From Arthrobacter jinronghuae (GTDB lineage: Bacteria > Actinomycetota > Actinomycetes > Actinomycetales > Micrococcaceae): a DNA stretch of 64,000 nt. Where the stretch lies: positions 3,286,001-3,350,000 of the forward strand of contig NZ_CP104263.1 of the NCBI RefSeq assembly GCF_025244825.1. Reading direction: 5' to 3'. Both the position numbers and the translations under genes were made by a program. Each line of letters opens with the position of its first letter. Position 1 is the stretch's first letter. Under the pieces are notes generated by a model. That model did no database searches, was not told the origin of the DNA, and saw only the letters and a list, made by a program, of their open reading frames with translations. Below, piece by piece: positions 1 to 64,000 of this stretch.

Positions 1-97
1 CCATCATCCGAAAGGTAAAAGTCCCTCCCCGCGTGTGCGCACCGGCAAGGGCAGGAAGCTGCGTCCCGCAGCAATGCGTTGAACGGATTTTTCGGTA

Positions 98-568
98 ATG
101 GCAGAAACCAGCAAGGTGCGCGCAATCGTCCGCCGTCTGGGCTCGTTTTCGGCAGTCGGCGCCGTCGCCTTCGTGGTAGACGTAGGCCTGTTCAATATTC
201 TCTCCGCCACCCTGGTACCGGACAGCCCGATTCTCGCCAAGACCATCTCCGTGGCGGCGGCCACGACCGTTTCGTGGCTGGGCAGCCGTTACCTGACCTT
301 CCGGAAGCTGCGCACCCGGAGCATCCGCAGCGAGACGCTGCTGTTCGCCCTCACCAACCTGGTGGGACTGCTCATTTCCACCGGCTGCCTGTACATCTCC
401 CACTACGTGCTGGGTTTCCGCAGCACGTTTGCGGACAACATTTCCGGCAACGTGGTGGGAATCGCCTTGGGCAATATCTTCCGCTATTTCGCCTACCGGT
501 ATGTGGTATTCAACGGGCGAAGCGAACGCGCAGGGCAATCGGAACCGGACAACGTCCGCTCGGCTTAG
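98..568 (+). CDS. GtrA family membrane protein
   Basis: The protein has 156 residues and four predicted hydrophobic segments, roughly residues 15-38, 45-65, 82-105 and 110-135. The pattern of a short helix-rich protein with a conserved aromatic stretch (FRYFAYRYVVF) near the C-terminus is typical of the GtrA family. Members of this family are thought to move or hold polyprenyl-linked sugars during cell-surface polysaccharide glycosylation. The length is normal for the family. The ATG at 98 is chosen because the hydrophobic core begins shortly after it. No glycosyltransferase gene is adjacent, so the sugar pathway cannot be named. A longer frame starting at 79 in another register is a shadow. 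Confidence 0.88.
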   Translation: MAETSKVRAIVRRLGSFSAVGAVAFVVDVGLFNILSATLVPDSPILAKTISVAAATTVSWLGSRYLTFRKLRTRSIRSETLLFALTNLVGLLISTGCLYISHYVLGFRSTFADNISGNVVGIALGNIFRYFAYRYVVFNGRSERAGQSEPDNVRSA

Positions 569-675
569 CCGGACCCTGCCGCCACCAGAATCCGCGCGCC
601 GGCGCATTTCGCGTCGGCGCTGTTCATTGTCCTGCCCGAATTGTGGGCGATTGTGAAGCAGGTCACTTTTGAACA

Positions 676-705
676 TTGACAACCGTTGACATTATTGGCG
701 ACAAT
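676..705 (+). promoter_or_regulatory. Candidate promoter of the DUF6282-ABC operon
   Basis: A TTGACA hexamer at 676-681 is followed after 18 bp by GACAAT (700-705), upstream of the ATG at 741. A second TTGACA lies at 686-691. The sequence supports a sigma-70-like promoter only weakly, because the -10 match is partial. The repeated TTGAC could also be part of an operator. Confidence 0.35.
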
Positions 706-740
706 TTGGGCACCAACCGCTGAACAGGCAAGGGAGCCTT

Positions 741-1706
741 ATGTCCGACCATCACCAGCCCTCCGCCCGCGCACGGGACCTGGTCCGGGACGCCTATGAC
801 GTCCACGTGCACATTGCGCCGGACGTTATGCACCGCCGAATTGACGATATTGATCTAGCCGCCCGTTTCGCGGAGCTCGGAATGGCCGGATTTGTGCTCA
901 AGTCCCACTACACGCCCACCGCAGAGCGCGCCGCCGTCGTCCGCAAGGTACACCCGGACGTGGATGTCCTTGGGGCCATCACCCTGAACGCCTCCGTGGG
1001 GGGCCTGAACCCTATCGCCGTGGAGATCGCCGCCCGTGGCGGAGCGCAGTTTGTCTGGCTGCCAACCGTGGACAGCTCAAACCAGCGGTCCTGCCTCTCG
1101 GAAGAACCCGAAGGCGCGACCCCGCCCATGTGGGCCCAGCTGCAGGAGGACCTGCGCGCCGCCGGCATGGCCGCACCCGCTGTGGAGGTGGAATCCGGGG
1201 GCGGGCTGGTTCCAGAGGCCCGCCAGGTCCTGGAGCTGATCGCAAAGCACGACATGACGCTCGCAACCGGCCACCTGCACGCCGACGAATCGGGCAGCCT
1301 GATTCCGGCAGCCGTGGAGTTGGGCGTACGCCGGATGGTGATTACCCACCCGGAGTTCACCTCCCAGCGCATGTTGCTGGATCAGCAGCGGGAGCTGGCG
1401 GAGCAGGGAGCCCTGCTGGAGCGGTGCCTGACCACTCCCCTTACCGGCAAGGTCTCCTGGGACCTCTGGTTCTCCAACATCCGCCATGCCGGCCCTGAGA
1501 ACTCAGTCATCAGCAGTGACCTCGGACAGCCCTTCAACCCTCCCGTCGAGGACGGGTTGGCCATCGCCGCGGACCTGCTGCTGGCGCAGGATTTCACGGA
1601 GGAAGAGGTCCGGTTGATGACGGTGCATAACAGCCGCTGGCTGGCCGGCGCGGAACCGCTCCCGGATGCCCCGTCCCACCACCGGAGCAAGGTGCAGGCC
1701 GTATGA
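741..1706 (+). CDS. DUF6282 family amidohydrolase-like protein
   Basis: This 321-residue protein begins with a metal-site-like signature DVHVHIAPD (about residues 20-28) and continues as a TIM-barrel-like fold, with a later histidine in ATGHLHADE. Both features resemble the amidohydrolase/PHP-type hydrolases grouped as DUF6282. The reaction and substrate are unknown. It is the first gene of an operon: its stop overlaps the start of the ABC ATPase by 4 nt, so the two are probably translationally coupled. The context suggests that it hydrolyses the compound imported by the transporter, or a derivative of it. A consensus-like Shine-Dalgarno (AAGGGAG) precedes the ATG. Confidence 0.8.
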   Translation: MSDHHQPSARARDLVRDAYDVHVHIAPDVMHRRIDDIDLAARFAELGMAGFVLKSHYTPTAERAAVVRKVHPDVDVLGAITLNASVGGLNPIAVEIAARGGAQFVWLPTVDSSNQRSCLSEEPEGATPPMWAQLQEDLRAAGMAAPAVEVESGGGLVPEARQVLELIAKHDMTLATGHLHADESGSLIPAAVELGVRRMVITHPEFTSQRMLLDQQRELAEQGALLERCLTTPLTGKVSWDLWFSNIRHAGPENSVISSDLGQPFNPPVEDGLAIAADLLLAQDFTEEEVRLMTVHNSRWLAGAEPLPDAPSHHRSKVQAV

Positions 1707-2470
1707 GCTCCCTACTGGAAATCTCCGGACTGAGCAAGCAGTTCGAGCGCGATAATACCGCCACCGTTGCCCTGCGGGACTTTGACCTTTCCATCGAGGA
1801 AGGCACATTCGTCAGCATCCTCGGCCGCAGCGGCTGCGGGAAATCCACCATGCTGAACCTGCTCTCCGGGCTTACCCGGCCCAGCTCGGGAACCGTGCAT
1901 TACCAAGGCTCGGTACTCAACGGACCCAACGTGGATATCGGCTACCTGACGCAGTCGGACACGCTTATGCCGTGGCGCGACGTCGTTCGCAATGTCGAAA
2001 TGCCGCTGGAAATCCGCGGCGAATCCAAGGAGAAGCGCCGGGAGGTGGCGCAGGCACTCATCGCCAAGGTCGGACTGTCCGGATTCGAGAACCACTATCC
2101 CCGGGAGCTCTCCGGCGGAATGCGGCGCCGCGCCAGCCTCGCCCGAATGCTGGCAGGGGCGCCGAAAACCCTCCTGATGGACGAGCCTTTCGGTGCACTG
2201 GATGCGCAGCTGCGCAACGAACTTCAGGAGGAACTGCTGCGGTTGTGGCAGGGCTCCGGGCAGACGGTGGTTTTTGTCACCCATGACATCGAGGAGGCCC
2301 TCCTCCTGGGCGACCGTGTTGTGGTCCTGGGCCAGCTCGGCCGGATCCTGCTGGATGAGCCGATCAACATTCCGCGACCCCGGTCGGTGGATGAAACCCG
2401 GATTGACCCGACATTCGTGGCACTGCATAAGAAACTTGCTGCCGCCCTCAAGGAAGGATCCACGGCATGA
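1703..2470 (+). CDS. ABC transporter ATP-binding protein (nitrate/sulfonate/taurine type)
   Basis: A 255-residue ABC ATPase with Walker A GRSGCGKST near residues 42-50, signature LSGGMRRRASLARML, Walker B TLLMDEPFGALDAQL and an H-loop FVTHDIEEA. The sequence belongs to the SsuB/TauB/NrtD group, which energises uptake of sulfonates, nitrate, pyrimidine precursors and similar small organics. The start overlaps the upstream DUF6282 gene by 4 nt and the stop overlaps the permease by 4 nt. This is a tightly packed importer operon. The subfamily is clear; the substrate is not. Confidence 0.93.
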   Translation: MSSLLEISGLSKQFERDNTATVALRDFDLSIEEGTFVSILGRSGCGKSTMLNLLSGLTRPSSGTVHYQGSVLNGPNVDIGYLTQSDTLMPWRDVVRNVEMPLEIRGESKEKRREVAQALIAKVGLSGFENHYPRELSGGMRRRASLARMLAGAPKTLLMDEPFGALDAQLRNELQEELLRLWQGSGQTVVFVTHDIEEALLLGDRVVVLGQLGRILLDEPINIPRPRSVDETRIDPTFVALHKKLAAALKEGSTA

Positions 2471-3360
2471 GTGCTGCATCCGCGGCCGAGCCGGCACTGC
2501 CGGCGGCAACGGCACCGGGAACGGACCGGGTACCGCCGCTGTCGGCCGGGTCCGGTCCGGTCAAGGAAGACCTGAACCGCACCTGGTGGGACAAGTTCGG
2601 CCACTCAACCATTGTCTGGGGCCTGCGTGCGGCAGTGCTGGTGGCCTTCCTGACCCTGTGGCAGATCACCGCAGGGCCGGTCATCGATATCACCTTCGTC
2701 AGCAAGCCCAGCCTGATCCTGGAACGGCTAGTGGACTGGATAACTGACGGCACGCTCTGGACACACACCTGGATCACCCTGCAGGAGATCCTCCTCGGGT
2801 TCTTCTTCGGAGCACTCGCCGGTGCCCTGGTGGGATACCTGCTGGCCTCGTTCAACCTGCTCTACCAGGTGCTGGATCCGTTTATGCTCGCCCTGTATTC
2901 CATCCCCAAGGTTGCCCTGGCACCGCTGTTCATTGTGTGGTTCGGCATCGGCATGGACATGAAGGTGCTGCTGGCAGCCGCCACGGTCTTCTTCCTCGTC
3001 TTCCTCAATACCGCCGCCGGGGTCCGCGAAGTGGACCGCGGCCTGATCGACGCCGTCCGGCTGATGGGCGGCAACCGCCGCCATGTTGCCTTCAAGGTGG
3101 TACTGCCCTCCTCCATGACCGGGTTCCTTACCGGCTTGAAGGTAGCCATCCCGTACGCACTGATCGGTGCGGTCATCGGCGAGCTGGTCGCGTCCAACCA
3201 AGGACTCGGTTACCTGATCAACGCCTCCGCCGCGCAGTTCGACACTGCCGGCGTCTTCGCGACCCTGGTGGTGCTGACCATCGTTGCCACCATCCTGAAC
3301 TCCGGCGTCGCCGTCCTCAGCAAGCGGATCAACCGCTGGAAGCCGCTGGACGAGCACTAA
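2467..3360 (+). CDS. ABC transporter permease (SsuC/TauC-like)
   Basis: A 297-residue inner-membrane permease with an approximately 45-residue hydrophilic N-terminus followed by six hydrophobic helices. The loop with EAA-like features sits around GGNRRHVAFKVVLPSS, with the typical sequence GLKVAIPYALIGAVIGE after it. It pairs with the ATPase encoded just upstream (ATGA overlap at 2467-2470) and the lipoprotein encoded downstream. Similarity is to permeases of the nitrate/sulfonate/bicarbonate import family. The long Ala/Pro-rich N-terminus is somewhat unusual. Confidence 0.92.
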   Translation: MSAASAAEPALPAATAPGTDRVPPLSAGSGPVKEDLNRTWWDKFGHSTIVWGLRAAVLVAFLTLWQITAGPVIDITFVSKPSLILERLVDWITDGTLWTHTWITLQEILLGFFFGALAGALVGYLLASFNLLYQVLDPFMLALYSIPKVALAPLFIVWFGIGMDMKVLLAAATVFFLVFLNTAAGVREVDRGLIDAVRLMGGNRRHVAFKVVLPSSMTGFLTGLKVAIPYALIGAVIGELVASNQGLGYLINASAAQFDTAGVFATLVVLTIVATILNSGVAVLSKRINRWKPLDEH

Positions 3361-3387
3361 CTCTTCCTCCACAGATTGGAACCCCAA

Positions 3388-4431
3388 ATGCTTGAAACGG
3401 TTACCCCCTCCAGACGCACCATGCTCAAGTCGATGCTCGTCCTTCCCGCCATCGCCGCCGTCCCTGCCCTGGCCTCCTGCGCCAACAACGCCGGCAGCTC
3501 CGATTCGGGAGTGCTGAATGTGGGCCAGATCAGCGACTCGATCGCGTTTTTCCCCTTGTTCGTAGCCGAGCAGGAGGGCTTCTTCACCGCTGAAGGAGTC
3601 ACCATGGGAGAACGCCCCCGGCTCGGAACGGGTGCCAAGGTGGCTGCCGCCCTGAAGTCCGGCAGCATCGATCTCGGCGCCGGCGTCATTACGGACGCGT
3701 TCAACCTGTACAAGATCGACGACGACGCGAAGCTGGTCAGCGGCCTGGTCACCGAGTACTACGTGGACGTGGTGGTGGGGAACAACTTTGACGGGCCCTC
3801 TGCTGACGCACCGCTGGAGGAACGGATCGAAGCCCTGGTGGGTAAGCAGATCGGCATCACCGGACCGGGCAGCGGAACCGAAGCGCTGATGACGTACCTG
3901 TTCAAGAAGATCGGCAAGAACGCCCAGACGGATTCCACCATGGTCAACATCGGCAGCGCCGCCACCGCTGCCATCGGCGCCCTGACCGCCGGCAGGGTAG
4001 ACGCGCTGTGTTTCTTCCAGCCCATCGGGCAACAGGTGGAAACCGCAGGCGAGGGCAGCATCTACATCTCGCCGACCCGCGGCGATGTCGAAACCCTGCG
4101 GTCCCCTATTCACGGCGCAGTGTTCAGCACGGGTGCCCAGATCGAGGCCAAACAGGATCTGGTGGACGGATTCAACCGGGCACTGGATAAGTCGCTGGCA
4201 CTGATCCAGGACGACCCGGAAAAGGCCCGGACCCTCCTGGGCGAGTATCTGAAGGACACCCAACCGGAGACCGTGGACGCGCTGGTGGCCCTGCTGCCCA
4301 AGGAAATCGCCACCTCCACGAAGGTCACCGAGGAGTCCTACAAAGTGGCGTCGGCCTTCCACACCGACTCCGGGCTGGTGGACGAGGCACCGGACTACGC
4401 CGGTTTCGTCCTCAAAACCTCGCAGGCATAA
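3388..4431 (+). CDS. ABC transporter substrate-binding lipoprotein (NMT1/SsuA-like)
   Basis: A 347-residue extracellular binding protein. The N-terminus carries a twin basic/hydrophobic signal and a lipobox ending LASC, so the mature protein is probably lipid-anchored at Cys after about residue 30. The body has the SsuA/NMT1 features GQISDSIAFFPLFVAEQEGFF and GPGSGTEALMTYLFKK. The ATG at 3388 is preferred to an in-frame TTG at 3376 because it gives a compact signal peptide. It closes the four-gene operon and is followed at once by a strong terminator. Substrates of the family include sulfonates and pyrimidine precursors; none can be assigned here. Confidence 0.9.
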   Translation: MLETVTPSRRTMLKSMLVLPAIAAVPALASCANNAGSSDSGVLNVGQISDSIAFFPLFVAEQEGFFTAEGVTMGERPRLGTGAKVAAALKSGSIDLGAGVITDAFNLYKIDDDAKLVSGLVTEYYVDVVVGNNFDGPSADAPLEERIEALVGKQIGITGPGSGTEALMTYLFKKIGKNAQTDSTMVNIGSAATAAIGALTAGRVDALCFFQPIGQQVETAGEGSIYISPTRGDVETLRSPIHGAVFSTGAQIEAKQDLVDGFNRALDKSLALIQDDPEKARTLLGEYLKDTQPETVDALVALLPKEIATSTKVTEESYKVASAFHTDSGLVDEAPDYAGFVLKTSQA

Positions 4432-4433
4432 AA

Positions 4434-4462
4434 AACCCGGGGCGGTAGACCCGCCCCGGGTT
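4434..4462. terminator. Bidirectional intrinsic terminator
   Basis: A perfect 12-bp GC-rich stem (4434-4445 with 4451-4462) and a 5-nt loop are flanked by A-runs on the left and T-runs on the right. It can therefore terminate both the ABC operon and the convergent aldehyde dehydrogenase gene. Confidence 0.93.
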
Positions 4463-4475
4463 CTTTTTACCGGAC

Positions 4476-5864
4476 CTACCGCTTCTGCGGGGTGCGGATC
4501 AGCTTCTTGTTGACGAACTCGGCCATGCCGAACCGTCCCAGCTCGCGGCCCACGCCGGAGCGCTTGACGCCGCCGAAGGGCAGGTCCTCCTGCGTGCCGG
4601 AGGTGCCGTTGATCCAGACCATGCCGCTTTCCAGCTGGTCGGCGACGTTCAGGGCGCGGTCTTCGTCGGCACTGAACACCGCTCCGCCCAGACCGAACGG
4701 GGAGTTGTTGGCCAGTTCAATGGCTTCTTCCTCGCTGGACACCTTGTAGATGACGGCGGCCGGGCCGAACAGCTCTTCGGAGAAGGCCCGCATTTCCGGC
4801 GTGACATCGGTCAGCACGGTCGGCTGTACGAAGGCACCCGGCCTGTCGATCAGGCTGCCGCCGGTGTGCAGAGTGGCGCCCTTGTCCACGGCGTCGCGGA
4901 TCTGCTCCACCAGGCCGTCTGCGGCAGCCTGCGTGGAGAGCGGGCCGAAGCGGGTCTCCGGCTGCAGCGGATCGCCGGGTTCAATGGCGGACATCCGGGC
5001 GGTGAACTTCTCCACGAAATCGTCGTAAAGGTCCTCCATCACGATGAAGCGCTTGGCGGCGTTGCAGGCCTGCCCGCCGTTGCCCATCCGGCCGAGGACC
5101 CCGGCCTTGACCGTGGCGTCGAGGTCCTCGGTGTCCAGGACGATGAACGGATCGCTGCCACCCAATTCGAGGACGTACTTCTTCAGGTTCCGGCCGGCCA
5201 CCTCGGCGACGGCGGAGCCTGCCCGCTCGGAGCCGGTCAGGGAAACGCCCTGGATCCGGGCGTCCGCGATGATGTCCGCAGCCTGCTCGTTGGTGGCAAA
5301 CAGGTTGACGTAGGCTCCCTCGGGCACGCCGGCGTCGGCGAAGATCTGTGCCATCGCCAGGGCGGACTGCGGGCAGTTGTTCGCGTGCTTGAGCAGCACG
5401 GTGTTACCGAGCATCAGGTTGGGGCCGGCGAAGCGGGCCACCTGGTAGTACGGGTAGTTCCACGGCATGATCCCCAGCAGGGCGCCCACCGGTTCGGTGC
5501 GGACCACGGCGTTGCCGCCGCCCTTGACGTCGAGCTGCTCGTCCGCCATGAAGCCGGGGCCCTGGGTGGCGTAGTACTCGTAGATGTTGGCGGAGAGGGC
5601 AACCTCGCTCTTCGCCTCGCGCAGCGGCTTGCCCATTTCGAGGGCAATCAGCTGGGCGAGCTCGTCGGCGCGTTCCCGGTACAGTTCCGCAACGCGGGTG
5701 ATGACCTTGGTGCGGTTTTCCACGGGCTCGTTCCGCCAGCTGGCGAAGGCCTTATGGGCTGCCGTGACGGCCTGGTTGATTTCTGCGTCGGTGGCTTCAG
5801 CGAATTCCTGAAGGGTTTCTCCGGTGGCTGGATTTACGCTCTTGTAAGCACTCATATTGGCCAC
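4476..5864 (-). CDS. NAD(P)-dependent succinate-semialdehyde dehydrogenase-like protein
   Basis: A 462-residue aldehyde dehydrogenase. It has the cofactor-site motif PWNYPYYQ (about 134-141), the general base in LELGGSDPF (Glu233) and the nucleophile in GQACNAAKR (Cys267). Length and motifs fit the GabD/Sad branch that oxidises succinate semialdehyde to succinate in 4-aminobutyrate breakdown. Other short aldehydes are possible. A GTG at 5864 has GGGAG at good spacing, and an ATG lies nine bases further in. No GABA transaminase is next to it, so the pathway role is inferred. It is convergent with the ABC operon. Confidence 0.88.
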
Positions 5865-6025
5865 GCTACTCCCTGCAAATCCAGTCTGCGAAAGCCTGAA
5901 TTTCCGGGACTAAATCCGCGCTTGTTCTTGTTTCAGGGGGTTTCCGAGGCGAATTACCGCAAAGCTGAATTGCGGCTGCCGGCGGCGCTTCGGCGCTTGG
6001 CGGCCCCGGACGGGTCCCGGACGGG

Positions 6026-6790
6026 TCAGCGGCGGGTCCGGGTTTTCCAAAACTTCGGCCGCGGCCAGCCTTGGCCCGAGCTTCTCCGGTCCTCCGTGCG
6101 CGGGCGCCGGCTCAGCCGGACGCTGAACTCCCCCGGCCCGGGCAGCCGCCACCCGCGGCGGCGGGCCACCGTGCACAGCACGGCGCAGGTCCCGATGGCC
6201 ACGCCCATGCCCACGTTCTGCAGGCCCAGATCGTAGAGGATCGCCATTTCGACGGCGGCTACGAGGGCACCGGTCGCGTACAGGGTGTTGCCGCCGAAGA
6301 TCGCCGGCACCCGGCCCACCACAATGTCGCGGATCATGCCGCCGCCCACGGCGGTGACGACGCCGATCAGGATGGCCGGGAGCCATTCCAGCCCCAGGCC
6401 CAGCGCCTTGGCCGTGCCGGTGGCGGCCCAGCAACCCAGTGCGAAGGCATCGATCACAATCAGGAACCGGTTGGCCCATTTGCCCTTGAGCTCGATGGCA
6501 TAGGCGATGATGGCACCGGCGATGGCCGTGAAGAGATAGGCGGGATTGGTCAGCGCTACGGGCGGTCCTGCCTGCAGGAGGGTGTCACGCAGCACGCCGC
6601 CGCCCAGCGCCGACGTGAGCGCCAGGACCAGGAACCCCACCGGGTCCATCCGCAGCTGCCGCGCCACGGCGCCGCCGAGGACTCCGTTTGCGAGCACACC
6701 GGCGAGGTCGACGACGTCGAACACCGCCCCCGGGTCGAAAAGATCCACGCCGCACCTGCTGTTTCCGTTGCCCGTTCTGCCGCCGTCCAT
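6026..6790 (-). CDS. TRIC cation channel family protein (UPF0126)
   Basis: A 254-residue membrane protein with six to seven hydrophobic segments arranged as two repeats. Each repeat has a glycine-rich motif: GGGVLRDTLL in the first and GGGMIRDIVVG in the second. This duplicated signature defines bacterial YicG/UPF0126 proteins, relatives of eukaryotic trimeric intracellular cation channels that conduct K+. The C-terminal 45 residues are Arg-rich and not part of the conserved fold. It stands alone, with a 160-bp gap to the dehydrogenase. Confidence 0.88.
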   Translation of the reverse strand: MDGGRTGNGNSRCGVDLFDPGAVFDVVDLAGVLANGVLGGAVARQLRMDPVGFLVLALTSALGGGVLRDTLLQAGPPVALTNPAYLFTAIAGAIIAYAIELKGKWANRFLIVIDAFALGCWAATGTAKALGLGLEWLPAILIGVVTAVGGGMIRDIVVGRVPAIFGGNTLYATGALVAAVEMAILYDLGLQNVGMGVAIGTCAVLCTVARRRGWRLPGPGEFSVRLSRRPRTEDRRSSGQGWPRPKFWKTRTRR

Positions 6791-6915
6791 TCTACGTGGC
6801 TGCGGGCCGGGAAAGGTGCGTGTAATTCCCTCCGCTGCGCGACGGGGGAATTATTCAGACCACAGGGAATCTGAGAACCCGGAGGAATCACTTACCAAGC
6901 ACTGGCTGAACGGGA

Positions 6916-7203
6916 TCAGCCGTCCCCGGGAGGATAGTCCTCGTCGTTCCCCGGGACGTCCGCCTTCTGTTCCAGGATGTCGGCCTCTGACCCCTCGGGG
7001 TGGACCTCTCCTTCCGGTCCGGCGTCGCCTGCGCCCGGAACTGCGGGAATGTCCTGCTCAATGCCGTCCGCCTCGGAACCGTCCCGGTGGATTTCCCCGG
7101 CCGGTCCGGCGTCGCCCGAACCGGGAACCGCGGGCATCGACTGCTCGGCCCGGTCAGCTTCCGAACCGCCGGGAATAACCGGCTGGTCAGCGTCCTTGCG
7201 CAT
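6916..7203 (-). CDS. Small acidic repeat protein, function unknown
   Basis: A 95-residue hydrophilic, acidic protein built from imperfect copies of a roughly 30-residue unit with the core GSEAD-x-EQ-x-PAVPG-GDAGP. Two units are clear and a third, partial one ends in QKADVPGND. It has no membrane segment, signal or known domain. The start is supported by AGGAGG seven bases before the ATG. The composition suggests an intrinsically disordered protein, perhaps stress-related as is common for such Micrococcales proteins, but no function can be assigned. The plus strand is also open here because of codon periodicity; the Shine-Dalgarno favours the minus strand. Confidence 0.62.
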   Translation of the reverse strand: MRKDADQPVIPGGSEADRAEQSMPAVPGSGDAGPAGEIHRDGSEADGIEQDIPAVPGAGDAGPEGEVHPEGSEADILEQKADVPGNDEDYPPGDG

Positions 7204-7302
7204 GCGCGTGCCTCCTATGCAGGTTGCCGTGGCCGCCTGGGCGGCTTCCGTCTCTTCTGTCTATCACCGAAGCCGCCCAGGAGAAATAGCCTGCGGAACG
7301 GG

Positions 7303-8355
7303 TTAGGCGTTGTCCCGCAGGTCCAGCACCACTTTGATGTCGCCGTCGCGGTCCTCGAAGGCCTGCGCATAGTCCGCCAGCGGAACCCGGCGCGAAATCA
7401 GCTGCTCGAGCCAGCGGGAGTCGCTCTTGGCCAGGGCCGCGGCGGCCTTGAGGTAGTGGCGGCGGTTGGCGTTGACGGTGCCGAAGACCACGCGGTTGTC
7501 CATCACCAGGTTCAGGTTCAGGGCGCCCAAATCCACCGGCTGCTCGCCGTCGGGTTCGGAGACACCCGTGAGGCAGGTGACCGAGTTTTTGGCGCCGTGC
7601 TGCAGCACATCATTGATCACCGTGGGTACGCCGGTGCATTCGATGATGATGTCCGGGTTGATGCCGGATTCGGGGAGGGTGTCGGTGTGGAAGACGGCAC
7701 CAAGGTCCTTGGTCAGCTTTTCCTTCGGCCCGTCCTCTTCCAGGTCGAAGACGTGCACTTCGAGTCCCCGCTGCACCCCGAACAAGGCACCGAGCAACCC
7801 CACGGGTCCGGCACCGGTCACGGCGACTACCTGCGGCCGGAAGTAGGCGCGGCCGCCGATCCGGTCGATCTGTTCCCACGCCTTGGCCAGGATGGTGGCC
7901 GGTTCCAGCAGCACGCCCACGCGTTCCAGCGAGGGTTCGAGTTTCACCATGTCTTCGGGGTCCCCGCGCCAGTATTCGCGCGCGAAGCCGTCGAGCCCTT
8001 CGATACCGTGTTCGGTGTAGGTCCCGGTCAGGCACATGTCCCACTCGCCGGCGGCGCAGGCACGGCAGTTTTCGGCACAGGGGCGGCGGACGATCCCGAC
8101 CACCAGGTCCCCGGCGGCGAGATCCGAGCCTTCGGGGGCCTCGACAACGCAGCCGAGGTTCTCGTGTCCCATCACCAGGTAATCCCGGTCGGCGGGTGCC
8201 GTGCCGAACTCGGCGGCAATGACTTCACGGTCCGTGGCGCACAGGCCCACCGCGAGCGTCTCCACCAGCACGCTGCCTTCACCGGCTTCCGGCTCCGGAA
8301 GCTCCCGCAGCTCCAGCGAGTCCTTCTGCCCGGGGGTAATTATCAATGCCTGCAT
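7303..8355 (-). CDS. Glucose 1-dehydrogenase-like zinc alcohol dehydrogenase
   Basis: A 350-residue medium-chain dehydrogenase. The catalytic zinc site begins GLCATDREV with GHENLG downstream. A structural zinc loop with CAENCRACAAGEWDMC is present, and the Rossmann motif is GAGPVGLLG around residue 185. This is the arrangement of archaeal-type glucose dehydrogenases, which oxidise glucose to gluconolactone with NAD(P). A gluconolactonase-like SMP-30 gene lies 2.4 kb away at 10757, which is compatible with a direct glucose-oxidation route, but the two are not co-transcribed. Related sugar or polyol dehydrogenase activity is an alternative. Confidence 0.85.
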   Translation of the reverse strand: MQALIITPGQKDSLELRELPEPEAGEGSVLVETLAVGLCATDREVIAAEFGTAPADRDYLVMGHENLGCVVEAPEGSDLAAGDLVVGIVRRPCAENCRACAAGEWDMCLTGTYTEHGIEGLDGFAREYWRGDPEDMVKLEPSLERVGVLLEPATILAKAWEQIDRIGGRAYFRPQVVAVTGAGPVGLLGALFGVQRGLEVHVFDLEEDGPKEKLTKDLGAVFHTDTLPESGINPDIIIECTGVPTVINDVLQHGAKNSVTCLTGVSEPDGEQPVDLGALNLNLVMDNRVVFGTVNANRRHYLKAAAALAKSDSRWLEQLISRRVPLADYAQAFEDRDGDIKVVLDLRDNA

Positions 8356-8462
8356 GTGTTTTCCTTCCCGCGGCTGCTTGCTGTCTGTATCCCAGATTAG
8401 CGCCGCGCCCCCGGCGCTTGAGACTCAGCGCACGCAGAGGCGGAACGGCCGTGGAAACAAAG

Positions 8463-8488
8463 AAGGCCCGCCCCACGGGGCAGGCCTT
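8463..8488 (-). terminator. Terminator of the tmRNA gene
   Basis: A 12-bp stem with one wobble pair (8477-8488 with 8463-8474) and a 2-base loop lies just beyond the tmRNA 3' CCA. On the minus strand it is followed by TTCTTTGTTT. Confidence 0.85.
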
Positions 8489-8493
8489 CAGAC

Positions 8494-8863
8494 TGGTGGA
8501 GATGGGGGGAATCGAACCCCCGTCCGGTGTTGTATTGTCAGGGCTTCTCCGGGCGCAGTATGCGTCGGATTTTCTTGGCCCCAGCCATCTTGCATACAGG
8601 TGGCTGATCCGGGCCCAGCCGTCAAAATGTCCCGAACACCCCGACGGCGGGAGTGTTCGGCAGTGGCCCTCTAAACGACGCCAGGATCCGGAGCGAGAGC
8701 GACTCCGGGCTGACGGACTACTCCGGCTGCTTAGGCAGCGAGAGCGAAGTCAGTGCGCATAGGTTTGGCACTTATTGTTTTGCAGAGAGCGTTAACGAGA
8801 TAACTCTGCGTTCTCGGCCCGCTTCCCCTGGCTCAACAAACATCGTCGAAACCGATCATCCCC
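8494..8863 (-). ncRNA. ssrA: tmRNA (transfer-messenger RNA)
   Basis: The RNA spans about 370 nt. Its 5' end GGGGATGATCGGTTTCGAC pairs with the 3' end CATCTCCACCA to make the tRNA-like acceptor stem. The 3' part contains the T-arm with GTTCGATTCCCC. The tag frame, read on the minus strand from 8769 to 8731, encodes AKPMRTDFALAA followed by TAA. The ending ALAA is the degradation signal recognised by ClpXP-type proteases. tmRNA rescues stalled ribosomes together with SmpB. The CCA tail is encoded at 8496-8494. The exact resume codon is inferred from the frame. Confidence 0.95.
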
Positions 8864-9030
8864 GTATTGAGTTACCAATCCAGCTGCGGGCGGCCGGTTT
8901 CCCGGCTCCCGCGTCACGGCCCTCTCGGACCGTTCAATAGATCTAACGACGCCGGCCCGCGGATCATTCCCGCCCGGCCGCACCTTTTGATGCGCCCCGG
9001 GATGTTGGGAGCCGCGGGCCGGCCGGGCTG

Positions 9031-9327
9031 CTAGCGGCGTCGGCCGAAAACCAGCGAGGCCGCGGCCACGGCACCCGTGACTGTGTAAACGGCAGGCCAG
9101 GCGCCCATCTTCTTGGCCAGCGGATGGGACAGGCCGAAGGCGGCCACGTAGCCCGCGGTCAGTGCCGCGGCGGTGCCCGTTCCGGCGTCGCGCTTCCAGA
9201 GGGCAAATGCACCGGCACCGGCGGCGGCGAGCACGGCCCCGCCCAGCTGGCGGTTACCGGTGGAGCGGGCGGTCTGGTAGCCGCCGATCAGGCCGGCGGT
9301 GGTGATCAAAGGGGTCAGCAGGGACAA
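9031..9327 (-). CDS. Small hydrophobic membrane protein, unknown function
   Basis: A 98-residue protein with three or four Ala/Gly-rich hydrophobic stretches and a basic end FGRRR. There is no known motif. The reading frame begins with ATG after an AGGAG-like sequence and covers the whole gap between tmRNA and the next gene. Similar short DUF-less proteins are common in Arthrobacter-like genomes. It may be co-transcribed with the upstream gene on the same strand (9380-9874), 52 bp away. Confidence 0.65.
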   Translation of the reverse strand: MSLLTPLITTAGLIGGYQTARSTGNRQLGGAVLAAAGAGAFALWKRDAGTGTAAALTAGYVAAFGLSHPLAKKMGAWPAVYTVTGAVAAASLVFGRRR

Positions 9328-9379
9328 GGTTTTCTCCTCGAAATAGGCAACACCCCCAGCTTATGCCGGAGCCCCAGCG

Positions 9380-9874
9380 TCAGTGGCTCGTGGTCCCCTG
9401 CCGGGATTCCAGAACCGGGGCAATCCAGGCGTCGGCCACCAGCCCCGTTGCCCAGGCGTACACCGCCTTGTGGCCGACATCCACCACCGTTTCCTGCAGC
9501 GGCCAGGACGTCGGGGGAGCTCCGATGCCGGTGGCGTTTTCCAAGGTCTGGTCGGTGGCCAGCCGCACCACGCTGAAGGTGGTGTTGGCCACCGGGCCGC
9601 GGATCCCCGTGACGGACCAGACCCCGCGCAGCGCCCCCAGCACCGCACCGGTCCCCCAGTGCATGGCATGGTTCCAGTGCGGCGGCTGGGCGTCCGGTGC
9701 CGGATGCCGGCCCAGCAGGCTCAGCAGGGTGCGGGCGGGGACATAGGAGTTGGGGCGGTGGGTCAGCGCCTGCTCCAGCTTCTCCCCGGCGGTCATTACG
9801 GCCACGCCGGCAAGACCTGCCACGGCTCCCTGTCCGGCGGCTATTGCGAGCATGCGTCCACGGGAAGGTGCCAC
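9380..9874 (-). CDS. Conserved hypothetical protein, possible membrane-associated
   Basis: A 164-residue protein starting at GTG 9874, chosen because AGGAGG lies six bases upstream. Longer in-frame versions reach 9976 but lack such a site. The N-terminus has a hydrophobic Ala/Gly helix (AAGQGAVAGLAGVAVMTAGE), and a motif HWNHAMHWGTGAVLGALRG lies in the middle. Alternating hydrophobic stretches suggest membrane association. It resembles short YagU/DUF1440-like or unannotated actinobacterial proteins, but I cannot place it with certainty. Confidence 0.62.
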   Translation of the reverse strand: MAPSRGRMLAIAAGQGAVAGLAGVAVMTAGEKLEQALTHRPNSYVPARTLLSLLGRHPAPDAQPPHWNHAMHWGTGAVLGALRGVWSVTGIRGPVANTTFSVVRLATDQTLENATGIGAPPTSWPLQETVVDVGHKAVYAWATGLVADAWIAPVLESRQGTTSH

Positions 9875-9988
9875 GTCTGCCTCCTGGTTCCTGGTGTCCC
9901 CGCACCGTACGGTTTGGCCGCCTGATCCTGCAACCCCCAGCAGCCGTAGACTGGTGCTCGCCAATAACGGCGGCACGAACGGAGGACC

Positions 9989-10651
9989 GTGGCAGATTCC
10001 CGACCCTTACTCACGGAGCTGGAAAACCGGATCTCCGCGCTGGCCTCGGCTTCCGCTGGAACCGTGTTCATCGGCGTCGCCGGTGCCCCCGGGGCAGGAA
10101 AGACCACCCTGGTGGAGTCACTGGTCCGCGAGCTGAACGGCGCCGTCGACGACGTCGAGTCGCAGAGCTTTGCCCACGTTCCCATGGACGGCTTCCACCT
10201 CTCCGACCGGGAGCTGGCCCGTCTCGGGCTGCTGGCGCGCAAGGGCGCCCCGGAAACCTTCGATGCCTACGGTTATGCCGCGCTCCTGGAACGCCTCCGG
10301 CTGCCGCGGACCGCCGTGGTCTACGCGCCCGGTTTCGAACGGACGCTGGAACAGCCGCTGGCCGGCGACATTCCGGTGTTTCCGGCCGCGAAGGTGATCC
10401 TGACGGAGGGAAACTATCTGCTGCTGGACCGGCCGGAATGGCAGGAGGTCCGGTCCCGGTGCACCGAGGTCTGGTACTGCGAGCCCGACGAAGGGCTGCG
10501 CACGGAGCGCCTGGTGGAGCGGCATATCCGGTTCGGCAAGGCAGCGGAGGAAGCCGCCGCCTGGGTGCGGAACGTAGACGGCCCCAATGCTCGTCTGGTC
10601 CAGGCGTCCAAAGCCCGCGCCGACTTCGTAATCCGCCCGGCCTGGACGTGA
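9989..10651 (+). CDS. Nucleoside/nucleotide kinase family protein (uridine kinase/FrcK-like)
   Basis: A 220-residue P-loop kinase. The Walker A motif GAPGAGKTTLVE lies near residues 30-41, followed by VPMDGFHLSDRELARLG, where the Asp is the usual substrate/Mg ligand. A Walker-B-like strand ends VILTEGNYLLLD. This layout is that of the phosphoribulokinase/uridine kinase superfamily and in particular of small sugar or nucleoside kinases such as FrcK. The substrate is unknown. The start is GTG at 9989, and the gene stands alone upstream of the SMP-30 gene. Confidence 0.85.
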   Translation: MADSRPLLTELENRISALASASAGTVFIGVAGAPGAGKTTLVESLVRELNGAVDDVESQSFAHVPMDGFHLSDRELARLGLLARKGAPETFDAYGYAALLERLRLPRTAVVYAPGFERTLEQPLAGDIPVFPAAKVILTEGNYLLLDRPEWQEVRSRCTEVWYCEPDEGLRTERLVERHIRFGKAAEEAAAWVRNVDGPNARLVQASKARADFVIRPAWT

Positions 10652-10756
10652 CGGGGGGGGCAGCCTTTGGGCCGCCGCCCATGCCTCGCGTATAAAAGGA
10701 CGCAGACCACCCGCGTGAAAAGCAGGCCCGGCGGGCCTTGAGAAGGAGATAACGCA

Positions 10757-11677
10757 ATGGACGCACGCCCCTCGACACTGCTGGAAGACGGAGCCTCGCT
10801 GGAGCAGGTGGGTACGGGCGCGGTTTGGGCGGAGGGTCCCACGTGGGTCCCGGAGCGTAACGCGGTGCGCTACAGCGACGTTCGGTCCAACCGGATCCTG
10901 GAGTACAGCGAAACCACCGGCGAGCTGAGCGTCTACGGCTCCGACATCGAGTTCACCAACGGCCGTGCGCTGGACCCGGACGGGTCCGTGGTGCAGTGCT
11001 CGCACGGGCGCCGGGCCATTGAACGGGACCGCAACGGCACCGTCGAAACCCTGGTGGACCGCTTCGGCGAGGTCCGCTTCAACTCGCCCAACGACGTCGT
11101 CGTGAAGTCCGACGGCACCATCTGGTTTTCGGATCCCTCCTACGGCATCGACAACCCGGCCGAGGGCCACCCCGGCGAACTGGAGTACGGGGACCGGTAC
11201 GTGTTCCGCTTCGATCCGGCCAGCGGGGAACTCACCGCGGTGATCACCGACATCATGGCCCCCAACGGGCTGGCGTTCTCCCCGGATGAATCCGTCCTCT
11301 ACGTTTCCGACACCGCGGAAGAGGCCGTCTCTCCCTACGGTCCGGCTCAGTCTGAAGGCAATCCGATCCGTGCCTACGACGTCGTCGAGGGCCGGCAGGC
11401 GAAGAACGGCCGGGTGTTCGTGCGCGTCGCCCCGGGTGTGCCGGACGGGTTCCGGGTGGATACGGACGGGAACATCTGGTCCTCCGGCGGCGACGGCGTA
11501 CGGGTGTTTTCACCGGCCGGCGAGCTGCTCGAACACATCCCCGTGCCCGAGACCGTCAGCAACGTCTGCTTCGGCGGGCAGGACGGCCGGACGCTGTACA
11601 TGACGGCAACCACCAGCCTGTACCGGATCCGCACTACGGCGAGCGACGCCGCGGCGGCCCTGCGGTCGAAGCGGTAG
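10757..11677 (+). CDS. SMP-30/gluconolactonase/LRE family protein
   Basis: A 306-residue beta-propeller lactonase. Metal-binding and fold motifs are EGPTW near residue 29, NDVVVKSDGTIWFSDPSYG near 115-133 and PNGLAFSPDESVLYVSDT near 170. These enzymes hydrolyse sugar lactones such as gluconolactone to the acid. A strong Shine-Dalgarno (GAGAAGGAG) precedes the ATG. The last residues AAALRSKR are nearly repeated after the downstream tandem array (see findings), so the native C-terminus may have been altered. Confidence 0.9.
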   Translation: MDARPSTLLEDGASLEQVGTGAVWAEGPTWVPERNAVRYSDVRSNRILEYSETTGELSVYGSDIEFTNGRALDPDGSVVQCSHGRRAIERDRNGTVETLVDRFGEVRFNSPNDVVVKSDGTIWFSDPSYGIDNPAEGHPGELEYGDRYVFRFDPASGELTAVITDIMAPNGLAFSPDESVLYVSDTAEEAVSPYGPAQSEGNPIRAYDVVEGRQAKNGRVFVRVAPGVPDGFRVDTDGNIWSSGGDGVRVFSPAGELLEHIPVPETVSNVCFGGQDGRTLYMTATTSLYRIRTTASDAAAALRSKR

Positions 11678-11690
11678 TTACGCCGTTTTG

Positions 11691-12120
11691 CCGCACAGGA
11701 TCCCACCGTTGGGCGCTCGTGTGACAGGTGGGACAGCAGGAGGCAACACAGGCACCACCCGCTGGGACGCCGTGCTGGAATCCCTGCCTGGTGACCCGCC
11801 CTGCCGCACAGGGTCCCACCGTTTGGTGCTTCTGTGACAGGTGGGACAGCAGGAGGCAACACAGGCACCACCCGCTGGGAGGCCGTGCTGGGATCCCGGC
11901 CTGGTGACCCGCCCCCGCCGCACAGGGTCCCACGGTTTGGTGCTCCTGTGACAGGTGGGGCAGCAGGAGGCAACACGGGCACCACCCAATGGGACGCCGT
12001 GCTTGGAATCCCGGCCTGGTGACCCGCCCCGCCGCACAGGGTCCCACGTTTTGGTGCTCCTGTGACAGGTGGGACAGCAGGAGGCAACACAGGCACCACC
12101 CGCTGGGACGCTCTGCGGAC
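11691..12120. repeat. Tandem array of four ~114-bp units
   Basis: Four head-to-tail units begin at 11691, 11804, 11918 and 12032 (spacing 113, 114, 114). Each begins CCGCACAGG and contains GTCCCAC...GTGACAGGTGGGAC, able to form an 8-bp hairpin, then CAGCAGGAGGCAACAC and ACCACCC-CTGGGA-GCC. All three minus-strand frames are open through the array only because 114 is a multiple of three. None has a start signal, so I regard it as non-coding. It occupies the gap between the SMP-30 gene and the APC permease. About 200 bp after the array (12121-12321) holds the duplicated gene end plus the permease leader. Confidence 0.9.
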
Positions 12121-12160
12121 TCTCGACCCCGCCCTCCGCCGGAACACAGAAAGGGCACCG

Positions 12161-12185
12161 GCCGCGGCAGCCCTACGGTCGAAGC
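12161..12185 (+). repeat. Duplicate of the SMP-30 gene 3' end
   Basis: This 25-bp stretch matches 11648-11672 at 23 of 25 positions and in the same phase would encode AAALRSKL followed by TGA. The two copies flank the tandem array as direct repeats. Confidence 0.7.
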
Positions 12186-12321
12186 TCTGAGGCGTTCGGC
12201 GCACCGCCGGAAAAGTAGGCGGCGGGGGTACCCCGCCGTCGGATGAAGGTCCATACTTCTGCCGTAGCTGAAGCCGTAGACCTTGATTCCGGCGGCCCGC
12301 CGGGTACGGATGGGAGCAGAC

Positions 12322-13788
12322 ATGTCCACAGTCGCCGGAAGCGGCGGTTCCGTCCTCCGCCGCAAGCCCATTGAGGAAATCGACGAGGAGAAAACGGGCA
12401 ACAAGCTGTTCAAGAGCCTTGGCCTCTGGCAGCTGACAGCCATCGGCGTGGGCGGCATCATCGGCATCGGCATCTTCACCCTCGCCGGCCTGGTGGCCAA
12501 CGGCGGTGCCGATGCCTCTCCCGTGGGGCCGGCCGTGTTGATCTCCTTCCTGGTTGCCGGCCTGGCCAGCGCCGCGGCGGCCCTGTCCTACGCCGAGTTC
12601 GCCGGAATGGTGCCCCGCGCCGGTTCCGCCTACACCTACGGTTACGTGGCGCTGGGCGAACTGATCGGATGGTTCATCGGCTGGGACCTGCTGCTGGAAT
12701 ACACCGCGATCGTGGCAGTGGTGGCCATCGGCATCTCCGGCTACTTCACCGAGTTCCTCGCCGGTTTCGGCATCGACATGCCCGTCTGGATGCAGGGGAC
12801 CGGGGACACGGTGGAGGGCGGGCTGATCAACCTGCCCGCCGCCGTCGTCTGCCTGTTCATTACCTGGATCCTGAGCCGGGGCACCAAAACCTTCGGACGC
12901 TTTGAACTGGTGGCCGTGGGCCTGAAAGTCCTGCTGATCTTGTTCATCGTGGGGTTGGGGTTCTTCTACGTCAACACGGACAACTACACGCCGTTCCTGC
13001 CCAGCGGTTTCGGGGCGGTCTTCACCGGCGCTGCCACCGTCTTCTTCGCCGTTTTCGGCTACGACGCCATGAGCACCGCCGCCGAGGAAGCCACGGACGG
13101 CAAGAAACACATGCCCAAAGCCATCCTGCTCTCCCTGGCCGTTGCCATGGTCCTGTACATCCTCGCCACGTTGGTACTGACCGGAATGCAGAATTACCGG
13201 GACATCAGCCCCACGGCCGGTTTCGCCTCCGCGTTCCAATCCGTCGGGCTGCCCGTCATTGCCACCGTCATTTCAGCCTTCGCCGTGCTGTCCATCCTTA
13301 CCGTGATGCTGACGTTCCTGCTCGGCGTGACCCGGGTGTGGTTCTCCATGAGCCGGGACGGGCTGCTGCCGGGCTGGTTCTCCGGAACGGACAAGCGGGG
13401 CACGCCGCAGCGGGTGACTTGGATCGCCGGCGGGGCCTCCGCTTTACTGGCCGGCTTCTTCCCCATTCGCGCCGTGGCGGATCTGACCAACATCGGCATC
13501 CTCGCCGCGTTCGTGGTGGTTTGCGTGGCAGTGATTGTGCTGCGCTACCGTCAGCCCGACGCCCCGCGGGAATTCCGGCTCCCGCTGATGCCGTGGGTAC
13601 CGGCGTTCGGCGTACTGGCCTCGGGGTTCCTGATGCTGCAGCTCCACTGGGAAACCTGGCTGCGCTTCGGTATTTGGCTGGTCATCGGGATGCTGGTTTA
13701 CGCGTTCTACGGGTATCGGCATTCCCTGCTGAATCCAAACAGCCCGCGGCATCGGAGCCTCAGGGGAAATCCCCTGCCGGAAAACTGA
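12322..13788 (+). CDS. APC family amino acid permease
   Basis: A 488-residue inner-membrane transporter with about twelve hydrophobic helices. The first helix begins TAIGVGGIIGIGIFTLAG, the classical APC substrate-binding turn. The motif GYDAMSTAAEEATDGKKHMPKAI marks the cationic amino acid transporter (CAT/YfnA) branch. Such proteins import amino acids by proton symport or exchange. The ATG at 12322 with GGGAG upstream is preferred to earlier in-frame starts. No neighbouring metabolic gene hints at the substrate. Confidence 0.9.
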   Translation: MSTVAGSGGSVLRRKPIEEIDEEKTGNKLFKSLGLWQLTAIGVGGIIGIGIFTLAGLVANGGADASPVGPAVLISFLVAGLASAAAALSYAEFAGMVPRAGSAYTYGYVALGELIGWFIGWDLLLEYTAIVAVVAIGISGYFTEFLAGFGIDMPVWMQGTGDTVEGGLINLPAAVVCLFITWILSRGTKTFGRFELVAVGLKVLLILFIVGLGFFYVNTDNYTPFLPSGFGAVFTGAATVFFAVFGYDAMSTAAEEATDGKKHMPKAILLSLAVAMVLYILATLVLTGMQNYRDISPTAGFASAFQSVGLPVIATVISAFAVLSILTVMLTFLLGVTRVWFSMSRDGLLPGWFSGTDKRGTPQRVTWIAGGASALLAGFFPIRAVADLTNIGILAAFVVVCVAVIVLRYRQPDAPREFRLPLMPWVPAFGVLASGFLMLQLHWETWLRFGIWLVIGMLVYAFYGYRHSLLNPNSPRHRSLRGNPLPEN

Positions 13789-13909
13789 CTATTAGAGTCG
13801 TCAACACAGAACAAAACGCGGCATCCTGCCTTCCGATTCAACAAATAGCGGCTATTATCTGCCTTACGGGTTCCGTAGAAATGGACCCTCAGTTGGGGAG
13901 AATAACCGA

Positions 13910-14350
13910 ATGGGCAGTCAGTCTCAGGCCACGCCTTCTGCACCGAGGCGGTCCACCATGCTTTTCCGGCGTGCCCGCAGCGGTCTCGTACTGATTGCCC
14001 TTTTCTGGCTATGGATGCTTTTCGGTGCCGCGGACTTTGTGGCAGCTCTTTTCGGTTCACCCATACATGCTGCTCTTGCTGTGTTTGCCCTTGGCGCACT
14101 CACGCTTATTTCACTGCTTTTCCTCCCGATCTGTATTGCGTACCTCGTACTCAACCGGCCGAAGGTGCACGCCGCACCGTCTGTTGCACCGCAGGCCGGC
14201 GAGGCACAAGGCAATGGCCTGGCTCCCGTGATCCGGATGATGCCCCGCCGTGCCGCCGTCCACGGTGCCGCCCTGACCAGCCGGGCCGCAGTCCGTGGCG
14301 CTGCCCTCACCAGCCGTGCCGCAGCCAAATGGCGGGACCGCGCTTCCTAG
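13910..14350 (+). CDS. Small membrane protein with Ala/Arg-rich tail
   Basis: A 146-residue protein with two hydrophobic helices (about residues 25-48 and 52-80). The hydrophilic C-terminus contains two or three copies of RAAVHGAALTS-like repeats. The start is supported by GGGGAG at good distance. No known domain was recognised. The repeats are alanine/arginine-rich and might form a helix that binds acidic partners, but that is speculative. Confidence 0.65.
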   Translation: MGSQSQATPSAPRRSTMLFRRARSGLVLIALFWLWMLFGAADFVAALFGSPIHAALAVFALGALTLISLLFLPICIAYLVLNRPKVHAAPSVAPQAGEAQGNGLAPVIRMMPRRAAVHGAALTSRAAVRGAALTSRAAAKWRDRAS

Positions 14351-14382
14351 CCCGCACCGGCAGGGCAGGCCCTTAGGCAGGA

Positions 14383-14709
14383 ATGTCAGAGGCGGTTGCC
14401 ATTGTGGAGGTCATGACTTCCTTACTGGGCACCCGGATGCCCTCCGCCCCTGCCGGCCCTGTCACCCACGCGCACTACCGCCGGGAACCCTACGTCCGCT
14501 GCCGGACCGGAAACGGGACCGTTGACGGAAAGGCCGTGGCCTGGACGCGCACCGAGGTCCTCCTGCACTGGATTGACGACGACGGCCAGGCCCATAACCG
14601 GTGGACGCCGGCTTCCACTGTTCGACGGATTGCCCGGGACGATTCCGCCTGGCGCGACCCTTATGACGACTTCCGGTTCTACTACCAGTCCTCCCCCGCC
14701 GCCGCCTGA
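14383..14709 (+). CDS. Hypothetical protein, small soluble
   Basis: A 108-residue protein without membrane segments. The body reads as a small beta-rich domain (VRCRTGNGTVDGKAVAWT, EVLLHWIDDDGQ, RWTPASTVRRI), somewhat like short DNA- or nucleotide-associated proteins, but no family was recognised. An alternative start is ATG 14413, preceded by GGAGG at short spacing. It follows the membrane protein by 32 bp and could share its transcript. Confidence 0.6.
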   Translation: MSEAVAIVEVMTSLLGTRMPSAPAGPVTHAHYRREPYVRCRTGNGTVDGKAVAWTRTEVLLHWIDDDGQAHNRWTPASTVRRIARDDSAWRDPYDDFRFYYQSSPAAA

Positions 14710-14867
14710 CCCGCCCCGGATTCCGCCCGGATTCGACTGGAGGCAGCACTACAACTGCCGATGCACCCTTGACCCCTTCACCGCAGGAGGGGACTGATAG
14801 AAGGGTGCGGCAGAACCGCGGCACGCGGAACCTTGTTCCGGCGGTGTTTGGGGCAGGACGTTGACGC

Positions 14868-15230
14868 ATGGACTTTCAACATTTGATCGAATCCGTAGGG
14901 GAACTGATGGACCTGGCGGGCGTAGCCGCCATCGTCCTGGGTGCCGTGGCCGCCACCATCGCCGCCGCCGCCGCTGCGATGCGCCGACGCGGCCCGGTCT
15001 ATGAGGAATACCGGCAGCGGCTCGGACGAAGCATTCTGCTCGGACTGGAATTATTGGTAGCTGCGGACATTATCCGCACTGTGGCCGTTACGCCTACCTT
15101 CGAGTCGGTGGGAATACTTGCCATAATCGTGCTTATCCGCACGTTTTTAAGTTATTCACTGCAACTGGAAGTCACCGGATCGCTGCCGTGGAAGCGTCCG
15201 GCGGGAGAGCTTAAGAGTAAGAACGAATAA
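14868..15230 (+). CDS. DUF1622 family membrane protein
   Basis: A 120-residue protein with a first helix around residues 16-40. A basic loop EEYRQRLGRSILLGLELLVAADIIRT follows, and then two more hydrophobic segments. This is the hallmark of DUF1622 (YdcZ/YqhA-like) integral membrane proteins, whose function is unknown. The length is typical. It precedes another small membrane protein on the same strand. Confidence 0.85.
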   Translation: MDFQHLIESVGELMDLAGVAAIVLGAVAATIAAAAAAMRRRGPVYEEYRQRLGRSILLGLELLVAADIIRTVAVTPTFESVGILAIIVLIRTFLSYSLQLEVTGSLPWKRPAGELKSKNE

Positions 15231-15291
15231 CGGTTCAGTAAACACGACCTCGGGCCTTGACATAGGTGCTCCACCCAATATCGTTCTCGGC

Positions 15292-15780
15292 ATGATCAAT
15301 TCAGTCTCGAGCCTTCCATTTGTCATTTCTGCATCCGAATTCACTACTACCACCCCCGACCCGGCCATGACAGCCGGCGCCGTCGTTGGCGGGCTCATTG
15401 CTGTCCTTATCGGCTTCGTTATTGGCGGCCTTTCCATGATGGGCATGTTCAAGAAGGCCGGCCGCAAGACCTGGGAAGCGTTCATTCCCGTCTACTCCAC
15501 GGTGGTGCTGCTCCGCATCGCCGGCATGTCCGCCTGGTGGATCCTGCTGGCCCTGGTGCCGTTCGCGAGCTTCGTTCTTATTATTTTCCTGGCCATCAAC
15601 CTTGCCAAGGTCTTCGGCCAGAGCGCCCTCATTGCCGTACTGATCGCCCTTTTCGGCTTGGTGATGTACTTCTACCTCTCCTACAGCTCCGCCCGGTACT
15701 TCGGCCCGCAGGCCAGCAAGGGCCCCTTCGGCCTGGCCGAGAACCCGCACCAGCCTGCCTACACGCCGGCCGGACGCTAA
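15292..15780 (+). CDS. DUF5684 domain membrane protein
   Basis: A 162-residue protein with four predicted helices. After the first comes the DUF5684 signature AGRKTWEAFIPVYSTVVLLRIAG, followed by a WWILL segment and a C-terminal helix ending YFG. The family occurs in signal peptidase-like loci and has no established function. It is followed by a strong terminator. The start at 15292 lacks an obvious Shine-Dalgarno; ATG 15367 is an alternative. Confidence 0.8.
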   Translation: MINSVSSLPFVISASEFTTTTPDPAMTAGAVVGGLIAVLIGFVIGGLSMMGMFKKAGRKTWEAFIPVYSTVVLLRIAGMSAWWILLALVPFASFVLIIFLAINLAKVFGQSALIAVLIALFGLVMYFYLSYSSARYFGPQASKGPFGLAENPHQPAYTPAGR

Positions 15781-15797
15781 CCACACCCCAACCGTAC

Positions 15798-15828
15798 AAG
15801 GCGCGCATCCCCTGGGGATGCGCGCCTT
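15798..15828 (+). terminator. Intrinsic terminator after DUF5684 gene
   Basis: A GC-rich stem of about 14 bp (AAGGCGCGCATCCC and its complement) with a small loop is followed by TTTTCTTTG. Confidence 0.92.
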
Positions 15829-15941
15829 TTCTTTGTCCCGTCCGCAGGCAGCCAGCGGACGGTACACGGGATTCCACCCCTGCGAAGGCGTACCCCGAAG
15901 AATTGTTAGGCATGCCGAACTTAAGGTGTTAGGTTGCTGTC

Positions 15942-17198
15942 ATGGCCCGTACCGTCCAGCTACCCGATACCCCGAGCCCAGCAACGCGTCCCCGCCACAT
16001 CCTGTGGCTGCTTGGCCCCGCGCTGGTTGCCGGGGTTGCCTACCTGGATCCGGGCAACGTTGCCAGCAACATGACCGCGGGGGCGAAGTTTGGCTACCTG
16101 CTGGTCTGGGTGGTGGTGACCGGCAACGTGATGGCGTGGCTGATCCAGTACCTGTCCGCCAAGCTGGGTCTGGTCACCGGCCGCAGCCTGCCCGAACTGC
16201 TCGGCGAACGCATCGGACTCAAACCTGCCCGGCGGCTGTACTGGCTGCAGGCTGAACTCGTGGCGATGGCCACTGATGTCGCGGAGGTGATCGGCGGCGC
16301 CGTCGCACTCTGGCTGCTCTTTGATCTTCCGCTGTTCCTGGGCGGAGTCATTACCGGCGGTATCTCCATGGTGGTGCTGCAGCTGCAGAACAGCGGCCGG
16401 CACCGGAGCTTCGAATACGTGATCGTCACGCTGATGCTGGTGATCGCCGTCGGCTTCACGGCCGGCGTCTTCCTCAACCCGCCCGACGGCGGCTCCGTGG
16501 TCGAAGGCCTGGTGCCGCGTTTCGAAGGCAGCGAATCGGTGCTGCTGGCAGCATCGATCCTGGGTGCCACCGTGATGCCGCACGCCATTTATGCGCACTC
16601 CGCCCTGACCCGGGACCGCTTCCCCGGACGCACTGCCTCACTCACCACCACCCGCCTGATCAAGGCCACCAAGTGGGACGTGACCATTGCCCTGGCCGTG
16701 GCGGGCTCGGTGAACCTGGCCATCCTGCTGCTCGCGGCCGGGTCGCTGCAGGGCGTGGAAGGGACGGATACCCTCGAGGGTGCCCATGCCGCCATTGCCG
16801 CCTCGCTGGGCGGGGTGGTGGCCACCATGTTCGCTGTCGGACTGCTCGCGTCCGGCCTGGCCTCGACGTCGGTGGGCGCGTATGCGGGTGCCGAAATCAT
16901 GCAGGGCCTGCTGAAGGTGCGCATCCCCATGCTGCTGCGCCGCCTGATTACCCTGATCCCCGCGCTGGCGATCCTCGCCGTCGGCATCGATCCCACCTGG
17001 GCGCTGATCCTCAGCCAGGTCATCCTTTCATTCGGCATTCCGTTTGCCTTGATTCCGTTGGTCTGGCTGACCGCGCAGCGGGACCTGATGGGGAGCCACC
17101 GCAACCATTGGTGGACCACGGGCCTGGGCGTGCTGGTTTCGGTGCTGCTGGTCGGGTTGAACATCACCCTGCTGGTGCTGACCTTCACCGGCGCCTGA
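15942..17198 (+). CDS. Nramp family divalent metal transporter
   Basis: A 418-residue inner-membrane protein with 11 or so helices. The first helix contains the metal-binding DPGN motif (AYLDPGNVASN), and helix 6 contains MPHAIYAHSAL with the conserved MPH. These define the Nramp/MntH family, which imports Mn2+ and Fe2+ with protons. It may supply manganese for the Mn catalase at 31 kb, though there is no shared control visible. It is convergent with the thioredoxin reductase gene, with 2 bp between stops. Confidence 0.93.
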   Translation: MARTVQLPDTPSPATRPRHILWLLGPALVAGVAYLDPGNVASNMTAGAKFGYLLVWVVVTGNVMAWLIQYLSAKLGLVTGRSLPELLGERIGLKPARRLYWLQAELVAMATDVAEVIGGAVALWLLFDLPLFLGGVITGGISMVVLQLQNSGRHRSFEYVIVTLMLVIAVGFTAGVFLNPPDGGSVVEGLVPRFEGSESVLLAASILGATVMPHAIYAHSALTRDRFPGRTASLTTTRLIKATKWDVTIALAVAGSVNLAILLLAAGSLQGVEGTDTLEGAHAAIAASLGGVVATMFAVGLLASGLASTSVGAYAGAEIMQGLLKVRIPMLLRRLITLIPALAILAVGIDPTWALILSQVILSFGIPFALIPLVWLTAQRDLMGSHRNHWWTTGLGVLVSVLLVGLNITLLVLTFTGA

Positions 17199-17200
17199 CG

Positions 17201-18178
17201 CTAGCCTTTCAGCGACCCCTCCACCAGCGCGGTGGCGATGCTGTCGGCATCCGCCTGCGCTGCGAGATACCGCTCGGCGTCCAGCGCAGCGGAGCAGCCG
17301 GTGCCCGCAGCGGTGATCGCCTGCCGGTAGCGGTGGTCTACGGCGTCGCCGCACGCGAAGACCCCGTCCAGGTTGGTCTGGGTGCTCGGAGCCGCGACCC
17401 TGATGTACCCGTCCGGATCCAGGTCCACCTGTCCCGCAAGGAGATCGGTACGCGGGGCGTGCCCAATGGCGACGAAAATCCCCTGCGTCGGCAGTTTCCT
17501 CGTTGCGCCGGTGACGGTGTCCGTAAGGGTCATGCCCGTGACCTTGTCCGTGCCGTGGATGGCAGTGACCTCGCTGTTGAACTCAAAGCGGATCTTCGCG
17601 TGGTCCCGGGCCCGCTGGGCCATGATGCGGGAGGCGCGCAGGGTCTCCCGGCGTACGACGACGGTTACCGACGCCGCGAAGCGGGTCAGGAACAGCGCTT
17701 CCTCCATGGCTGAATCCCCGCCGCCGACCACCACGATGTCCTGGTCGCGGAAGAAAAAGCCGTCGCAGGTGGCGCACCAGGAAATACCCCGGCCGTTGAG
17801 CTGTTTTTCCTCCGGCAGCCCCAGTTCCTTGTAGACCGAGCCGGTGGCGAGGATGACGCTGCGGGCCTTGTAGGTTTTCCCGCCGCCTGTGGCCACCCGC
17901 TTGGTGTGGGCGCCCAGCTCCACCGACACGGCGTCGTCGTACTCCACCAGGGCACCGAATTTCTCCGCCTGCCTGCGCAGGTTCTCCATCAGGTCCGGCC
18001 CCAGGATGCCGTCGGGGAAACCCGGAAAATTCTCCACTTCCGTGGTGTTCATCAGGGCACCGCCGGCGGTGACGGAGCCCGCGAGGATGCGGGGTTGCAA
18101 TCCGGCCCGGGCGGCGTACACCCCTGCCGTGTAGCCAGCCGGACCTGACCCGATGATCAGGACGGAATCTGTACCCAT
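17201..18178 (-). CDS. trxB: Thioredoxin-disulfide reductase
   Basis: A 325-residue flavoprotein. The FAD motif GSGPAG lies at residues 10-15, the redox-active CATC at Cys135 and Cys138, an NADPH motif VVVGGGDSAMEEA follows, and GVFACGD lies near the C-terminus. It reduces oxidised thioredoxin with NADPH in the cytoplasm. No thioredoxin gene is adjacent, so this may be a second trxB copy rather than the housekeeping trxB-trxA locus. Confidence 0.92.
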   Translation of the reverse strand: MGTDSVLIIGSGPAGYTAGVYAARAGLQPRILAGSVTAGGALMNTTEVENFPGFPDGILGPDLMENLRRQAEKFGALVEYDDAVSVELGAHTKRVATGGGKTYKARSVILATGSVYKELGLPEEKQLNGRGISWCATCDGFFFRDQDIVVVGGGDSAMEEALFLTRFAASVTVVVRRETLRASRIMAQRARDHAKIRFEFNSEVTAIHGTDKVTGMTLTDTVTGATRKLPTQGIFVAIGHAPRTDLLAGQVDLDPDGYIRVAAPSTQTNLDGVFACGDAVDHRYRQAITAAGTGCSAALDAERYLAAQADADSIATALVEGSLKG

Positions 18179-18284
18179 CTGCTCTTCCCTTCGCTGCAGC
18201 GGTCCTTCAAGTCTGTCGGGGAGCAGGCTAGGGTCGGTAGCCCGGGCGCGCTAAGCGGGGCCGGAACCGGCAAAGGAGCCAGTA

Positions 18285-18809
18285 GTGGCAGCGGCACTTA
18301 AACCCATTGAACTGATCCAGCTTCCCCGCGGCGTGATTGATGCGCTTGCCGCCGGAGACCTGCCCGGCGCCAACCGGCAGGCGCCCCTGGAGCTTACTGA
18401 GCATTTTTCCCAGGACCGGCAGCCGCTGTGGCGTATCCGGAGTGCGCAGCTAGAAGAGAATCCCGGGGACGCGGCATGGATTACCCGGGCCATCTTTGAC
18501 CCCGGACTGGGCCGGGCGGTAGGCCTGGCCGGGTTCCACGGTCCTCCGGACGACAATGGCATGGTGGAAGTCGGGTACTCGGTGGACCCGGTCTACCGGC
18601 GTCAGGGCTACGCCCGTGCCGCCCTGGAGGCGCTGCTTGCCGTGGCTGCAGAGGAACCCTCGATCCGCACCGTCCGTGCCACCATCAGCCCGGACAACGG
18701 CGCTTCCCGGCGGCTGGTGGAACAGTACGGGTTCGTGGCCACGGGTGAGCAATGGGATGACGAGGACGGGCTGGAGATCGTTTATGAAGTCCCGGCGGGA
18801 GGCAACTGA
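18285..18809 (+). CDS. GNAT family N-acetyltransferase
   Basis: A 174-residue acetyltransferase of the RimJ/RimL-like group. The acetyl-CoA loop reads DPVYRRQGYARAALEAL, preceded by VEVGYSV and followed by RATISPDNGASRRLVEQYGF. The acceptor (protein N-terminus or small amine) is unknown. The GTG start at 18285 follows AAAGGAG. It is the first of three plus-strand genes that include a second GNAT. Confidence 0.88.
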   Translation: MAAALKPIELIQLPRGVIDALAAGDLPGANRQAPLELTEHFSQDRQPLWRIRSAQLEENPGDAAWITRAIFDPGLGRAVGLAGFHGPPDDNGMVEVGYSVDPVYRRQGYARAALEALLAVAAEEPSIRTVRATISPDNGASRRLVEQYGFVATGEQWDDEDGLEIVYEVPAGGN

Positions 18810-18833
18810 CGCCGGTCCGCTAGGATCGCTCGA

Positions 18834-19295
18834 ATGACAACCTGGACAGAGATCACGGCCGCCGTCACGGTGGCCCTGGGCGGAGACAAAACCGCCGGAC
18901 AGCAGGCGTTGCTGGCGTGCTGGGAGGAAACGGTTCCGGACGAGCACGCCTATCGATGTGTCCTGGCACACTACCTCGCGGACACGGAAACGGACCTCGA
19001 TGCGGAGATTTCGTGGGACGAGGCGGCGCTGGCGGAACATGCCGGGGTCAGCGACAAAGACCTTGCACCGTTGGGCATCCCCTCGGCGGGAGGTTTCGCT
19101 CCATCGCTGCATTTGAACCTCGGGGACGGCTATCTGCGCCGCGGCGAGCCCGGGCGGGCACGCGGCCACCTGGAACAGGGCCTGGCCCGCGCCGAAGAGC
19201 TCGGCAGCGAAGGCTACGGCGCCATGATCCGCTCCGGCCTGCAGAACCTGGGCACCCGCATCGAAGCCGCTGCCGACGCCGGGACGGCCCGGTGA
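18834..19295 (+). CDS. Hypothetical protein with TPR-like segment
   Basis: A 153-residue soluble protein. The C-terminal half (LHLNLGDGYLRRGEPGRARGHLEQGLARAEELG) resembles one or two tetratricopeptide helices. The family occurs in actinobacteria without assigned function. Its stop overlaps the GTG of the next GNAT gene by 4 nt, so the two are probably coupled. Confidence 0.78.
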   Translation: MTTWTEITAAVTVALGGDKTAGQQALLACWEETVPDEHAYRCVLAHYLADTETDLDAEISWDEAALAEHAGVSDKDLAPLGIPSAGGFAPSLHLNLGDGYLRRGEPGRARGHLEQGLARAEELGSEGYGAMIRSGLQNLGTRIEAAADAGTAR

Positions 19296-19849
19296 TTGCC
19301 GGGAACCTCTTCGCTCAGCAGTCCACGCTCACCACGGACCGCCTGCGACTCGAGCCGCTGGGACCGGAGCACTTCGACGGCATGTGGGCGGCATTGCAGG
19401 ATCCGGAGGGACGCAGGCTGACCGGCACCCACGCGGTTTTTGCTCCGGAGCAGATCCGGAGCTGGCTGCAGACCCGTGCCGGTGAAGTAGACCGGGCGGA
19501 CTGGGCAATAATCCGGGCCGAGGACGGTGTATATCTGGGCGAGGTAGTGCTGAATGACCTGGACCCGGACAACGAGTCGATGGGCTTCCGCATCGCGTTG
19601 TCCTCCCCGAAGGTCTTCGGACAGGGCTACGGCACGGAAGCCACCCGCGCCGTGCTGAGCCATGCCTTTGACGACCTCGGACTGCACCGGATTGAACTGG
19701 AGGTCTTTGAGTTCAACCCGCGGGCGCAGCGTGTCTATGAAAAGTGCGGGTTCGTGGTGGAGGGCCGACGCCGGGAGGCACTGCACTGGGACGGGGAATG
19801 GACGGACGCGATCTCAATGGCCGTCCTCGCCGGCGACGCCAGGCCCTGA
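19292..19849 (+). CDS. GNAT family N-acetyltransferase (RimJ-like)
   Basis: A 185-residue acetyltransferase. It begins TDRLRLEPLGPEHFDGMW, has the acetyl-CoA loop SPKVFGQGYGTEATRAVL and ends with the usual VFEFNPRAQRVYEKCGFVVEGRRRE. The start at GTG 19292, overlapping the stop of the preceding gene, is chosen because the conserved domain begins 15 residues later. The long frame reaching back to 18917 is spurious. The acceptor is unknown. Confidence 0.88.
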   Translation: MIAGNLFAQQSTLTTDRLRLEPLGPEHFDGMWAALQDPEGRRLTGTHAVFAPEQIRSWLQTRAGEVDRADWAIIRAEDGVYLGEVVLNDLDPDNESMGFRIALSSPKVFGQGYGTEATRAVLSHAFDDLGLHRIELEVFEFNPRAQRVYEKCGFVVEGRRREALHWDGEWTDAISMAVLAGDARP

Positions 19850-19852
19850 CGC

Positions 19853-20728
19853 TCAGCGGATGCGGGAACGGATCCTCAGCGCCGCCAGCAGGACAAAGGC
19901 CACCATCATGGCAACCAGGACGAACACGACGTAGCCGGTGGGCACCGCCCAGTCCCCCACCGAGGCGGTGATGCCGAAAATGTCCTGCACCTGGGCCACG
20001 GCTTCGGGCTGGTCCGTCACGGCGTCCATGGGTCCGGCGGTCATTTCCTGGCGCACCACCATGGAGGCCTGCATAAAGGGCAGTGCGCTGACAAAGTTCT
20101 TCACTCCCTCGGGAAAAGCCCCCACCGGGATGTAGGACCCTGCGGCGAAGCCGAGGATGGTGCCTACCAGTGTGGACAGTGCCGCGAAAGAACCCGGGGT
20201 ACGGACGAAAGTGACGATAAAGGCGCTCAGCGACCCGAAGGCGATACAGCTAAGCACCAGGTAACCGTAAGTGCGGGCCAGCTGGCCCGCTGTGAGCACC
20301 ACGCCGTCCACCGCGGCCAGGTATCCCAGGCTCACGGCAAGTACGACTGTGGTCATGATCAGCGCGATCGCGACGGTTGAGAGCAGATACCCCAGGACCA
20401 ACTTGCCGCGGCTGATCGGGGAAACCAGGAAGTCCCGGAAGCGCCCGGTGGCGGTGTCATCCACGATCACGTTCACGGCGGCGAGCCCTGTGGTGATTGC
20501 GGTGATGCCCACGATCCCGGCGAACATCCAGGCGTCCACAAAGCCCTTGATGTCCTCCTCGGCGGCCTGCGGAAACATTTCCGCCAGGCCTTCGGTCTGC
20601 TGGTTGCCCAGGAACAGGGTGTAGAGCAGGAACAGGACCAGGGCGCCGAGGAGGGAAAAGAACAGGTTGAGCCGGTCACGGAAGTACAGGCGTAGGTTCC
20701 GGCCGGTGATGTCCAGGACTACGTTCAT
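19853..20728 (-). CDS. ABC-2 type transporter permease
   Basis: A 291-residue membrane protein with six hydrophobic segments and an N-terminal stretch FRDRLNLFFSLLGALVLF typical of ABC-2 exporters. It starts 4 nt inside the end of the ATP-binding gene, so the pair forms one exporter, probably for a drug, antibiotic or lipid-like compound. No regulator is next to it. Confidence 0.9.
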   Translation of the reverse strand: MNVVLDITGRNLRLYFRDRLNLFFSLLGALVLFLLYTLFLGNQQTEGLAEMFPQAAEEDIKGFVDAWMFAGIVGITAITTGLAAVNVIVDDTATGRFRDFLVSPISRGKLVLGYLLSTVAIALIMTTVVLAVSLGYLAAVDGVVLTAGQLARTYGYLVLSCIAFGSLSAFIVTFVRTPGSFAALSTLVGTILGFAAGSYIPVGAFPEGVKNFVSALPFMQASMVVRQEMTAGPMDAVTDQPEAVAQVQDIFGITASVGDWAVPTGYVVFVLVAMMVAFVLLAALRIRSRIR

Positions 20729-21645
20729 GCTGCTTCCCCCTGCCGGCCGGTCAGGGCCAGGAAGACGTCGTCCATGGTCCCGTGGCGGAACTCGAAGTCC
20801 AGGACACTGTCGCCGTGCGCCGCGAGGAGGCGGCGGGCCGTGTCCGACCGGTCCACCCGCAGCCGCAGCACGTTACCGTCTACGGCGGCGACGTCGACCC
20901 CGGCGTCGCTGGCCAAAGATGCCAGTGCCTGCGGGTCGGCAGACGTGATGGAAAGGATGCTGCTGCTGTATTCGGCGCGCAGCGTAGTGGGCGTGCCGTC
21001 GGCAATGATCTGCCCCTTCTCAATCACGCAGACCCGGTCCGCTTCCTCGGTTTCCTCCATGTAATGGGTGGTCAGGAAAACGGTGAGGCCGTGATTTTCC
21101 CGCAGGTCGTGGATGGTGGACCAGACGAGGGCCCGGCTGGCCGGGTCCAGGCCGGCAGTGGGTTCGTCCAGGAAGATGATCGACGGCGAGTGCAGCAGTG
21201 CCCGGGCGATGTCCACCCGGCGTCGTTCTCCGCCGGAATAGGTGGCATAGCGCCGGTCGAGGAAGTCTCCCAGGCCGACCATCCGGCCCAGCTCATCAAT
21301 GCGGGCATTGTTGGCCGCTTTGTCGGGTGAGTAGAACCGTGCGCGGGTTTGAAGGTTTTCCCGGCCGGTGAGGATCGGGTCCAGCATCGAATCCTGGAAC
21401 ACCACCCCGATGGCTTCGCGGACGCCGCCGCCGCTGCCGCGGACGTCGTGCCCCGCCACCTCGACAGTGCCGGCGTCAAACGGCAGGACAGTGGTCAGGC
21501 AGGAAATGGTGGTGGACTTCCCCGCGCCGTTGGCACCCAAAAAGGCGAAAACACTCCCCGGCTCCACGTCAAAGGACAAGTTGTCCACCGCCGCCACCCG
21601 GCCGAAGCGTTTGGTCAATCCCCGAACGGAGATTGCGGCATTCAT
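20725..21645 (-). CDS. ABC transporter ATP-binding protein (DrrA/CcmA-like)
   Basis: A 306-residue ABC ATPase with Walker A GANGAGKSTT, signature YSGGERRRVDIARAL, Walker B IIFLDEPTAGLDP and an H-loop TTHYMEE. A C-terminal extension of about 80 residues, as in DrrA-type exporters, precedes the overlap with the permease. The ATG at 21645 is preferred to an in-frame start nine bases upstream. Confidence 0.92.
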   Translation of the reverse strand: MNAAISVRGLTKRFGRVAAVDNLSFDVEPGSVFAFLGANGAGKSTTISCLTTVLPFDAGTVEVAGHDVRGSGGGVREAIGVVFQDSMLDPILTGRENLQTRARFYSPDKAANNARIDELGRMVGLGDFLDRRYATYSGGERRRVDIARALLHSPSIIFLDEPTAGLDPASRALVWSTIHDLRENHGLTVFLTTHYMEETEEADRVCVIEKGQIIADGTPTTLRAEYSSSILSITSADPQALASLASDAGVDVAAVDGNVLRLRVDRSDTARRLLAAHGDSVLDFEFRHGTMDDVFLALTGRQGEAA

Positions 21646-21678
21646 AGTTCCCAATTGGCTCCCCTAGCTTTTGCGGTT

Positions 21679-22224
21679 CTATGCGTCCAGGAGCAGGTCG
21701 TTGAATTCCAGCGGAGTCACCGTGTTGTTTTCCCAGTCCGAGCGAAGTATCGCATAGGCGACGGAAGCGAGCCGGGACCCGTCCGCCGCCGGCCACGCCT
21801 GCCGGTAATGGGCTTCTTTGACGAAACCGGCGCGCAGGAACGTTTTGCGCATGGCAATGTTGTCTTCCCGTGTCTGGCCTTCGAACCGGACGATTTCCGG
21901 CAATTCGGTAAAGGCCAGCCGGCATAAGGCCCGAACCACCTCCACGCCCAGCCCGCGGCCGCGCTGGCTTTCCGCCAGGCGAAGGTCAAAGACAGGGTTG
22001 TCATCCTCAAGGTCCTCCAGGACCACCAGCCCGATGTCTTTGCCGCCGAGCTCCACCCAGTACCCCTGGGATTCCTTGCTCCAGAAGCGTCCCTCCGCCA
22101 CCCGCTTGGTTGCCTGAAACTCGTCGGGCGCCGCATTCACATGGAAGGGGAACCGGTTTGAGGCCAGGAATGCCGTAACGGCAGCACCATCGGCGGGGGT
22201 CATCCTGCGGAAGGTGATGGTCAT
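21679..22224 (-). CDS. GNAT family N-acetyltransferase
   Basis: A 181-residue acetyltransferase. The N-terminal TFRRMTPADGAAVTAFL is followed by an acetyl-CoA site LAESQRGRGLGVEVVRALC and by MRKTFLRAGFVKEAHYRQAWP. The substrate is unknown. It lies directly upstream of the ABC exporter on the same strand, separated by about 30 bp, so co-transcription is likely. Confidence 0.87.
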   Translation of the reverse strand: MTITFRRMTPADGAAVTAFLASNRFPFHVNAAPDEFQATKRVAEGRFWSKESQGYWVELGGKDIGLVVLEDLEDDNPVFDLRLAESQRGRGLGVEVVRALCRLAFTELPEIVRFEGQTREDNIAMRKTFLRAGFVKEAHYRQAWPAADGSRLASVAYAILRSDWENNTVTPLEFNDLLLDA

Positions 22225-22248
22225 GCGGGAAGTGTAACGTGCAGGGTT

Positions 22249-22425
22249 TTAGAGCGCGCCGATCCGGTCCTGGCTTCCGGCCTGGGCGGACTTTTCCGCT
22301 TCTTCTTCGAGCCGGAGGCGCCAGCCGCGCGGGGGCGGCCAGGAGATACCCCACAACTCGAGCTGCTGTTTGGTAAAACCACCTGCGGGAGTACGTGCTG
22401 CTTCTATTTCTTCACGGGTCGGCAT
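22249..22425 (-). CDS. Short conserved hypothetical protein
   Basis: A 58-residue soluble protein with the motif GGFTKQQLELWGISWPPPRGW. The W-G-(I/V)-x-WPPPKGW signature recurs in small bacterial proteins of unknown role, which is why I accept such a short frame. The ATG at 22425 is preferred to a TTG six bases upstream. It precedes the GNAT gene on the same strand. Confidence 0.65.
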   Translation of the reverse strand: MPTREEIEAARTPAGGFTKQQLELWGISWPPPRGWRLRLEEEAEKSAQAGSQDRIGAL

Positions 22426-22570
22426 TGCCAAATCATGACACGCACTCCGCGTTATGTCACCGATAAGTCGGACATTTACGGCACCGTTTTTTCATCCTGC
22501 TATTGACGGGCCGAGGGAGTGCCGCTATTCCCCTGCAATCCGCGGATTTCCGGGAGTATTACGAACTAAA

Positions 22571-22623
22571 AGGGACTCCGGGTATCGCTAAAGAATTATA
22601 TTAGGGACTTCCGGTACCGCTAA
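22571..22623. repeat. Two 21-bp direct repeats, period 32
   Basis: AGGGACTCCGGGTATCGCTA at 22571 and AGGGACTTCCGGTACCGCTA at 22603, each followed by A, agree at 18 of 21 positions. They lie in the gap and could be operator-like sites. Confidence 0.55.
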
Positions 22624-22630
22624 TTCAGCG

Positions 22631-22772
22631 TTATGGATAGGTGGTCACCATAATCAATTGCCGGCCTTCCGGAACCTGCGCCTCGAATGCTTCCCGCGCT
22701 TCGAGGAATCCCTTCCCACTGGGTTTCCAATTCCCGGGTTTCGACAGGACGCATGATGCCAGTGACTTTCAT
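22631..22772 (-). pseudogene. Frameshifted small conserved gene
   Basis: Reading from ATG 22772 gives MKVTGIMRPVETRELETQWE. After a GGG run (22710-22712) the frame that continues like a protein is the neighbouring one, giving FLEAREAFEAQVPEGRQLI and ending MVTTYP-stop at 22631. Removing one G joins the halves into about 46 residues. Actinobacteria have many short proteins of the form 'VPEG-x-QLI-x-V', so I read this as a broken or mis-sequenced gene. Function is unknown. Confidence 0.5.
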
Positions 22773-22925
22773 ACTTCCAGCCTCCGCGCGGCACGGGGCA
22801 CCTGCCCGCATAAAGCATGTTGTGTCTAACACCCCTGATGGGATCGGGGCCATCTCTGGTCTCCCCCGGCTTGGCAACCGCCTACCTGTTCAACACCGAA
22901 AGCACTCGGTTACGGGGAAGTGGGG

Positions 22926-23216
22926 TTAGACCAGGGTTGCCGGCTCGTTGTGGGCGAGCTGATCCTGCACGACGGGACTTCCGGAGACGCCGCCCAGCGA
23001 GGAAACGAGGCGGTAAATGCCCGTGAGGAGCATCGAGACACCAGCGATGGCGATAGCCACGCCCAGATACAGGAACATCACGCTGTTCTGCGTATCGGAA
23101 TAAGCACCGGATGACATCAGGACATCCATGGCCGAAAAGAGGATAAAGAGGGCACCGAGGAACAGAACCGCGCCACCCCACGAGATGAGCGCTGCACTCT
23201 GCTTGAAGTTGTTCAT
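22926..23216 (-). CDS. Small membrane protein, two to three helices
   Basis: A 96-residue protein with hydrophobic segments at about residues 10-33 and 43-68, and a polar tail VVQDQLAHNEPATLV. No family was recognised. The start ATG at 23216 and the codon pattern look genuine. It lies downstream of tRNA-Ala on the same strand but beyond the tRNA terminator. Confidence 0.65.
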   Translation of the reverse strand: MNNFKQSAALISWGGAVLFLGALFILFSAMDVLMSSGAYSDTQNSVMFLYLGVAIAIAGVSMLLTGIYRLVSSLGGVSGSPVVQDQLAHNEPATLV

Positions 23217-23279
23217 CCAGCAACTCTATCGCTCTCTCAGGGACGCCTCGTCCCGGAGAGGCATGGTCCCGACAAAGCA

Positions 23280-23304
23280 AAAACCCCCGGTTTCCCGGGG
23301 GTTT
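23280..23304 (-). terminator. Terminator of tRNA-Ala
   Basis: A 10-bp GC-rich stem (23281-23290 with 23295-23304) with a 4-base loop is followed on the minus strand by TTTTTGC, a few bases after the tRNA end. Confidence 0.88.
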
Positions 23305-23309
23305 TCCTG

Positions 23310-23382
23310 TGGAGCTTAGGGGAATCGAACCCCTGACCTTTTCATTGCGAACGAAACGCTCTACCAACTGAGCTAAAGCCCC
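23310..23382 (-). tRNA. tRNA-Ala (anticodon CGC)
   Basis: The 73-nt sequence folds as a cloverleaf. The acceptor GGGGCUU pairs with AAGCUCC and contains the G3-U70 pair that identifies alanine tRNA. The D-arm is GCUC...GAGC, the anticodon stem UUUCG/UGAAA carries loop UUCGCAA, and the T-arm is AGGGG/CCCCU. The CGC anticodon reads GCG. CCA is not encoded. Confidence 0.97.
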
Positions 23383-23591
23383 AAAACTGCACCGTCGGCG
23401 TCGAACCCGGACCGAAACGACCGGACAACCGACCCCGTTAGGCTACACCGATTCTAAACACGTGCTCCGGCCCGCACCAAACCCCCGGCACCCTAGGAAT
23501 GCCTTGGGACCCTCGCTACCGTCGAGGAACCGGCACGGTTCGCCTGCGGAGAGCGGTCGGCGCAAAGCACACCGGAACCAAGGAGAATGCC

Positions 23592-23999
23592 ATGGCCCTG
23601 ATCACCGAAATGCTCGAAAACCATCCCGCTGCCGGCCCCCGCACTTCCGATCCCCGCCTCCTGGTCGAGTGCCTGCTGGCCTGTGGTGAATGTGCTCAGG
23701 TCTGCAATGCCTGCGCGGACGCCTGCCTGAGCGAGGAAATGGTGGGCGAGCTGGTCAGCTGCATCCGCACCGACCTGGACTGTGCCGAGATCTGTGCAAC
23801 CACGTCCGCAGTGCTGTCCCGAACCGGTGCCGCGGGGCCGGCGAGCGCCAGCCTGCTGCATGCCTGCATTGCAGCCTGCGCCGCGTGTGCGGAGGAATGC
23901 CAGCAGCACGCCGCCATGCACCAGCACTGCCGGATCTGCGCGGAGGCCTGCCGCCGTTGCATCAACGCCTGCGAAAAACTGCTGACCTCACTGGGTTAG
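23592..23999 (+). CDS. Four-helix bundle copper-binding protein (Csp/DUF326-like)
   Basis: A 135-residue Cys-rich protein with about 17 cysteines in repeated CxxxC patterns, such as CLLACGECAQVCNACADACL and CIAACAACAEECQQHAAMHQHC. The helices line a bundle core with thiols, as in copper-storage proteins Csp1/Csp3. It has no signal peptide, so it is probably cytosolic and Csp3-like, buffering Cu(I). The ATG at 23592 has AAGGAG eight bases upstream. No copper pump or CsoR gene is adjacent. Confidence 0.9.
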   Translation: MALITEMLENHPAAGPRTSDPRLLVECLLACGECAQVCNACADACLSEEMVGELVSCIRTDLDCAEICATTSAVLSRTGAAGPASASLLHACIAACAACAEECQQHAAMHQHCRICAEACRRCINACEKLLTSLG

Positions 24000-24007
24000 G
24001 GGTCTTG

Positions 24008-24277
24008 TCAGGCACGCCAGCGGCCAGTCTTGACCAAGTACGCCACCGTTTTCAGCGTCAGCTCCGGCTTCGCCGCGCGCAGGGCGGCGATTGCGGCAAT
24101 CTGTGACCGGCCGTCCTCAGCCCGCGGATCCAGCCCTTTGGCCTTCAGTGTTTCGTTCGCCCACCGTCCCGCGGCGACCTGCGGATTCGCCGCACTGCCT
24201 CCGAAGGCTTCCTCGATCCGGACCCGGGGATCCACCCTGTCCCCGAAAATCCGTGCCCATCGAACAGACTGCACCAC
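24008..24277 (-). CDS. Conserved hypothetical protein
   Basis: An 89-residue soluble, basic helical protein (WARIFGDRVDPRVRIEEAFGG at the start, TLKTVAYLVKTGRWRA at the end). No known domain was recognised. It starts 5 bp after the DinB gene on the same strand and is likely co-transcribed with it. Confidence 0.65.
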   Translation of the reverse strand: MVQSVRWARIFGDRVDPRVRIEEAFGGSAANPQVAAGRWANETLKAKGLDPRAEDGRSQIAAIAALRAAKPELTLKTVAYLVKTGRWRA

Positions 24278-24282
24278 GCCAA

Positions 24283-24801
24283 TTACCCCCTTGAATTCGC
24301 CAGCACCATTCCCCGAACATAAGCCGCCTGCCCCACGTGCTCAAGGCAGTCCGCCAACGTGCTCACCAGCCGGACGCCCAGCGTCACCGGCGGATCCCAG
24401 GCCCGGTCCACGATCCGGCCCAGGTCCTCTCCCGAAAGTCCCGAGACGAAGGCCTCGGTGCGGGAATGCACGTCGTCGTAATAGCCCAGCAGCAGCTCCG
24501 CCGAATGCACCTGGACCAGCGCCACCTGCTCGGAGGTATGCCCGTAGCCCGTGTCCTCCACCGCCAGCGGAAGGCCCACCCGTTTTGCCCAGCCGTCGGC
24601 GGTCCAGGCCTGTTCCTGCCCGGCAACCTCGGCGATCTGGTGGTCCTCCACCCGGCTCAGGTGCCAGATCAGCCAGGCAATGGAGTTTCCGTCCGGATAG
24701 GGGCGGTGGTTCAGTGCACCGGCGTCGAGATTGTTCACGGCCCTTCGGACTGCACCGGGGAGCCGTCCGAAGGCATCAACAAGAAGATCGCTTTCGTCCA
24801 T
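24283..24801 (-). CDS. DinB family protein (mycothiol transferase-like, DUF664)
   Basis: A 172-residue four-helix DinB/YfiT-type protein. It contains NHRPYPDGNSIAWLIWHLSRVEDHQI, where His of WHL is a metal ligand, and later SLADCLEHVGQAAYVRG-like ligands. Actinobacterial members act as mycothiol-dependent S-transferases or maleylpyruvate isomerases, and the precise substrate is unknown. Start ATG 24801 is favoured over a start at 24849 because the conserved domain begins there and GGGAG precedes it. Confidence 0.87.
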   Translation of the reverse strand: MDESDLLVDAFGRLPGAVRRAVNNLDAGALNHRPYPDGNSIAWLIWHLSRVEDHQIAEVAGQEQAWTADGWAKRVGLPLAVEDTGYGHTSEQVALVQVHSAELLLGYYDDVHSRTEAFVSGLSGEDLGRIVDRAWDPPVTLGVRLVSTLADCLEHVGQAAYVRGMVLANSRG

Positions 24802-24939
24802 CGCACTGGCTCCCTCTGGGTTGGCGGCAGGGTTTCGCCATCGTTTCACGCCGGTCCGGTGTCCGGGAAGAGTCCGTTTCCGGGCCGCAGCTCAAAAATC
24901 GGGCCTGGGCCGGTTCCATCCGCGGCGCGCAGTCCTAAA

Positions 24940-25173
24940 ATGGCTCGCATGAGCTGGACAGATGAGCGTCCCGCATGGCTTCCACCCATTCCATCGCCAC
25001 ACCGCGGCCAGGCCCGGATTGTTCTGGGAATGATCCTGGTCTGCAGCACCATGCTGGCCAGCCTCGTGGTCGCTGCCTTCGGTGCCCTGCTGAGCATGTA
25101 CATCCTTTGGCCGCTCGCGGGCGGGTTGCTGCTGCTGATGTCCGGGCTGCTCAGCCGCCGCCGCGGCGTGTAG
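24940..25173 (+). CDS. Small two-helix membrane protein
   Basis: A 77-residue protein (74 if ATG 24949 is used) with a Pro-rich N-terminus and two hydrophobic segments, ending in GLLSRRRGV. No family was recognised. The frame fills the gap before the IclR gene. Its coding character is supported by the hydrophobic pattern only. Confidence 0.55.
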   Translation: MARMSWTDERPAWLPPIPSPHRGQARIVLGMILVCSTMLASLVVAAFGALLSMYILWPLAGGLLLLMSGLLSRRRGV

Positions 25174-25195
25174 CCGGGCGTGTAGCGCGGCGTCC

Positions 25196-25258
25196 GGCGG
25201 CTCCCGTCAGCGGCACGGCGGCTCCCGTCACGGCACGGCGGCTCCCGTCACGGCACGG
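25196..25258. repeat. Three tandem copies of a 20-bp unit
   Basis: The unit GGCGGCTCCCGTCACGGCAC is present three times in tandem with an extra G in the first copy, just upstream of the IclR gene. It may be simple slippage, or may affect expression. Confidence 0.75.
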
Positions 25259-25289
25259 TAGCGCAAGGCCGTGCGCTTAGGATTGGCCC

Positions 25290-26006
25290 ATGACACCCCC
25301 TGAGCCAACCGGAGCCGGCTCCCAGTCCCAGACCCTCTCCCGCGGCATCCGCGCCCTGGAACTCCTGGCGGACGCGGAGAACTCCCTGAGCATTGCCGAA
25401 CTCTCCGAAGGACTTGGGGTGCACCGCTCCATCGCCTACCGGATCCTGCGGACGCTGGAATCCCACTCCCTGGTGATGCGCGACGACGCCGGCCGGGTCT
25501 CTGCAGCACCGGGCCTCGCGGCGCTGGCCCGGGGTGTGTCCCGGGACCTGCAGTCAGCGGCGCTGCCCGAGCTCAGCGTGCTGGCCAACGAGCTGTCCAT
25601 GACGGCTTTTGTTGCCGTCTGGGACCGGCAGAACTGCGTAACTCTGATGACCGTGGAACCCACCCACAGCCGCACCGCCCTCATCCAACGCCCCGGCACC
25701 CGGCACTCCTTCACGGCCGGCGCTCCGGGGATCGCCATCCAGTCCGCCATGACCGAGGAACAGTGGGACCGGCTGGCCCCGGGGCAGAAGTACCGCAGCG
25801 AAAGCCGCGTCGCCCGGGAGCGCGGCTACGCCGTCAGCCACAACGAGGTCATCGAAGGGGTCTCCGCCGTCGCCGCCCCCGTCACTGCCTCCGGCCAGCT
25901 GCCCGCCGCGGTGTCGGTGGTGTACTTCGGCGCAGGCAAGGACGAAGACGCCATGGGACTGCGGCTGGCCGAAACCGCCCGGCGGATTGAGGCCGCCCTC
26001 CGCTGA
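25290..26006 (+). CDS. IclR family transcriptional regulator
   Basis: A 238-residue regulator. The N-terminal winged helix is SLSIAELSEGLGVHRSIAYRILRTLESHSLV (about residues 35-65). The C-terminal IclR effector domain contains AGAPGIAIQSAM and YAVSHNEVIEGVSAVAAPV. IclR proteins sense small organic acids and control adjacent catabolic genes. Here no catabolic operon adjoins, so the target cannot be inferred from position. Confidence 0.9.
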   Translation: MTPPEPTGAGSQSQTLSRGIRALELLADAENSLSIAELSEGLGVHRSIAYRILRTLESHSLVMRDDAGRVSAAPGLAALARGVSRDLQSAALPELSVLANELSMTAFVAVWDRQNCVTLMTVEPTHSRTALIQRPGTRHSFTAGAPGIAIQSAMTEEQWDRLAPGQKYRSESRVARERGYAVSHNEVIEGVSAVAAPVTASGQLPAAVSVVYFGAGKDEDAMGLRLAETARRIEAALR

Positions 26007-26024
26007 GTGCCGGGCAGGGGAAAT

Positions 26025-26043
26025 TTAGGTAAGCATTATCTTG
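26025..26043 (+). promoter_or_regulatory. Possible DtxR/IdeR-like iron box
   Basis: TTAGGTAAGCATTATCTTG matches the actinobacterial iron box TTAGGTTAGSCTAACCTAA at 13 of 19 positions, ending 37 bp before the P-type ATPase start. The match is incomplete. Confidence 0.4.
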
Positions 26044-26080
26044 CTGGAAACTGCTCCGCGACCGGCTTAAAACGGAAGGC

Positions 26081-28006
26081 ATGAGGAGCAGGAAAATACC
26101 CAGGATCCCGGATGCGGTGCGCCGTTATCCGCTGGTGTTCGCCACGCTGCTGATCGGCCTTGCGGTCCTTGCCCTGCTCGCGGTCGACGCCGGTACCGCC
26201 GCTGCCTGGACGGCCAGCCTGTATGCAGGTGCCGTGGCGCTGCAGACCGCCGCGGGGATGGTCCGGAACATCCGTGCCGGCAAATGGGGTTTGGACATCC
26301 TGGCTGTCATTGCCATCCTCAGCACCATCGCCGTCGGCGAGTACCTGGCCGCGCTGATCATCGTGCTGATGCTCTCCGGCGGCGAGGCGCTGGAGGATTA
26401 TGCTGCCGGCCGTGCCCGCAGCGAGCTGGACGCCCTGTTGGAGCGCGCACCCCAGCAAGCCCACCGGCTGGAAGCGGACGCCGTCGTCGATCTTGCCGCC
26501 ACCGATGTCCGGCCCGGCGACATCCTGCTGGTCCGGCCCGCCGAACTGGTGCCCGTGGACGGCATCCTGCTGGATCCGGCCGCGGAGTTCGACGAATCCT
26601 CGCTCACGGGCGAATCCCTGCCCGCCCTGCGCAGCGCCGGGGAGACGGTGCTCAGCGGGTCGGTCAACGGCACCGCTGCCGTCCGCATCCGCGCCACGGC
26701 GACGACGGCGGACAGCCAGTACCAGCGGATTGTGGCCCTGGTGCAGGAAGCCGCGGCGTCGCGGGCACCCTTGGTCCGGTTGGCGGACCGGTATGCGCTG
26801 CCGTTCACCGGGCTCTCGCTGCTGACTGCCGGTGCTGCCTGGCTGGCCAGCGGGGATCCCGGCCGTTTCGCGGAGGTACTGGTCCTGGCCACGCCCTGTC
26901 CGTTGCTGATCGCCGCCCCGGTGGCCTTCATGGGCGGCATGAGCCGGGCTGCCCGGCACGGCATCATCGTCAAGGGCGGAGCAACCCTGGAACAGCTTGC
27001 CCGGATCCGCACGGCAGCCTTCGACAAGACCGGCACGCTGACTTCCGGCCGGCCGGAACTGGTGGCGGTGCATCCGCAGCCGCCGTTCACGGAGGACGAG
27101 CTGCTGGCCCTGGCTGCGTCCGCGGAGCAGTATTCCTCCCATGTGCTGGCCGCCGCAGTCCAGTCGGCGGCCGCCGCACGGGGGCTGACCTTACTGCCGG
27201 CCCATTACGCCTCGGAGGCGGCGACCAACGGGGTGGAAGCGTTGATCGGCGGCCGCAGGATCCGGGTGGGCAAGCAGCGGTTCATTGCCGCCACGGGCGC
27301 GGCCCCGGCCGAACAGGCCCTGCAGCCCGGCGAGCTGGCCGTCTACGTAGGGGTGGAGGGCAGCTTCGCCGGAACCCTGGTGCTTAGCGATACCGTGCGC
27401 CCCAACGCCGCGGCCACGCTGACGGACCTGCGGCGGCTGGGAGTCCGGTCCATGGTCATGCTCACCGGTGACGCCGCCGGAACCGCACACAGCGTCGCCC
27501 AGGAGCTGGGCATTACCCAGGTCTCCGCCGGCCTGCTGCCCGCGGATAAGGTCCGGGCGGTCGCCGCCCTGCCCGGCCGGCCGGTCCTGATGGTGGGCGA
27601 CGGCGTCAATGACGCCCCGGTGCTGGCGGCAGCCGACGTCGGCATTGCCATGGGTGCGAGGGGGGCCACCGCGGCGGGAGAGTCTGCGGATGCGGTGATT
27701 GCCGCCGACGACCTCTCCCGCGTGGCCGTGGCCGTGGATATCGGCCAGCACACGCTTCGGGTGGCACTGCAGAGCATCCGGCTCGGCATCGCCCTGAGCC
27801 TGGTCCTGATGCTGGTGGCAGCATTCGGATACATTCCGGCGGTCGCCGGTGCCCTGACCCAGGAACTGGTGGATTTGGCTGCCATCCTCAATGCCCTGCG
27901 TGCCCTCCACGGGCCGGGACACCGCCCCGCCCGCGGCGCCGAGCGGCACAAGGACCGGCGGGCAGGGATAATGGGCAGTGGCCGCCGCCCGGTGCCCGGC
28001 CGATAA
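26081..28006 (+). CDS. Heavy-metal P1B-type ATPase with TPC motif
   Basis: A 641-residue metal exporter. It lacks an N-terminal HMA domain. The actuator shows SLTGESLPA, the transmembrane motif is ATPCPLLIAAP, the phosphorylation site is DKTGTLT, and MVGDGVNDAPVL lies near the end. The TPC triad in place of CPC or SPC is the mark of P1B-5-type pumps, for which iron and nickel have been proposed as substrates. It expels a transition metal from the cytoplasm. A DtxR-like box upstream would agree with iron, though the specificity is unproven. The CorA gene follows. Confidence 0.88.
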   Translation: MRSRKIPRIPDAVRRYPLVFATLLIGLAVLALLAVDAGTAAAWTASLYAGAVALQTAAGMVRNIRAGKWGLDILAVIAILSTIAVGEYLAALIIVLMLSGGEALEDYAAGRARSELDALLERAPQQAHRLEADAVVDLAATDVRPGDILLVRPAELVPVDGILLDPAAEFDESSLTGESLPALRSAGETVLSGSVNGTAAVRIRATATTADSQYQRIVALVQEAAASRAPLVRLADRYALPFTGLSLLTAGAAWLASGDPGRFAEVLVLATPCPLLIAAPVAFMGGMSRAARHGIIVKGGATLEQLARIRTAAFDKTGTLTSGRPELVAVHPQPPFTEDELLALAASAEQYSSHVLAAAVQSAAAARGLTLLPAHYASEAATNGVEALIGGRRIRVGKQRFIAATGAAPAEQALQPGELAVYVGVEGSFAGTLVLSDTVRPNAAATLTDLRRLGVRSMVMLTGDAAGTAHSVAQELGITQVSAGLLPADKVRAVAALPGRPVLMVGDGVNDAPVLAAADVGIAMGARGATAAGESADAVIAADDLSRVAVAVDIGQHTLRVALQSIRLGIALSLVLMLVAAFGYIPAVAGALTQELVDLAAILNALRALHGPGHRPARGAERHKDRRAGIMGSGRRPVPGR

Positions 28007-28034
28007 CGGGTTTTTCGGTTTAGACGCTAGGGGA

Positions 28035-29036
28035 ATGTCCATGACGTTGGTCGACAATGCGGTGTATGTGAACGGCAAGCGCCACCATGACCCGGATAGC
28101 CTGGATGAAACGTTCGAGCTGACCCGCAGCTCCGGCGGCATGGCATGGATCGGCCTGTACCGCCCGGACGAGGTGGAGCTGCTGGCCGTGGCCGAGGAGT
28201 TCGGCTTGAACCTGCTCATTGTCGAAGACGCCCTGGCCGGCCACCAGCGCTCCAAGCTGGAACAGTACGGTGACCAGCTGTTCCTGGTGCTCCGGCCCGC
28301 CCGCTACCTGGACGACGTCGAACGCGTGGAGTTCGGTGAGCTGCACCTGTTTGTGGGACCCAACTTCGTGGTGACCGTCCGGCACGCCGAATCCCCGGAT
28401 CTCGCCCGCGTCCGCAAACGGCTGGAACAGGAACCGGACCTGCTGGCGCTTGGACCGCAGGCGGTGCTCTACGCGGTGCTGGACCAGGTGGTGGATGAAT
28501 ACGCTCCCGTCGCTGCCGGGCTGGAAAACGACATCGACGAGATTGAGGACCAGTTGTTCGGCGGCGACGCCGAAGTGTCCCGCCGCATCTACGAACTCTC
28601 CCGCGAAGTCATCCAGTTCCACCGTGCCATCAGTCCGCTGGAAAGCGTGGTGGGCGAACTGCGCCAGAATGCGGACCAGTACGGCATCCCCACGGACCTG
28701 CATGACAACCTCGGGGACGTGATGGACCATGTGCTGCGCCTGATCGACCGGGTCAACGCCTACCGCGCCATCCTGGACAACGCACTCACCCTCTCCTCCA
28801 CGCTCGCCTCCAACCGCCTGGCGGAGACCAGCATTGAACAGAACGAACAGGTGAAGCGGATTTCGTCCTGGGCCGCCATCCTCTTTGCCCCCACCCTGGT
28901 GGGCACCATTTACGGCATGAACTTTGAAAATATGCCCGAACTCGAATGGGAATTCGGGTATCCGCTGGCCATCCTGGCGATGTTCGGGATGGGCTTCATC
29001 CTGTACGTGACCTTCAAACGGAACAAGTGGCTCTGA
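28035..29036 (+). CDS. corA: CorA family magnesium/cobalt transporter
   Basis: A 333-residue protein with a large cytoplasmic N-terminal domain and two C-terminal helices. The signature YGMNFENMPELEWEFGYP contains the GMN gate motif. CorA proteins conduct Mg2+ (and Co2+/Ni2+) into the cell as pentamers. Start ATG 28035 follows AGGGGAAT; upstream in-frame codons overlap the ATPase end. The stop overlaps the next gene by 1 nt. Confidence 0.93.
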   Translation: MSMTLVDNAVYVNGKRHHDPDSLDETFELTRSSGGMAWIGLYRPDEVELLAVAEEFGLNLLIVEDALAGHQRSKLEQYGDQLFLVLRPARYLDDVERVEFGELHLFVGPNFVVTVRHAESPDLARVRKRLEQEPDLLALGPQAVLYAVLDQVVDEYAPVAAGLENDIDEIEDQLFGGDAEVSRRIYELSREVIQFHRAISPLESVVGELRQNADQYGIPTDLHDNLGDVMDHVLRLIDRVNAYRAILDNALTLSSTLASNRLAETSIEQNEQVKRISSWAAILFAPTLVGTIYGMNFENMPELEWEFGYPLAILAMFGMGFILYVTFKRNKWL

Positions 29037-29425
29037 TGCGACTGCTGCTCCCGGTGCTGGCGGGAGCGCTGCTGCTGAGCGCCTGCGGGAACGACGCCGG
29101 AGTGTCCCCGGATCCCGGGGAAAGCGGCGGGAGTCCGGCAGCGGACGTCACCGGTACGTGGGGCGACGTCGATAATCCGGACGCGCCGTCCCTGGACTTC
29201 AGCCCCGACGGGCGGGTCAGCGGCACGGACGGCTGCAACCGGCTGATGGGCCACTGGAGCATTTCCGGCAACCACGTCACGCTCCGGGACGTGGCAACCA
29301 CCCTGATGGCCTGCCCGCCGGGAATGGACACGTGGCTCGCCGCGGGTGCCGCTGCCGACGTCGACGGCGGCACCCTGCGGATCTATGACCAGGCCGGCAC
29401 CGAAATCGGCGTCCTGGAACGGTAG
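29036..29425 (+). CDS. META-domain lipoprotein (HslJ-like)
   Basis: A 129-residue lipoprotein. The signal LLPVLAGALLLSAC ends in a lipobox with the modified Cys at about residue 17. The META domain follows with the motif GRVSGTDGCNRLMGHW and later LMACPPGMDTWL. HslJ/META proteins sit in the envelope and are linked with stress or antibiotic resistance. It starts on the A of the corA stop TGA, so translation is coupled. Confidence 0.87.
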   Translation: MRLLLPVLAGALLLSACGNDAGVSPDPGESGGSPAADVTGTWGDVDNPDAPSLDFSPDGRVSGTDGCNRLMGHWSISGNHVTLRDVATTLMACPPGMDTWLAAGAAADVDGGTLRIYDQAGTEIGVLER

Positions 29426-29430
29426 GTTCG

Positions 29431-30792
29431 CTAGCGCCGGGACCGCTGCTTCGGTGAGCCCTCCACATGCAGGTCGTTGCCCTTGGTTTCCTTCACCATG
29501 GACACGGCCACAAAGGACACCACGCACAGCACCATGATGTAGAGGCCGATGGACGGCGACCAGCCGGTCTCGTTCAGCAGCGCCTGGGCAATGGTCGGCG
29601 CGAAAGCCCCGCCCAGGATGGCCCCGAGTGCGTACCCGATGGAGACCCCCGAGTACCGCACCCGGGCCGGGAACATCTCGGCGTACATGGCCGACTGCGG
29701 ACCGTAGGACAGGCCCAGGCCGATGGTCAGGACGAAAATCGCCACCGCGAACAGAACAATGTTGGTGGTGTCGATGAGCAGGAACATCGGGACCGACCAC
29801 AGGAACACCCAGGCGTAGCCGATCTGGAACGTCCGGACCCGGCCTATCCGGTCGGAAAGGATCCCGCCGTAGAGCGTGAAGATCAGCCAGCCGAAGGATC
29901 CCAGCGTGGTGGCCAGCAGCACCGAGGGCCGGTCCATCCCCAGCCCGCCCGTGTCCGGCTTACCGGTGGCGTAAGAGGCAAAGAAAGCGATGACCAGGTA
30001 CCCGGCCGCATTGTTGGCAATGAAGATCAATGCACTGAGGATCACCTCGCGGCTGTTGTGCCGGAACAGCTGGCTGAGCGGCGCGGAGGATTCCTTCTTC
30101 CGCTCCTGGATCTCCTTGAAAACAGGGCTTTCGGCCACTGAGCGGCGGATGAAGTAGCCGACGATGATCAGCACCACCGAGACCAGGAACGGGATCCGCC
30201 AGCCCCAGGCCAGGAAGTCCTCCTCGCTCAGGCTCGTGCTCAGCACGTACATCACGAACGTCGCCAGGATCATGCCCACCGGCACGCCGATCTGCGGGTA
30301 GGCACCGAAGAGACCGCGCTTGCCCACCGGTGCGTGTTCCACCGACAGCAGGGCGGCCCCGCCCCACTCGCCGCCGGCGGAGAAGCCCTGCATAATGCGC
30401 AGCACAATCAGCAGGATCGGACCGGCGACGCCGATCTGCGCGTAGGTGGGCACCACACCGATCAGGGCGGTGGAGATCCCCATCATGACCAGCGTGAAGA
30501 CCAGCATTTTCTTCCGGCCGATCCGGTCCCCCAAGTGCCCGGCGACGACGGCGCCCAGGGGGCGGAACAGGAAACTGATGCCGATGGTGGCAAAGGAGAC
30601 CACCTGTCCCAGCGGGCCCTCGTTGATGGGGCCGAAATACAGGGTGGCCAGCACCAGGCCGGCAGCCTGGGCGTAAATGAAGAAGTCGTACCACTCGATG
30701 GTGGTGCCGACCAGGGTTCCGGCGAGGACCTTTCGTTCCTCCCGGCTCATCCGGCCGGAAGAAGGCGCGGCGGACGCGGCATTGACGCTCAT
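29431..30792 (-). CDS. MFS transporter, metabolite:H+ symporter family
   Basis: A 453-residue transporter with about twelve helices. The motifs GTTIEWYDFFIYAQAAGL, GHLGDRIGRKKML and LRIMQGFSAGGEWGGAALLSVEHAP are diagnostic of the MHS family (ShiA, KgtP, ProP relatives), which import organic acids, osmolytes or similar compounds with protons. The substrate is unknown. It is convergent with the META lipoprotein, with 5 bp between the stops. Confidence 0.92.
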   Translation of the reverse strand: MSVNAASAAPSSGRMSREERKVLAGTLVGTTIEWYDFFIYAQAAGLVLATLYFGPINEGPLGQVVSFATIGISFLFRPLGAVVAGHLGDRIGRKKMLVFTLVMMGISTALIGVVPTYAQIGVAGPILLIVLRIMQGFSAGGEWGGAALLSVEHAPVGKRGLFGAYPQIGVPVGMILATFVMYVLSTSLSEEDFLAWGWRIPFLVSVVLIIVGYFIRRSVAESPVFKEIQERKKESSAPLSQLFRHNSREVILSALIFIANNAAGYLVIAFFASYATGKPDTGGLGMDRPSVLLATTLGSFGWLIFTLYGGILSDRIGRVRTFQIGYAWVFLWSVPMFLLIDTTNIVLFAVAIFVLTIGLGLSYGPQSAMYAEMFPARVRYSGVSIGYALGAILGGAFAPTIAQALLNETGWSPSIGLYIMVLCVVSFVAVSMVKETKGNDLHVEGSPKQRSRR

Positions 30793-30959
30793 CTAAAACT
30801 CCATTGTTTTGAGACGGACAGGGGAAAAGGATCCGGTCCCCGCAGCCGGATGCAGGCATCGTACGCCCGCCGCCGGCGTCGGGACCCTTATTCGTACCGG
30901 CGAGTTTCAGGACATCGAGGATTCCGCCGCCGCCATTCTCCTTGCCTTCGGGCAGCAGG

Positions 30960-30994
30960 AAACCGGGCGGGGCCTCTGCGGTTCCGCCCGGTTT
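30960..30994 (-). terminator. Hairpin terminator after Mn catalase
   Basis: An 11-bp stem (AAACCGGGCGG and complement) with a 13-base loop lies just past the minus-strand catalase gene. The T-tract is short (TTTCC), so termination strength is uncertain. Confidence 0.6.
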
Positions 30995-31007
30995 TGGCAG
31001 GGGTTGG

Positions 31008-31889
31008 TTATTCCTTGTTCAGCTTGTCCTGCACAGCTCCTGCCGCCTTCTCGACCGGGTTGGGTACGTCCGTGGTGCCGTAGTACCGGGCGTCCGGGCG
31101 GGTGGGCGGCGGCATCGGGGCCGTTGTGGTGGGACCGTCGTGGTAGCTGAATTCGCCCTTGCCGTCCGGCGTCGGGCCCTTGGCCCAGGAGCCTTCCTTC
31201 GCATGCTCCCCGTCGGAGAAGTTCAGGTACTGGTAGGACACCTCGCGGTGTTCCTTGTTGAGCGGGAAGTTGCTGGGTACCGGTAGCTGTTCCATGTTTT
31301 CCGCCTGAAGTTCCAGGGCCGCAGTGGTCCACTGGTTCTGGTGCATGGTGTCGCGGGCCAGCAGGAACGCCAGCAGGTCCCGCACCCCGTGGTCATCGGT
31401 CATATGGTAAAGCCGGGCAACGGCAATGCGGCCCTGCATTTCAATGTTGGCGTTGGACGTAAAGTCCGCCAGCATATTGCCGCTGGCCGTGACGTAGCCG
31501 CCGGTCCACGGGTTGCCGTTGCTGTCCGCGGGGCGGGCACCGGCACCGGCCACGATGGCCTGCTGCACATCCATGCCGCCCACCACCGCTGCGACCGTGG
31601 GATCGTTCTGGACAGCGTCACCGGTTATTCCCAGCGGAGCCTTTTCCAGCAGCTGCGCAATCATGATGGCCAGCATTTCCACGTGGCCCATTTCTTCTGC
31701 GGCAATGCCGTAGAGCAGGTCCCGGTATTTGCCCGGGATGTGCGCATTCCAGGACTGGAATCCGTACTGCATGGCTACGGTGATTTCGCCGTACTGTCCG
31801 CCCAGGGCCTCTTGCAGCTTCCGGGCAAACACGGCATCGGGCTGATCCGGCGTGGACTTGAATTGGAGTTCCTGTTTGTGGAAAAACAT
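31008..31889 (-). CDS. Manganese-containing catalase
   Basis: A 293-residue non-haem catalase. The four-helix core carries the dinuclear Mn ligands within YGEITVAMQYGFQSW, AAEEMGHVEMLAIMI, NANIEMQGRIAVARLY and HQNQWTTAALE, matching the usual pattern of Glu and His in Mn catalases. It decomposes hydrogen peroxide without haem. Start ATG 31889 has GGAGG six bases upstream; the much longer open frame is a shadow of the peptidase gene. The C-terminal 60 residues are Pro/Gly-rich, as in KatN-type spore or stress catalases. Confidence 0.93.
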   Translation of the reverse strand: MFFHKQELQFKSTPDQPDAVFARKLQEALGGQYGEITVAMQYGFQSWNAHIPGKYRDLLYGIAAEEMGHVEMLAIMIAQLLEKAPLGITGDAVQNDPTVAAVVGGMDVQQAIVAGAGARPADSNGNPWTGGYVTASGNMLADFTSNANIEMQGRIAVARLYHMTDDHGVRDLLAFLLARDTMHQNQWTTAALELQAENMEQLPVPSNFPLNKEHREVSYQYLNFSDGEHAKEGSWAKGPTPDGKGEFSYHDGPTTTAPMPPPTRPDARYYGTTDVPNPVEKAAGAVQDKLNKE

Positions 31890-32084
31890 AATGCCTCCGC
31901 ACCTTCTGGACCGGCACCGAAGTGGGCTTCCCTCTGGCGGAATGCCGTGGCCGGTCACGGTCTTTCCAACGTAGACCCGTGCCCGAGCCCACGGAAGAGT
32001 ACGCAGGACACTTGCCGGACTCAGGTCGCAACCGCGCCGTTTCCCTCCCGGGTAATCGGCCGATGCACGGGTAGTGTCCTTGCC

Positions 32085-33566
32085 ATGGTCTCCCAGGAAC
32101 ACTCCGACAGCCCCGCCTCCGCCTCCGCCGATCCGGAAGCAGCCTCCGCGGCGGACATCACCGACGACTTCGCGGTGCGGCGGCACACCCTGCCCTCGGG
32201 CCTGGCGTACACCACCACCACCGGACGGATGGTGTTCCGCAAGGAAGAGGTCAGCGACGGGAAGTCGGACGGCTTCCGGCCGAAGGCGGAGATCTTCCTG
32301 GTCGCCTACACGGCGGACGCCCCGGAGACCGGCCCCAATCGGCGCCCGGTGGTGTTTGCCTTCAACGGCGGGCCGGGCTCCTCCTCGGTCTGGCTGCACA
32401 TGGGACTGCTGGGCCCGCGGATGGTGGACTCGGGCGACGCCGGTTCGCTGACCCCTCCCCCGTTCGGCCTGGTGGACAACCCGCAGACCCTGCTGGAACA
32501 CGCGGACCTGGTCCTGATCGATCCGGTGAACACTGGCTTCTCCCGCGTGGTGAACGGCAACGACGCCGCGGAGTTCCACGGATTCGAGGAGGACCGGGAC
32601 CTGGTGGCCGAGGTGATCCGGCTCTGGACCACGCGCAACAACCGCTGGCTGAGCCCGAAGTACCTGGTCGGTGAGTCCTACGGCACGCTGCGCGCAGTGG
32701 CCGTGGCCGGGAAGCTGTTCGACGCCTACGGACTGGCAGTGAACGGTCTGGGACTCATTTCGACGGTCCTGAACCTGGCCACCCTGGATTTCGCGCCGGG
32801 GCGGGACACCCCCTATGCGCTGCATCTGCCGACCTACGCCGCCATCGCGCACTTCCACGGCCGGCTTCCGGGCCGCGAGCTGGCCGACGTCGTCCGCGAA
32901 GCCGAAGCCTACGCCGCCCGGGAGTACGGGTACGCGCTGACCCAGGGGGCCCGGCTGAGCGCGGAGGAGTACGACGACGTCGTCGCCCGCCTCGCCGCCA
33001 TCACCACCCTGAGCGAGGGTTTCATCCGCCGTACCAACCTGCGCTGGGACTACGCCATGTTTTCCGCGGAGCTGCTGCGGGACCAGAACCTGGCGGTGGG
33101 GCGCATCGACGGCCGGTTTACCGCCGCGCCGGCGCACCAGCAGGACTGGATCAACTGGGACGATCCCAGCCTGGTGGCCATCAACGGGCCCTATTCCGCG
33201 GCGATCAACCACTATGTCCGCGCCGAGCTTGGCTACGAGAACGATCTCCCCTACGAAATCCTCAGCGGCCGGGTCCAGCCGTGGAGCTACAAGACCTTCG
33301 AGGGCGTGCCCGTGGATGTCACCGGCACGCTGGAACGGCTGCTGGTGCACAACCCGGCGCTGCGCGTGCACGTGGACTACGGCTATTACGACGGCGCCAC
33401 GCCGCATTTCGCCGCGGAGTACGTGTGGGCGCACATGCGGCTGAGCGATGAAGCACGGGCCCGGTTCACGCACCACTACTACGAGGCCGGGCACATGATG
33501 TACGTGAACCCCGGCTGCCGTGCCGACCAGCTGCGGAACCTCGCGGGGTTCGTGACCGAGGGCTAG
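32085..33566 (+). CDS. S10 family serine carboxypeptidase-like protein
   Basis: A 493-residue hydrolase of the serine carboxypeptidase family. The oxyanion motif FAFNGGPGSSSVWLHMG is followed by the nucleophile in VGESYGTLRAV. The Asp and His are supplied by the C-terminal region with HVDYGYYDGATPHF and YEAGHMMYVN. No signal peptide is evident, and an N-terminal Ala/Ser-rich segment precedes the catalytic domain, which is typical of bacterial S10 proteins. Its substrates are unknown. The ATG at 32085 fits the domain start; the frame reaching 31341 is false. Confidence 0.9.
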   Translation: MVSQEHSDSPASASADPEAASAADITDDFAVRRHTLPSGLAYTTTTGRMVFRKEEVSDGKSDGFRPKAEIFLVAYTADAPETGPNRRPVVFAFNGGPGSSSVWLHMGLLGPRMVDSGDAGSLTPPPFGLVDNPQTLLEHADLVLIDPVNTGFSRVVNGNDAAEFHGFEEDRDLVAEVIRLWTTRNNRWLSPKYLVGESYGTLRAVAVAGKLFDAYGLAVNGLGLISTVLNLATLDFAPGRDTPYALHLPTYAAIAHFHGRLPGRELADVVREAEAYAAREYGYALTQGARLSAEEYDDVVARLAAITTLSEGFIRRTNLRWDYAMFSAELLRDQNLAVGRIDGRFTAAPAHQQDWINWDDPSLVAINGPYSAAINHYVRAELGYENDLPYEILSGRVQPWSYKTFEGVPVDVTGTLERLLVHNPALRVHVDYGYYDGATPHFAAEYVWAHMRLSDEARARFTHHYYEAGHMMYVNPGCRADQLRNLAGFVTEG

Positions 33567-33569
33567 AGT

Positions 33570-34325
33570 TCAGCCCTCCGGCGGGCGGCGGAACAGTGCG
33601 GTCAGCAGGAAAGATTCCCCAAACCACGGTGAGTCCTGTTCCTGGGCTGCCATGGGGCGGATTTCGATTTCCTCGAAGTCCGCAAAAACCCACCGCAGGT
33701 CCTCGGGGCTGAAGGCAATTCCCGCTTCGAACGCCCCGTCGAGGTAGAGCTGTTCGTCGGAAGCTTCCGAGCCCATCCGGCCCCGGGCAAAACAGGCCAA
33801 CCCCAGATAGCCGCCGGGCGCGAGGGTGCCCTGCAGCAGTTGCAGGTAGCTGATGCGGCGGTGCGGGGGAAGGTGATGCAGGCAGCCTGAGTCGTAGACC
33901 AGTCCGTACGTTCCTGAAAGCGCCTCCGGCGGCAGGGCAAAGGCGTCGCCGCAGATAAATGACACCTCCAGCCGCCGGGCTGCGGCACGCTCCCGGCCCC
34001 ATGCCACGGCCGCGGAGGAGAGGTCCACGGCATCGACCACATAACCGTTTTCCGCCAGGAACAGGGCGTTGCGGCCGGGACCCGAACCGATGTCCAGCAC
34101 GCTCGTCGGCGCAAACACTTCGTCGCTGACCCACCGCGCCAGGTTCTCGTCGGGTTTGTCGGCGAAGAACGGGACGGGCCGCGTCCTGTCCGCATAGAAC
34201 CTGTTCCACCAGGTGCTGCCGGCGTCGTTGGTCCAGCGGACCGAGTCACGGGCGAACAGCCCGTCCATCAGCCTCAGAAGATCATCAACGGACCGCAGGC
34301 TGCGGTTGATCGGCGGCTCGCTCAT
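33570..34325 (-). CDS. Class I SAM-dependent methyltransferase
   Basis: A 251-residue methyltransferase. Motif I is VLDIGSGPGRNALFLAENGYVVDAVD, followed by VYDSGCLHHLPPHRRISYL and a glycine-containing strand. The body resembles methyltransferases with a tellurite-resistance or thiopurine-type fold. The acceptor is unknown. It is convergent with the S10 peptidase gene and is followed by 42 bp before the DUF456 gene. Confidence 0.88.
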   Translation of the reverse strand: MSEPPINRSLRSVDDLLRLMDGLFARDSVRWTNDAGSTWWNRFYADRTRPVPFFADKPDENLARWVSDEVFAPTSVLDIGSGPGRNALFLAENGYVVDAVDLSSAAVAWGRERAAARRLEVSFICGDAFALPPEALSGTYGLVYDSGCLHHLPPHRRISYLQLLQGTLAPGGYLGLACFARGRMGSEASDEQLYLDGAFEAGIAFSPEDLRWVFADFEEIEIRPMAAQEQDSPWFGESFLLTALFRRPPEG

Positions 34326-34367
34326 AACCCCGGACCCTACCCAAGCGGAGCACCCGGGGGAACGGTG

Positions 34368-34868
34368 TTACCGGGTGGCGAAGTGCAGCCAGACAGCCCC
34401 GCCCCAGAGTCCGCCGGCGGTCAGCGCCAGCGCCAGTTCGGCCAGGATGCCGATGCCCATGGCCTTCAGGGTTGCCACACTGGAGGACCAGGCGGTGGGC
34501 AGGTCCCGCTTGCGCAGCCACTCGCTGAGCAGCAGGCCGACGGCGAATCCGATGAACAGGCCCACGGCAGGAATGGTGAACATGCCGACGATGCCCACGG
34601 CCACGCCCGCCACGACGGAGCGCTTGGGGATTTCCCGTTCCTTGAGCCGCCGTCCGGTAAGGAAGGCACTGGAGAGCATTCCGGCGATCAGGAGCACCGC
34701 CCCGATCCCGAAGGCCCACCAGGCCGGCGCGCTCTGCACTCCGAGGGCCCAGCCCAGCAGGGCGATGATGATCAGGATGCTGCCCGGCAGCACGGGCACC
34801 ACTATGCCGATCAGGCCCACGGCGATCACCAGGGCTGCAGCAATGGTTACAAGAAGGTCGGGGTCCAT
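34368..34868 (-). CDS. DUF456 family membrane protein
   Basis: A 166-residue protein of four to five helices. The opening VGLIGIVVPVLPGSILIIIALLGWA and later GMFTIPAVGLFIGFAVGLLLSEW are characteristic of DUF456. The function is unknown. ATG 34868 is chosen; a frame extending to 34973 would add a non-conserved basic stretch. Confidence 0.9.
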   Translation of the reverse strand: MDPDLLVTIAAALVIAVGLIGIVVPVLPGSILIIIALLGWALGVQSAPAWWAFGIGAVLLIAGMLSSAFLTGRRLKEREIPKRSVVAGVAVGIVGMFTIPAVGLFIGFAVGLLLSEWLRKRDLPTAWSSSVATLKAMGIGILAELALALTAGGLWGGAVWLHFATR

Positions 34869-35000
34869 TCCCCTAGTGTTCCACCAGCGGTCGGCTTCCC
34901 TGCGTATTTGCCGCCCGCACGGTTTGATTTCCCGGTTTCCCTGCGGAGACTTGGGCGACGTGCTTTGGCGCACACCGGTGCGGCTAGGTGGAGGTATTAC

Positions 35001-35012
35001 TAAGGATGCTTA
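35001..35012 (+). promoter_or_regulatory. TAAGSATGCTTA motif upstream of the 35065 gene
   Basis: TAAGGATGCTTA lies about 50 bp before the start codon and differs by one base from the perfect palindrome TAAGCATGCTTA upstream of the SDR gene (37716-37727). It could be a binding site or promoter element for a shared regulator. Confidence 0.4.
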
Positions 35013-35064
35013 TAAGGTGGCATCTTCAGCCCGATTAACCGGACGGAAAACAGGAGAGCAGTAA

Positions 35065-36252
35065 ATGAGCACCGAACCAGGGAACACAAACGCTTCTACG
35101 AGCGGACGCGGCGCCTCTGACGGCGGCCCGTTCCGGGACCGGTCTGATCGCCCGGCACCCGTCGACGACAGCCAGGCCGTTCCCGTGGACGGATACCGGG
35201 AGGACACGGCTGCCTCTCCGTCGCAGGCCACCGGACGCCGCTCGGGCAGCCATGCTGCCGAACCGGTAGCTGGCGCCACAAACGACGACGCCGCTGGCCG
35301 TACGACGCCGGTCTCCGGTTCGGACTCCGAAGATACGCGCACCCGGGTCGCACCGGTCACCGCCACCCGCTCCGCTGACACCGACGGCGCTGACGGCACC
35401 GGGGAGCGCGCCGGCGAGCACCGCGGCGCAACATCGGTATCCGCCGTGCGTGACCACCGTGACGCTGACACCGCCCGCGACGGCGACGTCGTGCGTAACA
35501 GCGACCGGCACGCCACGACGGATGATCGACGTGAAGACCGCGACGACCGCAACGATGACCGCGACGCCGTGCGCGACCGGGGCGAAAACAGGGCTGCCGG
35601 TGCTTCCGCAGACGACCGGGACCGTCGGAATGATGACCGCGGCGCTGTCCACACCCGCGAGGCAGCCCTGCCGAACCGTGAGGCTTTGCTCGCCCGGGAG
35701 AAGGAACGCTTCGGCGGCTTCAAGTTCGGTGCAGCGTTCTTCGGCTGGCTGACCGCTACCGGAATGGTGGTGCTGCTTTCCGCACTGGCAGCGGCGATCG
35801 GCGCTGCTGTGGGCCTTTCGGCTGAAACCAACCTGGGCCAGGCGCTGGAATCTGCCGCAGCCAACCAGTCCGCCGGGATCATCGGGGCGATCATCATGCT
35901 CCTGGTACTGCTGCTCTCCTACTTTGCCGGCGGATATGTCGCCGGCCGCATGGCGCGCTTCAACGGCGCCAAGCAGGGCCTGGCCGTCTGGCTGTGGGCG
36001 CTGGTGGCGGCCGCCGTCGTCATCATCCTTGGCCTGATCTTCGGCAACGATATCCGCAGCATCAGCCAGCTGAACTCGGTTGCACCGCTGCCCGAGAACC
36101 TGGAAGGCATGGATGCCGGCACCTGGATCGCCGTCGCTGCCAGCCTTGTGGCCACCCTGCTCGGCGCCATCCTGGGCGGCCTGGCCGGTATGCGTTACCA
36201 CCGTCGGATTGACCGTGCCGACTTCCGCACGGAAGAGACCGTCGCCCGCTAA
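35065..36252 (+). CDS. Membrane protein with charged disordered N-terminus
   Basis: A 395-residue protein with two parts. Residues 1 to about 215 are hydrophilic and highly charged, rich in Asp, Arg and Thr with repeated D-R/D-D-R runs, and almost certainly disordered. The rest contains four hydrophobic helices (FFGWLTATGMVVLLSALAAAI, GIIGAIIMLLVLLLSYFAGG, GLAVWLWALVAAAVVIILG, WIAVAASLVATLLGAILGG). The membrane part resembles small stress-related YrzE-like proteins. A Shine-Dalgarno AGGAG lies before ATG 35065. The shared motif upstream suggests stress control. Confidence 0.75.
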   Translation: MSTEPGNTNASTSGRGASDGGPFRDRSDRPAPVDDSQAVPVDGYREDTAASPSQATGRRSGSHAAEPVAGATNDDAAGRTTPVSGSDSEDTRTRVAPVTATRSADTDGADGTGERAGEHRGATSVSAVRDHRDADTARDGDVVRNSDRHATTDDRREDRDDRNDDRDAVRDRGENRAAGASADDRDRRNDDRGAVHTREAALPNREALLAREKERFGGFKFGAAFFGWLTATGMVVLLSALAAAIGAAVGLSAETNLGQALESAAANQSAGIIGAIIMLLVLLLSYFAGGYVAGRMARFNGAKQGLAVWLWALVAAAVVIILGLIFGNDIRSISQLNSVAPLPENLEGMDAGTWIAVAASLVATLLGAILGGLAGMRYHRRIDRADFRTEETVAR

Positions 36253-36272
36253 CCCGGTCCATTTCGGCTTCT

Positions 36273-36318
36273 GCGGCCGCTGCACTCCCGGTTCCGGGCG
36301 TTGCAGCGGCCGTTTTTG
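36273..36318 (+). terminator. Intrinsic terminator
   Basis: A 12-bp GC-rich stem (36273-36284 with 36302-36313) is followed by TTTTTGTT directly after the membrane-protein gene. Confidence 0.88.
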
Positions 36319-36339
36319 TTGGTTCGGGTGCCCGACCCC

Positions 36340-36640
36340 GCAGGATCTCCCACCCGCTGGTGCTCCTGTTCCTCCTGTGACCTCAGCAGTAACAACGACC
36401 CCACATCGTGGGATGCTGTGTCCGCCAGGGAGCCCTCCGAGCAGAACGTCCCACAAACCGGTACTGCTGTGGCTCCAGTGACCTCAGCAGCAACACCGAC
36501 CCCACATCGTGGGATGCTGTGTCCGTCGCGGCGCGCTCCGAGCAGAACGTCCCACATTCCGGTACTGCTGTGACTTCTGTGACCTCACCAGCAACACAGA
36601 CCCCAAAGCGTGGGATGCTGTGTCCGCCACGGCGCGCTCC
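36340..36640. repeat. Tandem array of three ~101-bp units
   Basis: Three units start at about 36340, 36439 and 36540, with 101-bp spacing between the last two starts. Each contains GTCCCAC, GGTACTGCTGTG, CAGCAG, ACACCGACCCCACA and GTGGGATGCTGTGTCC. It lies between two terminators and has no coding signal. Block order and words match the 114-bp array at 11.7-12.1 kb. Confidence 0.9.
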
Positions 36641-36673
36641 GAGCAGGAATCGGTGCCCAAGGGCTTAAACAAA

Positions 36674-36701
36674 CTGAGGCCCCGCAGATGCGGGGCCTCA
36701 G
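36674..36701 (-). terminator. Terminator of the SDR gene
   Basis: A perfect 12-bp stem (CTGAGGCCCCGC and complement) with a 4-base loop is followed on the minus strand by TTTGTTTAA, just past the SDR stop. Confidence 0.9.
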
Positions 36702-36726
36702 TTCTAACGGGATGAAACCGCAGACG

Positions 36727-37635
36727 TTACGGGGACGGGGTGCCGCCGTTGACGTTCAGCGTTTCGCCGATCACGTAGCTGGATTCCGGCGACGCCAGGA
36801 AGACGTAGGCCGGGGCCAGTTCGGTGGGCTGGCCCGCACGGCCCAGCGGGGTGCTCTGGCCGAACTCCGTCAGCGCTTCCTTCTGCTGTCCGTCGGACGG
36901 CTGCAGCGGGGTCCAGAACGGACCCGGAGCCACGGCGTTCACGCGGATTCCCTTGGGTGCAAGCTGCTGGCCCAGACCCTTGGTGAAGTTGTTAATGGCC
37001 GCCTTGGTGCTGGCGTAGTCCAGCAGGTCGGCGGACGGCTCGTAGGCCTGGATCGAGGTGGTGTTGATGATGCTCGATCCGGCCGGCAGGTGCTTCAGCG
37101 CGGCCTTCGTCACCCGGAAGAACGAGTAGATGTTGGTCTTGAACGTGTGGTCCAGCTGCTCGTCGGAGAGATCCTCGAGGTTCTCCACGGCAATCTGCTT
37201 GCCCGCGTTGTTGACCAGGATGTCCAGCCCGCCCAGGGCGGAAACGGCGTCCTCGACCAGCTGGCGGCAGTACTCGGGATCCTTGAGATCACCGGGAAGC
37301 CGCACCAGCTTGCGGCCGGTCTTCTCGACCACCTCGGCAATGTGCTGGGCGTCCGGCTCCTCCTCGGGAAGGTAGGAGATGGCGACGTCGGCCCCCTCGC
37401 GGGCGAAGGCGATGGCCACAGCCGCGCCGATGCCGGAATCGCCGCCGGTAATGAGCGCCTTGCGGCCTTCCAGACGTCCGGTCCCGCGGTAGGTGTCCTC
37501 GCCGTGGTCCACATGCGGGGTCATGTCCTTGTCCAGGCCCGGCTCCGGCTGGTCCTGGATGGGCGGTGCGATGGACGGGTAGCGGTCCACGGGGTTCTGG
37601 AAGGTGTACTGGTCCGACTTGTTGCCGTTTGTCAT
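36727..37635 (-). CDS. SDR family oxidoreductase (general-stress type, YhxC-like)
   Basis: A 302-residue short-chain dehydrogenase with an N-terminal extension of about 45 residues. The cofactor motif ALITGGDSGIGAAVA is followed by NNAGKQ, the catalytic Ser in SIINTTSIQA and the YASTKAAI tetrad. The extension and the sequence DKDMTPHVDHGEDTYRG are typical of stress-induced YhxC/YdaD-like proteins, whose substrates are not known. Start ATG 37635 is chosen over GTG 37647. It is terminated by a strong hairpin. Confidence 0.9.
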   Translation of the reverse strand: MTNGNKSDQYTFQNPVDRYPSIAPPIQDQPEPGLDKDMTPHVDHGEDTYRGTGRLEGRKALITGGDSGIGAAVAIAFAREGADVAISYLPEEEPDAQHIAEVVEKTGRKLVRLPGDLKDPEYCRQLVEDAVSALGGLDILVNNAGKQIAVENLEDLSDEQLDHTFKTNIYSFFRVTKAALKHLPAGSSIINTTSIQAYEPSADLLDYASTKAAINNFTKGLGQQLAPKGIRVNAVAPGPFWTPLQPSDGQQKEALTEFGQSTPLGRAGQPTELAPAYVFLASPESSYVIGETLNVNGGTPSP

Positions 37636-37715
37636 AGAAGTTCCCACTTTCGGTAGGTCAGTCCATTCGGGCGGTCCGGTTAGGGCCGCCGTAAAAGGCG
37701 GGCGCTCACACTAAG

Positions 37716-37727
37716 TAAGCATGCTTA
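37716..37727 (-). promoter_or_regulatory. TAAGCATGCTTA palindrome upstream of the SDR gene
   Basis: A perfect 12-bp palindrome about 80 bp before the SDR start; it is discussed with the related site at 35001-35012. Confidence 0.45.
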
Positions 37728-37854
37728 TTACCCTATGCCCGATTAGCGGTTCTGCTCAAGTCCGTGGTTCCGCCGCACAAACCGCCGCTGCTCTGGCCCT
37801 GCCAGCTGCCGGGGCGCAAACTGCTGAATATGCAACAGCCTCGAAGGGAGCATC

Positions 37855-38295
37855 ATGACTGAGGGAACCCGGAAGCGGATTGTCGTTGGCGTGGACGGCT
37901 CAGAGGAGTCACTGGAGGCGCTCCGCCTGGCTCGTCGGCTGGCGGACCTGCTGGACTGCCGCATTGATGCCATCACGGTGTGGGAGTTTCCGGCAATGCT
38001 GGCCACACCGTTTCCCACCGCCGATTGGTCACCGCGGGTGGAAGCCGAGCGGGGCCTGGCCGAGGCGGTGGAAGCAGCCTTCGAAGGTAAGGGCACTCCG
38101 GAGGGTCTAACCCAGTCAGCGGTGGCCGGGCAGACGGCCGGGGTGTTGATGGAAGCCAGCCGCGGGGCCGAGATGCTGGTGGTGGGCAACCGCGGGCGCG
38201 GCGGTTTTGCCGGGTTGCTGCTCGGTTCCGTCAGCACCACTGTGGCCGCGCACGCCTACTGCCCCGTACTGATCGCCCGTCCCCACCGGGACTGA
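37855..38295 (+). CDS. Universal stress protein (UspA family)
   Basis: A 146-residue single-Usp-domain protein. It begins RIVVGVDGSEESLEALRLA and ends with the ATP-binding motif GNRGRGGFAGLLLGSVS followed by TVAAHAYCPVLIARP. Such proteins bind ATP and act in stress survival. AAGGGAG precedes the ATG. It is divergent from the SDR gene. Confidence 0.93.
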   Translation: MTEGTRKRIVVGVDGSEESLEALRLARRLADLLDCRIDAITVWEFPAMLATPFPTADWSPRVEAERGLAEAVEAAFEGKGTPEGLTQSAVAGQTAGVLMEASRGAEMLVVGNRGRGGFAGLLLGSVSTTVAAHAYCPVLIARPHRD

Positions 38296-38382
38296 GGACC
38301 GCCGGCTAAGGCAATTCGGGACGGTCGACGACGGCGGCCCGGTCCTGGCGTCGCACCAGGAATCCCCGAGGCCGGACCGGAA

Positions 38383-39906
38383 CTACCGGTGGGCCGGAAC
38401 GCGACGCAGCAGGACGCCGGCACCGACGGCGGCAACCACCATGGTGACCAGGCCGATCAGCGAGGTGATGTTGACGCCGGAATCGAAGGCCGACTGCGCT
38501 GAATGCAGCAGCGCCGAGGCAGCCTCCGCAGGCAGGTCCCGGGCCGCCTCGACGGCGCCGCCAAGGGTTTCCCCGGCCGAAGCCGTCTGCTCAGGGGTCA
38601 AGCCGCCCGGAACGGAAACGCCGCTGCGGTAGGCAGCGGTCAGGATGCTGCCCAGGACGGCAGTGCCCAGGACAGATCCGATCTCATAGGCGGTCTCGGA
38701 AATGGCCGAGGCGGATCCGGCACGGGACGGCGGAACACTGGCCAGGATCAGGTCATTGGAAATAGTTTCCGCGGCCCCCACGCCCACGCCCAGCAGCAGG
38801 AACGCGATAACCAGTTCGAGCACGGTCACGGACTCCCCCGCGGCAAAAACCAGGGCGTAGCCGGCTCCGTTGAAGAGCAGCCCGCCGGCCACCACAACCG
38901 CGGGGCGGACCCGCTTCACCAGGGGCACCACGGCCAGGCCGGTGATGATGGTCAGCACCAGGCCGGGGAGCATGGTCAAGCCCGCTTCGATGGGCGTCTG
39001 CCCCACCACCAGCTGCAGGTGCTGGGAGAGGAAGAAGATGAAGCCGACCATCGCGAACAGGCTGAGCAGGTTCGCAGCGATGGAGCCGCTGAAGACCGGG
39101 TTCCGGAACAGCCGGACGTCGAGCATCGGCTTTTCGCGCGAGAGCTGGCGGCGGACAAACAGGAAGCCCAGCACCAGGCCGGCGGCGATGAACGGCAGGC
39201 CGGCCGCGGCGCCGTCGTGCGCAAACTCCTTGATGCCGTAGGTGACCGAGAGCATGGCGCCCATGACCAGGACGACGCCGAGAATGTCGACGGCGCCGGG
39301 GCTGGGGTCCTTGGACTCGGGCAGCAGCATCGGGGCGAAGATCAGCAGCGGCAGCAGGACCGGGATGGACAGCAGGAACACCGAGCCCCACCAGAAGTGC
39401 TCGAGCAGCACGCCGCCCACAATCGGGCCGAGGGCCGCGCCGCCGGAGAAGCCGGCGGCCCAGATGGCCACCGCGATCCGCCGCTGGGAGGGGTCGGTGA
39501 AGATGTTGCGGATCAGCGACAACGTGGCGGGCATCAACATGGCGCCGAAGACGCCCATCAGGGCGCGGGCCACGATCAGCAGTGCCGCGGAGGGTGCAAA
39601 TGCGGCAACCAGGGAGAAGACGCCGAAGCCCACGCTGCCGATCATCAGCAGGCGGAGCCGGCCGATCCGGTCACCGAGGCTGCCCATGGGCACCAGCAGG
39701 CCGGCCAGGACCAGGGCGTACACGTCCACGATCCACAACAGTTCGACGCCGGTGGGGGCCAGCGCCTGCGAGAGCGACGGGATCGCGAAGCTCAGGACGT
39801 TGTTGTCGATGGAGATGAGCAGAACGGGCAGCATCAGGACTGCGAGCCCCCACCATTCGCGCGTTCCTGCACGCGTAACTGCGGGTTTTTCCTGGACCGC
39901 CAGCAC
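38383..39906 (-). CDS. MFS drug transporter, DHA2 (14-helix) family
   Basis: A 507-residue exporter with 14 hydrophobic helices. Motif A is LGDRIGRLRLLMIG, and motif C-like GAALGPIVGGVL marks drug/H+ antiporters, with similarity to the SmvA/EmrB group. It probably expels cationic or antiseptic drugs. The TetR regulator gene is divergent across 127 bp, and a palindromic site lies between them. Confidence 0.91.
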   Translation of the reverse strand: MLAVQEKPAVTRAGTREWWGLAVLMLPVLLISIDNNVLSFAIPSLSQALAPTGVELLWIVDVYALVLAGLLVPMGSLGDRIGRLRLLMIGSVGFGVFSLVAAFAPSAALLIVARALMGVFGAMLMPATLSLIRNIFTDPSQRRIAVAIWAAGFSGGAALGPIVGGVLLEHFWWGSVFLLSIPVLLPLLIFAPMLLPESKDPSPGAVDILGVVLVMGAMLSVTYGIKEFAHDGAAAGLPFIAAGLVLGFLFVRRQLSREKPMLDVRLFRNPVFSGSIAANLLSLFAMVGFIFFLSQHLQLVVGQTPIEAGLTMLPGLVLTIITGLAVVPLVKRVRPAVVVAGGLLFNGAGYALVFAAGESVTVLELVIAFLLLGVGVGAAETISNDLILASVPPSRAGSASAISETAYEIGSVLGTAVLGSILTAAYRSGVSVPGGLTPEQTASAGETLGGAVEAARDLPAEAASALLHSAQSAFDSGVNITSLIGLVTMVVAAVGAGVLLRRVPAHR

Positions 39907-39965
39907 GGCTTCCTCCTTCTGGAACTACGTTAGGGATTCATTACGGGAAATACCCGAATAACTAC

Positions 39966-39987
39966 TGTACCGTCTAGACTGTACGGT
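39966..39987. promoter_or_regulatory. Candidate TetR operator
   Basis: TGTACCGTCTAGACTGTACG plus GT contains the inverted arms ACCGT and ACGGT around a central GTCTAGAC palindrome, in the divergent intergenic gap. Confidence 0.6.
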
Positions 39988-40033
39988 GGCGAATCTGCGG
40001 TTGTTTCGTCCGCTGATGGCGTAGCGTAAAAGC

Positions 40034-40600
40034 ATGCCCAACTCTCGTCCCGCCCGGGACCGCATCCTCGATGCCTATGAGGAGCTCCTCATCAACGAAG
40101 GCCCACGCGGCGCCACCCTGGATGCCGTCGTCGCGCGCGCCGAAGTTTCCAAAGGCGGTCTGCTCTATCACTTCAAGAACAAGGAAGCGATGGCCGGCGC
40201 CCTGATCGAAAAGCTCCGCGGCCTGGCCGCGGCAGACCTGCAGACTATGCGCGAGGATCCGGAAGGGCCGGCGCGGTATCTGGTCCGTAGCTCCGTGTAC
40301 GTCGGCAGCGAGCTGGACCGGGCACTGATCGGCGTCGTCCGCCTGGCGCAGGCCTCCGATCCCGTGGCCTCGGAGCTGCTGCAGGACATCCACCGCAGCT
40401 GGTTCGACCTGGTCCACGACGAGGTGGGCGATCCCGGCATTGCCCGTGCCATCACCCTGCTGGCCGACGGCCTGTATTACAACGAGGGCCTGCCCGGCGG
40501 CTGGCCGCAGGCCACCCGCGACAGCCGCACGCATTCCGTCTCCGACCTGCTGGAAATCGTGGACGTCCTGAAATCCCACGCCCAGCAGGCGCAGACGTAA
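40034..40600 (+). CDS. TetR family transcriptional regulator
   Basis: A 188-residue repressor. The helix-turn-helix region is ATLDAVVARAEVSKGGLLYHFKNKEAM (about 30-57), and the ligand domain follows. It lies opposite the MFS exporter and very likely represses that gene and itself via the palindrome at 39966-39987. The inducer is unknown. Confidence 0.92.
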   Translation: MPNSRPARDRILDAYEELLINEGPRGATLDAVVARAEVSKGGLLYHFKNKEAMAGALIEKLRGLAAADLQTMREDPEGPARYLVRSSVYVGSELDRALIGVVRLAQASDPVASELLQDIHRSWFDLVHDEVGDPGIARAITLLADGLYYNEGLPGGWPQATRDSRTHSVSDLLEIVDVLKSHAQQAQT

Positions 40601-40632
40601 CCTCCCGGGGACACCCGGCAGTGTCCGGCGCG

Positions 40633-40732
40633 GAATTCCCCGCGGTTTGGGAAGAACCCTGCGGTTTGTGACGATCCCTGCGCCGCGCGACGCAGGGATC
40701 CGGACAAGCTGCAGGGATCCGGACAAACCGAG
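40633..40732 (-). repeat. Palindromic intergenic repeat, reverse orientation
   Basis: It contains the stem ATCCCTGCG...CGCAGGGAT (40673-40699) flanked by CGGTTTG/CAAACCG arms. It matches, in reverse orientation and with a small insertion, the 86-bp elements at 61722 and 63222. It lies between the TetR and RraA genes. Confidence 0.85.
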
Positions 40733-40801
40733 GGCCGGCTGACGGCCACCCCTCGGCGTGGCAGGGTGATTCACCGCTGTGCGGTCTGCCACAGTGGTGC
40801 C

Positions 40802-41269
40802 ATGAACACAAGCACAGCTGACCTGTACGACGAACGCGGCGACGAGCTGGCGTCGGTGTCCCTGCAGTTCCAGGACCTGGGCGGACATGCGGGCTTCACC
40901 GGCCCTATCCGCACCGTCCGCTGCCTGGAGGACAACGGCATCATCAAGTCCCTACTGAACTCCCCCGGCGAGGGCGCAGTACTGGTGGTCGACGGCGCCG
41001 GGTCGCTGAACACCGCCTTGATGGGGGACCTGATTGCCGGGGCCGCCGTGGAGAACGGCTGGGCCGGCGTCGTCATCAACGGCGCCATCCGTGATCGCGC
41101 CGCCGTCGCCAAGCTGCCGCTGGGTGTGAAGGCGCTGGGCTCGAATCCGCGCAAGAGCGCCAAAAACTCTGTCGGCGAGGTGGATGTGCCCGTAGAGTTC
41201 GGCGGCGTCACCTTCCGTCCCGGCGCAACGCTCTACGCCGACGAGGACGGGATCCTCGTCGAACCCTAG
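40802..41269 (+). CDS. RraA family protein (4-hydroxy-4-methyl-2-oxoglutarate aldolase/RNase E regulator-like)
   Basis: A 155-residue protein. The motif GDLIAGAAVENGWAGVVINGAIRD carries the conserved acidic and Arg residues of the RraA/HMG aldolase family, and GATLYADEDGILV ends the domain. Members are either retro-aldol enzymes or regulators of RNase E. The length and motif fit both; a regulatory function is common in actinobacteria. ATG 40802 is used, and the gene is followed by a hydrolase after 8 bp. Confidence 0.9.
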   Translation: MNTSTADLYDERGDELASVSLQFQDLGGHAGFTGPIRTVRCLEDNGIIKSLLNSPGEGAVLVVDGAGSLNTALMGDLIAGAAVENGWAGVVINGAIRDRAAVAKLPLGVKALGSNPRKSAKNSVGEVDVPVEFGGVTFRPGATLYADEDGILVEP

Positions 41270-41277
41270 GAGTCCCC

Positions 41278-41865
41278 ATGGCCAACGTCCTGCTCTTCCA
41301 CCACGCGCTCGGCCTGACCTCCGGCATGGATGCCTTTGCCGAGGTCCTGCGCGAAGCGGGCCACACAGTGACGGTGCCCGATCTCTATGACGGGCGTACC
41401 TTCACCGAGCTGGAGGACGGGGTGGCCTATGCCCAGGAGATGGGCATGGACACCATCGAAGAGCTCGGCGTCAGTATTGCGAACCGGTTCCCGGAGGAAA
41501 TGGTCTATATCGGCTTCTCGCTCGGCGTGATCCCGGCCCAGCGGCTGGCGCAGACCCGGCCCGGTGCCCGTGGCGCGGTGCTGGTCAGCGGATGCATCCC
41601 GCTTGGCGCCTTCGCCGACACCTGGCCGGCCGGCGTGCCGGTGCAGATCCACGGCATGGACGCCGATGAGGAATTCGTGGACAGCGGGGACCTCGACGCC
41701 GCGGAGAACCTGGCCGCGTCCACACCGGACGCCGAGCTCTTCCTTTACATGGGAGCGTCACACCTGTTCGCGGACATCAGCCAGCCGGATTACGACATGG
41801 ACGCCACGTTCACCCTCACCCGGCTGGTGCTGCAGCTGCTGGAGCGGGCAGACAAACCCGCTTAG
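41278..41865 (+). CDS. Dienelactone hydrolase family protein
   Basis: A 195-residue alpha/beta hydrolase. The nucleophile motif is YIGFSLGVIPAQ with Ser in the elbow, and a His late in MGASHLFAD completes the triad. Dienelactone hydrolases usually have Cys; Ser here suggests another ester or lactone. It overlaps the convergent HpcH gene by 4 nt at the stops. Confidence 0.88.
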   Translation: MANVLLFHHALGLTSGMDAFAEVLREAGHTVTVPDLYDGRTFTELEDGVAYAQEMGMDTIEELGVSIANRFPEEMVYIGFSLGVIPAQRLAQTRPGARGAVLVSGCIPLGAFADTWPAGVPVQIHGMDADEEFVDSGDLDAAENLAASTPDAELFLYMGASHLFADISQPDYDMDATFTLTRLVLQLLERADKPA

Positions 41866-42707
41866 GCGTTCCAGAGTCCGTAGGAGTCGGCCAGCGAGGA
41901 GATCTTCTGGGCGCGGGCCAGGCGCGGCAGGTAGGAGCCGTCGCCCACCACGGCGCCGGCAGCGTGCGCTTCCAGCAGCTCGTGGGCCCAGGTGATTTCG
42001 GATTCGCTCGGCGAAAGGCCCTGGTTGATGAAGTCCGTGGCCTCGGGCATCAGGCACAGCTTGCCGGTCATGCCCATGCTCTGGGTGACCTTGCAGGCCT
42101 CCAGCAGCTTCTCGCCCAGCGCGCCGACGGTGGGACCGTCGATGGGGCCGGGGAGCTGGCCGACACGGGAAGCGACCACGAGCTTGGAGCGGGCGTAGGC
42201 CAGGGCCATCGGATCATCCGAGGCGCCGGTGTCGCGGCGGAAATCGCCGACGCCGAACGCGAGGCGGAACGTGCCCGGCGCGCTGGCGATGGCGGTGGCG
42301 TTTTCAATGCCGAGGGCGGATTCAACGAGAGCGAGCACCGGGGTGCCGGCCTGCAGCCGCATGGCGGTGTGGGTGACCTGCTCGGGCTTCTCGGTCATCG
42401 CGAGCATCACGCCGCGCAGGCCCGGGGCCTTGGACAGGGCGGCGAGGTCATCGGCCCAATAGTCGGTTTCAATGCCGTTGACGCGCACCCAGGCCGTCAT
42501 GCCGGTGGACAGCGCCTCGACGACTCGTTCGCGGGCCTCGGCCTTGCCGCCGGCCGGAACGGCATCTTCCATATCGAAGACCACGGAATCGGCCTCGGAC
42601 GCCAGCGCCGGTGCAAAGTTCGCTTCGTCTGCGGCGGATGCCAGCAGCCAGGAACGGGACAGTTTTGCGGGGAGGGCAGCAGCGCGGCTGTTTCGGAAGG
42701 GGGCCAT
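41862..42707 (-). CDS. HpcH/HpaI aldolase / citrate lyase beta-subunit-like protein
   Basis: A 281-residue CitE-type enzyme. Motifs are RSWLLASAADEANFAPAL, the acidic VVFDMEDAVPAGGK and VLALVESALGIENA, which hold the Mg and CoA-substrate site. Family members cleave or form C-C bonds in 3-hydroxyacyl or malyl-type compounds. It lies 82 bp downstream of the allantoinase fusion on the same strand, so it could be the last gene of the purine-degradation operon and act on glyoxylate-derived products. That role is inferred. Confidence 0.87.
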   Translation of the reverse strand: MAPFRNSRAAALPAKLSRSWLLASAADEANFAPALASEADSVVFDMEDAVPAGGKAEARERVVEALSTGMTAWVRVNGIETDYWADDLAALSKAPGLRGVMLAMTEKPEQVTHTAMRLQAGTPVLALVESALGIENATAIASAPGTFRLAFGVGDFRRDTGASDDPMALAYARSKLVVASRVGQLPGPIDGPTVGALGEKLLEACKVTQSMGMTGKLCLMPEATDFINQGLSPSESEITWAHELLEAHAAGAVVGDGSYLPRLARAQKISSLADSYGLWNA

Positions 42708-42789
42708 AAATAAGACATTACTTTCACGGCGGGCGGTTCCGAAAATGCGACGGGCGTCATGTGGGCACCGTCACCTAAACCGTCCCCGG

Positions 42790-44925
42790 TTACGCCCCGC
42801 CCCGGCGCAGCAGCCGGCCCGCAGGAACGGCAGGGTCGACGTCGACGCCGGCCAGCAGCGTCCGCCGCACGATGCCGGTGAGCTGCTTCCCCGCGTACGG
42901 CGTGACCGGATTCTTATGCTGCAGGGCGGCCGGATCCACGGTGAAGGTGTCTCCGGCCGCGAAGACCGCGAAGTCGGCATCCTTGCCCGGCGCAATGCCG
43001 CCCTTCCGGTCCAGCCCGGCCAGTGCCGCCGGAGCCGCGGACATCCAGTGCAGCACCTGCTCCAGCGGAATCCCGCGGGTGCGGGCCTCGGTCCAGATCA
43101 GCGGCAGGCCCAGCTGCAGCGAGGACACCCCGCCCCAGGCAACACCGAAGTCCCCGCGCACCAGGTCCTTCAGGTCCTGGGTGCTGGGCGAGTGGTCCGA
43201 CACAATGCAGTCGATGGTTCCGTCCGCCAGTCCGGCCCAGAGCTGTTCCCGGTTCGCGTCTTCACGGATTGGCGGGCAGCATTTGAACGCCGTGGCGCCG
43301 TCGGGAATCTCCTCGGCGGTCAGGGTCAGGTAGTGCGGGCAGGTCTCGGCGGTGAGGCGGACGCCGTCGTCCTTCGCCGCGCGGATCAGGGGCAGCGCCT
43401 CGGCGGAGGACAGGTGCAGGATGTGTGCCCGCGCTCCGGTGCGCCGTGCCGCCTCGATGACCTGTCCGACGGCGGTGTTTTCCGCTTCCGGCGGGCGCGA
43501 GGCGAGGAAGCCGGCGTACCGCGAACCGGCCGGGGTGTCCCGGATCTTGCCCGGGTCTTCGGCGTGGACGATCAGCAGGGCGTCGAAGGTCTTCAGTTCG
43601 GCGAGGACGGTTTCCATTTCCGCCGGTTCCAGGTGCGGGAATTCGTCGACGCCGGAGTGGACCAGGAAGCATTTGAAGCCGAACACGCCGGCATCATGCA
43701 GGGGACGCAAGTCCGCTTCGTTTCCGGGAACCGCTCCGCCCCAGAATCCGACGTCAACGACGGCCTGCGGCTCGGCGCAGGCCCGCTTGGTCTTCAGCGC
43801 CTCCACGTTCACGGTGGGCGGGATGCTGTTCAGCGGCATATCGATCAGCGTGGTGACTCCGCCGGCCGCCGCCGCCCGGGTGGCCGACGCGAATCCCTCC
43901 CACTCGGTGCGGCCCGGCTCGTTCACGTGGACATGGGTGTCCACCAGTCCGGGCAGCAGTGTTTCATCCTCGGCCAGTTCCAGCAGCCGCTCACCTTCCA
44001 GCCCGGTGCCCAGCGGGACGACGGCGGCAATCGAGCCGTTCCGCACGGCCACTTCCGCCGGAACAATCCCTTCCGGGGTGAGGACCGCGTTGCCGCGGAT
44101 CACCAGGTCGTAGCGGTCCGCATCCGCATCCAACCAGTCGAAAGCCCCGGAAACCGGCGCCGCGTATTCCAGCGACACCTCCCCGCGGTAGCCGCCGCTG
44201 CGGCTCGCCCGGACCCAGTCGGCCAGCGGCAGACTTCCGGTTCCGGGCGCCCCGCGGCCGGGCGCATCGGCTATCTGGATGTGCCCGAACCGGCCGGCGT
44301 CGGCGGCCACCAGCGCCGCGACGTCGTCGCCGTTCACCGCCAGATGGTAGAAATCGGCGAGCAGCGCCGTGTTGGCCGCCCCGGCGCTGTGCATCCGGTC
44401 CAGCACCGCGAACACGTCCGCCGCCGTTTTCAGGGGATAGTCCGGAGCGCCGCTGAGCGGTTCCAGCAGCACGGTTCCGCCGAAGGGCGCGACGGCGCGG
44501 GCCGCCTCCAGCAGGTTCCGTCCGGCTTCGGTGTCCTGCTCCTCCGGGGTGAAACGGGGATTGCGGTTGCCGTAGAGGGCGTTGAACAGCCGGCAGCCCA
44601 GCCGTTCCCCGATTCCCGCCACCACCTGCACGTTGGCCCGGAAATCCGCTCCCCGGTGCGGCAGGGACAGCAATCCTCGTTCGCCCGCGGGCATTGCCCC
44701 GGCGTCGAAGTTCAAAGCACCCAGCCGAACCCCGGCGTCACGGATGGCTGCCTCGAACTCGGCCACCTGTGCCTGCGGCGGGACCGGTTCGGTAAACGGC
44801 CACCAGAATTCCACGGTGTCGAACCCGGCGGCACGCGCGGCGGCCGGACGTTCCAGCAGCGGAAGCTCGGTAAAGAGGATGGAGCAGTTCACCGAGTATC
44901 CGGCGCGGGCGCCGTCGTGCATCAC
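42790..44925 (-). CDS. Fusion: hydroxypyruvate isomerase-like (Hyi) + allantoinase (AllB)
   Basis: A 711-residue bifunctional protein. Residues 1-265 form a TIM-barrel isomerase with active-site Glu155 (LLEPLSG) and Glu253 (SLEYAAP), matching the Hyi family. Residues from about 272 form an allantoinase with metal ligands H331 and H333 ([10 protein letters not shown]), a probably carboxylated Lys418 (FGFKCFL), H454 (IVHAEDP), a further His in [10 protein letters not shown] and D577 (SDHSPS). Allantoinase opens allantoin to allantoate, and Hyi interconverts hydroxypyruvate and tartronate semialdehyde. The frame is open without a break, and the start overlaps the AllE gene by 4 nt. Fusion of these two enzymes is unusual. 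Confidence 0.9.
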
Positions 44926-45746
44926 CGGCCTCCCAGCAGGACCTGGCGGTTTACGTCCTTATAAAGGAGGTAGCGGAAGTTCGAGGGGCCCCCGGCGTAA
45001 CAGGCCTGCGGACAGAACGCGCGCAGGGACAGGTAGTCCCCCTCCTCCACCTCCACCCAGTCCTGGTTGAGCCGGTACACCGCCTTGCCCTCGAGCACGT
45101 ACAGCCCGTGCTCCATCACGTGGGTTTCGGCGAAGGGAATTACGGCACCGGGTTCGAAGGTCACCACGTTCACGTGCATGTCATAGGCGACGTCGTCCAC
45201 CGGGATCATCCGGGTGGTGCGCCATTTGTTGTCCGTGCCTGGCATGGGCGTCGGTGCGATGTCCGCCTCGTTCCCGAACACCGGCGCCGGAGTATGTCCG
45301 ACGAGCGGCTGGTAGGCCTTGCGGATCCAGGCGAATTTCACCGTTTCCTGCCCCTCGTTGAACGCGCCCCACAGCGTTTCCGGCGGCAGGTAGGCGAACC
45401 CGCCCGGGGTGAGTTCATGGTCCCGGCCCAGGCGGCGGACGGTCAGGGTGCCCTCGAGGACGAAAATGAAGGACTGCACTTCAAGTTCCGGTTCGGGGGC
45501 GCGGGAGCCGCCGCCCGGGGCCACCTCCATCAGGTACTGGGCGAACGTGGTGGCGCCGCCGGCCACCGGCCGGTTGAGGATCCAGGCGCGGGTATCGGTC
45601 CATTCGGGCAGCACGCTGACCACGATGTCCCGCAGCACGCCGCGGGGAATCACGGTGTAGGCCTCGGTGACCACGGCCCGTCCGGTGAGCAGATCGGTCT
45701 GTGCGGGCAGTCCGCCTTCGGGGGCGTAGTAGCGGGGCGTGTTCAC
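44922..45746 (-). CDS. allE: (S)-ureidoglycine aminohydrolase (bicupin)
   Basis: A 274-residue double cupin. The C-terminal cupin has the Mn-binding pattern in [20 protein letters not shown], and the protein ends [13 protein letters not shown]. The enzyme releases ammonia from (S)-ureidoglycine to make ureidoglycolate, following allantoate cleavage. The GTG start at 45746 overlaps the upstream DUF6986 stop by 1 nt, and its stop overlaps the fusion gene start by 4 nt. Length and neighbours fit AllE. Confidence 0.92.
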
Positions 45747-47071
45747 TATCGGACCTTTTCTTCGGCGGTGGCGGCTTCCGCGGTGGCGGAGGCGGAGGGA
45801 TGGGCGGCTGGATGGGCGAGGGCGGCAAGTTCGACGCCGGTGAGCCCGGTGCCGCGTGCAATCTCGGCTTCGGTGAGTGCTCCGCACAGCAGTCCTCGGT
45901 GGACGAACCGGGCCAGCGCGCGGGCCGTGGCCGGTTCGTCGAGCACGCTGCCGCCGCGTTTCTGCACGTAATTGCGCAGGCGCCCCGCGGCGTCGTCGAA
46001 CCCCTCCCGGTAAAAGGCGTAGGTGGCCAGGAAGCGGGTGGGCAGCTGCGCCGGATGCAGGTCCCAGCCCTGGTAGAAGCCGCGTTCCAGGGATCGGCGC
46101 ACCAGCCGGGCATGCAGCTGCCAGGCCGCACGGATCTCGGCGGGCGTACCCAGCGGCAGGATGTTGGTGGAGCCGTCGGAAAGCCGGACGCCGGTGCCGG
46201 CGGCGGCCACCTGCATCACGGCCTTGGCGTAGTCCGCGGCCGGATGCTCCATGGACTGGTATGCCGCGGCGATCTGCACCGAATCGGAATAGTCGTAGGT
46301 GCCGTAGTGCAAGGCGGAAACCCGGCCCTTGGCCCGGTGGATCAGCTGTGCGGCGGGCACCGTGCCGTTGGCGGCCAGGATCAGCTGCGGGGTTTCCACC
46401 TGCACCTCGAACCGGAGCCGTCCTTCGGGCAGCCCGTGGGCGTCCTCCAACAGTTCGCAGATGTAGACCATGGCCTCGACCTGTTCCACGGTGGAGACCT
46501 TGGGCAGGGTCAGCACCAGTCCGTCCGGCAGCGGCCCGGCCGCCAGCAGTTCGGCCAGGAACAGGTCCAGGGTGCGGACGCCGCGGGCGCGGGTGGCAGC
46601 TTCGAAGGACTTGAACCGGATGCCGACAAACGGCGGGGCGGTTCCGGCGGCCACCGCCCCGGCCACGGCGGCGGCCGCCTGCCGGGCATGGCCGTCCTCC
46701 TCGTCGTCGGGCCGGACACCGTAGCCGTCCTCGAAGTCCAGGCGTAGGTCCTCGATCGGTTCGGTGCGCAGTTTCGCCTCGACCAGCGGGACGACGGCGT
46801 CGGCCACTTTGGCGTCCAGGCCCAGCCGGTCCGCCAGCTCGGCGAGGGATCCGTGGGCCGCCAAAGCGGCCAGCCCCTCCTCGCCCCAGGTTCCGGGGAG
46901 GGCGGGCACGCAGCGGTCCGCCGGAATGTAGACGGTGTGGACGGGCTGGCGGCTGCCGTCGTCGCCGGGGTAGGCCGTAGCGAGCAGCCGGTCGCTGTCC
47001 GCGAGGACGGCGTCCAGCCGGGCTCTGTGCTCGGCGCCGAGAACGGGTTGGTGGGCATTGGGTGGTGTCAC
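45746..47071 (-). CDS. DUF6986 family aldolase/lyase-like protein
   Basis: A 441-residue protein of the DUF6986 group, related to HpcH/citrate-lyase-type TIM barrels. Conserved acidic stretches include RLDFEDGYGVRP and VLTLPKVSTVEQVEAMV, and basic FEVQVETPQLIL follows. Position inside the ureide operon, between the permease and AllE genes, suggests that it acts on glyoxylate or ureidoglycolate (malate synthase-like condensation or ureidoglycolate cleavage). This is inference. The GTG start at 47071 is chosen from context. Confidence 0.82.
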   Translation of the reverse strand: MTPPNAHQPVLGAEHRARLDAVLADSDRLLATAYPGDDGSRQPVHTVYIPADRCVPALPGTWGEEGLAALAAHGSLAELADRLGLDAKVADAVVPLVEAKLRTEPIEDLRLDFEDGYGVRPDDEEDGHARQAAAAVAGAVAAGTAPPFVGIRFKSFEAATRARGVRTLDLFLAELLAAGPLPDGLVLTLPKVSTVEQVEAMVYICELLEDAHGLPEGRLRFEVQVETPQLILAANGTVPAAQLIHRAKGRVSALHYGTYDYSDSVQIAAAYQSMEHPAADYAKAVMQVAAAGTGVRLSDGSTNILPLGTPAEIRAAWQLHARLVRRSLERGFYQGWDLHPAQLPTRFLATYAFYREGFDDAAGRLRNYVQKRGGSVLDEPATARALARFVHRGLLCGALTEAEIARGTGLTGVELAALAHPAAHPSASATAEAATAEEKVR

Positions 47072-47081
47072 GGTGGAGATC

Positions 47082-48569
47082 CTAATGGGGTTCGGTTCCG
47101 GTGGTGGTCAGCGGGATTTCCTGGCCGTCGGCGTCCAGCAGTTTGCCGTCCTGCACATGGTCGCCCTCTTTCAACGCCGCCAGGTTCTCGACGCGCACAA
47201 TCCGGTCGGCTCCTTCGGCGAAGACGGAGGGGTCCTTCGGGTTACCGGACCGGATGTGGTTGAACAGGATGTTCATCAGGATGGCCATGACGGCGGCGGA
47301 GCTGATGCCGGAGTGGAAAATGGTGCCGAACCAGGTGGGGAACCGGTCGTAGAAGGTGGGGGCGGCAATCGGGATCATGCCGAAGCCGATGGACGTGGCA
47401 ACGATGATGAAGTTCATGTTGTCCCGGTAGTCCACCTTGGCCAGGGTGCGGATGCCGCTGGCCGCCACCGTGCCGAACAGGACAATTCCGGCGCCGCCGA
47501 GCACCGGCGTCGGCACCGCCGCCACTACCCGCCCAAGGATCGGCAGCAGGCCAAGGATGACCAGGATCAGCCCGCCGGCGCTGACCACAAAGCGGCTCTT
47601 GACTCCGGTGATGGCCACCAGGCCTACGTTCTGGGCGAAGGCGCTCTGCGTGAAGGAGTTGAAGACCGGGGACAGGGCGCTGGAAAGCATGTCGGCCCGC
47701 AGGCCGTTGCCGATCCGCTTGGCGTCCACCTTGGTGTCCACGATCTCGCCCACGGCGATGATGTCCGCGGTGGTTTCGGTGAGGGTCACCAGGATGACGA
47801 TCACCATGGAGATGATGGCCGCCGCCTCGAAGGTGGGCAGCCCGAAGGCGAAGGGCTGTGGGAACGCGAACACGGGTCCGGTGCCCACCCCGGAGAAATC
47901 GGCCTTGCCGGTGACGAGGGCGAAGACCGTGCCCAGGACAATGGCAATGAGGATGGACAGCCGGGAAATGGCGGAGCTGCCCAGTTTGCTCAGCAGCAGC
48001 ACCAGCAGCAGGGTCAGCCCGGCCAGCCCGATGTTGGAGACGCTGCCGTAGTCCGGGGCGGCGCTGCTGCCGCCCATGGCCCAGTTCGCTGCCACGGGCA
48101 TCAGGGTCAGGCCGATGGTGGTGATGACGACGCCGGTGACCACCGGCGGGAAGAAGCGGATCACCCTGGCGAACACCGGGGTGATCAGCAGCCCGATCAG
48201 GGACGCGACGATCACGGCGCCAAAGACGGACTGCAGCCCGCCGCCGCCGTCGAGAATGGCGGTCATGGTGGCCACCCCGGCGAAGGACACACCCTGGACC
48301 AGGGGCAGCTGGGAGCCGAAGAACGGGATGCCCACGGTCTGCAGCAGGGTGGCCAGACCGCCGACAAACAGGCAGGCGGCCACCAGCATGCCGACGTCGG
48401 TGGGATCCAGGCCGGCGGCGGTGCCGACAATCAGCGGCGGGGCGATAATCCCGCCGTACATGGTCAGTACGTGCTGGAAGCCGTACGCGAACGTGCTGCC
48501 CAGCGGCAGCCGGGCATCCTCGGGGCGGGCGGCGGCCCGATCCGGCGCGGCGCGGTGTGCGCGGCTCAT
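47082..48569 (-). CDS. Nucleobase:cation symporter-2 (uracil-xanthine permease) family transporter
   Basis: A 495-residue inner-membrane protein with about fourteen helices. It includes TFAYGFQHVLTMYGGIIAPPLIVG at the start and GTVAASGIRTLAKVDY later, which place it in the NCS2 xanthine/urate branch. It likely imports xanthine or urate for the operon it belongs to. ATG 48569 shares one base with the uricase stop (TGATG). It precedes the DUF6986 gene by 10 bp. Confidence 0.93.
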   Translation of the reverse strand: MSRAHRAAPDRAAARPEDARLPLGSTFAYGFQHVLTMYGGIIAPPLIVGTAAGLDPTDVGMLVAACLFVGGLATLLQTVGIPFFGSQLPLVQGVSFAGVATMTAILDGGGGLQSVFGAVIVASLIGLLITPVFARVIRFFPPVVTGVVITTIGLTLMPVAANWAMGGSSAAPDYGSVSNIGLAGLTLLLVLLLSKLGSSAISRLSILIAIVLGTVFALVTGKADFSGVGTGPVFAFPQPFAFGLPTFEAAAIISMVIVILVTLTETTADIIAVGEIVDTKVDAKRIGNGLRADMLSSALSPVFNSFTQSAFAQNVGLVAITGVKSRFVVSAGGLILVILGLLPILGRVVAAVPTPVLGGAGIVLFGTVAASGIRTLAKVDYRDNMNFIIVATSIGFGMIPIAAPTFYDRFPTWFGTIFHSGISSAAVMAILMNILFNHIRSGNPKDPSVFAEGADRIVRVENLAALKEGDHVQDGKLLDADGQEIPLTTTGTEPH

Positions 48570-49519
48570 CAGCAGAACCCGCCCACGGTGTTCCACACCG
48601 GTGCATCCGGGTCCGTGCCCTCGCGGAGCACGGACGCTTCGATCAGTCCGTAGGGCCGGTCCGCGGCGAAGAAGACCTCGTTGGGGTTGTCCAGGCCGAA
48701 GGGTGACAGGTCGACGAGGAAATGGTGGTTGTTCGGCAGGGAGAGGCGGACTTCCACGATTTCCGGGTGCGCGGCGATCACGGCTTTGCCCATTTCATAC
48801 ATGCTCTGCTGCAGGGCCAGGGAGTGCGTGGTGGCGAAGGCGTCCAGGAGCAGGGTCCGCGCGGAGGCGTAGAGGGCGTTGAAATCCAGGGCGGTCAGGT
48901 CCGCGTCCGGGGCGTAGCGCCACTTGGCCGTGACGTCCGTGGCGAGGATCCGGTCCGTGGTTTCCGCGAGGGTGGTGTACCGGTCGCGCGGGAAACCGTG
49001 GAACTCCGATCCGGTGGATTTGAGCACCGTCAGGCCGCTGATCCCCGAGATCAGGTGCTGCTTGCCGGCGGCCGACACCAGGACCGCGGTGCGGATTTCG
49101 GATTTGTCCTTGGCGAAGGCGTGGTCATGGTCGCTGATCCGGTTCCAGAAGTACTGCTCCGCGGCCCAGCGTCCGCCGGTGACCCAGCCGAACCCGCCGG
49201 TGAAGTGCTGTTCCAGCCGCAGCAGGAACGCCTCGGGCGAGCCGACGCCGTCGCGGGCGAACGCGTAGATGGTGTTCTTCTGCGTGTCCGTGGCCACCAC
49301 GGAGGAGTTGTCCCCCTGGGTGTGGGCGGCCTCGAAGTCGCCGTGCAGCTGGGAGGTGACGCTGAGGTCCTCCAGCGAGTGACGGGCGGTGTCGCGGGTG
49401 ACCTTCACCAGCCGGACCTCGGCCTTGCCGTATTGGTTGCGGCCGAGCACGATCTTCGATTCGGGGCTTGCAGCCGTGGCGGTGTTGTCTCCTGCGGGGG
49501 CCTGCGTTGCTTCGGTCAT
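48569..49519 (-). CDS. Uricase (urate oxidase)
   Basis: A 316-residue cofactor-free urate oxidase. Motifs are GKAEVRLVKVTRD, NTIYAFARDGV, STGSEFHGFPRDRYTTL and LPNNHHFLVDLSPFGLDNPNEVF, the last containing the urate-binding and proton-relay residues. It converts urate to 5-hydroxyisourate. The 23-residue Ala/Thr-rich N-terminus is an extension. It is 3 bp from the HIU hydrolase gene. Confidence 0.97.
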   Translation of the reverse strand: MTEATQAPAGDNTATAASPESKIVLGRNQYGKAEVRLVKVTRDTARHSLEDLSVTSQLHGDFEAAHTQGDNSSVVATDTQKNTIYAFARDGVGSPEAFLLRLEQHFTGGFGWVTGGRWAAEQYFWNRISDHDHAFAKDKSEIRTAVLVSAAGKQHLISGISGLTVLKSTGSEFHGFPRDRYTTLAETTDRILATDVTAKWRYAPDADLTALDFNALYASARTLLLDAFATTHSLALQQSMYEMGKAVIAAHPEIVEVRLSLPNNHHFLVDLSPFGLDNPNEVFFAADRPYGLIEASVLREGTDPDAPVWNTVGGFC

Positions 49520-49522
49520 GGC

Positions 49523-49864
49523 TCAGCTTCCTCGGTAGGTGGAGTAGGCAAACGGGCTTAGCAGCAGCGGCACGTGGTAGTGCTGGGCCGGGTCGGTGAG
49601 GCTAAAGGTCAGGGAGACGCTGGGGAAAAAGGTCTCCGTTCCGGCGGCGGCAAAGTAGTCGCCGGTGGCGAAGTCGACCCGGTAGGTGCCCGGCTCCAGT
49701 TCCGCCGGACCGAGGCTCCCGATCCGGCCGTCCCCGTCCGTGGTTCCCTCCCCCACCCGGGTCTCGCCGCCGTCGCGCAGGGACCAGAGGGAGGCGGCGA
49801 CGCCGGCGGCGGGCCTGCCGGCGGCAGTGTCCAGGATGTGGGTGGTGACATGGCTGCGGGTCAT
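49523..49864 (-). CDS. 5-hydroxyisourate hydrolase (transthyretin-like)
   Basis: A 113-residue HIUase. It begins VTTHILDTAAGRPAAGV and ends FAYSTYRGS, the C-terminal YRGS motif that holds the active site. It hydrolyses 5-hydroxyisourate to OHCU. Its start overlaps the OHCU decarboxylase stop by 4 nt, and the three enzymes form the urate-to-allantoin module. Confidence 0.96.
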   Translation of the reverse strand: MTRSHVTTHILDTAAGRPAAGVAASLWSLRDGGETRVGEGTTDGDGRIGSLGPAELEPGTYRVDFATGDYFAAAGTETFFPSVSLTFSLTDPAQHYHVPLLLSPFAYSTYRGS

Positions 49865-50388
49865 GCGTTCAGCAGTCCTTCGAGTCGGAGGATGGCAATG
49901 TCGCGCAGCTGGGCTGCAATGACGGGGAGTTCTTCGGCGTCGGTGTTCTGCAGCCGTTCTTCGAGGACGGCCAGGATTTCCTCCGCAGTGCGGCCGGCGG
50001 CACGGATGAGGAATACGCGGCCGAACCGGTCTTCGTACGCCCGGTTGCCGGCCTGCAACCGGTCCTGGATTCCGTCGAGTCCACTCACGGACGCCTGCTC
50101 GCTGCGGGAGAAGCTGGCTTCAGTGCCGGTGCCGGCGGCACGGTCACCGATACGCGGGTGGTGGGCCAGGGCGGCGTCAATCTCTGCCTGGGTGAAATCA
50201 GGGGCGGCCAATTCGGCGAAACTCAGCAGCTCTCCTGGGGTTGTGAACGGTCGGGCGGCAGCTACCTCGTTGCACCAGCGGGGAACGTCCAGGCAGGGCC
50301 GCAGCATCGCTTCGGCATCCGGCCGGGACGCTGCATTGAAGGCGGCAAGGAAATCCGCTGCTTCTGGGGGCGTGTCTTCTGGGGGCAC
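49861..50388 (-). CDS. 2-oxo-4-hydroxy-4-carboxy-5-ureidoimidazoline decarboxylase
   Basis: A 175-residue all-helical decarboxylase. The catalytic His lies in AALAHHPRIGDRA, preceded by W in PRWCNEV and followed by R in RFGRVFLIRAAGR. It converts OHCU to (S)-allantoin. It is the first gene of the minus-strand operon; its start is preceded by the divergent region with the DUF3995 gene. Confidence 0.94.
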   Translation of the reverse strand: MPPEDTPPEAADFLAAFNAASRPDAEAMLRPCLDVPRWCNEVAAARPFTTPGELLSFAELAAPDFTQAEIDAALAHHPRIGDRAAGTGTEASFSRSEQASVSGLDGIQDRLQAGNRAYEDRFGRVFLIRAAGRTAEEILAVLEERLQNTDAEELPVIAAQLRDIAILRLEGLLNA

Positions 50389-50617
50389 GGGTGTCAGCTT
50401 TCAGTCAGAGCTCATCCGCCGCCGGCGCTGGACACCCTTGACCATCGGCGACGCCGACTTGATTCGATGTTCCGGAACGGAATTTATATTTGGGTCAGTC
50501 TGTGCGCCCCCGCAGTATCTGTCAAGGAACTGTTCGTTATTAAACCCGGAGTATTACCGGAGGTTAATTTGCGCGCTCTTCCGCAGGCACTTCCCGTACG
50601 GCGGACCGGCTTCCAAA
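50389..50617. promoter_or_regulatory. Divergent control region of the purine operon
   Basis: This 229-bp region is lower in GC and holds the palindrome GTTCCGGAAC near 50471 followed by TTTATATTTG, a possible operator with a promoter for the minus-strand operon. No regulator gene is adjacent. Confidence 0.4.
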
Positions 50618-51145
50618 ATGGCTTACATGGACTCCTCCGTTGAACGGAAGGCAGGCCGTCGGCAGGCTCCGACCGGGCTCAGCCGCGCCTGTCTTTGGAC
50701 GGCATGCGCAGCCGGGCTGCTGCACGCCGCGTTCAGCCTCTACTGGGCGCTGGGCGGACGCTGGCTGCTGGATACCGTGGGGCAGTGGGCCGTGCAGGAA
50801 TCCACAGAAGCGCCGTTGCGGGCCGGGCTGCTGCTGGGAGCCGTGGCCGCCTTCAAGGCGGCGGCCGCACTGGTTCCCACGGCGGCGGCGTACGGCCGGG
50901 TGCCGTGGCCGGGCCTCTGGCGGACGGTGAGCTGGATCGGTGCCGTGGTGCTGGTGCTGTACGGGGGTGCGAACACAGTGGTCAGCAATGCCGTGCTGGC
51001 CGGGCTGATCCGCCCGGAGACCGGGTATAACCGCATGGCGACGATCGGGCATGCCTGGCTCTGGGACCCGCTGTTCCTGCTGTGGGGTGCGGCCCTGCTC
51101 GGCTACCTCGTGCTGTCCCGTGCCGTCCCGCGCCGGACGGGATAA
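50618..51145 (+). CDS. DUF3995 family membrane protein
   Basis: A 175-residue protein with four helices. The motif LLHAAFSLYWALGGRWLLDTVG and the later GHAWLWDPLFLLWGAALLGYL define DUF3995, of unknown function. ATG 50618 is used; 50627 is an alternative. It stands between the two halves of the purine locus and need not take part in it. Confidence 0.85.
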   Translation: MAYMDSSVERKAGRRQAPTGLSRACLWTACAAGLLHAAFSLYWALGGRWLLDTVGQWAVQESTEAPLRAGLLLGAVAAFKAAAALVPTAAAYGRVPWPGLWRTVSWIGAVVLVLYGGANTVVSNAVLAGLIRPETGYNRMATIGHAWLWDPLFLLWGAALLGYLVLSRAVPRRTG

Positions 51146-51444
51146 CCACCGGGAACGCGCCCGCTGAGGGAGAACACGCCATTTCCGGCAGAGTATCCCG
51201 CCGGAAAGAACCGCGTGGTACGCTTCCCTGCAATTACCGGAGACCTTGGGGTTTTTGAACCGGTTTTGGGTGCCGGAAACATTCTTTTGCGGCCGTCGGA
51301 TACAAAGTAATGAGCTTTTGAAATGTTTCATTGTTTTGCGGATTTAAGGCCCCTGCCAGTCATTTCCCGCAGGGGGAACTCACCGCTTTGGTTACTGGGC
51401 TAACCGGTGGCGGTTGCCGCCGGGTTGCCGGAGGGTAGGCCGCA
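51146..51444. other. Intergenic region before xdhC
   Basis: About 299 bp with no gene. It contains AT-rich stretches (51240-51360) and short palindromes such as GAAATGTTTC at about 51319. It probably carries the promoter of the xanthine dehydrogenase operon, but no clear -10/-35 is visible. Confidence 0.4.
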
Positions 51445-52599
51445 GTGTTGGACGTGTTGGAGGAGCTGGCCGCCGCCACGGCCGGCGGTATTCCCTGCGC
51501 CGCGGCGACGATCGTCCGCGCCTCCGGCTCCGTTCCCCGGCCCGCCGGAACCACCATGCTGGTCAGCGGCACCGGGGCGATTTCCGGTTCCCTCTCGGGC
51601 GGCTGTGTGGAGGCCGCCGTCGTCACCGCGGCCGAGGACGTCCTCGCCGACGGCCGTCCGCGGTTCGAGTCCTTCGGCTACAGCGACACCGATGCGTTCG
51701 CCGTCGGACTCAGCTGCGGCGGCACCTTGGAGGTGTTTATCGCTCCCGTCCTCCCCGGGACTGTCCCGGCCGTCCCGGACGCCGGCACGCCCTGTGCACT
51801 GCTCCGGCGGATTGACGACGGCGCGGCTTCCGTTCCGCTGCTAATCCAGGACCCGGCAGAGGCCACGCCTGCGGGTCTGCTTACCGCCCACGGCCCCGCG
51901 CTGGCCGCGATGCTCGGCGTCGACCCGGCGCGTGCCGCAGCCCGCCTCGCTCCGCTGCTGGCGGCCGGCCGCACCGGCGTCGTCGAGCTGGGGGAATCCG
52001 GCGGGCCGGAGTGCGACGGCGGCAGCGCCGTCCTGTTCCTGGAGTCCCGGCTGGCGCCGCCGCGGCTGGTGCTCATCGGCGCCAACGACTTTTCCGCGGC
52101 CCTTGCCCGGCAGGGACGGATGCTCGGCTACCACGTGACCATCTGCGACGCACGGGCTGCGTTCACCAATCCGAGCCGTTTTCCCGACGCCCACGAGGTG
52201 CACGTGCAGTGGCCGGACTCCTACCTGCGCGGGGAGGCAGCGGCGGGGCGGCTGGACGCCCGCACCGTGGTCTGCGTGCTCAGCCACGACGCCAAATTCG
52301 ACGTTCCGGTCCTGGCCGATGCCCTGCGCCGGGAGCTGGCCTTTGTCGGGGCAATGGGGTCGCGCCGGACCCACGACGCCCGGCTGGCCGCCCTGCGTAC
52401 GGCCGGGCTGACCGGACCCGAGGTGGCGAAGCTGCACTCCCCCATCGGGCTCGATATCGGCGCCGCCACCCCCGAGGAGACCGCGGTGTCCGTTTTCGCG
52501 GAGATCGTGGCCGCCCGGTCCGGAGCAGCCGCCAGCGGACAACCGCTGCGCGACGTTTCCGGCCCCATCCATCCGACCAACCGGCTCCGCGCCAGCTGA
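51445..52599 (+). CDS. xdhC: XdhC/CoxI family molybdenum-cofactor insertion factor
   Basis: A 384-residue protein. The N-terminal XdhC domain has ASGSVPRPAGTTMLVS and GSLSGGCVEAAVV. The Rossmann-type C-terminal domain has VLIGANDFSAAL, VCVLSHDAKFDVPVL and FVGAMGSRRTHDARL. It binds sulfurated Mo cofactor and loads it into xanthine dehydrogenase. GTG 51445 is the start. It precedes the FAD subunit by 10 bp. Confidence 0.92.
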   Translation: MLDVLEELAAATAGGIPCAAATIVRASGSVPRPAGTTMLVSGTGAISGSLSGGCVEAAVVTAAEDVLADGRPRFESFGYSDTDAFAVGLSCGGTLEVFIAPVLPGTVPAVPDAGTPCALLRRIDDGAASVPLLIQDPAEATPAGLLTAHGPALAAMLGVDPARAAARLAPLLAAGRTGVVELGESGGPECDGGSAVLFLESRLAPPRLVLIGANDFSAALARQGRMLGYHVTICDARAAFTNPSRFPDAHEVHVQWPDSYLRGEAAAGRLDARTVVCVLSHDAKFDVPVLADALRRELAFVGAMGSRRTHDARLAALRTAGLTGPEVAKLHSPIGLDIGAATPEETAVSVFAEIVAARSGAAASGQPLRDVSGPIHPTNRLRAS

Positions 52600-52609
52600 G
52601 GAAACCCCT

Positions 52610-53518
52610 ATGGACCTGCCCACCGTTTCCGAGCTGATCCGCACCGCGGACCCGCAGCAGTGGCGTCCCGGCGACGCCTGGCTCGCCGGCGGCACCGTGC
52701 TGTTCTCCTACGGCAGCGAGACCCTGCAGCGGCTGCTGGATGTCACGGCCGCCGGCTGGGAACCGCTGGTGATGAACGACGACGGACTCGAGATCGCCGC
52801 CACCTGTACCATCGCCGAACTGTATGCCTTCCCGGACGCCGCACCGCCGCAGTTGCGTCAGGCGTGGCCGGCACTGGACCTGGTGCAGCCGTGCTGCGAC
52901 GCCTTCGTGGCCTCCTTCAAGGTCTGGAACGTGTCCACCGTGGGCGGGAACATCTGCACGGGCCTCCCCGCCGGGCCCATGACCTCGCTGACCGCGGCGC
53001 TGGACGGCGTCGCCCTGATCCACTCCCCCGGCAGCACCTCCCGCCGGGTGCCGGTGGCCGAACTCGTGACCGGCGACGGGCGTACCGCGCTGGCGCCGGG
53101 CGAACTGCTGCGCAGCATCTGGCTTCCCGCTGCCTCGCTGCGAGCGCGCACCGCATTCCGGCGGCTCTCGCTGACCAACCTGGGCCGGTCCGGGGTGCTG
53201 CTGATCGGCCGAACCGACGAAGACGGCTGCTTTGTCCTCACCGTCACTGCAGCCACGAAACGTCCGGTCCAGCTGCGCTTCCCCGCTGTGCCCGACGCCG
53301 CCGGACTGCGGGCCGGGCTGGAGGAGGCGATCGACGCCAGGCTCTGGCACGACGACGTGCACGGGCTGCCCGAATGGCGGCAGGACATGACCTACCGCTT
53401 GGCGGAGGAAGTCCGGGCGGAACTCGCCGCACCCGCGCCGGCTTCCGCCGCGGTTTCCGCACCGGCTTCCGCACCCGCATCCGCACCCGCACCCGCACCA
53501 AAGGACGGTTCCCTGTGA
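52610..53518 (+). CDS. xdhA: Xanthine dehydrogenase FAD-binding subunit
   Basis: A 302-residue flavin subunit of the molybdenum hydroxylase family. It has [13 protein letters not shown] near residue 25, a typical [14 protein letters not shown] around residue 115 and [18 protein letters not shown]. It passes electrons from the 2Fe-2S centres to NAD. The last 30 residues are an (A/P/S)-rich low-complexity tail ([16 protein letters not shown]), perhaps a linker to the next subunit. The stop overlaps the GTG of the next gene. Confidence 0.9.
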
Positions 53519-56379
53519 CCTACCGGATCAACAACGCCGAGGTGGAGGCTTCCCCCTTCCCCGGCCAGTGCCTGCGCACCTTCCTGCGCGAACAGGGCAA
53601 CCTGGGCGTCAAAAAGGGCTGCGACGCCGGCGACTGCGGCGCGTGCACGGTGCATGTGGACGGCAAGCCCGTGCACAGCTGCATCTACCCCGCGGTCCGG
53701 GCCGAGGGACGGGAGATCACCACCGTCGAGGGACTGGCCGACGGCGCGGGGCCGGCCGACCGTGGTGGCGTGGCCGACGTCGCGTCGCTCCATCCGATGC
53801 AGCAGCAGTTCCTGGACGCGCAGGGCTTCCAGTGCGGGTTCTGCACCGCGGGCATGGTGATGACCGCCGCGACCTTCGACGAGCAGCAGAAGGAGAACCT
53901 GCCCCGGAACCTCAAGGGCAACCTCTGCCGCTGCACCGGCTACCGGAGCATAGAGGATGCCGTCTGCGGGCACCGGCACACCGAAACGAGCACCGCTGAC
54001 AGCGATCCATCCTCCGACGGAGCGCACACGGCGAACCCCGCCCCGACCGTCGGCGCCAGGACCGTCGGCGCCAACGTGGCCGCTCCGGCCGGACCGGACA
54101 TCGTCACCGGCCGCGCCCGCTACACCCTGGATGTCCCGGCGGAGGACCTGCCCGGACTGCTGCACCTGAAGATCCTGCGCTCCCCGCACGCCCATGCCCG
54201 GATCCTGTCCATTGATGCGAGCGCCGCGCTGGCCGTGCCCGGCGTCGAAGCGGTGCTCACCCACGAAGATGCCCCGGACCAACTCTTCTCCACCGCCCAG
54301 CACGAACTGCACACCGACGATCCCGACGACACCCGGGTCCTGGACAACGTTGTCCGGTTCCGCGGCCAGCGGGTGGCCGCCGTCGTCGCCGACACCGTGG
54401 GGGCCGCGGCCGAAGGCGTACGTGCGCTGAAGGTGGAATACGAGCTGCTGCCCGCAGTCCTGGACCCCGAGGCGGCTCTGGCGCCCGGCGCCCCGGAGGT
54501 CCATCCCGGCACCGCCGACAACGTCGTGGCGGAACTGCACTCCGAGGTCGGCGACCTCGCTGCCGGACTCGCGGCGGCCGACGTCGTGCACGAGAACACC
54601 TACTACAGTCAGCGCCTGCAGCACGTGGCGCTGGAGACGCACGGCTCGATCGCGTACTTCGATGAGCTGGGCCGGCTGGTGGTGCGGACCTCCACGCAGG
54701 TGCCGTTCCTGGTCCGGCGGACGCTGTGCCGGGTCTTCGGGCTGAAGCTTGCCTCGGTGCGCGTGCTCGCCGGCCGGGTGGGCGGCGGGTTCGGCGGCAA
54801 GCAGGAAGTGCTCACCGAGGACCTCGCCGCGCTGGCCGCGCTGAAACTGAACCGCCCGGTGCAGCTGGAACTGACCCGCGAGGAGCAGTTCACCGCCACC
54901 ACCACCCGGCACCCCTTCGCCGTGAAGGTCCGGGCCGGCGCTGCGGCGGACGGCACTCTGACCGCGCTGGCCCTGGATGTCACCGCCAACACCGGGGCCT
55001 ACGGCAACCACGCCCCCGGCGTGATGTTCCACGGCTGCGGAGAATCCGTGGCCGTCTACCGGTGCGCCAACAAGAAGGTAGATGCCCGCTCCGTCTACAC
55101 CAACACGCTGCCCTCCGGGGCGTTCCGCGGCTACGGGCTGAGCCAGATGATCTACGCGATCGAGTCCGCCATGGACGAACTCGCCCGCGGCCTGGGCATG
55201 GATCCGCTGGACTTCCGGCGCCGCAACGTGGTGGCGCAGGGTGACCGCATGGTCTCCACCGCCCCCGAACCTGCCGAAGACGTGCATTACGGCAGCTACG
55301 GCCTCGACCAGTGCCTGGAGCTGGTCTCGACTGCCCTGGCCGCGGGGCGGCAACAGCCGGAGACCTCCGGCGCGGAGCTTTCCGTTTCGTCCGACGACGG
55401 CGGCGGGTGGTTGCTGGGCGAGGGCACCGCCGTCGCCATGATCGACACCGTGCCGCCGCGCGGGCACATCAGCCACGCAAAGATCTCCCTCCGCGGGGAC
55501 GGCCGGTACGGGCTCGACGTCGGCACCGCCGAGTTCGGCAACGGCACCACTACCGTGCACGCGCAGCTGGCCTCGACGGCGCTGCACACCACCGCGGACC
55601 GGGTGGTGATCCGGCAATCGGACACGGATCTGGTGGATCACGACACCGGCGCGTACGGCTCCACCGGCACCGTGGTGGCGGGCAAGGCGTCGCTGGCTGC
55701 AGCGGAGGAACTGGCCACCCTGCTCAAGGGCTTCGCCGCGTCCCTGTTTAGCCACACCTCGGCGCAGGTGCACCTGTTGGCGGACGCCGTGGAGTGCGGC
55801 GGCGAGCGGATACCGCTGGCCGACGTCGCCGCCCGGGCCCGCGAGGAAGGCATCGACCTGTCTGCGGAGGGCCGGTGGGGCGGCACCCCGCGGTCGGTCG
55901 CCTTCAACGTGCAGGGCTTCCGGGTGGCGGTGCATGCCGGGACCGGGGAGATCCGGATCCTGCAGAGCGTGCACGCCGCGGACGCCGGCGTCGTCGTCAA
56001 TCCGATGCAGTGCCGCGGCCAGATCGAGGGCGGAATCGCCCAAGCCCTCGGGGCGGCGTTGTTCGAGGAGGTGCGGATTGACGCAGAGGGCACGGTGGAG
56101 ACCCGGATCCTGCGCCAGTACCACGTCCCCACGTTCGCCGACGTGCCGCGCACGGAGATCTTCTTTGCAGAGACGGACGATTCGCTGGGCCCGATGGGCG
56201 CCAAGTCCATGAGCGAAAGCCCGTTCAACCCCGTGGCTCCGGCCCTGGCCAATGCCCTCCGGGATGCCACCGGAATCCGGTTTACCCGGACGCCGTTTGC
56301 CCGGGATCGGGTCTATCTGGGGCTGCGGGCTGCGCGGGTTCCGGCGGAGCGGGAGTCTGCGCCAGCTTCTTCGGTGTAG
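53515..56379 (+). CDS. xdhB: Xanthine dehydrogenase, fused 2Fe-2S and molybdopterin subunits
   Basis: A 954-residue enzyme. Residues 1-155 carry two 2Fe-2S sites, with C36, C41, C44 and C56 first and then QCGFCTAGM with CRCTGYR. A linker of about 35 residues precedes the Mo-binding part, which has [15 protein letters not shown] and the catalytic Glu near the C-terminus. That last motif reads [12 protein letters not shown], where family members more often have GVGE. Small and large subunits are usually separate or fused in another order with FAD. It oxidises hypoxanthine/xanthine to urate. GTG 53515 is the start. Confidence 0.93.
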
Positions 56380-56546
56380 GGCTGGTTTTCCCTCGACAAT
56401 GCGGCAGCACAACAGCGGCCGCATGGCCGTGCCCGGCTACTCAGCGGTATTCAGCCCCTTTTCATGATTCACGGTTGTTGTCCCCCGCAAGGGTGCTCAT
56501 ACTTCTTCTCGTCAGAATGCCCTGGCCAAAGGCGAGGAGATACCAA

Positions 56547-56876
56547 ATGAGCAACGGCGCTGTGGTCGGCCTGGCAGACGGAATAGACGCTCTGCGGACC
56601 GAACTCATGGACGCAGCCGTCCGCGGCTGGGACCAGGAAATGAAATTCTCCATGGAACCGGTCGAACTGACCGTGCAGGTCGCTGTGACCAGAGACGTCA
56701 ACGGAAAAATCGGTTGGAATATTTTCGAGATCGGCGGAAAGTATGAGCAGGTCGGGACGCAGACGCTGACCCTGAAACTGACCCCGCTCTGGAAACAGGA
56801 AGACGGGTCATTCACCTCGGATTTCAGCATTGCTTCATCTGCTTCTTCGGAAGATACGGTGGGACCCCACAAATGA
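56547..56876 (+). CDS. Trypco2 family (trypsin-co-occurring) small protein
   Basis: A 109-residue soluble protein. Helical GLADGIDALRTELMDAAVRGW is followed by beta-strands (VELTVQVAVTRDVNGKIGWNIFEIGGKYEQV, TQTLTLKLTPLW). This shape matches trypco2 domains, small proteins encoded next to trypsin-like proteases in predicted biological-conflict systems. GAGGAGA precedes ATG 56547. It sits 34 bp before the protease-NTPase gene, so the two probably form one operon and complex. Confidence 0.82.
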   Translation: MSNGAVVGLADGIDALRTELMDAAVRGWDQEMKFSMEPVELTVQVAVTRDVNGKIGWNIFEIGGKYEQVGTQTLTLKLTPLWKQEDGSFTSDFSIASSASSEDTVGPHK

Positions 56877-56910
56877 ACGCCTCGTTTACCCAACACCTCC
56901 TGGATTAGCG

Positions 56911-59031
56911 ATGCCATACAGTGGCGACGGACTTCAGGGCGTCCCCAAGAACCGCGTGGTCATGGTCGTAATCACTTTTACGGACGGGAGCCAGCAATCC
57001 GGCTCAGGCTTCTTAGTCACCGGAAGGAAAGTTCTTACTGCAGAACACTGCACCCGGGACATCAGTACAAAACAACGCCAAGTACGTGAAGTACGGGTGC
57101 TCCGTGCCAGCGATGGGGCCGCTGCCTCCGTCACGGGGGCAACGACGTCCAGGGAACTGGATGTGGCAGTCCTCGAACTTAGCGATGAGGCACCGTGGGA
57201 CTCCGAGTTTCCTAAGGTCCTCTTTGCCCGTGCCAGACGGGAGCACTCAGGGATGTTGGAGGACTGTGAAGCGATCGGCTATCCGCTGTTTCAACGCGAC
57301 CCCGACAAACGCACGCGGGACACCGGTGAAGTGCACGGGACCATCTACCTCACAGATGAAGCTGAGTCGGGGAGGTTCCTCATGCGAGAACCGCGCATCT
57401 CCCCAGGAGCCATGTCAGGCGGAGAGGTTGGAAGCACCGGGGAACTCGAGCTCGGTCGTTCCCCGTCCCCGTGGGGCGGCTATTCCGGGGCGCTGCTCTT
57501 CTACTCCGGGCGGGCAATCGGAGTGGTGGTCGAACATCATCCACGGCAGGGAGATTCAGCTCTGCGCGCCATTTCCTTCGACAGGATTGCCGAAGACGCG
57601 GAGACCAACCGGGAAGCGCACGCGGTCTCCGAGGCCTTGGGATTACCAGACCGGAATAAGATGGTTGGGGTTTCCACGGAATCAGGGCAACCGCTGGCCG
57701 GCTTGGTGGAATTGCTGGACGGCGACGACTTGCCTCTCATGAGCAACCTGACTCCTTACCGCATGGGTGCCACAGCCACCCGGTACAGCAGCCTGGACAA
57801 CTCTCAGGGGCAGGATCCCTATGTGCCGCGGACCTTCCAGGACCTGGACACACGGCTACAGGCGGCACTGACACCGGGGGAAATGGTGCTAATAGTGGGG
57901 CCCTCCAAAGCTGGCAAGACCCGGTCCGCCTATGAAGCCCTCCGGGAACGTTGGCCGCAGGCACACTTAGCCGCGCCGGAGCGGACGGCTCTGACTGCCT
58001 TGGTAAGGCACCCCCGACTACGCATGAGCACTGACCCTGTCATCGTATGGTTGGACGACCTTCAGGACTATCTCAACGTCACGGCTCCACTCACCCCAGC
58101 CCTGTTGGCCGAACTCTTCACCCGGCCGGGTCCAACGCTGGTCGTAGCCACCCTGCGCACCGAGGAGAGAATTCTTCTGGCAGGTCCCGAAGGCGAGTTG
58201 ACGCGCAATGTGCGGCAACTAATGCGTGAAGCTGTGGAACTAGAGCTGGGACCCACCAATCAGGACGCGGTAGAGCAGTCAGCGGCGCACGCCCTCTACC
58301 CGGAGGAGGACCTCTCACACTTCGGACTGGCTGAACAACTTGCCGGTGCTCCCGCCCTACTTCAGCAATACCGAGACGCGCGGGATGGACAACCCCTATT
58401 TCATGCCGTCATCCAGTCAGCCGTTGATTGGACCCGAGCGGGCATGCCCGGCCCGGTCCCGGAAACGGAGCTGGCGGACTTGGCTACTCAGATGTTGCTC
58501 CGGGACCGGCCGGACATCCGGGTAACCCGTAAAAACATCTGCAAGCAAATCGAAAGGGCGGGCACTCCACCCAAAGGCGCCGGTAGGGTTGCCGCCCTTC
58601 AGACTGTTTGGATGCGTCATGAAACTCAAGGGATGCGGGGCTACCACCCGTTCTCCTACCTCGTCGCTGCAGATGATGACCAGATGAGCGGCGCTCGCGC
58701 AATTCCAACCGACTTCTGGAGGGGCGTCCTTGGAAGAGCTGACGATGAAGCAGCTTTTGAAGTGGGGTTTTCCGCATACCAACGCGATGCTATAGATATC
58801 GCTGTTCAAGCGTGGAAACTCTCCGCCAATGCCGGCGAGACGAATGCCATGAACAACCTCGGCGTCCTCCTGAGCGAGCGATTGGATCCGCCGGACCTGG
58901 ACGGCGCCCGCCACTGGTACACACAAGCCGCCAACGCCGGCCAGACGAGTGCCATGAACAACCTCGGCGTACTACTGAGCCACCTACTGGATCCCCCGGA
59001 ACTGGACGGCGCCCGCCACTGGTACACATAA
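56911..59031 (+). CDS. Trypsin-like protease - P-loop NTPase - Sel1 repeat protein (interrupted)
   Basis: As read, 706 residues; without the TAA at 59029-59031 it would continue to 1128. The N-terminal domain is a trypsin-like serine protease with His46 (LTAEHC), Asp84 (ELDVAVLEL) and Ser192 (GGYSGALLF). A linker follows, then a P-loop NTPase with Walker A GPSKAGKT at 330-337 and Walker B-like VIVWLDDLQDYL ending near 388. The C-terminal part is made of Sel1-like repeats beginning at about residue 635. The domain order resembles STAND-type conflict proteins in which repeats sense a signal, the NTPase relays it and the protease is the effector. GC is lower than in the flanking genes, suggesting acquisition. 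Confidence 0.85.
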   Translation: MPYSGDGLQGVPKNRVVMVVITFTDGSQQSGSGFLVTGRKVLTAEHCTRDISTKQRQVREVRVLRASDGAAASVTGATTSRELDVAVLELSDEAPWDSEFPKVLFARARREHSGMLEDCEAIGYPLFQRDPDKRTRDTGEVHGTIYLTDEAESGRFLMREPRISPGAMSGGEVGSTGELELGRSPSPWGGYSGALLFYSGRAIGVVVEHHPRQGDSALRAISFDRIAEDAETNREAHAVSEALGLPDRNKMVGVSTESGQPLAGLVELLDGDDLPLMSNLTPYRMGATATRYSSLDNSQGQDPYVPRTFQDLDTRLQAALTPGEMVLIVGPSKAGKTRSAYEALRERWPQAHLAAPERTALTALVRHPRLRMSTDPVIVWLDDLQDYLNVTAPLTPALLAELFTRPGPTLVVATLRTEERILLAGPEGELTRNVRQLMREAVELELGPTNQDAVEQSAAHALYPEEDLSHFGLAEQLAGAPALLQQYRDARDGQPLFHAVIQSAVDWTRAGMPGPVPETELADLATQMLLRDRPDIRVTRKNICKQIERAGTPPKGAGRVAALQTVWMRHETQGMRGYHPFSYLVAADDDQMSGARAIPTDFWRGVLGRADDEAAFEVGFSAYQRDAIDIAVQAWKLSANAGETNAMNNLGVLLSERLDPPDLDGARHWYTQAANAGQTSAMNNLGVLLSHLLDPPELDGARHWYT

Positions 59032-60297
59032 GCCGCCAACGCCGGACACACGGATGCCATGGTCAACCTCGGCGTACTACTGAGCCACCTACTGGATCCT
59101 CCGGATCCAGATGGCGCCCGCCACTGGTACACACAAGCCGCCAACACCGGCAATACGAATGCCATGAACAACCTCGGAACCCTGCTTGTGGGTGTTGACC
59201 CTCCCGACCCGGACGGCGCCCGCCACTGGTACACACAAGCTGCCAACGCCGGAGACACCAAATCCATGTACAACCTCGGGAACCTCCTTGCGGGTACGGA
59301 TCCGCCGGACCTAAACGGGGCTCGCCACTGGTACACACAAGCCGCCAACACCGGCAATACGGATGCCATGTACAACCTCGGCATATTGCTAAGCCACCGG
59401 TCGGATCCGCCGGACGTGGACGGCGCCCGCCACTGGTACACGCAAGCCGCCAACACCGGACACACGGATGCCATGGTCATCCTCGGGAACCTCCTTGCGG
59501 GTATGGACCCGCCCGACCTGGACGGCGCCCGCCACCAGTACACACAAGCCGCCAACACCGGCAATACGGATGCCATGATCAACCTCGGCGTCCTCCTGAG
59601 CGAGCGATTGCATCCGCCGGACCTGGACGGCGCCCGCCACTGGTACACACAAGCCGCCAACACCGGACACACGGATGCCATGGTCATCCTCGGGAACCTC
59701 CTTGCGGGTATGGACCCGCCCGACCCGGACGGCGCCCGCCACTGGTACACACAAGCCGCCAACGCCGGACACACCGGCGCCATGTTCATTCTCGGGAACC
59801 GGCTTGTGGTGATGAATCCACCGGACACTGGCGGCGCCCGCCATTGGTACACACAAGCCGCCAACGCCGGCAATACCGATGCCATGGTCAACCTCGGCTT
59901 ACTACTGAGCCAGCTAATGGACCCCCCGGACTTGGACGGCGCCCGCCACTGGTACACACAAGCCGCCAACGCCGGACACACCGGCGCCATGTTCATTCTC
60001 GGGAACCGGCTTGTGGTGATGAATCCACCGGACACTGGCGGCGCCCGCCATTGGTACACACAAGCCGCCAACGCCGGCAATACCGATGCCATGGTCAACC
60101 TCGGCGTACTGCTGAGCCAGCTAATGGACCCCCCGGACTTGGACGGCGCCCGCCACTGGTACACACAAGCCGCCAACGCCGGCAATACCGATGCCATGGC
60201 CAACCTCGCCATACTTCTTGAAACCCGGTTGGACCCTCCCTATCTGGACGGCACCCGCCACGGGTACACACAAGGCCATAAAAAAGAAGAAGAGTGA
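59032..60297 (+). pseudogene. Continuation of the Sel1-like repeat array after an in-frame stop
   Basis: In the same frame as the upstream protein, 421 further residues continue the repeat series. About fourteen units in all, each 34 or 35 residues, share GARHWYTQAAN(A/T)G-x-T-x-AM-x-NLG. The stop TAA at 59029 sits exactly where other units have CAA in TACACACAA, so it is a single C-to-T change. The segment may be translated from ATG 59059, by readthrough, or not at all. It ends in GHKKEEE at 60297. Confidence 0.8.
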
Positions 60298-60536
60298 GTT
60301 GCTATCGCTGCACCGGCCGACGTCGAAATCACCACGCCTACTCCCGCCGAAGCGGCCCTGGCAGTGAAGTATTACAACTGCTCCCTCGAAACCGGCGTGC
60401 GGGACGAATTCGACGCACTGATCCTTGAGTCCAAGAAGGAAGTTGTCGCCGAGCACGCCGCAGAACTGGAGGGATCCCCCCCCCCCCCCGGATCGCCGAG
60501 CTCGCCGCCACCGCCGGCGAAGTCATCTCCCGTTAG
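60298..60536 (+). pseudogene. Coding-like remnant with 14-C tract
   Basis: Directly after the TGA of the repeat protein, in the same frame, the sequence reads like protein (PADVEITTPTPAEAALAVKY, then ETGVRDEFDALILESKKEVV). A run of 14 C at 60476-60489 follows. With 12 or 15 C the frame would continue RIAELAATAGEVISR and stop at 60534. As read, it instead yields a Pro/Ser-rich tail ending at 60615. A possible start is GTG 60364. Function is unknown. Confidence 0.5.
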
Positions 60537-60592
60537 TCCCTGGTGCCGGGGCTCGACCGAGCTGCGGGCACCGGCGTCGGTGGTTGCACCCG

Positions 60593-61477
60593 CTAGGCAG
60601 GATCCAAGTCGCTGAGCCTCAGGGCGACCCGACCCTGCACTCCTTCGCTAAGCGGCCGCAGAGGGGCCGGCAGATTGTCCCTCGGCAGCAGGCCCAGCTC
60701 CGCGGCAATTGCGGAGGTCACCCGCAGGCTGCCGAACTGCCGGAACAATTCCCAGACCGGTGCCAGCTGCGCCGACAAACGCCGGGAGGTCTCGGCGTCG
60801 CCGGTCTGCGCGGCGCGGGCGATGGCGAGCGCCAGATCCGGCAGGGTGCCGCCCAGCACGCTGAACCACACGTCCGCGCCGGCGAGCAGTGCGGGGGCGG
60901 CAAACTCGTCGCCGCTGACTCCCAGGGCCACATTGGCGGGCAGCGCGGCCCGCACCTCCCGGATCCGCCGCTCCGCTTCGTCAACGGGCCGGGGCGGAAT
61001 CTTCACCGCCTCCACCTGCGGCAGGGCACCGAGCCGGGCATAGAACTCGTCCGTGAACGTGAACCGGGTGGTGGTGGGATTGTCATAGATGCAGATGGGC
61101 ACCGAACTGGCGGCGGAGACGGCCTCGAACAGGCCGGCCACCTCGTCCTCGGTCAGAGGCTGGTAGGACACCGGCGCGAGTAGCAGGCCGGCGGCACCGG
61201 CGTTCTGGGCATCCTCCGCTCCGCGCAGGACATCGGAGGTCCGCAGCGCTCCGATCCCTACGATCACGGGCACCGCCCCGGCCGCCTGCACCGCGGCCGT
61301 TGCCACCCGGCGTCGTTCCTCGCGGGACAGATAGGCGTAACTTCCGGTGGAGCCCAAAGCACCGATGGAATCCACCCCGGCCGCCACCGCGCGGCGGACC
61401 AGCGCGGCAAACAGGTCCTCATTCACCGTGTCGTTGATAACGGGTGTCAGGGGAAAGGCGGACAGACCTGTGAACAC
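60593..61477 (-). CDS. Dihydrodipicolinate synthase (DapA) family protein
   Basis: A 294-residue TIM-barrel lyase. It has GALGSTGSYAYLSREER (the GTTGE-like substrate loop), ICIYDNPTTT with the conserved Tyr, VEAVKIPPRP with the Schiff-base Lys and VSGDEFAAP. It is a class I aldolase of the DapA/NanA superfamily. The GSTG-SYA loop differs from true DapA (GTTGE), so a keto-acid aldolase role other than lysine biosynthesis is likely. It is the last minus-strand gene before the island. Confidence 0.88.
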   Translation of the reverse strand: MFTGLSAFPLTPVINDTVNEDLFAALVRRAVAAGVDSIGALGSTGSYAYLSREERRRVATAAVQAAGAVPVIVGIGALRTSDVLRGAEDAQNAGAAGLLLAPVSYQPLTEDEVAGLFEAVSAASSVPICIYDNPTTTRFTFTDEFYARLGALPQVEAVKIPPRPVDEAERRIREVRAALPANVALGVSGDEFAAPALLAGADVWFSVLGGTLPDLALAIARAAQTGDAETSRRLSAQLAPVWELFRQFGSLRVTSAIAAELGLLPRDNLPAPLRPLSEGVQGRVALRLSDLDPA

Positions 61478-61488
61478 GGGACCTCGTT

Positions 61489-61653
61489 TCAGCGTGGGGA
61501 AACCGACCGGCCCAGCACATCATGTGTGCGCACGGCCGCGGCGGTGGCACGCCGATGTCCGGCCGGGCCGGCCAGCACCAGGGTGGCCAGGACCATCGCC
61601 GCGCCCAGGCACTGGCCCGGACTGAGGACCTGCCCGGCGAGCAGCCAGTGCCC
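61489..61653 (-). pseudogene. Truncated EamA/DMT transporter C-terminus
   Basis: The frame gives GHWLLAGQVLSPGQCLGAAM and then VLATLVLAGPAGHRRA, which matches the final helix pair of EamA-type drug/metabolite transporters (usually ...G(E/Q)xLsxxQxxGaxlixxGvxl...). No upstream portion of the transporter exists, and a palindromic repeat (61722-61807) lies where the rest of the gene should be. Confidence 0.6.
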
Positions 61654-61721
61654 GGGATCCCATGCCGTCCTGGAATCGGTGATGAAGGGATAGGGTCCGC
61701 CCAGGGGGTCGACGGCGGGCG

Positions 61722-61807
61722 GATCCCTGCGGTCTGTCCGGATCCCTGCGCCGCGCGGCGCAGGGATTGCCACAAACCGCAGGATTTTTGCCAAACCGCA
61801 GGGAATC
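61722..61807 (+). repeat. 86-bp palindromic intergenic repeat
   Basis: It carries the perfect palindrome ATCCCTGCGCCGC/GCGGCGCAGGGAT (61742-61767) between arms CGGT(C)TGTCCGG and TGCCACAAACCGCAGG, then TTTTTGCCAAACCGCAGGGA. It has the same length and order as the copy at 63222-63307. Confidence 0.92.
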
Positions 61808-61836
61808 GCCCAGATTCCATGCCTCCGCTTTCCCGG

Positions 61837-62823
61837 TTAGGTGGCAGGTGTGGCATCCCTGCCCGGGAAGCTCAGCACGGGCCGCTTCCAGGCCGCCCAC
61901 GCACTGAGGACGCCAATCAACGAGCAACCGACGTAGAAGATTTCGGGCTGTATCCCGACCAGTCCGATAGTGCTGTTGCCCCCAAGCATCAGGAACATGC
62001 CCGAAAGCGGGAGGGACATCAGGGGGATGAGGACAAGGCAAGCCCAGGGTCGCGCCTTCGGCCCGGCAGCGGCCAGAAGCGCGGCAAGGACCACCAGCTC
62101 CAGAGCCCACCAGGCCAACCGTTGGTCGTTTATGAGGAAAGGGCCACCCCAGAAGGTGCGCTGCGCCCCGCCGCCTTGAAGATAGCTGGTGAGGGTGAAG
62201 AAAACGCCAAGTACGGGCGCGCCGATGAGTACAACCTTTCGGAGCACGGGAGTCCGGATGGGGTCACCGGACAACGCCAGCAGGCCCGTTACGCCAAAGA
62301 AGGCAAAAACCAGCGGATGAACGGGGATAGGTGGATCCGTAACTCCGAGGATGACCGCCAGGGCGACGCTTGCAGCGACGGAAGCCAGCTGCAGTCCTAT
62401 GGCAGTAGTGCGTCGTCCGAATGCCCGGGCTCCGAACGCAACGATGGTCAGGATAAAAACGATGACTGCGGGAGTGGTGAACGCCCCGAACGGATGATCC
62501 ACCAGGTTGTAGCTGTTCCAGCGGAACCACCGTCCCACCTCGCCGAGGACCATCATCACCAGTGCGAGCGCGGTACCGGAGATAGCCCCGACGGCAGCCA
62601 TCCGGTCCCGACGGCGACTCGGCAGGACCTGGTTCACACGTGCAAGTGTTCCGTGCAAGACCATTTGTAAAAGTTCCAAGCGGGTTGGCTTCCCTCTCCC
62701 CTCACCCGCCGCGACATCAAGCATCACACCCAGGAATTCCTCGCCGTGCCGCGCGCGCCAGCCGGCAGGGTAGGCGCGCAGTGCCCGTCGATACCTCTCC
62801 TCCATTGCAGCTGATCCGTTCAT
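61837..62823 (-). CDS. Membrane protein downstream of PadR regulator
   Basis: A 328-residue protein. The N-terminus (YRRALRAYPAGWRARHGEEFLGVMLDV) is the cytosolic head found in proteins encoded with PadR regulators, and about eight hydrophobic helices follow. The function is unknown; such pairs often respond to envelope or drug stress. Its start overlaps the padR stop by 4 nt. Confidence 0.82.
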   Translation of the reverse strand: MNGSAAMEERYRRALRAYPAGWRARHGEEFLGVMLDVAAGEGRGKPTRLELLQMVLHGTLARVNQVLPSRRRDRMAAVGAISGTALALVMMVLGEVGRWFRWNSYNLVDHPFGAFTTPAVIVFILTIVAFGARAFGRRTTAIGLQLASVAASVALAVILGVTDPPIPVHPLVFAFFGVTGLLALSGDPIRTPVLRKVVLIGAPVLGVFFTLTSYLQGGGAQRTFWGGPFLINDQRLAWWALELVVLAALLAAAGPKARPWACLVLIPLMSLPLSGMFLMLGGNSTIGLVGIQPEIFYVGCSLIGVLSAWAAWKRPVLSFPGRDATPAT

Positions 62824-63158
62824 GCCAGCGCCCCCTTGGTCCTGATGCGTAGGCTCTGCCGGGCGGCAGCTGCGGCGGCCACCATCCGGTCCGCCTCCCT
62901 GTTTAATGCGTCGGCTCCGTCGTCCGTCAGTGCGTAGTACCGGCGAAGCCGTCCCGCCACTACTTCCTCGCCGGCGTCCTGCACCAGACCCTCCTCCTGA
63001 AGGCGGTCCAATGTCGTATAGAGGCTGCCGGGCTTGAGCGACACCCTCCCGCCGGAAAGCTTCTTGGTTTCCGTCAGCAGGGAGTAGCCGTGGTGCCTGC
63101 CCTTGGCTAAGGCTGTCAGGATCAGGAAGGTCGGTTCGCGCATCTCTCGGGTGCTCAT
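62820..63158 (-). CDS. PadR family transcriptional regulator
   Basis: A 112-residue winged-helix regulator. Its features are REPTFLILTALAKGRHHGYSLL at the start, then VSLKPGSLYTTLDRLQEEGLV and a GRLRRYYALTDDG wing. It controls itself and the overlapping membrane-protein gene. The ATG at 63158 is chosen; a frame to 63182 includes a poor upstream start. Confidence 0.9.
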   Translation of the reverse strand: MSTREMREPTFLILTALAKGRHHGYSLLTETKKLSGGRVSLKPGSLYTTLDRLQEEGLVQDAGEEVVAGRLRRYYALTDDGADALNREADRMVAAAAAARQSLRIRTKGALA

Positions 63159-63169
63159 GGAAGCAATAT

Positions 63170-63182
63170 ATGTATATGACAT
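63170..63182 (-). promoter_or_regulatory. Possible PadR operator
   Basis: ATGTATATGACAT has ATGT and ACAT half-sites 5 bp apart, just upstream of the padR start. Known PadR sites have the same half-sites with wider spacing. Confidence 0.35.
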
Positions 63183-63221
63183 GAGTATGGCAAGGACTTT
63201 CGGCCGCGATCACGACGTCCG

Positions 63222-63307
63222 AATCCCTGCGGTTTGTCCGGATCCCTGCGCCGCGCAGCGCAGGGATTGCCACAAACCGCAGGGTTTTTCCCAAACCGCA
63301 GGGAATC
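63222..63307 (+). repeat. 86-bp palindromic intergenic repeat
   Basis: This is the second same-orientation copy of the element at 61722, with the palindrome at 63242-63267 interrupted by one changed base. An additional half-element, GCCACAAACCGCAGGGAATC, follows at about 63353-63372. The 437-bp gap (63159-63595) holds only these repeats and the leader of the GNAT gene. Confidence 0.92.
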
Positions 63308-63595
63308 TCGCCCGGATCGCCGAGTTGCGCTGCCGCACGGGAGGTCACTTGCCACAAACCGCAGGGAATCGGGACCCGCAAGCCCTGGCAGCGGTGCAGC
63401 AACCGCGACCCAGCTTGCCGGTGTCCGCCGTCACGGCGGGCACCGGTTAGACTCTGGCTGAGAAGACGCGGCGGGTGCCACCAGCTGCAACGCGGCGGGT
63501 CGCCGACGCCGCCCCCTGCCGGGGCAGGCAACAGCACTTCGTCCCTAAAACACCCCGGAGCCCCGTCTCCGTTTCAAAGCTGGAAGAAGTAGAAA

Positions 63596-64000
63596 TGCCC
63601 GGTTCCACCCCTACCCCGCCGCCGATCCGGCTTCCGGGTCCGGTGCCGTTCACAGGTGCGGGCCAGCAGGCGACGACGGCGGCCCTGCCCCTTATCCCGG
63701 ACATCCGCGACACGCATCCCGCCGTCCGGGGCGGGCAGGACGGACCGCCCGCCCTCGATCCGCACCGGGTGAGCGTCCTCCGCGATGATCCGGGCAAAGG
63801 GGATGTCCGGGCCCTGCTCGCAGAGAACCGTGATCTGCTGTATCCCGCCGGAACAGTCGCCGCGGGCCTGACTCCGCCGTCCCTTCGGGACCCCTCGGTC
63901 ACTTTCTGGACGGTCCGGGAAGACGGTGCCCTGCTGGGCTGCGGCGCGTTGAAGGAACTTCCTCCCCTGTTCGGAGGCGCACCGGGTGAATACGGCGAAA
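63596..64000 (+). CDS. GNAT family N-acetyltransferase, cut by window end
   Basis: The first 135 codons. A Pro/Gly-rich, non-conserved leader of about 60 residues precedes a GNAT start (RVSVLRDDPGKGDVRALLAE) and VTFWTVREDGALLGCGALKEL, which is the second strand of the fold. A GAAGAAG-like Shine-Dalgarno lies before the ATG at 63596. The remainder, with the acetyl-CoA site, is outside the window. The true start could be later if the leader is not translated. Confidence 0.75.

Follow-up and report, generated by a model that had tools for sequence, protein, structure and literature searches.

A locus between the xdh and dapA genes of Arthrobacter jinronghuae, where a small Trypco2 gene precedes a large gene combining a trypsin-like peptidase domain, a P-loop NTPase and Sel1-like repeats, raises the question of whether the pair forms a conflict module, as originally predicted, and whether the copy in this genome is intact. 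The window analysed here comprises 64,000 nucleotides of contig NZ_CP104263.1 (positions 3,286,001 to 3,350,000); all coordinates refer to this stretch, and the features of the locus given with coordinates lie on its + strand. The favoured reading, to which a probability of roughly 0.6 is assigned, is that the locus represents a two-gene, horizontally acquired, VMAP-independent Trypco-trypsin conflict module, probably directed against invaders and built on a STAND-like sensor, of which the copy present here is truncated or else misread at a single base.

The Trypco2 gene (56547..56876) encodes a product of 109 aa that matches PF19631 with an E-value of 5.1e-18 and 65.5 bits (Pfam cut-off 24.2), and a candidate ribosome site, GGCGAGGAG, can be read just 5' of it. 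Pfam detects no other domain in this product except for one weak chance match, PADLOC finds no match in the gene, and no published role for Trypco domains was found in the literature searched. A gap of 34 bp, exactly as first described, separates it from the ATG of the trypsin-NTPase gene at 56911. As read, this second gene occupies 56911..59031, encodes 706 aa, ends within Sel1 unit 2 and has homologues at 36-61% identity. Its N-terminal trypsin-like peptidase domain (approximately 56911..57600) matches PF13365 (Trypsin_2) above the cut-off (E 1.3e-8), and the catalytic triad proposed for it is intact, with His46 encoded at 57046-57048, Asp84 at 57160-57162 and Ser192 at 57484-57486. A 63-row alignment that includes the window protein has 54 rows with a trypsin domain, and all but one of these (53) show the full triad. 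The predicted nucleotide-binding motifs were likewise borne out: the Walker A sequence GPSKAGKT (residues 330-337, 57898..57921) has G330, G335 and K336 invariant in 63/63 rows, and the Walker B-like pair Asp382-Asp383 (WLDDL, 58054..58059) is acidic in most rows, with D in 51/63 and N in 10 at position 382, and D in 49 and E in 11 at position 383.

The definition of STAND NTPases includes a Sensor-1-like arginine and a GxP-like motif. As a motif reading only, candidate counterparts may be seen in R416 and P481, which are kept in 58/63 and 61/63 rows, respectively. A NACHT/STAND label for the protein was not confirmed by Pfam, where none of the STAND models (NACHT, NB-ARC, nSTAND) exceeds its cut-off in the window protein and only a sub-threshold AAA_16 match (E 7e-4) is returned. 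Among 15 family members, six give a sub-threshold nSTAND3 match (best E 0.0041); a genome-wide scan with nSTAND3 (PF20720) is uninformative, being positive in all 79 genomes and all 14 controls. When hhalign was used to compare the NTPase alignment (A4) with a single genuine nSTAND3 domain (L138), 29 columns were aligned, all confined to the P-loop. A PDB profile search with the same alignment, which returned ABC-transporter, other P-loop or scattered matches, was not taken as evidence. The NTPase is described here as STAND-like, a membership resting on motifs.

The Sel1-like repeats comprise 14 units of 34-35 aa, the last of them diverged (58822..60294), in agreement with the approximately fourteen that had been predicted, and the array crosses a stop codon. 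An in-frame TAA at 59029-59031, which had been overlooked, lies in unit 2 at a place where the other 13 units have CAA. Because of it, no 1128-residue protein is encoded: the product stops at 706 residues, with only two repeats included; the protein database version (P0002, 689 aa) ends at the same TAA. Before the stop, the Sel1 signal amounts to 23 bits, below the cut-off of 30.7, so that the 706-aa product itself misses the Sel1 threshold. Beyond it, the same frame (59032..60297) continues for 421 Sel1 codons without a further stop until a TGA at 60295-60297 and matches PF08238 over 10 stretches (E 1.6e-56, 187.1 bits). The array also bears the mark of a recent tandem duplication (59727..60105), in which a 172-bp exact repeat occurs in copies 207 bp apart, starting at 59727 and 59934. 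The units share 57-100% DNA identity overall, with no difference at all between units 10 and 12, and duplication appears to have proceeded in 207-bp steps. Across 33 family proteins, repeats within an array are more alike than they are to any other protein in 20, which, like the identical pair of units, speaks for turnover of the sensor; in three they are less alike than between arrays, which counts against it.

Judged from the reading frame, loss or alteration of function is most likely for this copy, and the interruption would be recent, since no further damage has accumulated in the remaining frame. A misread base in a tandem repeat, introduced during sequencing or assembly and leaving the real gene intact, is a less probable explanation that nevertheless deserves some weight. 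It would account for a single C-to-T change relative to 13 sister units, for the 421 codons without another stop, and for the fact that, among 19 sequences checked, in 14 of which repeats could be detected (two of them running into a contig end), repeats continue beyond a sequence's own stop only in the window. Against such an error, the genome is a single contig, the representative of a database cluster, with two members on two contigs, is truncated at the same point (both may derive from one assembly), and broken relatives do exist, as in L042 and L049, whose NTPase is split over frames. It is considerably more doubtful that the truncated protein is functional, or that stop-bearing and stop-free versions interconvert through repeat recombination so that the array acts as an on/off switch. 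Array units of 57-100% DNA identity that duplicate in 207-bp steps would provide the material for such switching, and L039, a family member that terminates naturally, has only 756 aa and three detected repeats, but no second version of the locus was seen.

Evidence for acquisition comes from the surrounding DNA. The island of approximately 3.9 kb (56396..60297) is delimited on the left, approximately, by the end of similarity to the xdh-dapA intergenic DNA of sister genomes, as judged by BLASTN against L033, L034 and L035 and by sister junction sequences, and on the right by the TGA of the Sel1 frame. The spacing between xdh and dapA is about 4 kb here versus 0.4-0.7 kb in two sister genomes, and neither Trypco2 nor the full trypsin-NTPase-Sel1 protein is present in any of 27 genomes of the same genus. 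A horizontally acquired, sporadically present module is supported by the site being empty in these two sister genomes and by the absence of the module from all 27. The comparison proposed at the outset, in which conservation at this site in all relatives with normal GC would have spoken against a defence role, yielded sporadic presence instead. The accompanying claim of a GC-poor island is confirmed: at 61.3% GC, versus 66.7% for the remaining window, it is the lowest-GC stretch of the window, but by a small margin only, as the other 3.9-kb stretches (n=106) range from 62.2 to 71.7%. The flanks immediately beside it have about 71% GC, and on the right side the value returns to 62-64% at 61.75-62.75 kb. 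Integrase-type borders were considered and rejected: the longest word shared by the edges is 8 bp, a length matched in 62/200 shuffles for direct and 60/200 for inverted repeats, so that neither kind of edge repeat exceeds chance and no recombination signature was found at the island edges. Immediately to the right, at 60313..60533, tblastn and BLASTN identify a 3' remnant of a gene cut by the island edge. Of the 321 residues of the G009 query, 249-302 are matched there, as are 306-321 in a different frame (E 0.11), and tblastn found no trace of the first 248 in the window; the designation lipoprotein-like is a reading of the translation only.

The association of Trypco with the protease was assessed in the best 80 of 156 relative loci, which are related to one another, so that the counts are not independent. 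A trypsin domain occurs in 15 of the 80 loci, and in 14 of these 15 a Trypco gene lies directly upstream (10 Trypco2 and four Trypco1), L041 being the sole trypsin-bearing locus with neither. L041 counts against the reading, as does L050, at which the trypsin lies on a protein other than this NTPase. Local HMMs found no Trypco1 or Trypco2 beside the 65 trypsin-less loci, an absence on which the Pfam models agree for 61/65 loci (Trypco2) and 64/65 loci (Trypco1), the matches in those genomes lying elsewhere. As four of the six seeds of the local Trypco1 HMM were the four loci found, that test was repeated with the Pfam model. Trypsin presence was scored by a local iterated HMM with clean seeds, which a more divergent trypsin could escape; L054, L056, L058 and L073, counted within the 15, carry divergent trypsins. 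Viewed from the partner, 17 of 22 Trypco2 matches are followed immediately by a trypsin domain in the same orientation, in genomes chosen for holding relatives of the large protein. The trypsin-Trypco linkage is strong. Counting against the reading, Trypco2 is often found at other places in large actinobacterial genomes (above cut-off in 21/47). The N-termini of trypsin-less loci differ: 17 carry hydrophobic, possibly membrane, segments by crude hydropathy, and L043 shows a borderline HNH_2 nuclease match at its cut-off. These differing N-termini are counted in support of effector swapping within the family, and the trypsin domain is also combined with NACHT or NB-ARC in database proteins such as P0089, P0090 and P0104.

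Under the favoured reading of a Trypco-trypsin conflict module, the large protein would belong to an actinobacterial family in which an N-terminal effector is joined to a STAND-like P-loop NTPase and a C-terminal Sel1/TPR sensor array. The effector here would be the trypsin-like protease, forming a cassette with its small upstream partner Trypco2, which Trypco1 would replace in sister systems. Binding of an invader or stress cue by the repeats may cause the NTPase to change state or assemble, whereupon the protease would be licensed to cleave proteins of the cell or the invader, probably with an abortive outcome; in this genome, the sensor would be cut by the TAA after two repeats. Trypco2 would most likely be a dedicated regulator or docking partner of the protease, because its presence goes with that of the protease rather than with the NTPase or sensor. 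It is possible, with a clearly smaller probability, that Trypco2 is instead the first substrate of the protease, a small pro-effector released by cleavage like the MBL-fold nuclease in Hachiman/AVAST. The close linkage of Trypco to trypsin would fit such a role, as would the gene order of the MBL nuclease-trypsin pairs described in the available part of PMC12799240, where the partner is also upstream and the protease is fused N-terminally to the sensor enzyme; yet Trypco2 products have only about 80-109 aa, with little in Pfam beyond Trypco2 itself. It appears improbable that the protease, with the repeats as a TPR-type adaptor, merely serves housekeeping or protein quality control and has no part in conflict. 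In favour of such a role, PADLOC matched none of eight ORFs neighbouring the pair in the window, and the edges carry no repeats, but the sporadic distribution, the empty sister sites and the varied N-termini of relatives argue otherwise. So does the closest named relative (L036, 60% identity), beside which Lamassu genes begin 1.3 kb downstream, with matches to LmuA, LmuC and LmuB (E 8e-97, 2e-35 and 4e-159), two of the three being ABC-3C components in Pfam, and with a resolvase upstream. The prediction of a candidate conflict or defence module is upheld in so far as Trypco2, trypsin, NTPase and Sel1 make up a horizontally acquired module, sporadic in occurrence and of a kind predicted to act in conflict; an intact 1128-residue protein and a confirmed STAND fold are not supported.

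On a broader and more tentative view, Trypco1 and Trypco2 might stand in for each other as dedicated partners of a trypsin effector cassette that is mobile and, without any need for VMAP, can be attached to several unrelated sensors of the NTPase-repeat type. Bacterial immunity would then include a second pairing of a protease with a partner, this one lacking a nuclease and sensing through a Sel1 array that duplicates fast. One NTPase-repeat backbone occurs with trypsin and Trypco2, with trypsin and Trypco1, and with neither, which separates the variables and thereby opens the proposal that Trypco serves the protease to direct genetic and biochemical test. If true, NTPase-repeat immunity would gain a protease output in a context other than the VMAP systems already published.

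The statement that no known system has this order is not supported in the strict sense: a paper of 2020 already describes Trypco paired with trypsin (PMC7159879, available text), and NCBI already names 'bifunctional trypsin-like peptidase domain-containing/SEL1-like repeat protein' entries (P0003 Arthrobacter, P0014 Kutzneria, P0019 Streptomyces) of the same family and architecture at 46-61% identity. From these, the window copy differs in being broken by the TAA and in a frame without the C-terminal cap that, judged by eye, P0003, P0004 and P0009 show; no publication on the function of this named family was among the literature matches listed. Trypco1 and Trypco2 also occur in the VMAP ternary (vWA-MoxR-VMAP) conflict systems, according to the same portion of PMC7159879. 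The present locus, in contrast, has only two genes and a core formed by an NTPase with Sel1/TPR repeats, and its genome yields no VMAP-C match (missing from 5/11 genomes searched, this one included). Avs5 (AVAST type 5) likewise joins an NTPase to C-terminal TPR/Sel1 repeats as a proposed sensor, and C-terminal deletions abolish its immunity, but it has a Sir2 effector and nSTAND3, and the accessible sections of PMC12931631 mention neither trypsin nor Trypco. AVAST type 1 (Avs1b) matches the trypsin part only, at 30.2 bits, far from the NCBIfam cut-off of 1500 bits. In the MBL nuclease-trypsin pairs of Hachiman, AVAST, Lamassu and DRT, trypsin similarly forms the N-terminal part of a defence enzyme, and a gene for a dedicated partner lies upstream (PMC12799240, in part), whereas the upstream partner here is Trypco2 and no MBL-fold nuclease. 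In the CARD-NLR-like LypABC system, a trypsin peptidase and a TPR-bearing NLR-like ATPase also cooperate, but they are separate proteins, a CARD-like domain is involved and the third protein is a trypsin-endonuclease, with no mention of Trypco in the extracts of PMC13236601.

A clear defence island was found in one of 11 neighbourhoods examined, that of L036, the others being uninformative; across 45 of 68 selected neighbour ORFs, five PADLOC families appeared with one member each. None of 50,697 phage records matched the query. Eighteen plasmid records match it, none covering 80%, and all the best plasmid places start at residue 246 or later, that is, they exclude the trypsin domain.

The window pair varies a known Trypco-trypsin conflict theme, and its trypsin-NTPase gene is a real, acquired, interrupted member of a protein family that is, as far as found, annotated yet uncharacterised; the family-wide partnership of Trypco with trypsin is of more interest than this copy itself. 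No publication on the trypsin-NTPase-Sel1 architecture was found among the papers listed from mainly open-access literature, two of these listings covering 20 of 99 and 20 of 71 papers, and the available part of PMC8195603 does not name Sel1. Two papers were found that name Trypco domains. The window occupies positions 3286001-3350000 of a one-contig genome of 3,640,817 bases, whose single Trypco2 match is the gene at 56547-56876 (109 residues; Pfam Trypco2, E 5.1e-18). As the original prediction had placed it, this gene lies 34 bp upstream of the trypsin-NTPase gene, which starts at 56911 and encodes a trypsin domain (PF13365, E 1.3e-8), a P-loop NTPase region and Sel1 repeats. The residue numbers then proposed for the protease triad and Walker A motif are correct in a 63-row alignment, where His46/Asp84/Ser192 is whole in 53 of the 54 trypsin-bearing rows, the exception being the homologue P0015 with no Asp, and where G330, G335 and K336 are invariant in all 63. 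Profile searches bore out the predicted Trypco2 and trypsin domains and not the STAND assignment: no STAND profile exceeded its cut-off for the NTPase family, and the sole Pfam match to the NTPase region of the window protein, AAA_16, fell below its own. Its P-loop and acidic pair, together with a TLR-type Arg and the motif GAP, fit the STAND definition; STAND membership, as judged from such motifs, is not settled.

The partner rule emerges from a profile scan of genome contigs with the family alignment A1, from which the best 80 of 156 relatives were kept; these loci are related to each other, and some end at contig ends. The scan patterns were built from trypsin and NTPase without Trypco, so the scan was not biased toward a Trypco result. 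Among these 80 loci, iterated HMM searches detected a trypsin domain in 15, fused to an NTPase of the window type in 14 (in L042 with a broken NTPase frame), while no NTPase match was seen in L050. Trypco2 lies directly upstream in 10 of the 15 (L036-L040, L042, L050, L052, L059 and L066); in L054, L056, L058 and L073, which carry a more divergent trypsin, Trypco1 takes its place, and L041 has neither. Local HMMs found no Trypco1 or Trypco2 in the examined stretch beside any of the loci without detected trypsin (0/65). In a whole-genome Pfam check covering 61 of these 65 loci for Trypco2 and 64 for Trypco1, Trypco matches lay on different contigs or far off, and nine stretches that coordinates alone left ambiguous come from contigs of other lengths than those of the loci. 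Trypco2 is not rare, occurring elsewhere over cut-off in 21 of 47 of these genomes. Kaur et al. 2020, in the part available, describe Trypco1 and Trypco2 as mutually exclusive neighbours of trypsins in VMAP systems (PMC7159879). The window family shares this pairing and keeps it without VMAP: VMAP-C is absent from 5 of 11 genomes searched, including the window's own and those of L036 and L037.

The trypsin-less relatives differ at their N-termini. When each was read from its first possible start, crude hydropathy indicated hydrophobic N-terminal segments in 17 of them (best 80 of 156), and the N-terminus of L043 matches HNH_2 exactly at its cut-off; the remainder showed neither feature, with full Pfam searches covering L043, L046 and L087. 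The Nocardia relatives at L043 5428-7857 and L044 876-3308 carry similar N-terminal sequences, HNH-like and replacing trypsin. Of eight proteins scanned, seven have Sel1 or TPR repeats at the C-terminus (all but L050), and among the matches listed homologues found by way of the trypsin part (P0089, P0090 and P0108) carry NACHT, NB-ARC or phosphorylase domains in precomputed Pfam annotation. Together these features suggest the kind of modularity that an NTPase-centred conflict system would be expected to show.

The predicted 1128-residue product is contradicted by an overlooked in-frame TAA at 59029-59031. This codon closes Sel1 unit 2 in place of the CAA found in each of the other 13 units, so that the encoded product has 706 residues and two repeats. 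Beyond the TAA the frame stays open for 421 codons, up to the TGA at 60295-60297. The window protein's own database entry, P0002, ends identically to the 706-residue frame. The next-best homologue is only 60% identical (120 of 121 matches listed, scored from the 8000 candidates with most words in common), so no intact near-identical copy was seen among the matches listed. Of 19 sequences checked, 14 with detectable repeats and two of those ending at contig ends, only that of the window has repeats past its own stop. The stop reflects either a recent inactivation of this copy or a single misread base. According to the part of PMC12931631 available, C-terminal deletions in the TPR/Sel1 region of Avs5 abolish immunity; by this analogy, the loss of 12 repeats to the TAA would most likely disable the window copy. 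By eye, a C-terminal cap is present in P0003, P0004 and P0009 and missing from the window frame, as it is from P0006 and P0014. The NTPase is split over reading frames at L042 5965-8339 (Streptomyces CBMA123) and L049 5395-8510 (Fodinicola).

Units 10 and 12 of the array have identical DNA, units 11 and 13 agree at 98% and units 7 and 9 at 97%, and two exact copies of a 172-bp stretch start 207 bp apart. Of 50 family members examined, 33 with four or more repeats were compared; among these, mean repeat identity is 0.65 within arrays versus 0.53 between them; within-array identity exceeds that to any other protein in 20 of the 33 and falls below the between-array mean in P0014, P0035 and P0036. 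Most arrays thus look homogenised by duplication, as expected of a fast-changing sensor, and such a process could create or delete a stop-bearing unit.

In the proposed working, the Sel1 repeats would sense, the NTPase would switch and the trypsin-like protease would act, with Trypco2 controlling or docking the protease. A close alternative would make Trypco2 a pro-effector instead, by analogy to protease-activated nucleases, where the nuclease is the pro-effector in the part of the source available (PMC12799240). The neighbourhood evidence for a defence role is suggestive and falls short of proof. In Arthrobacter sp. PsM3 (L036), the closest named relative, matches to LmuA, LmuC and LmuB start 1.3 kb downstream, those to LmuA and LmuC being ABC-3C components in Pfam, and a resolvase lies upstream. 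Other neighbourhoods yielded little: of 68 neighbour ORFs chosen at 11 loci, a choice that had missed the Lamassu genes, 45 were covered and gave five PADLOC families with one member each; twenty neighbour proteins were examined one by one, and none of eight neighbour ORFs in the window had a PADLOC match (0/8).

Acquisition of the island (56396-60297, plus strand, left edge approximate) is indicated by the locus in relatives, a comparison that the original prediction had proposed (flank gene names, including xdh and dapA-like, are those of that prediction or readings of translations). The distance from xdh to the dapA-like gene is ~4.2 kb in the window and ~0.4 and 0.65 kb to the 91% identical dapA-like match in G014 and G015 of the same genus. 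G009 has other genes at this place (L035 5112-9574), resembling a desaturase, PadR and a permease, together with one resembling a lipoprotein, so the site is variable; similar PadR/permease DNA also occurs in the window on the opposite side of dapA. Trypco2 was found in 2 of 99 genomes searched, namely the window's own and another from its order, and was absent from all 27 others of the genus; matches to the trypsin-NTPase protein occur in 3 of 99, full-length in its own and to the NTPase part only in G015 (26% identity) and G073 (36%). The island is poorer in GC, as predicted: it has 61.3%, its direct flanks ~71% and the remainder of the window 66.7%, with 62.2% in the lowest other 3.9-kb stretch. 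Directly after it lies a remnant matching residues 249-302 of the 321-residue G009 lipoprotein query; residues 306-321 match weakly in another frame past a run of 14 C, and the first 248 match nowhere in the window. Since only the 3' part is left, the inserted segment replaced something. The run, at 60476-60489 inside the remnant, is the sole homopolymer of at least 10 in the window, and the frame changes across it. No direct or inverted repeats beyond chance were found at the island edges. A partly palindromic intergenic repeat of ~85-100 bp lies at 61720-61823 and 63217-63318; a search of the window's genome gives 67 matches, many of them the two orientations of one place, and the repeat recurs several times at the xdh-dapA junction of the sister genomes (L033 and L034).
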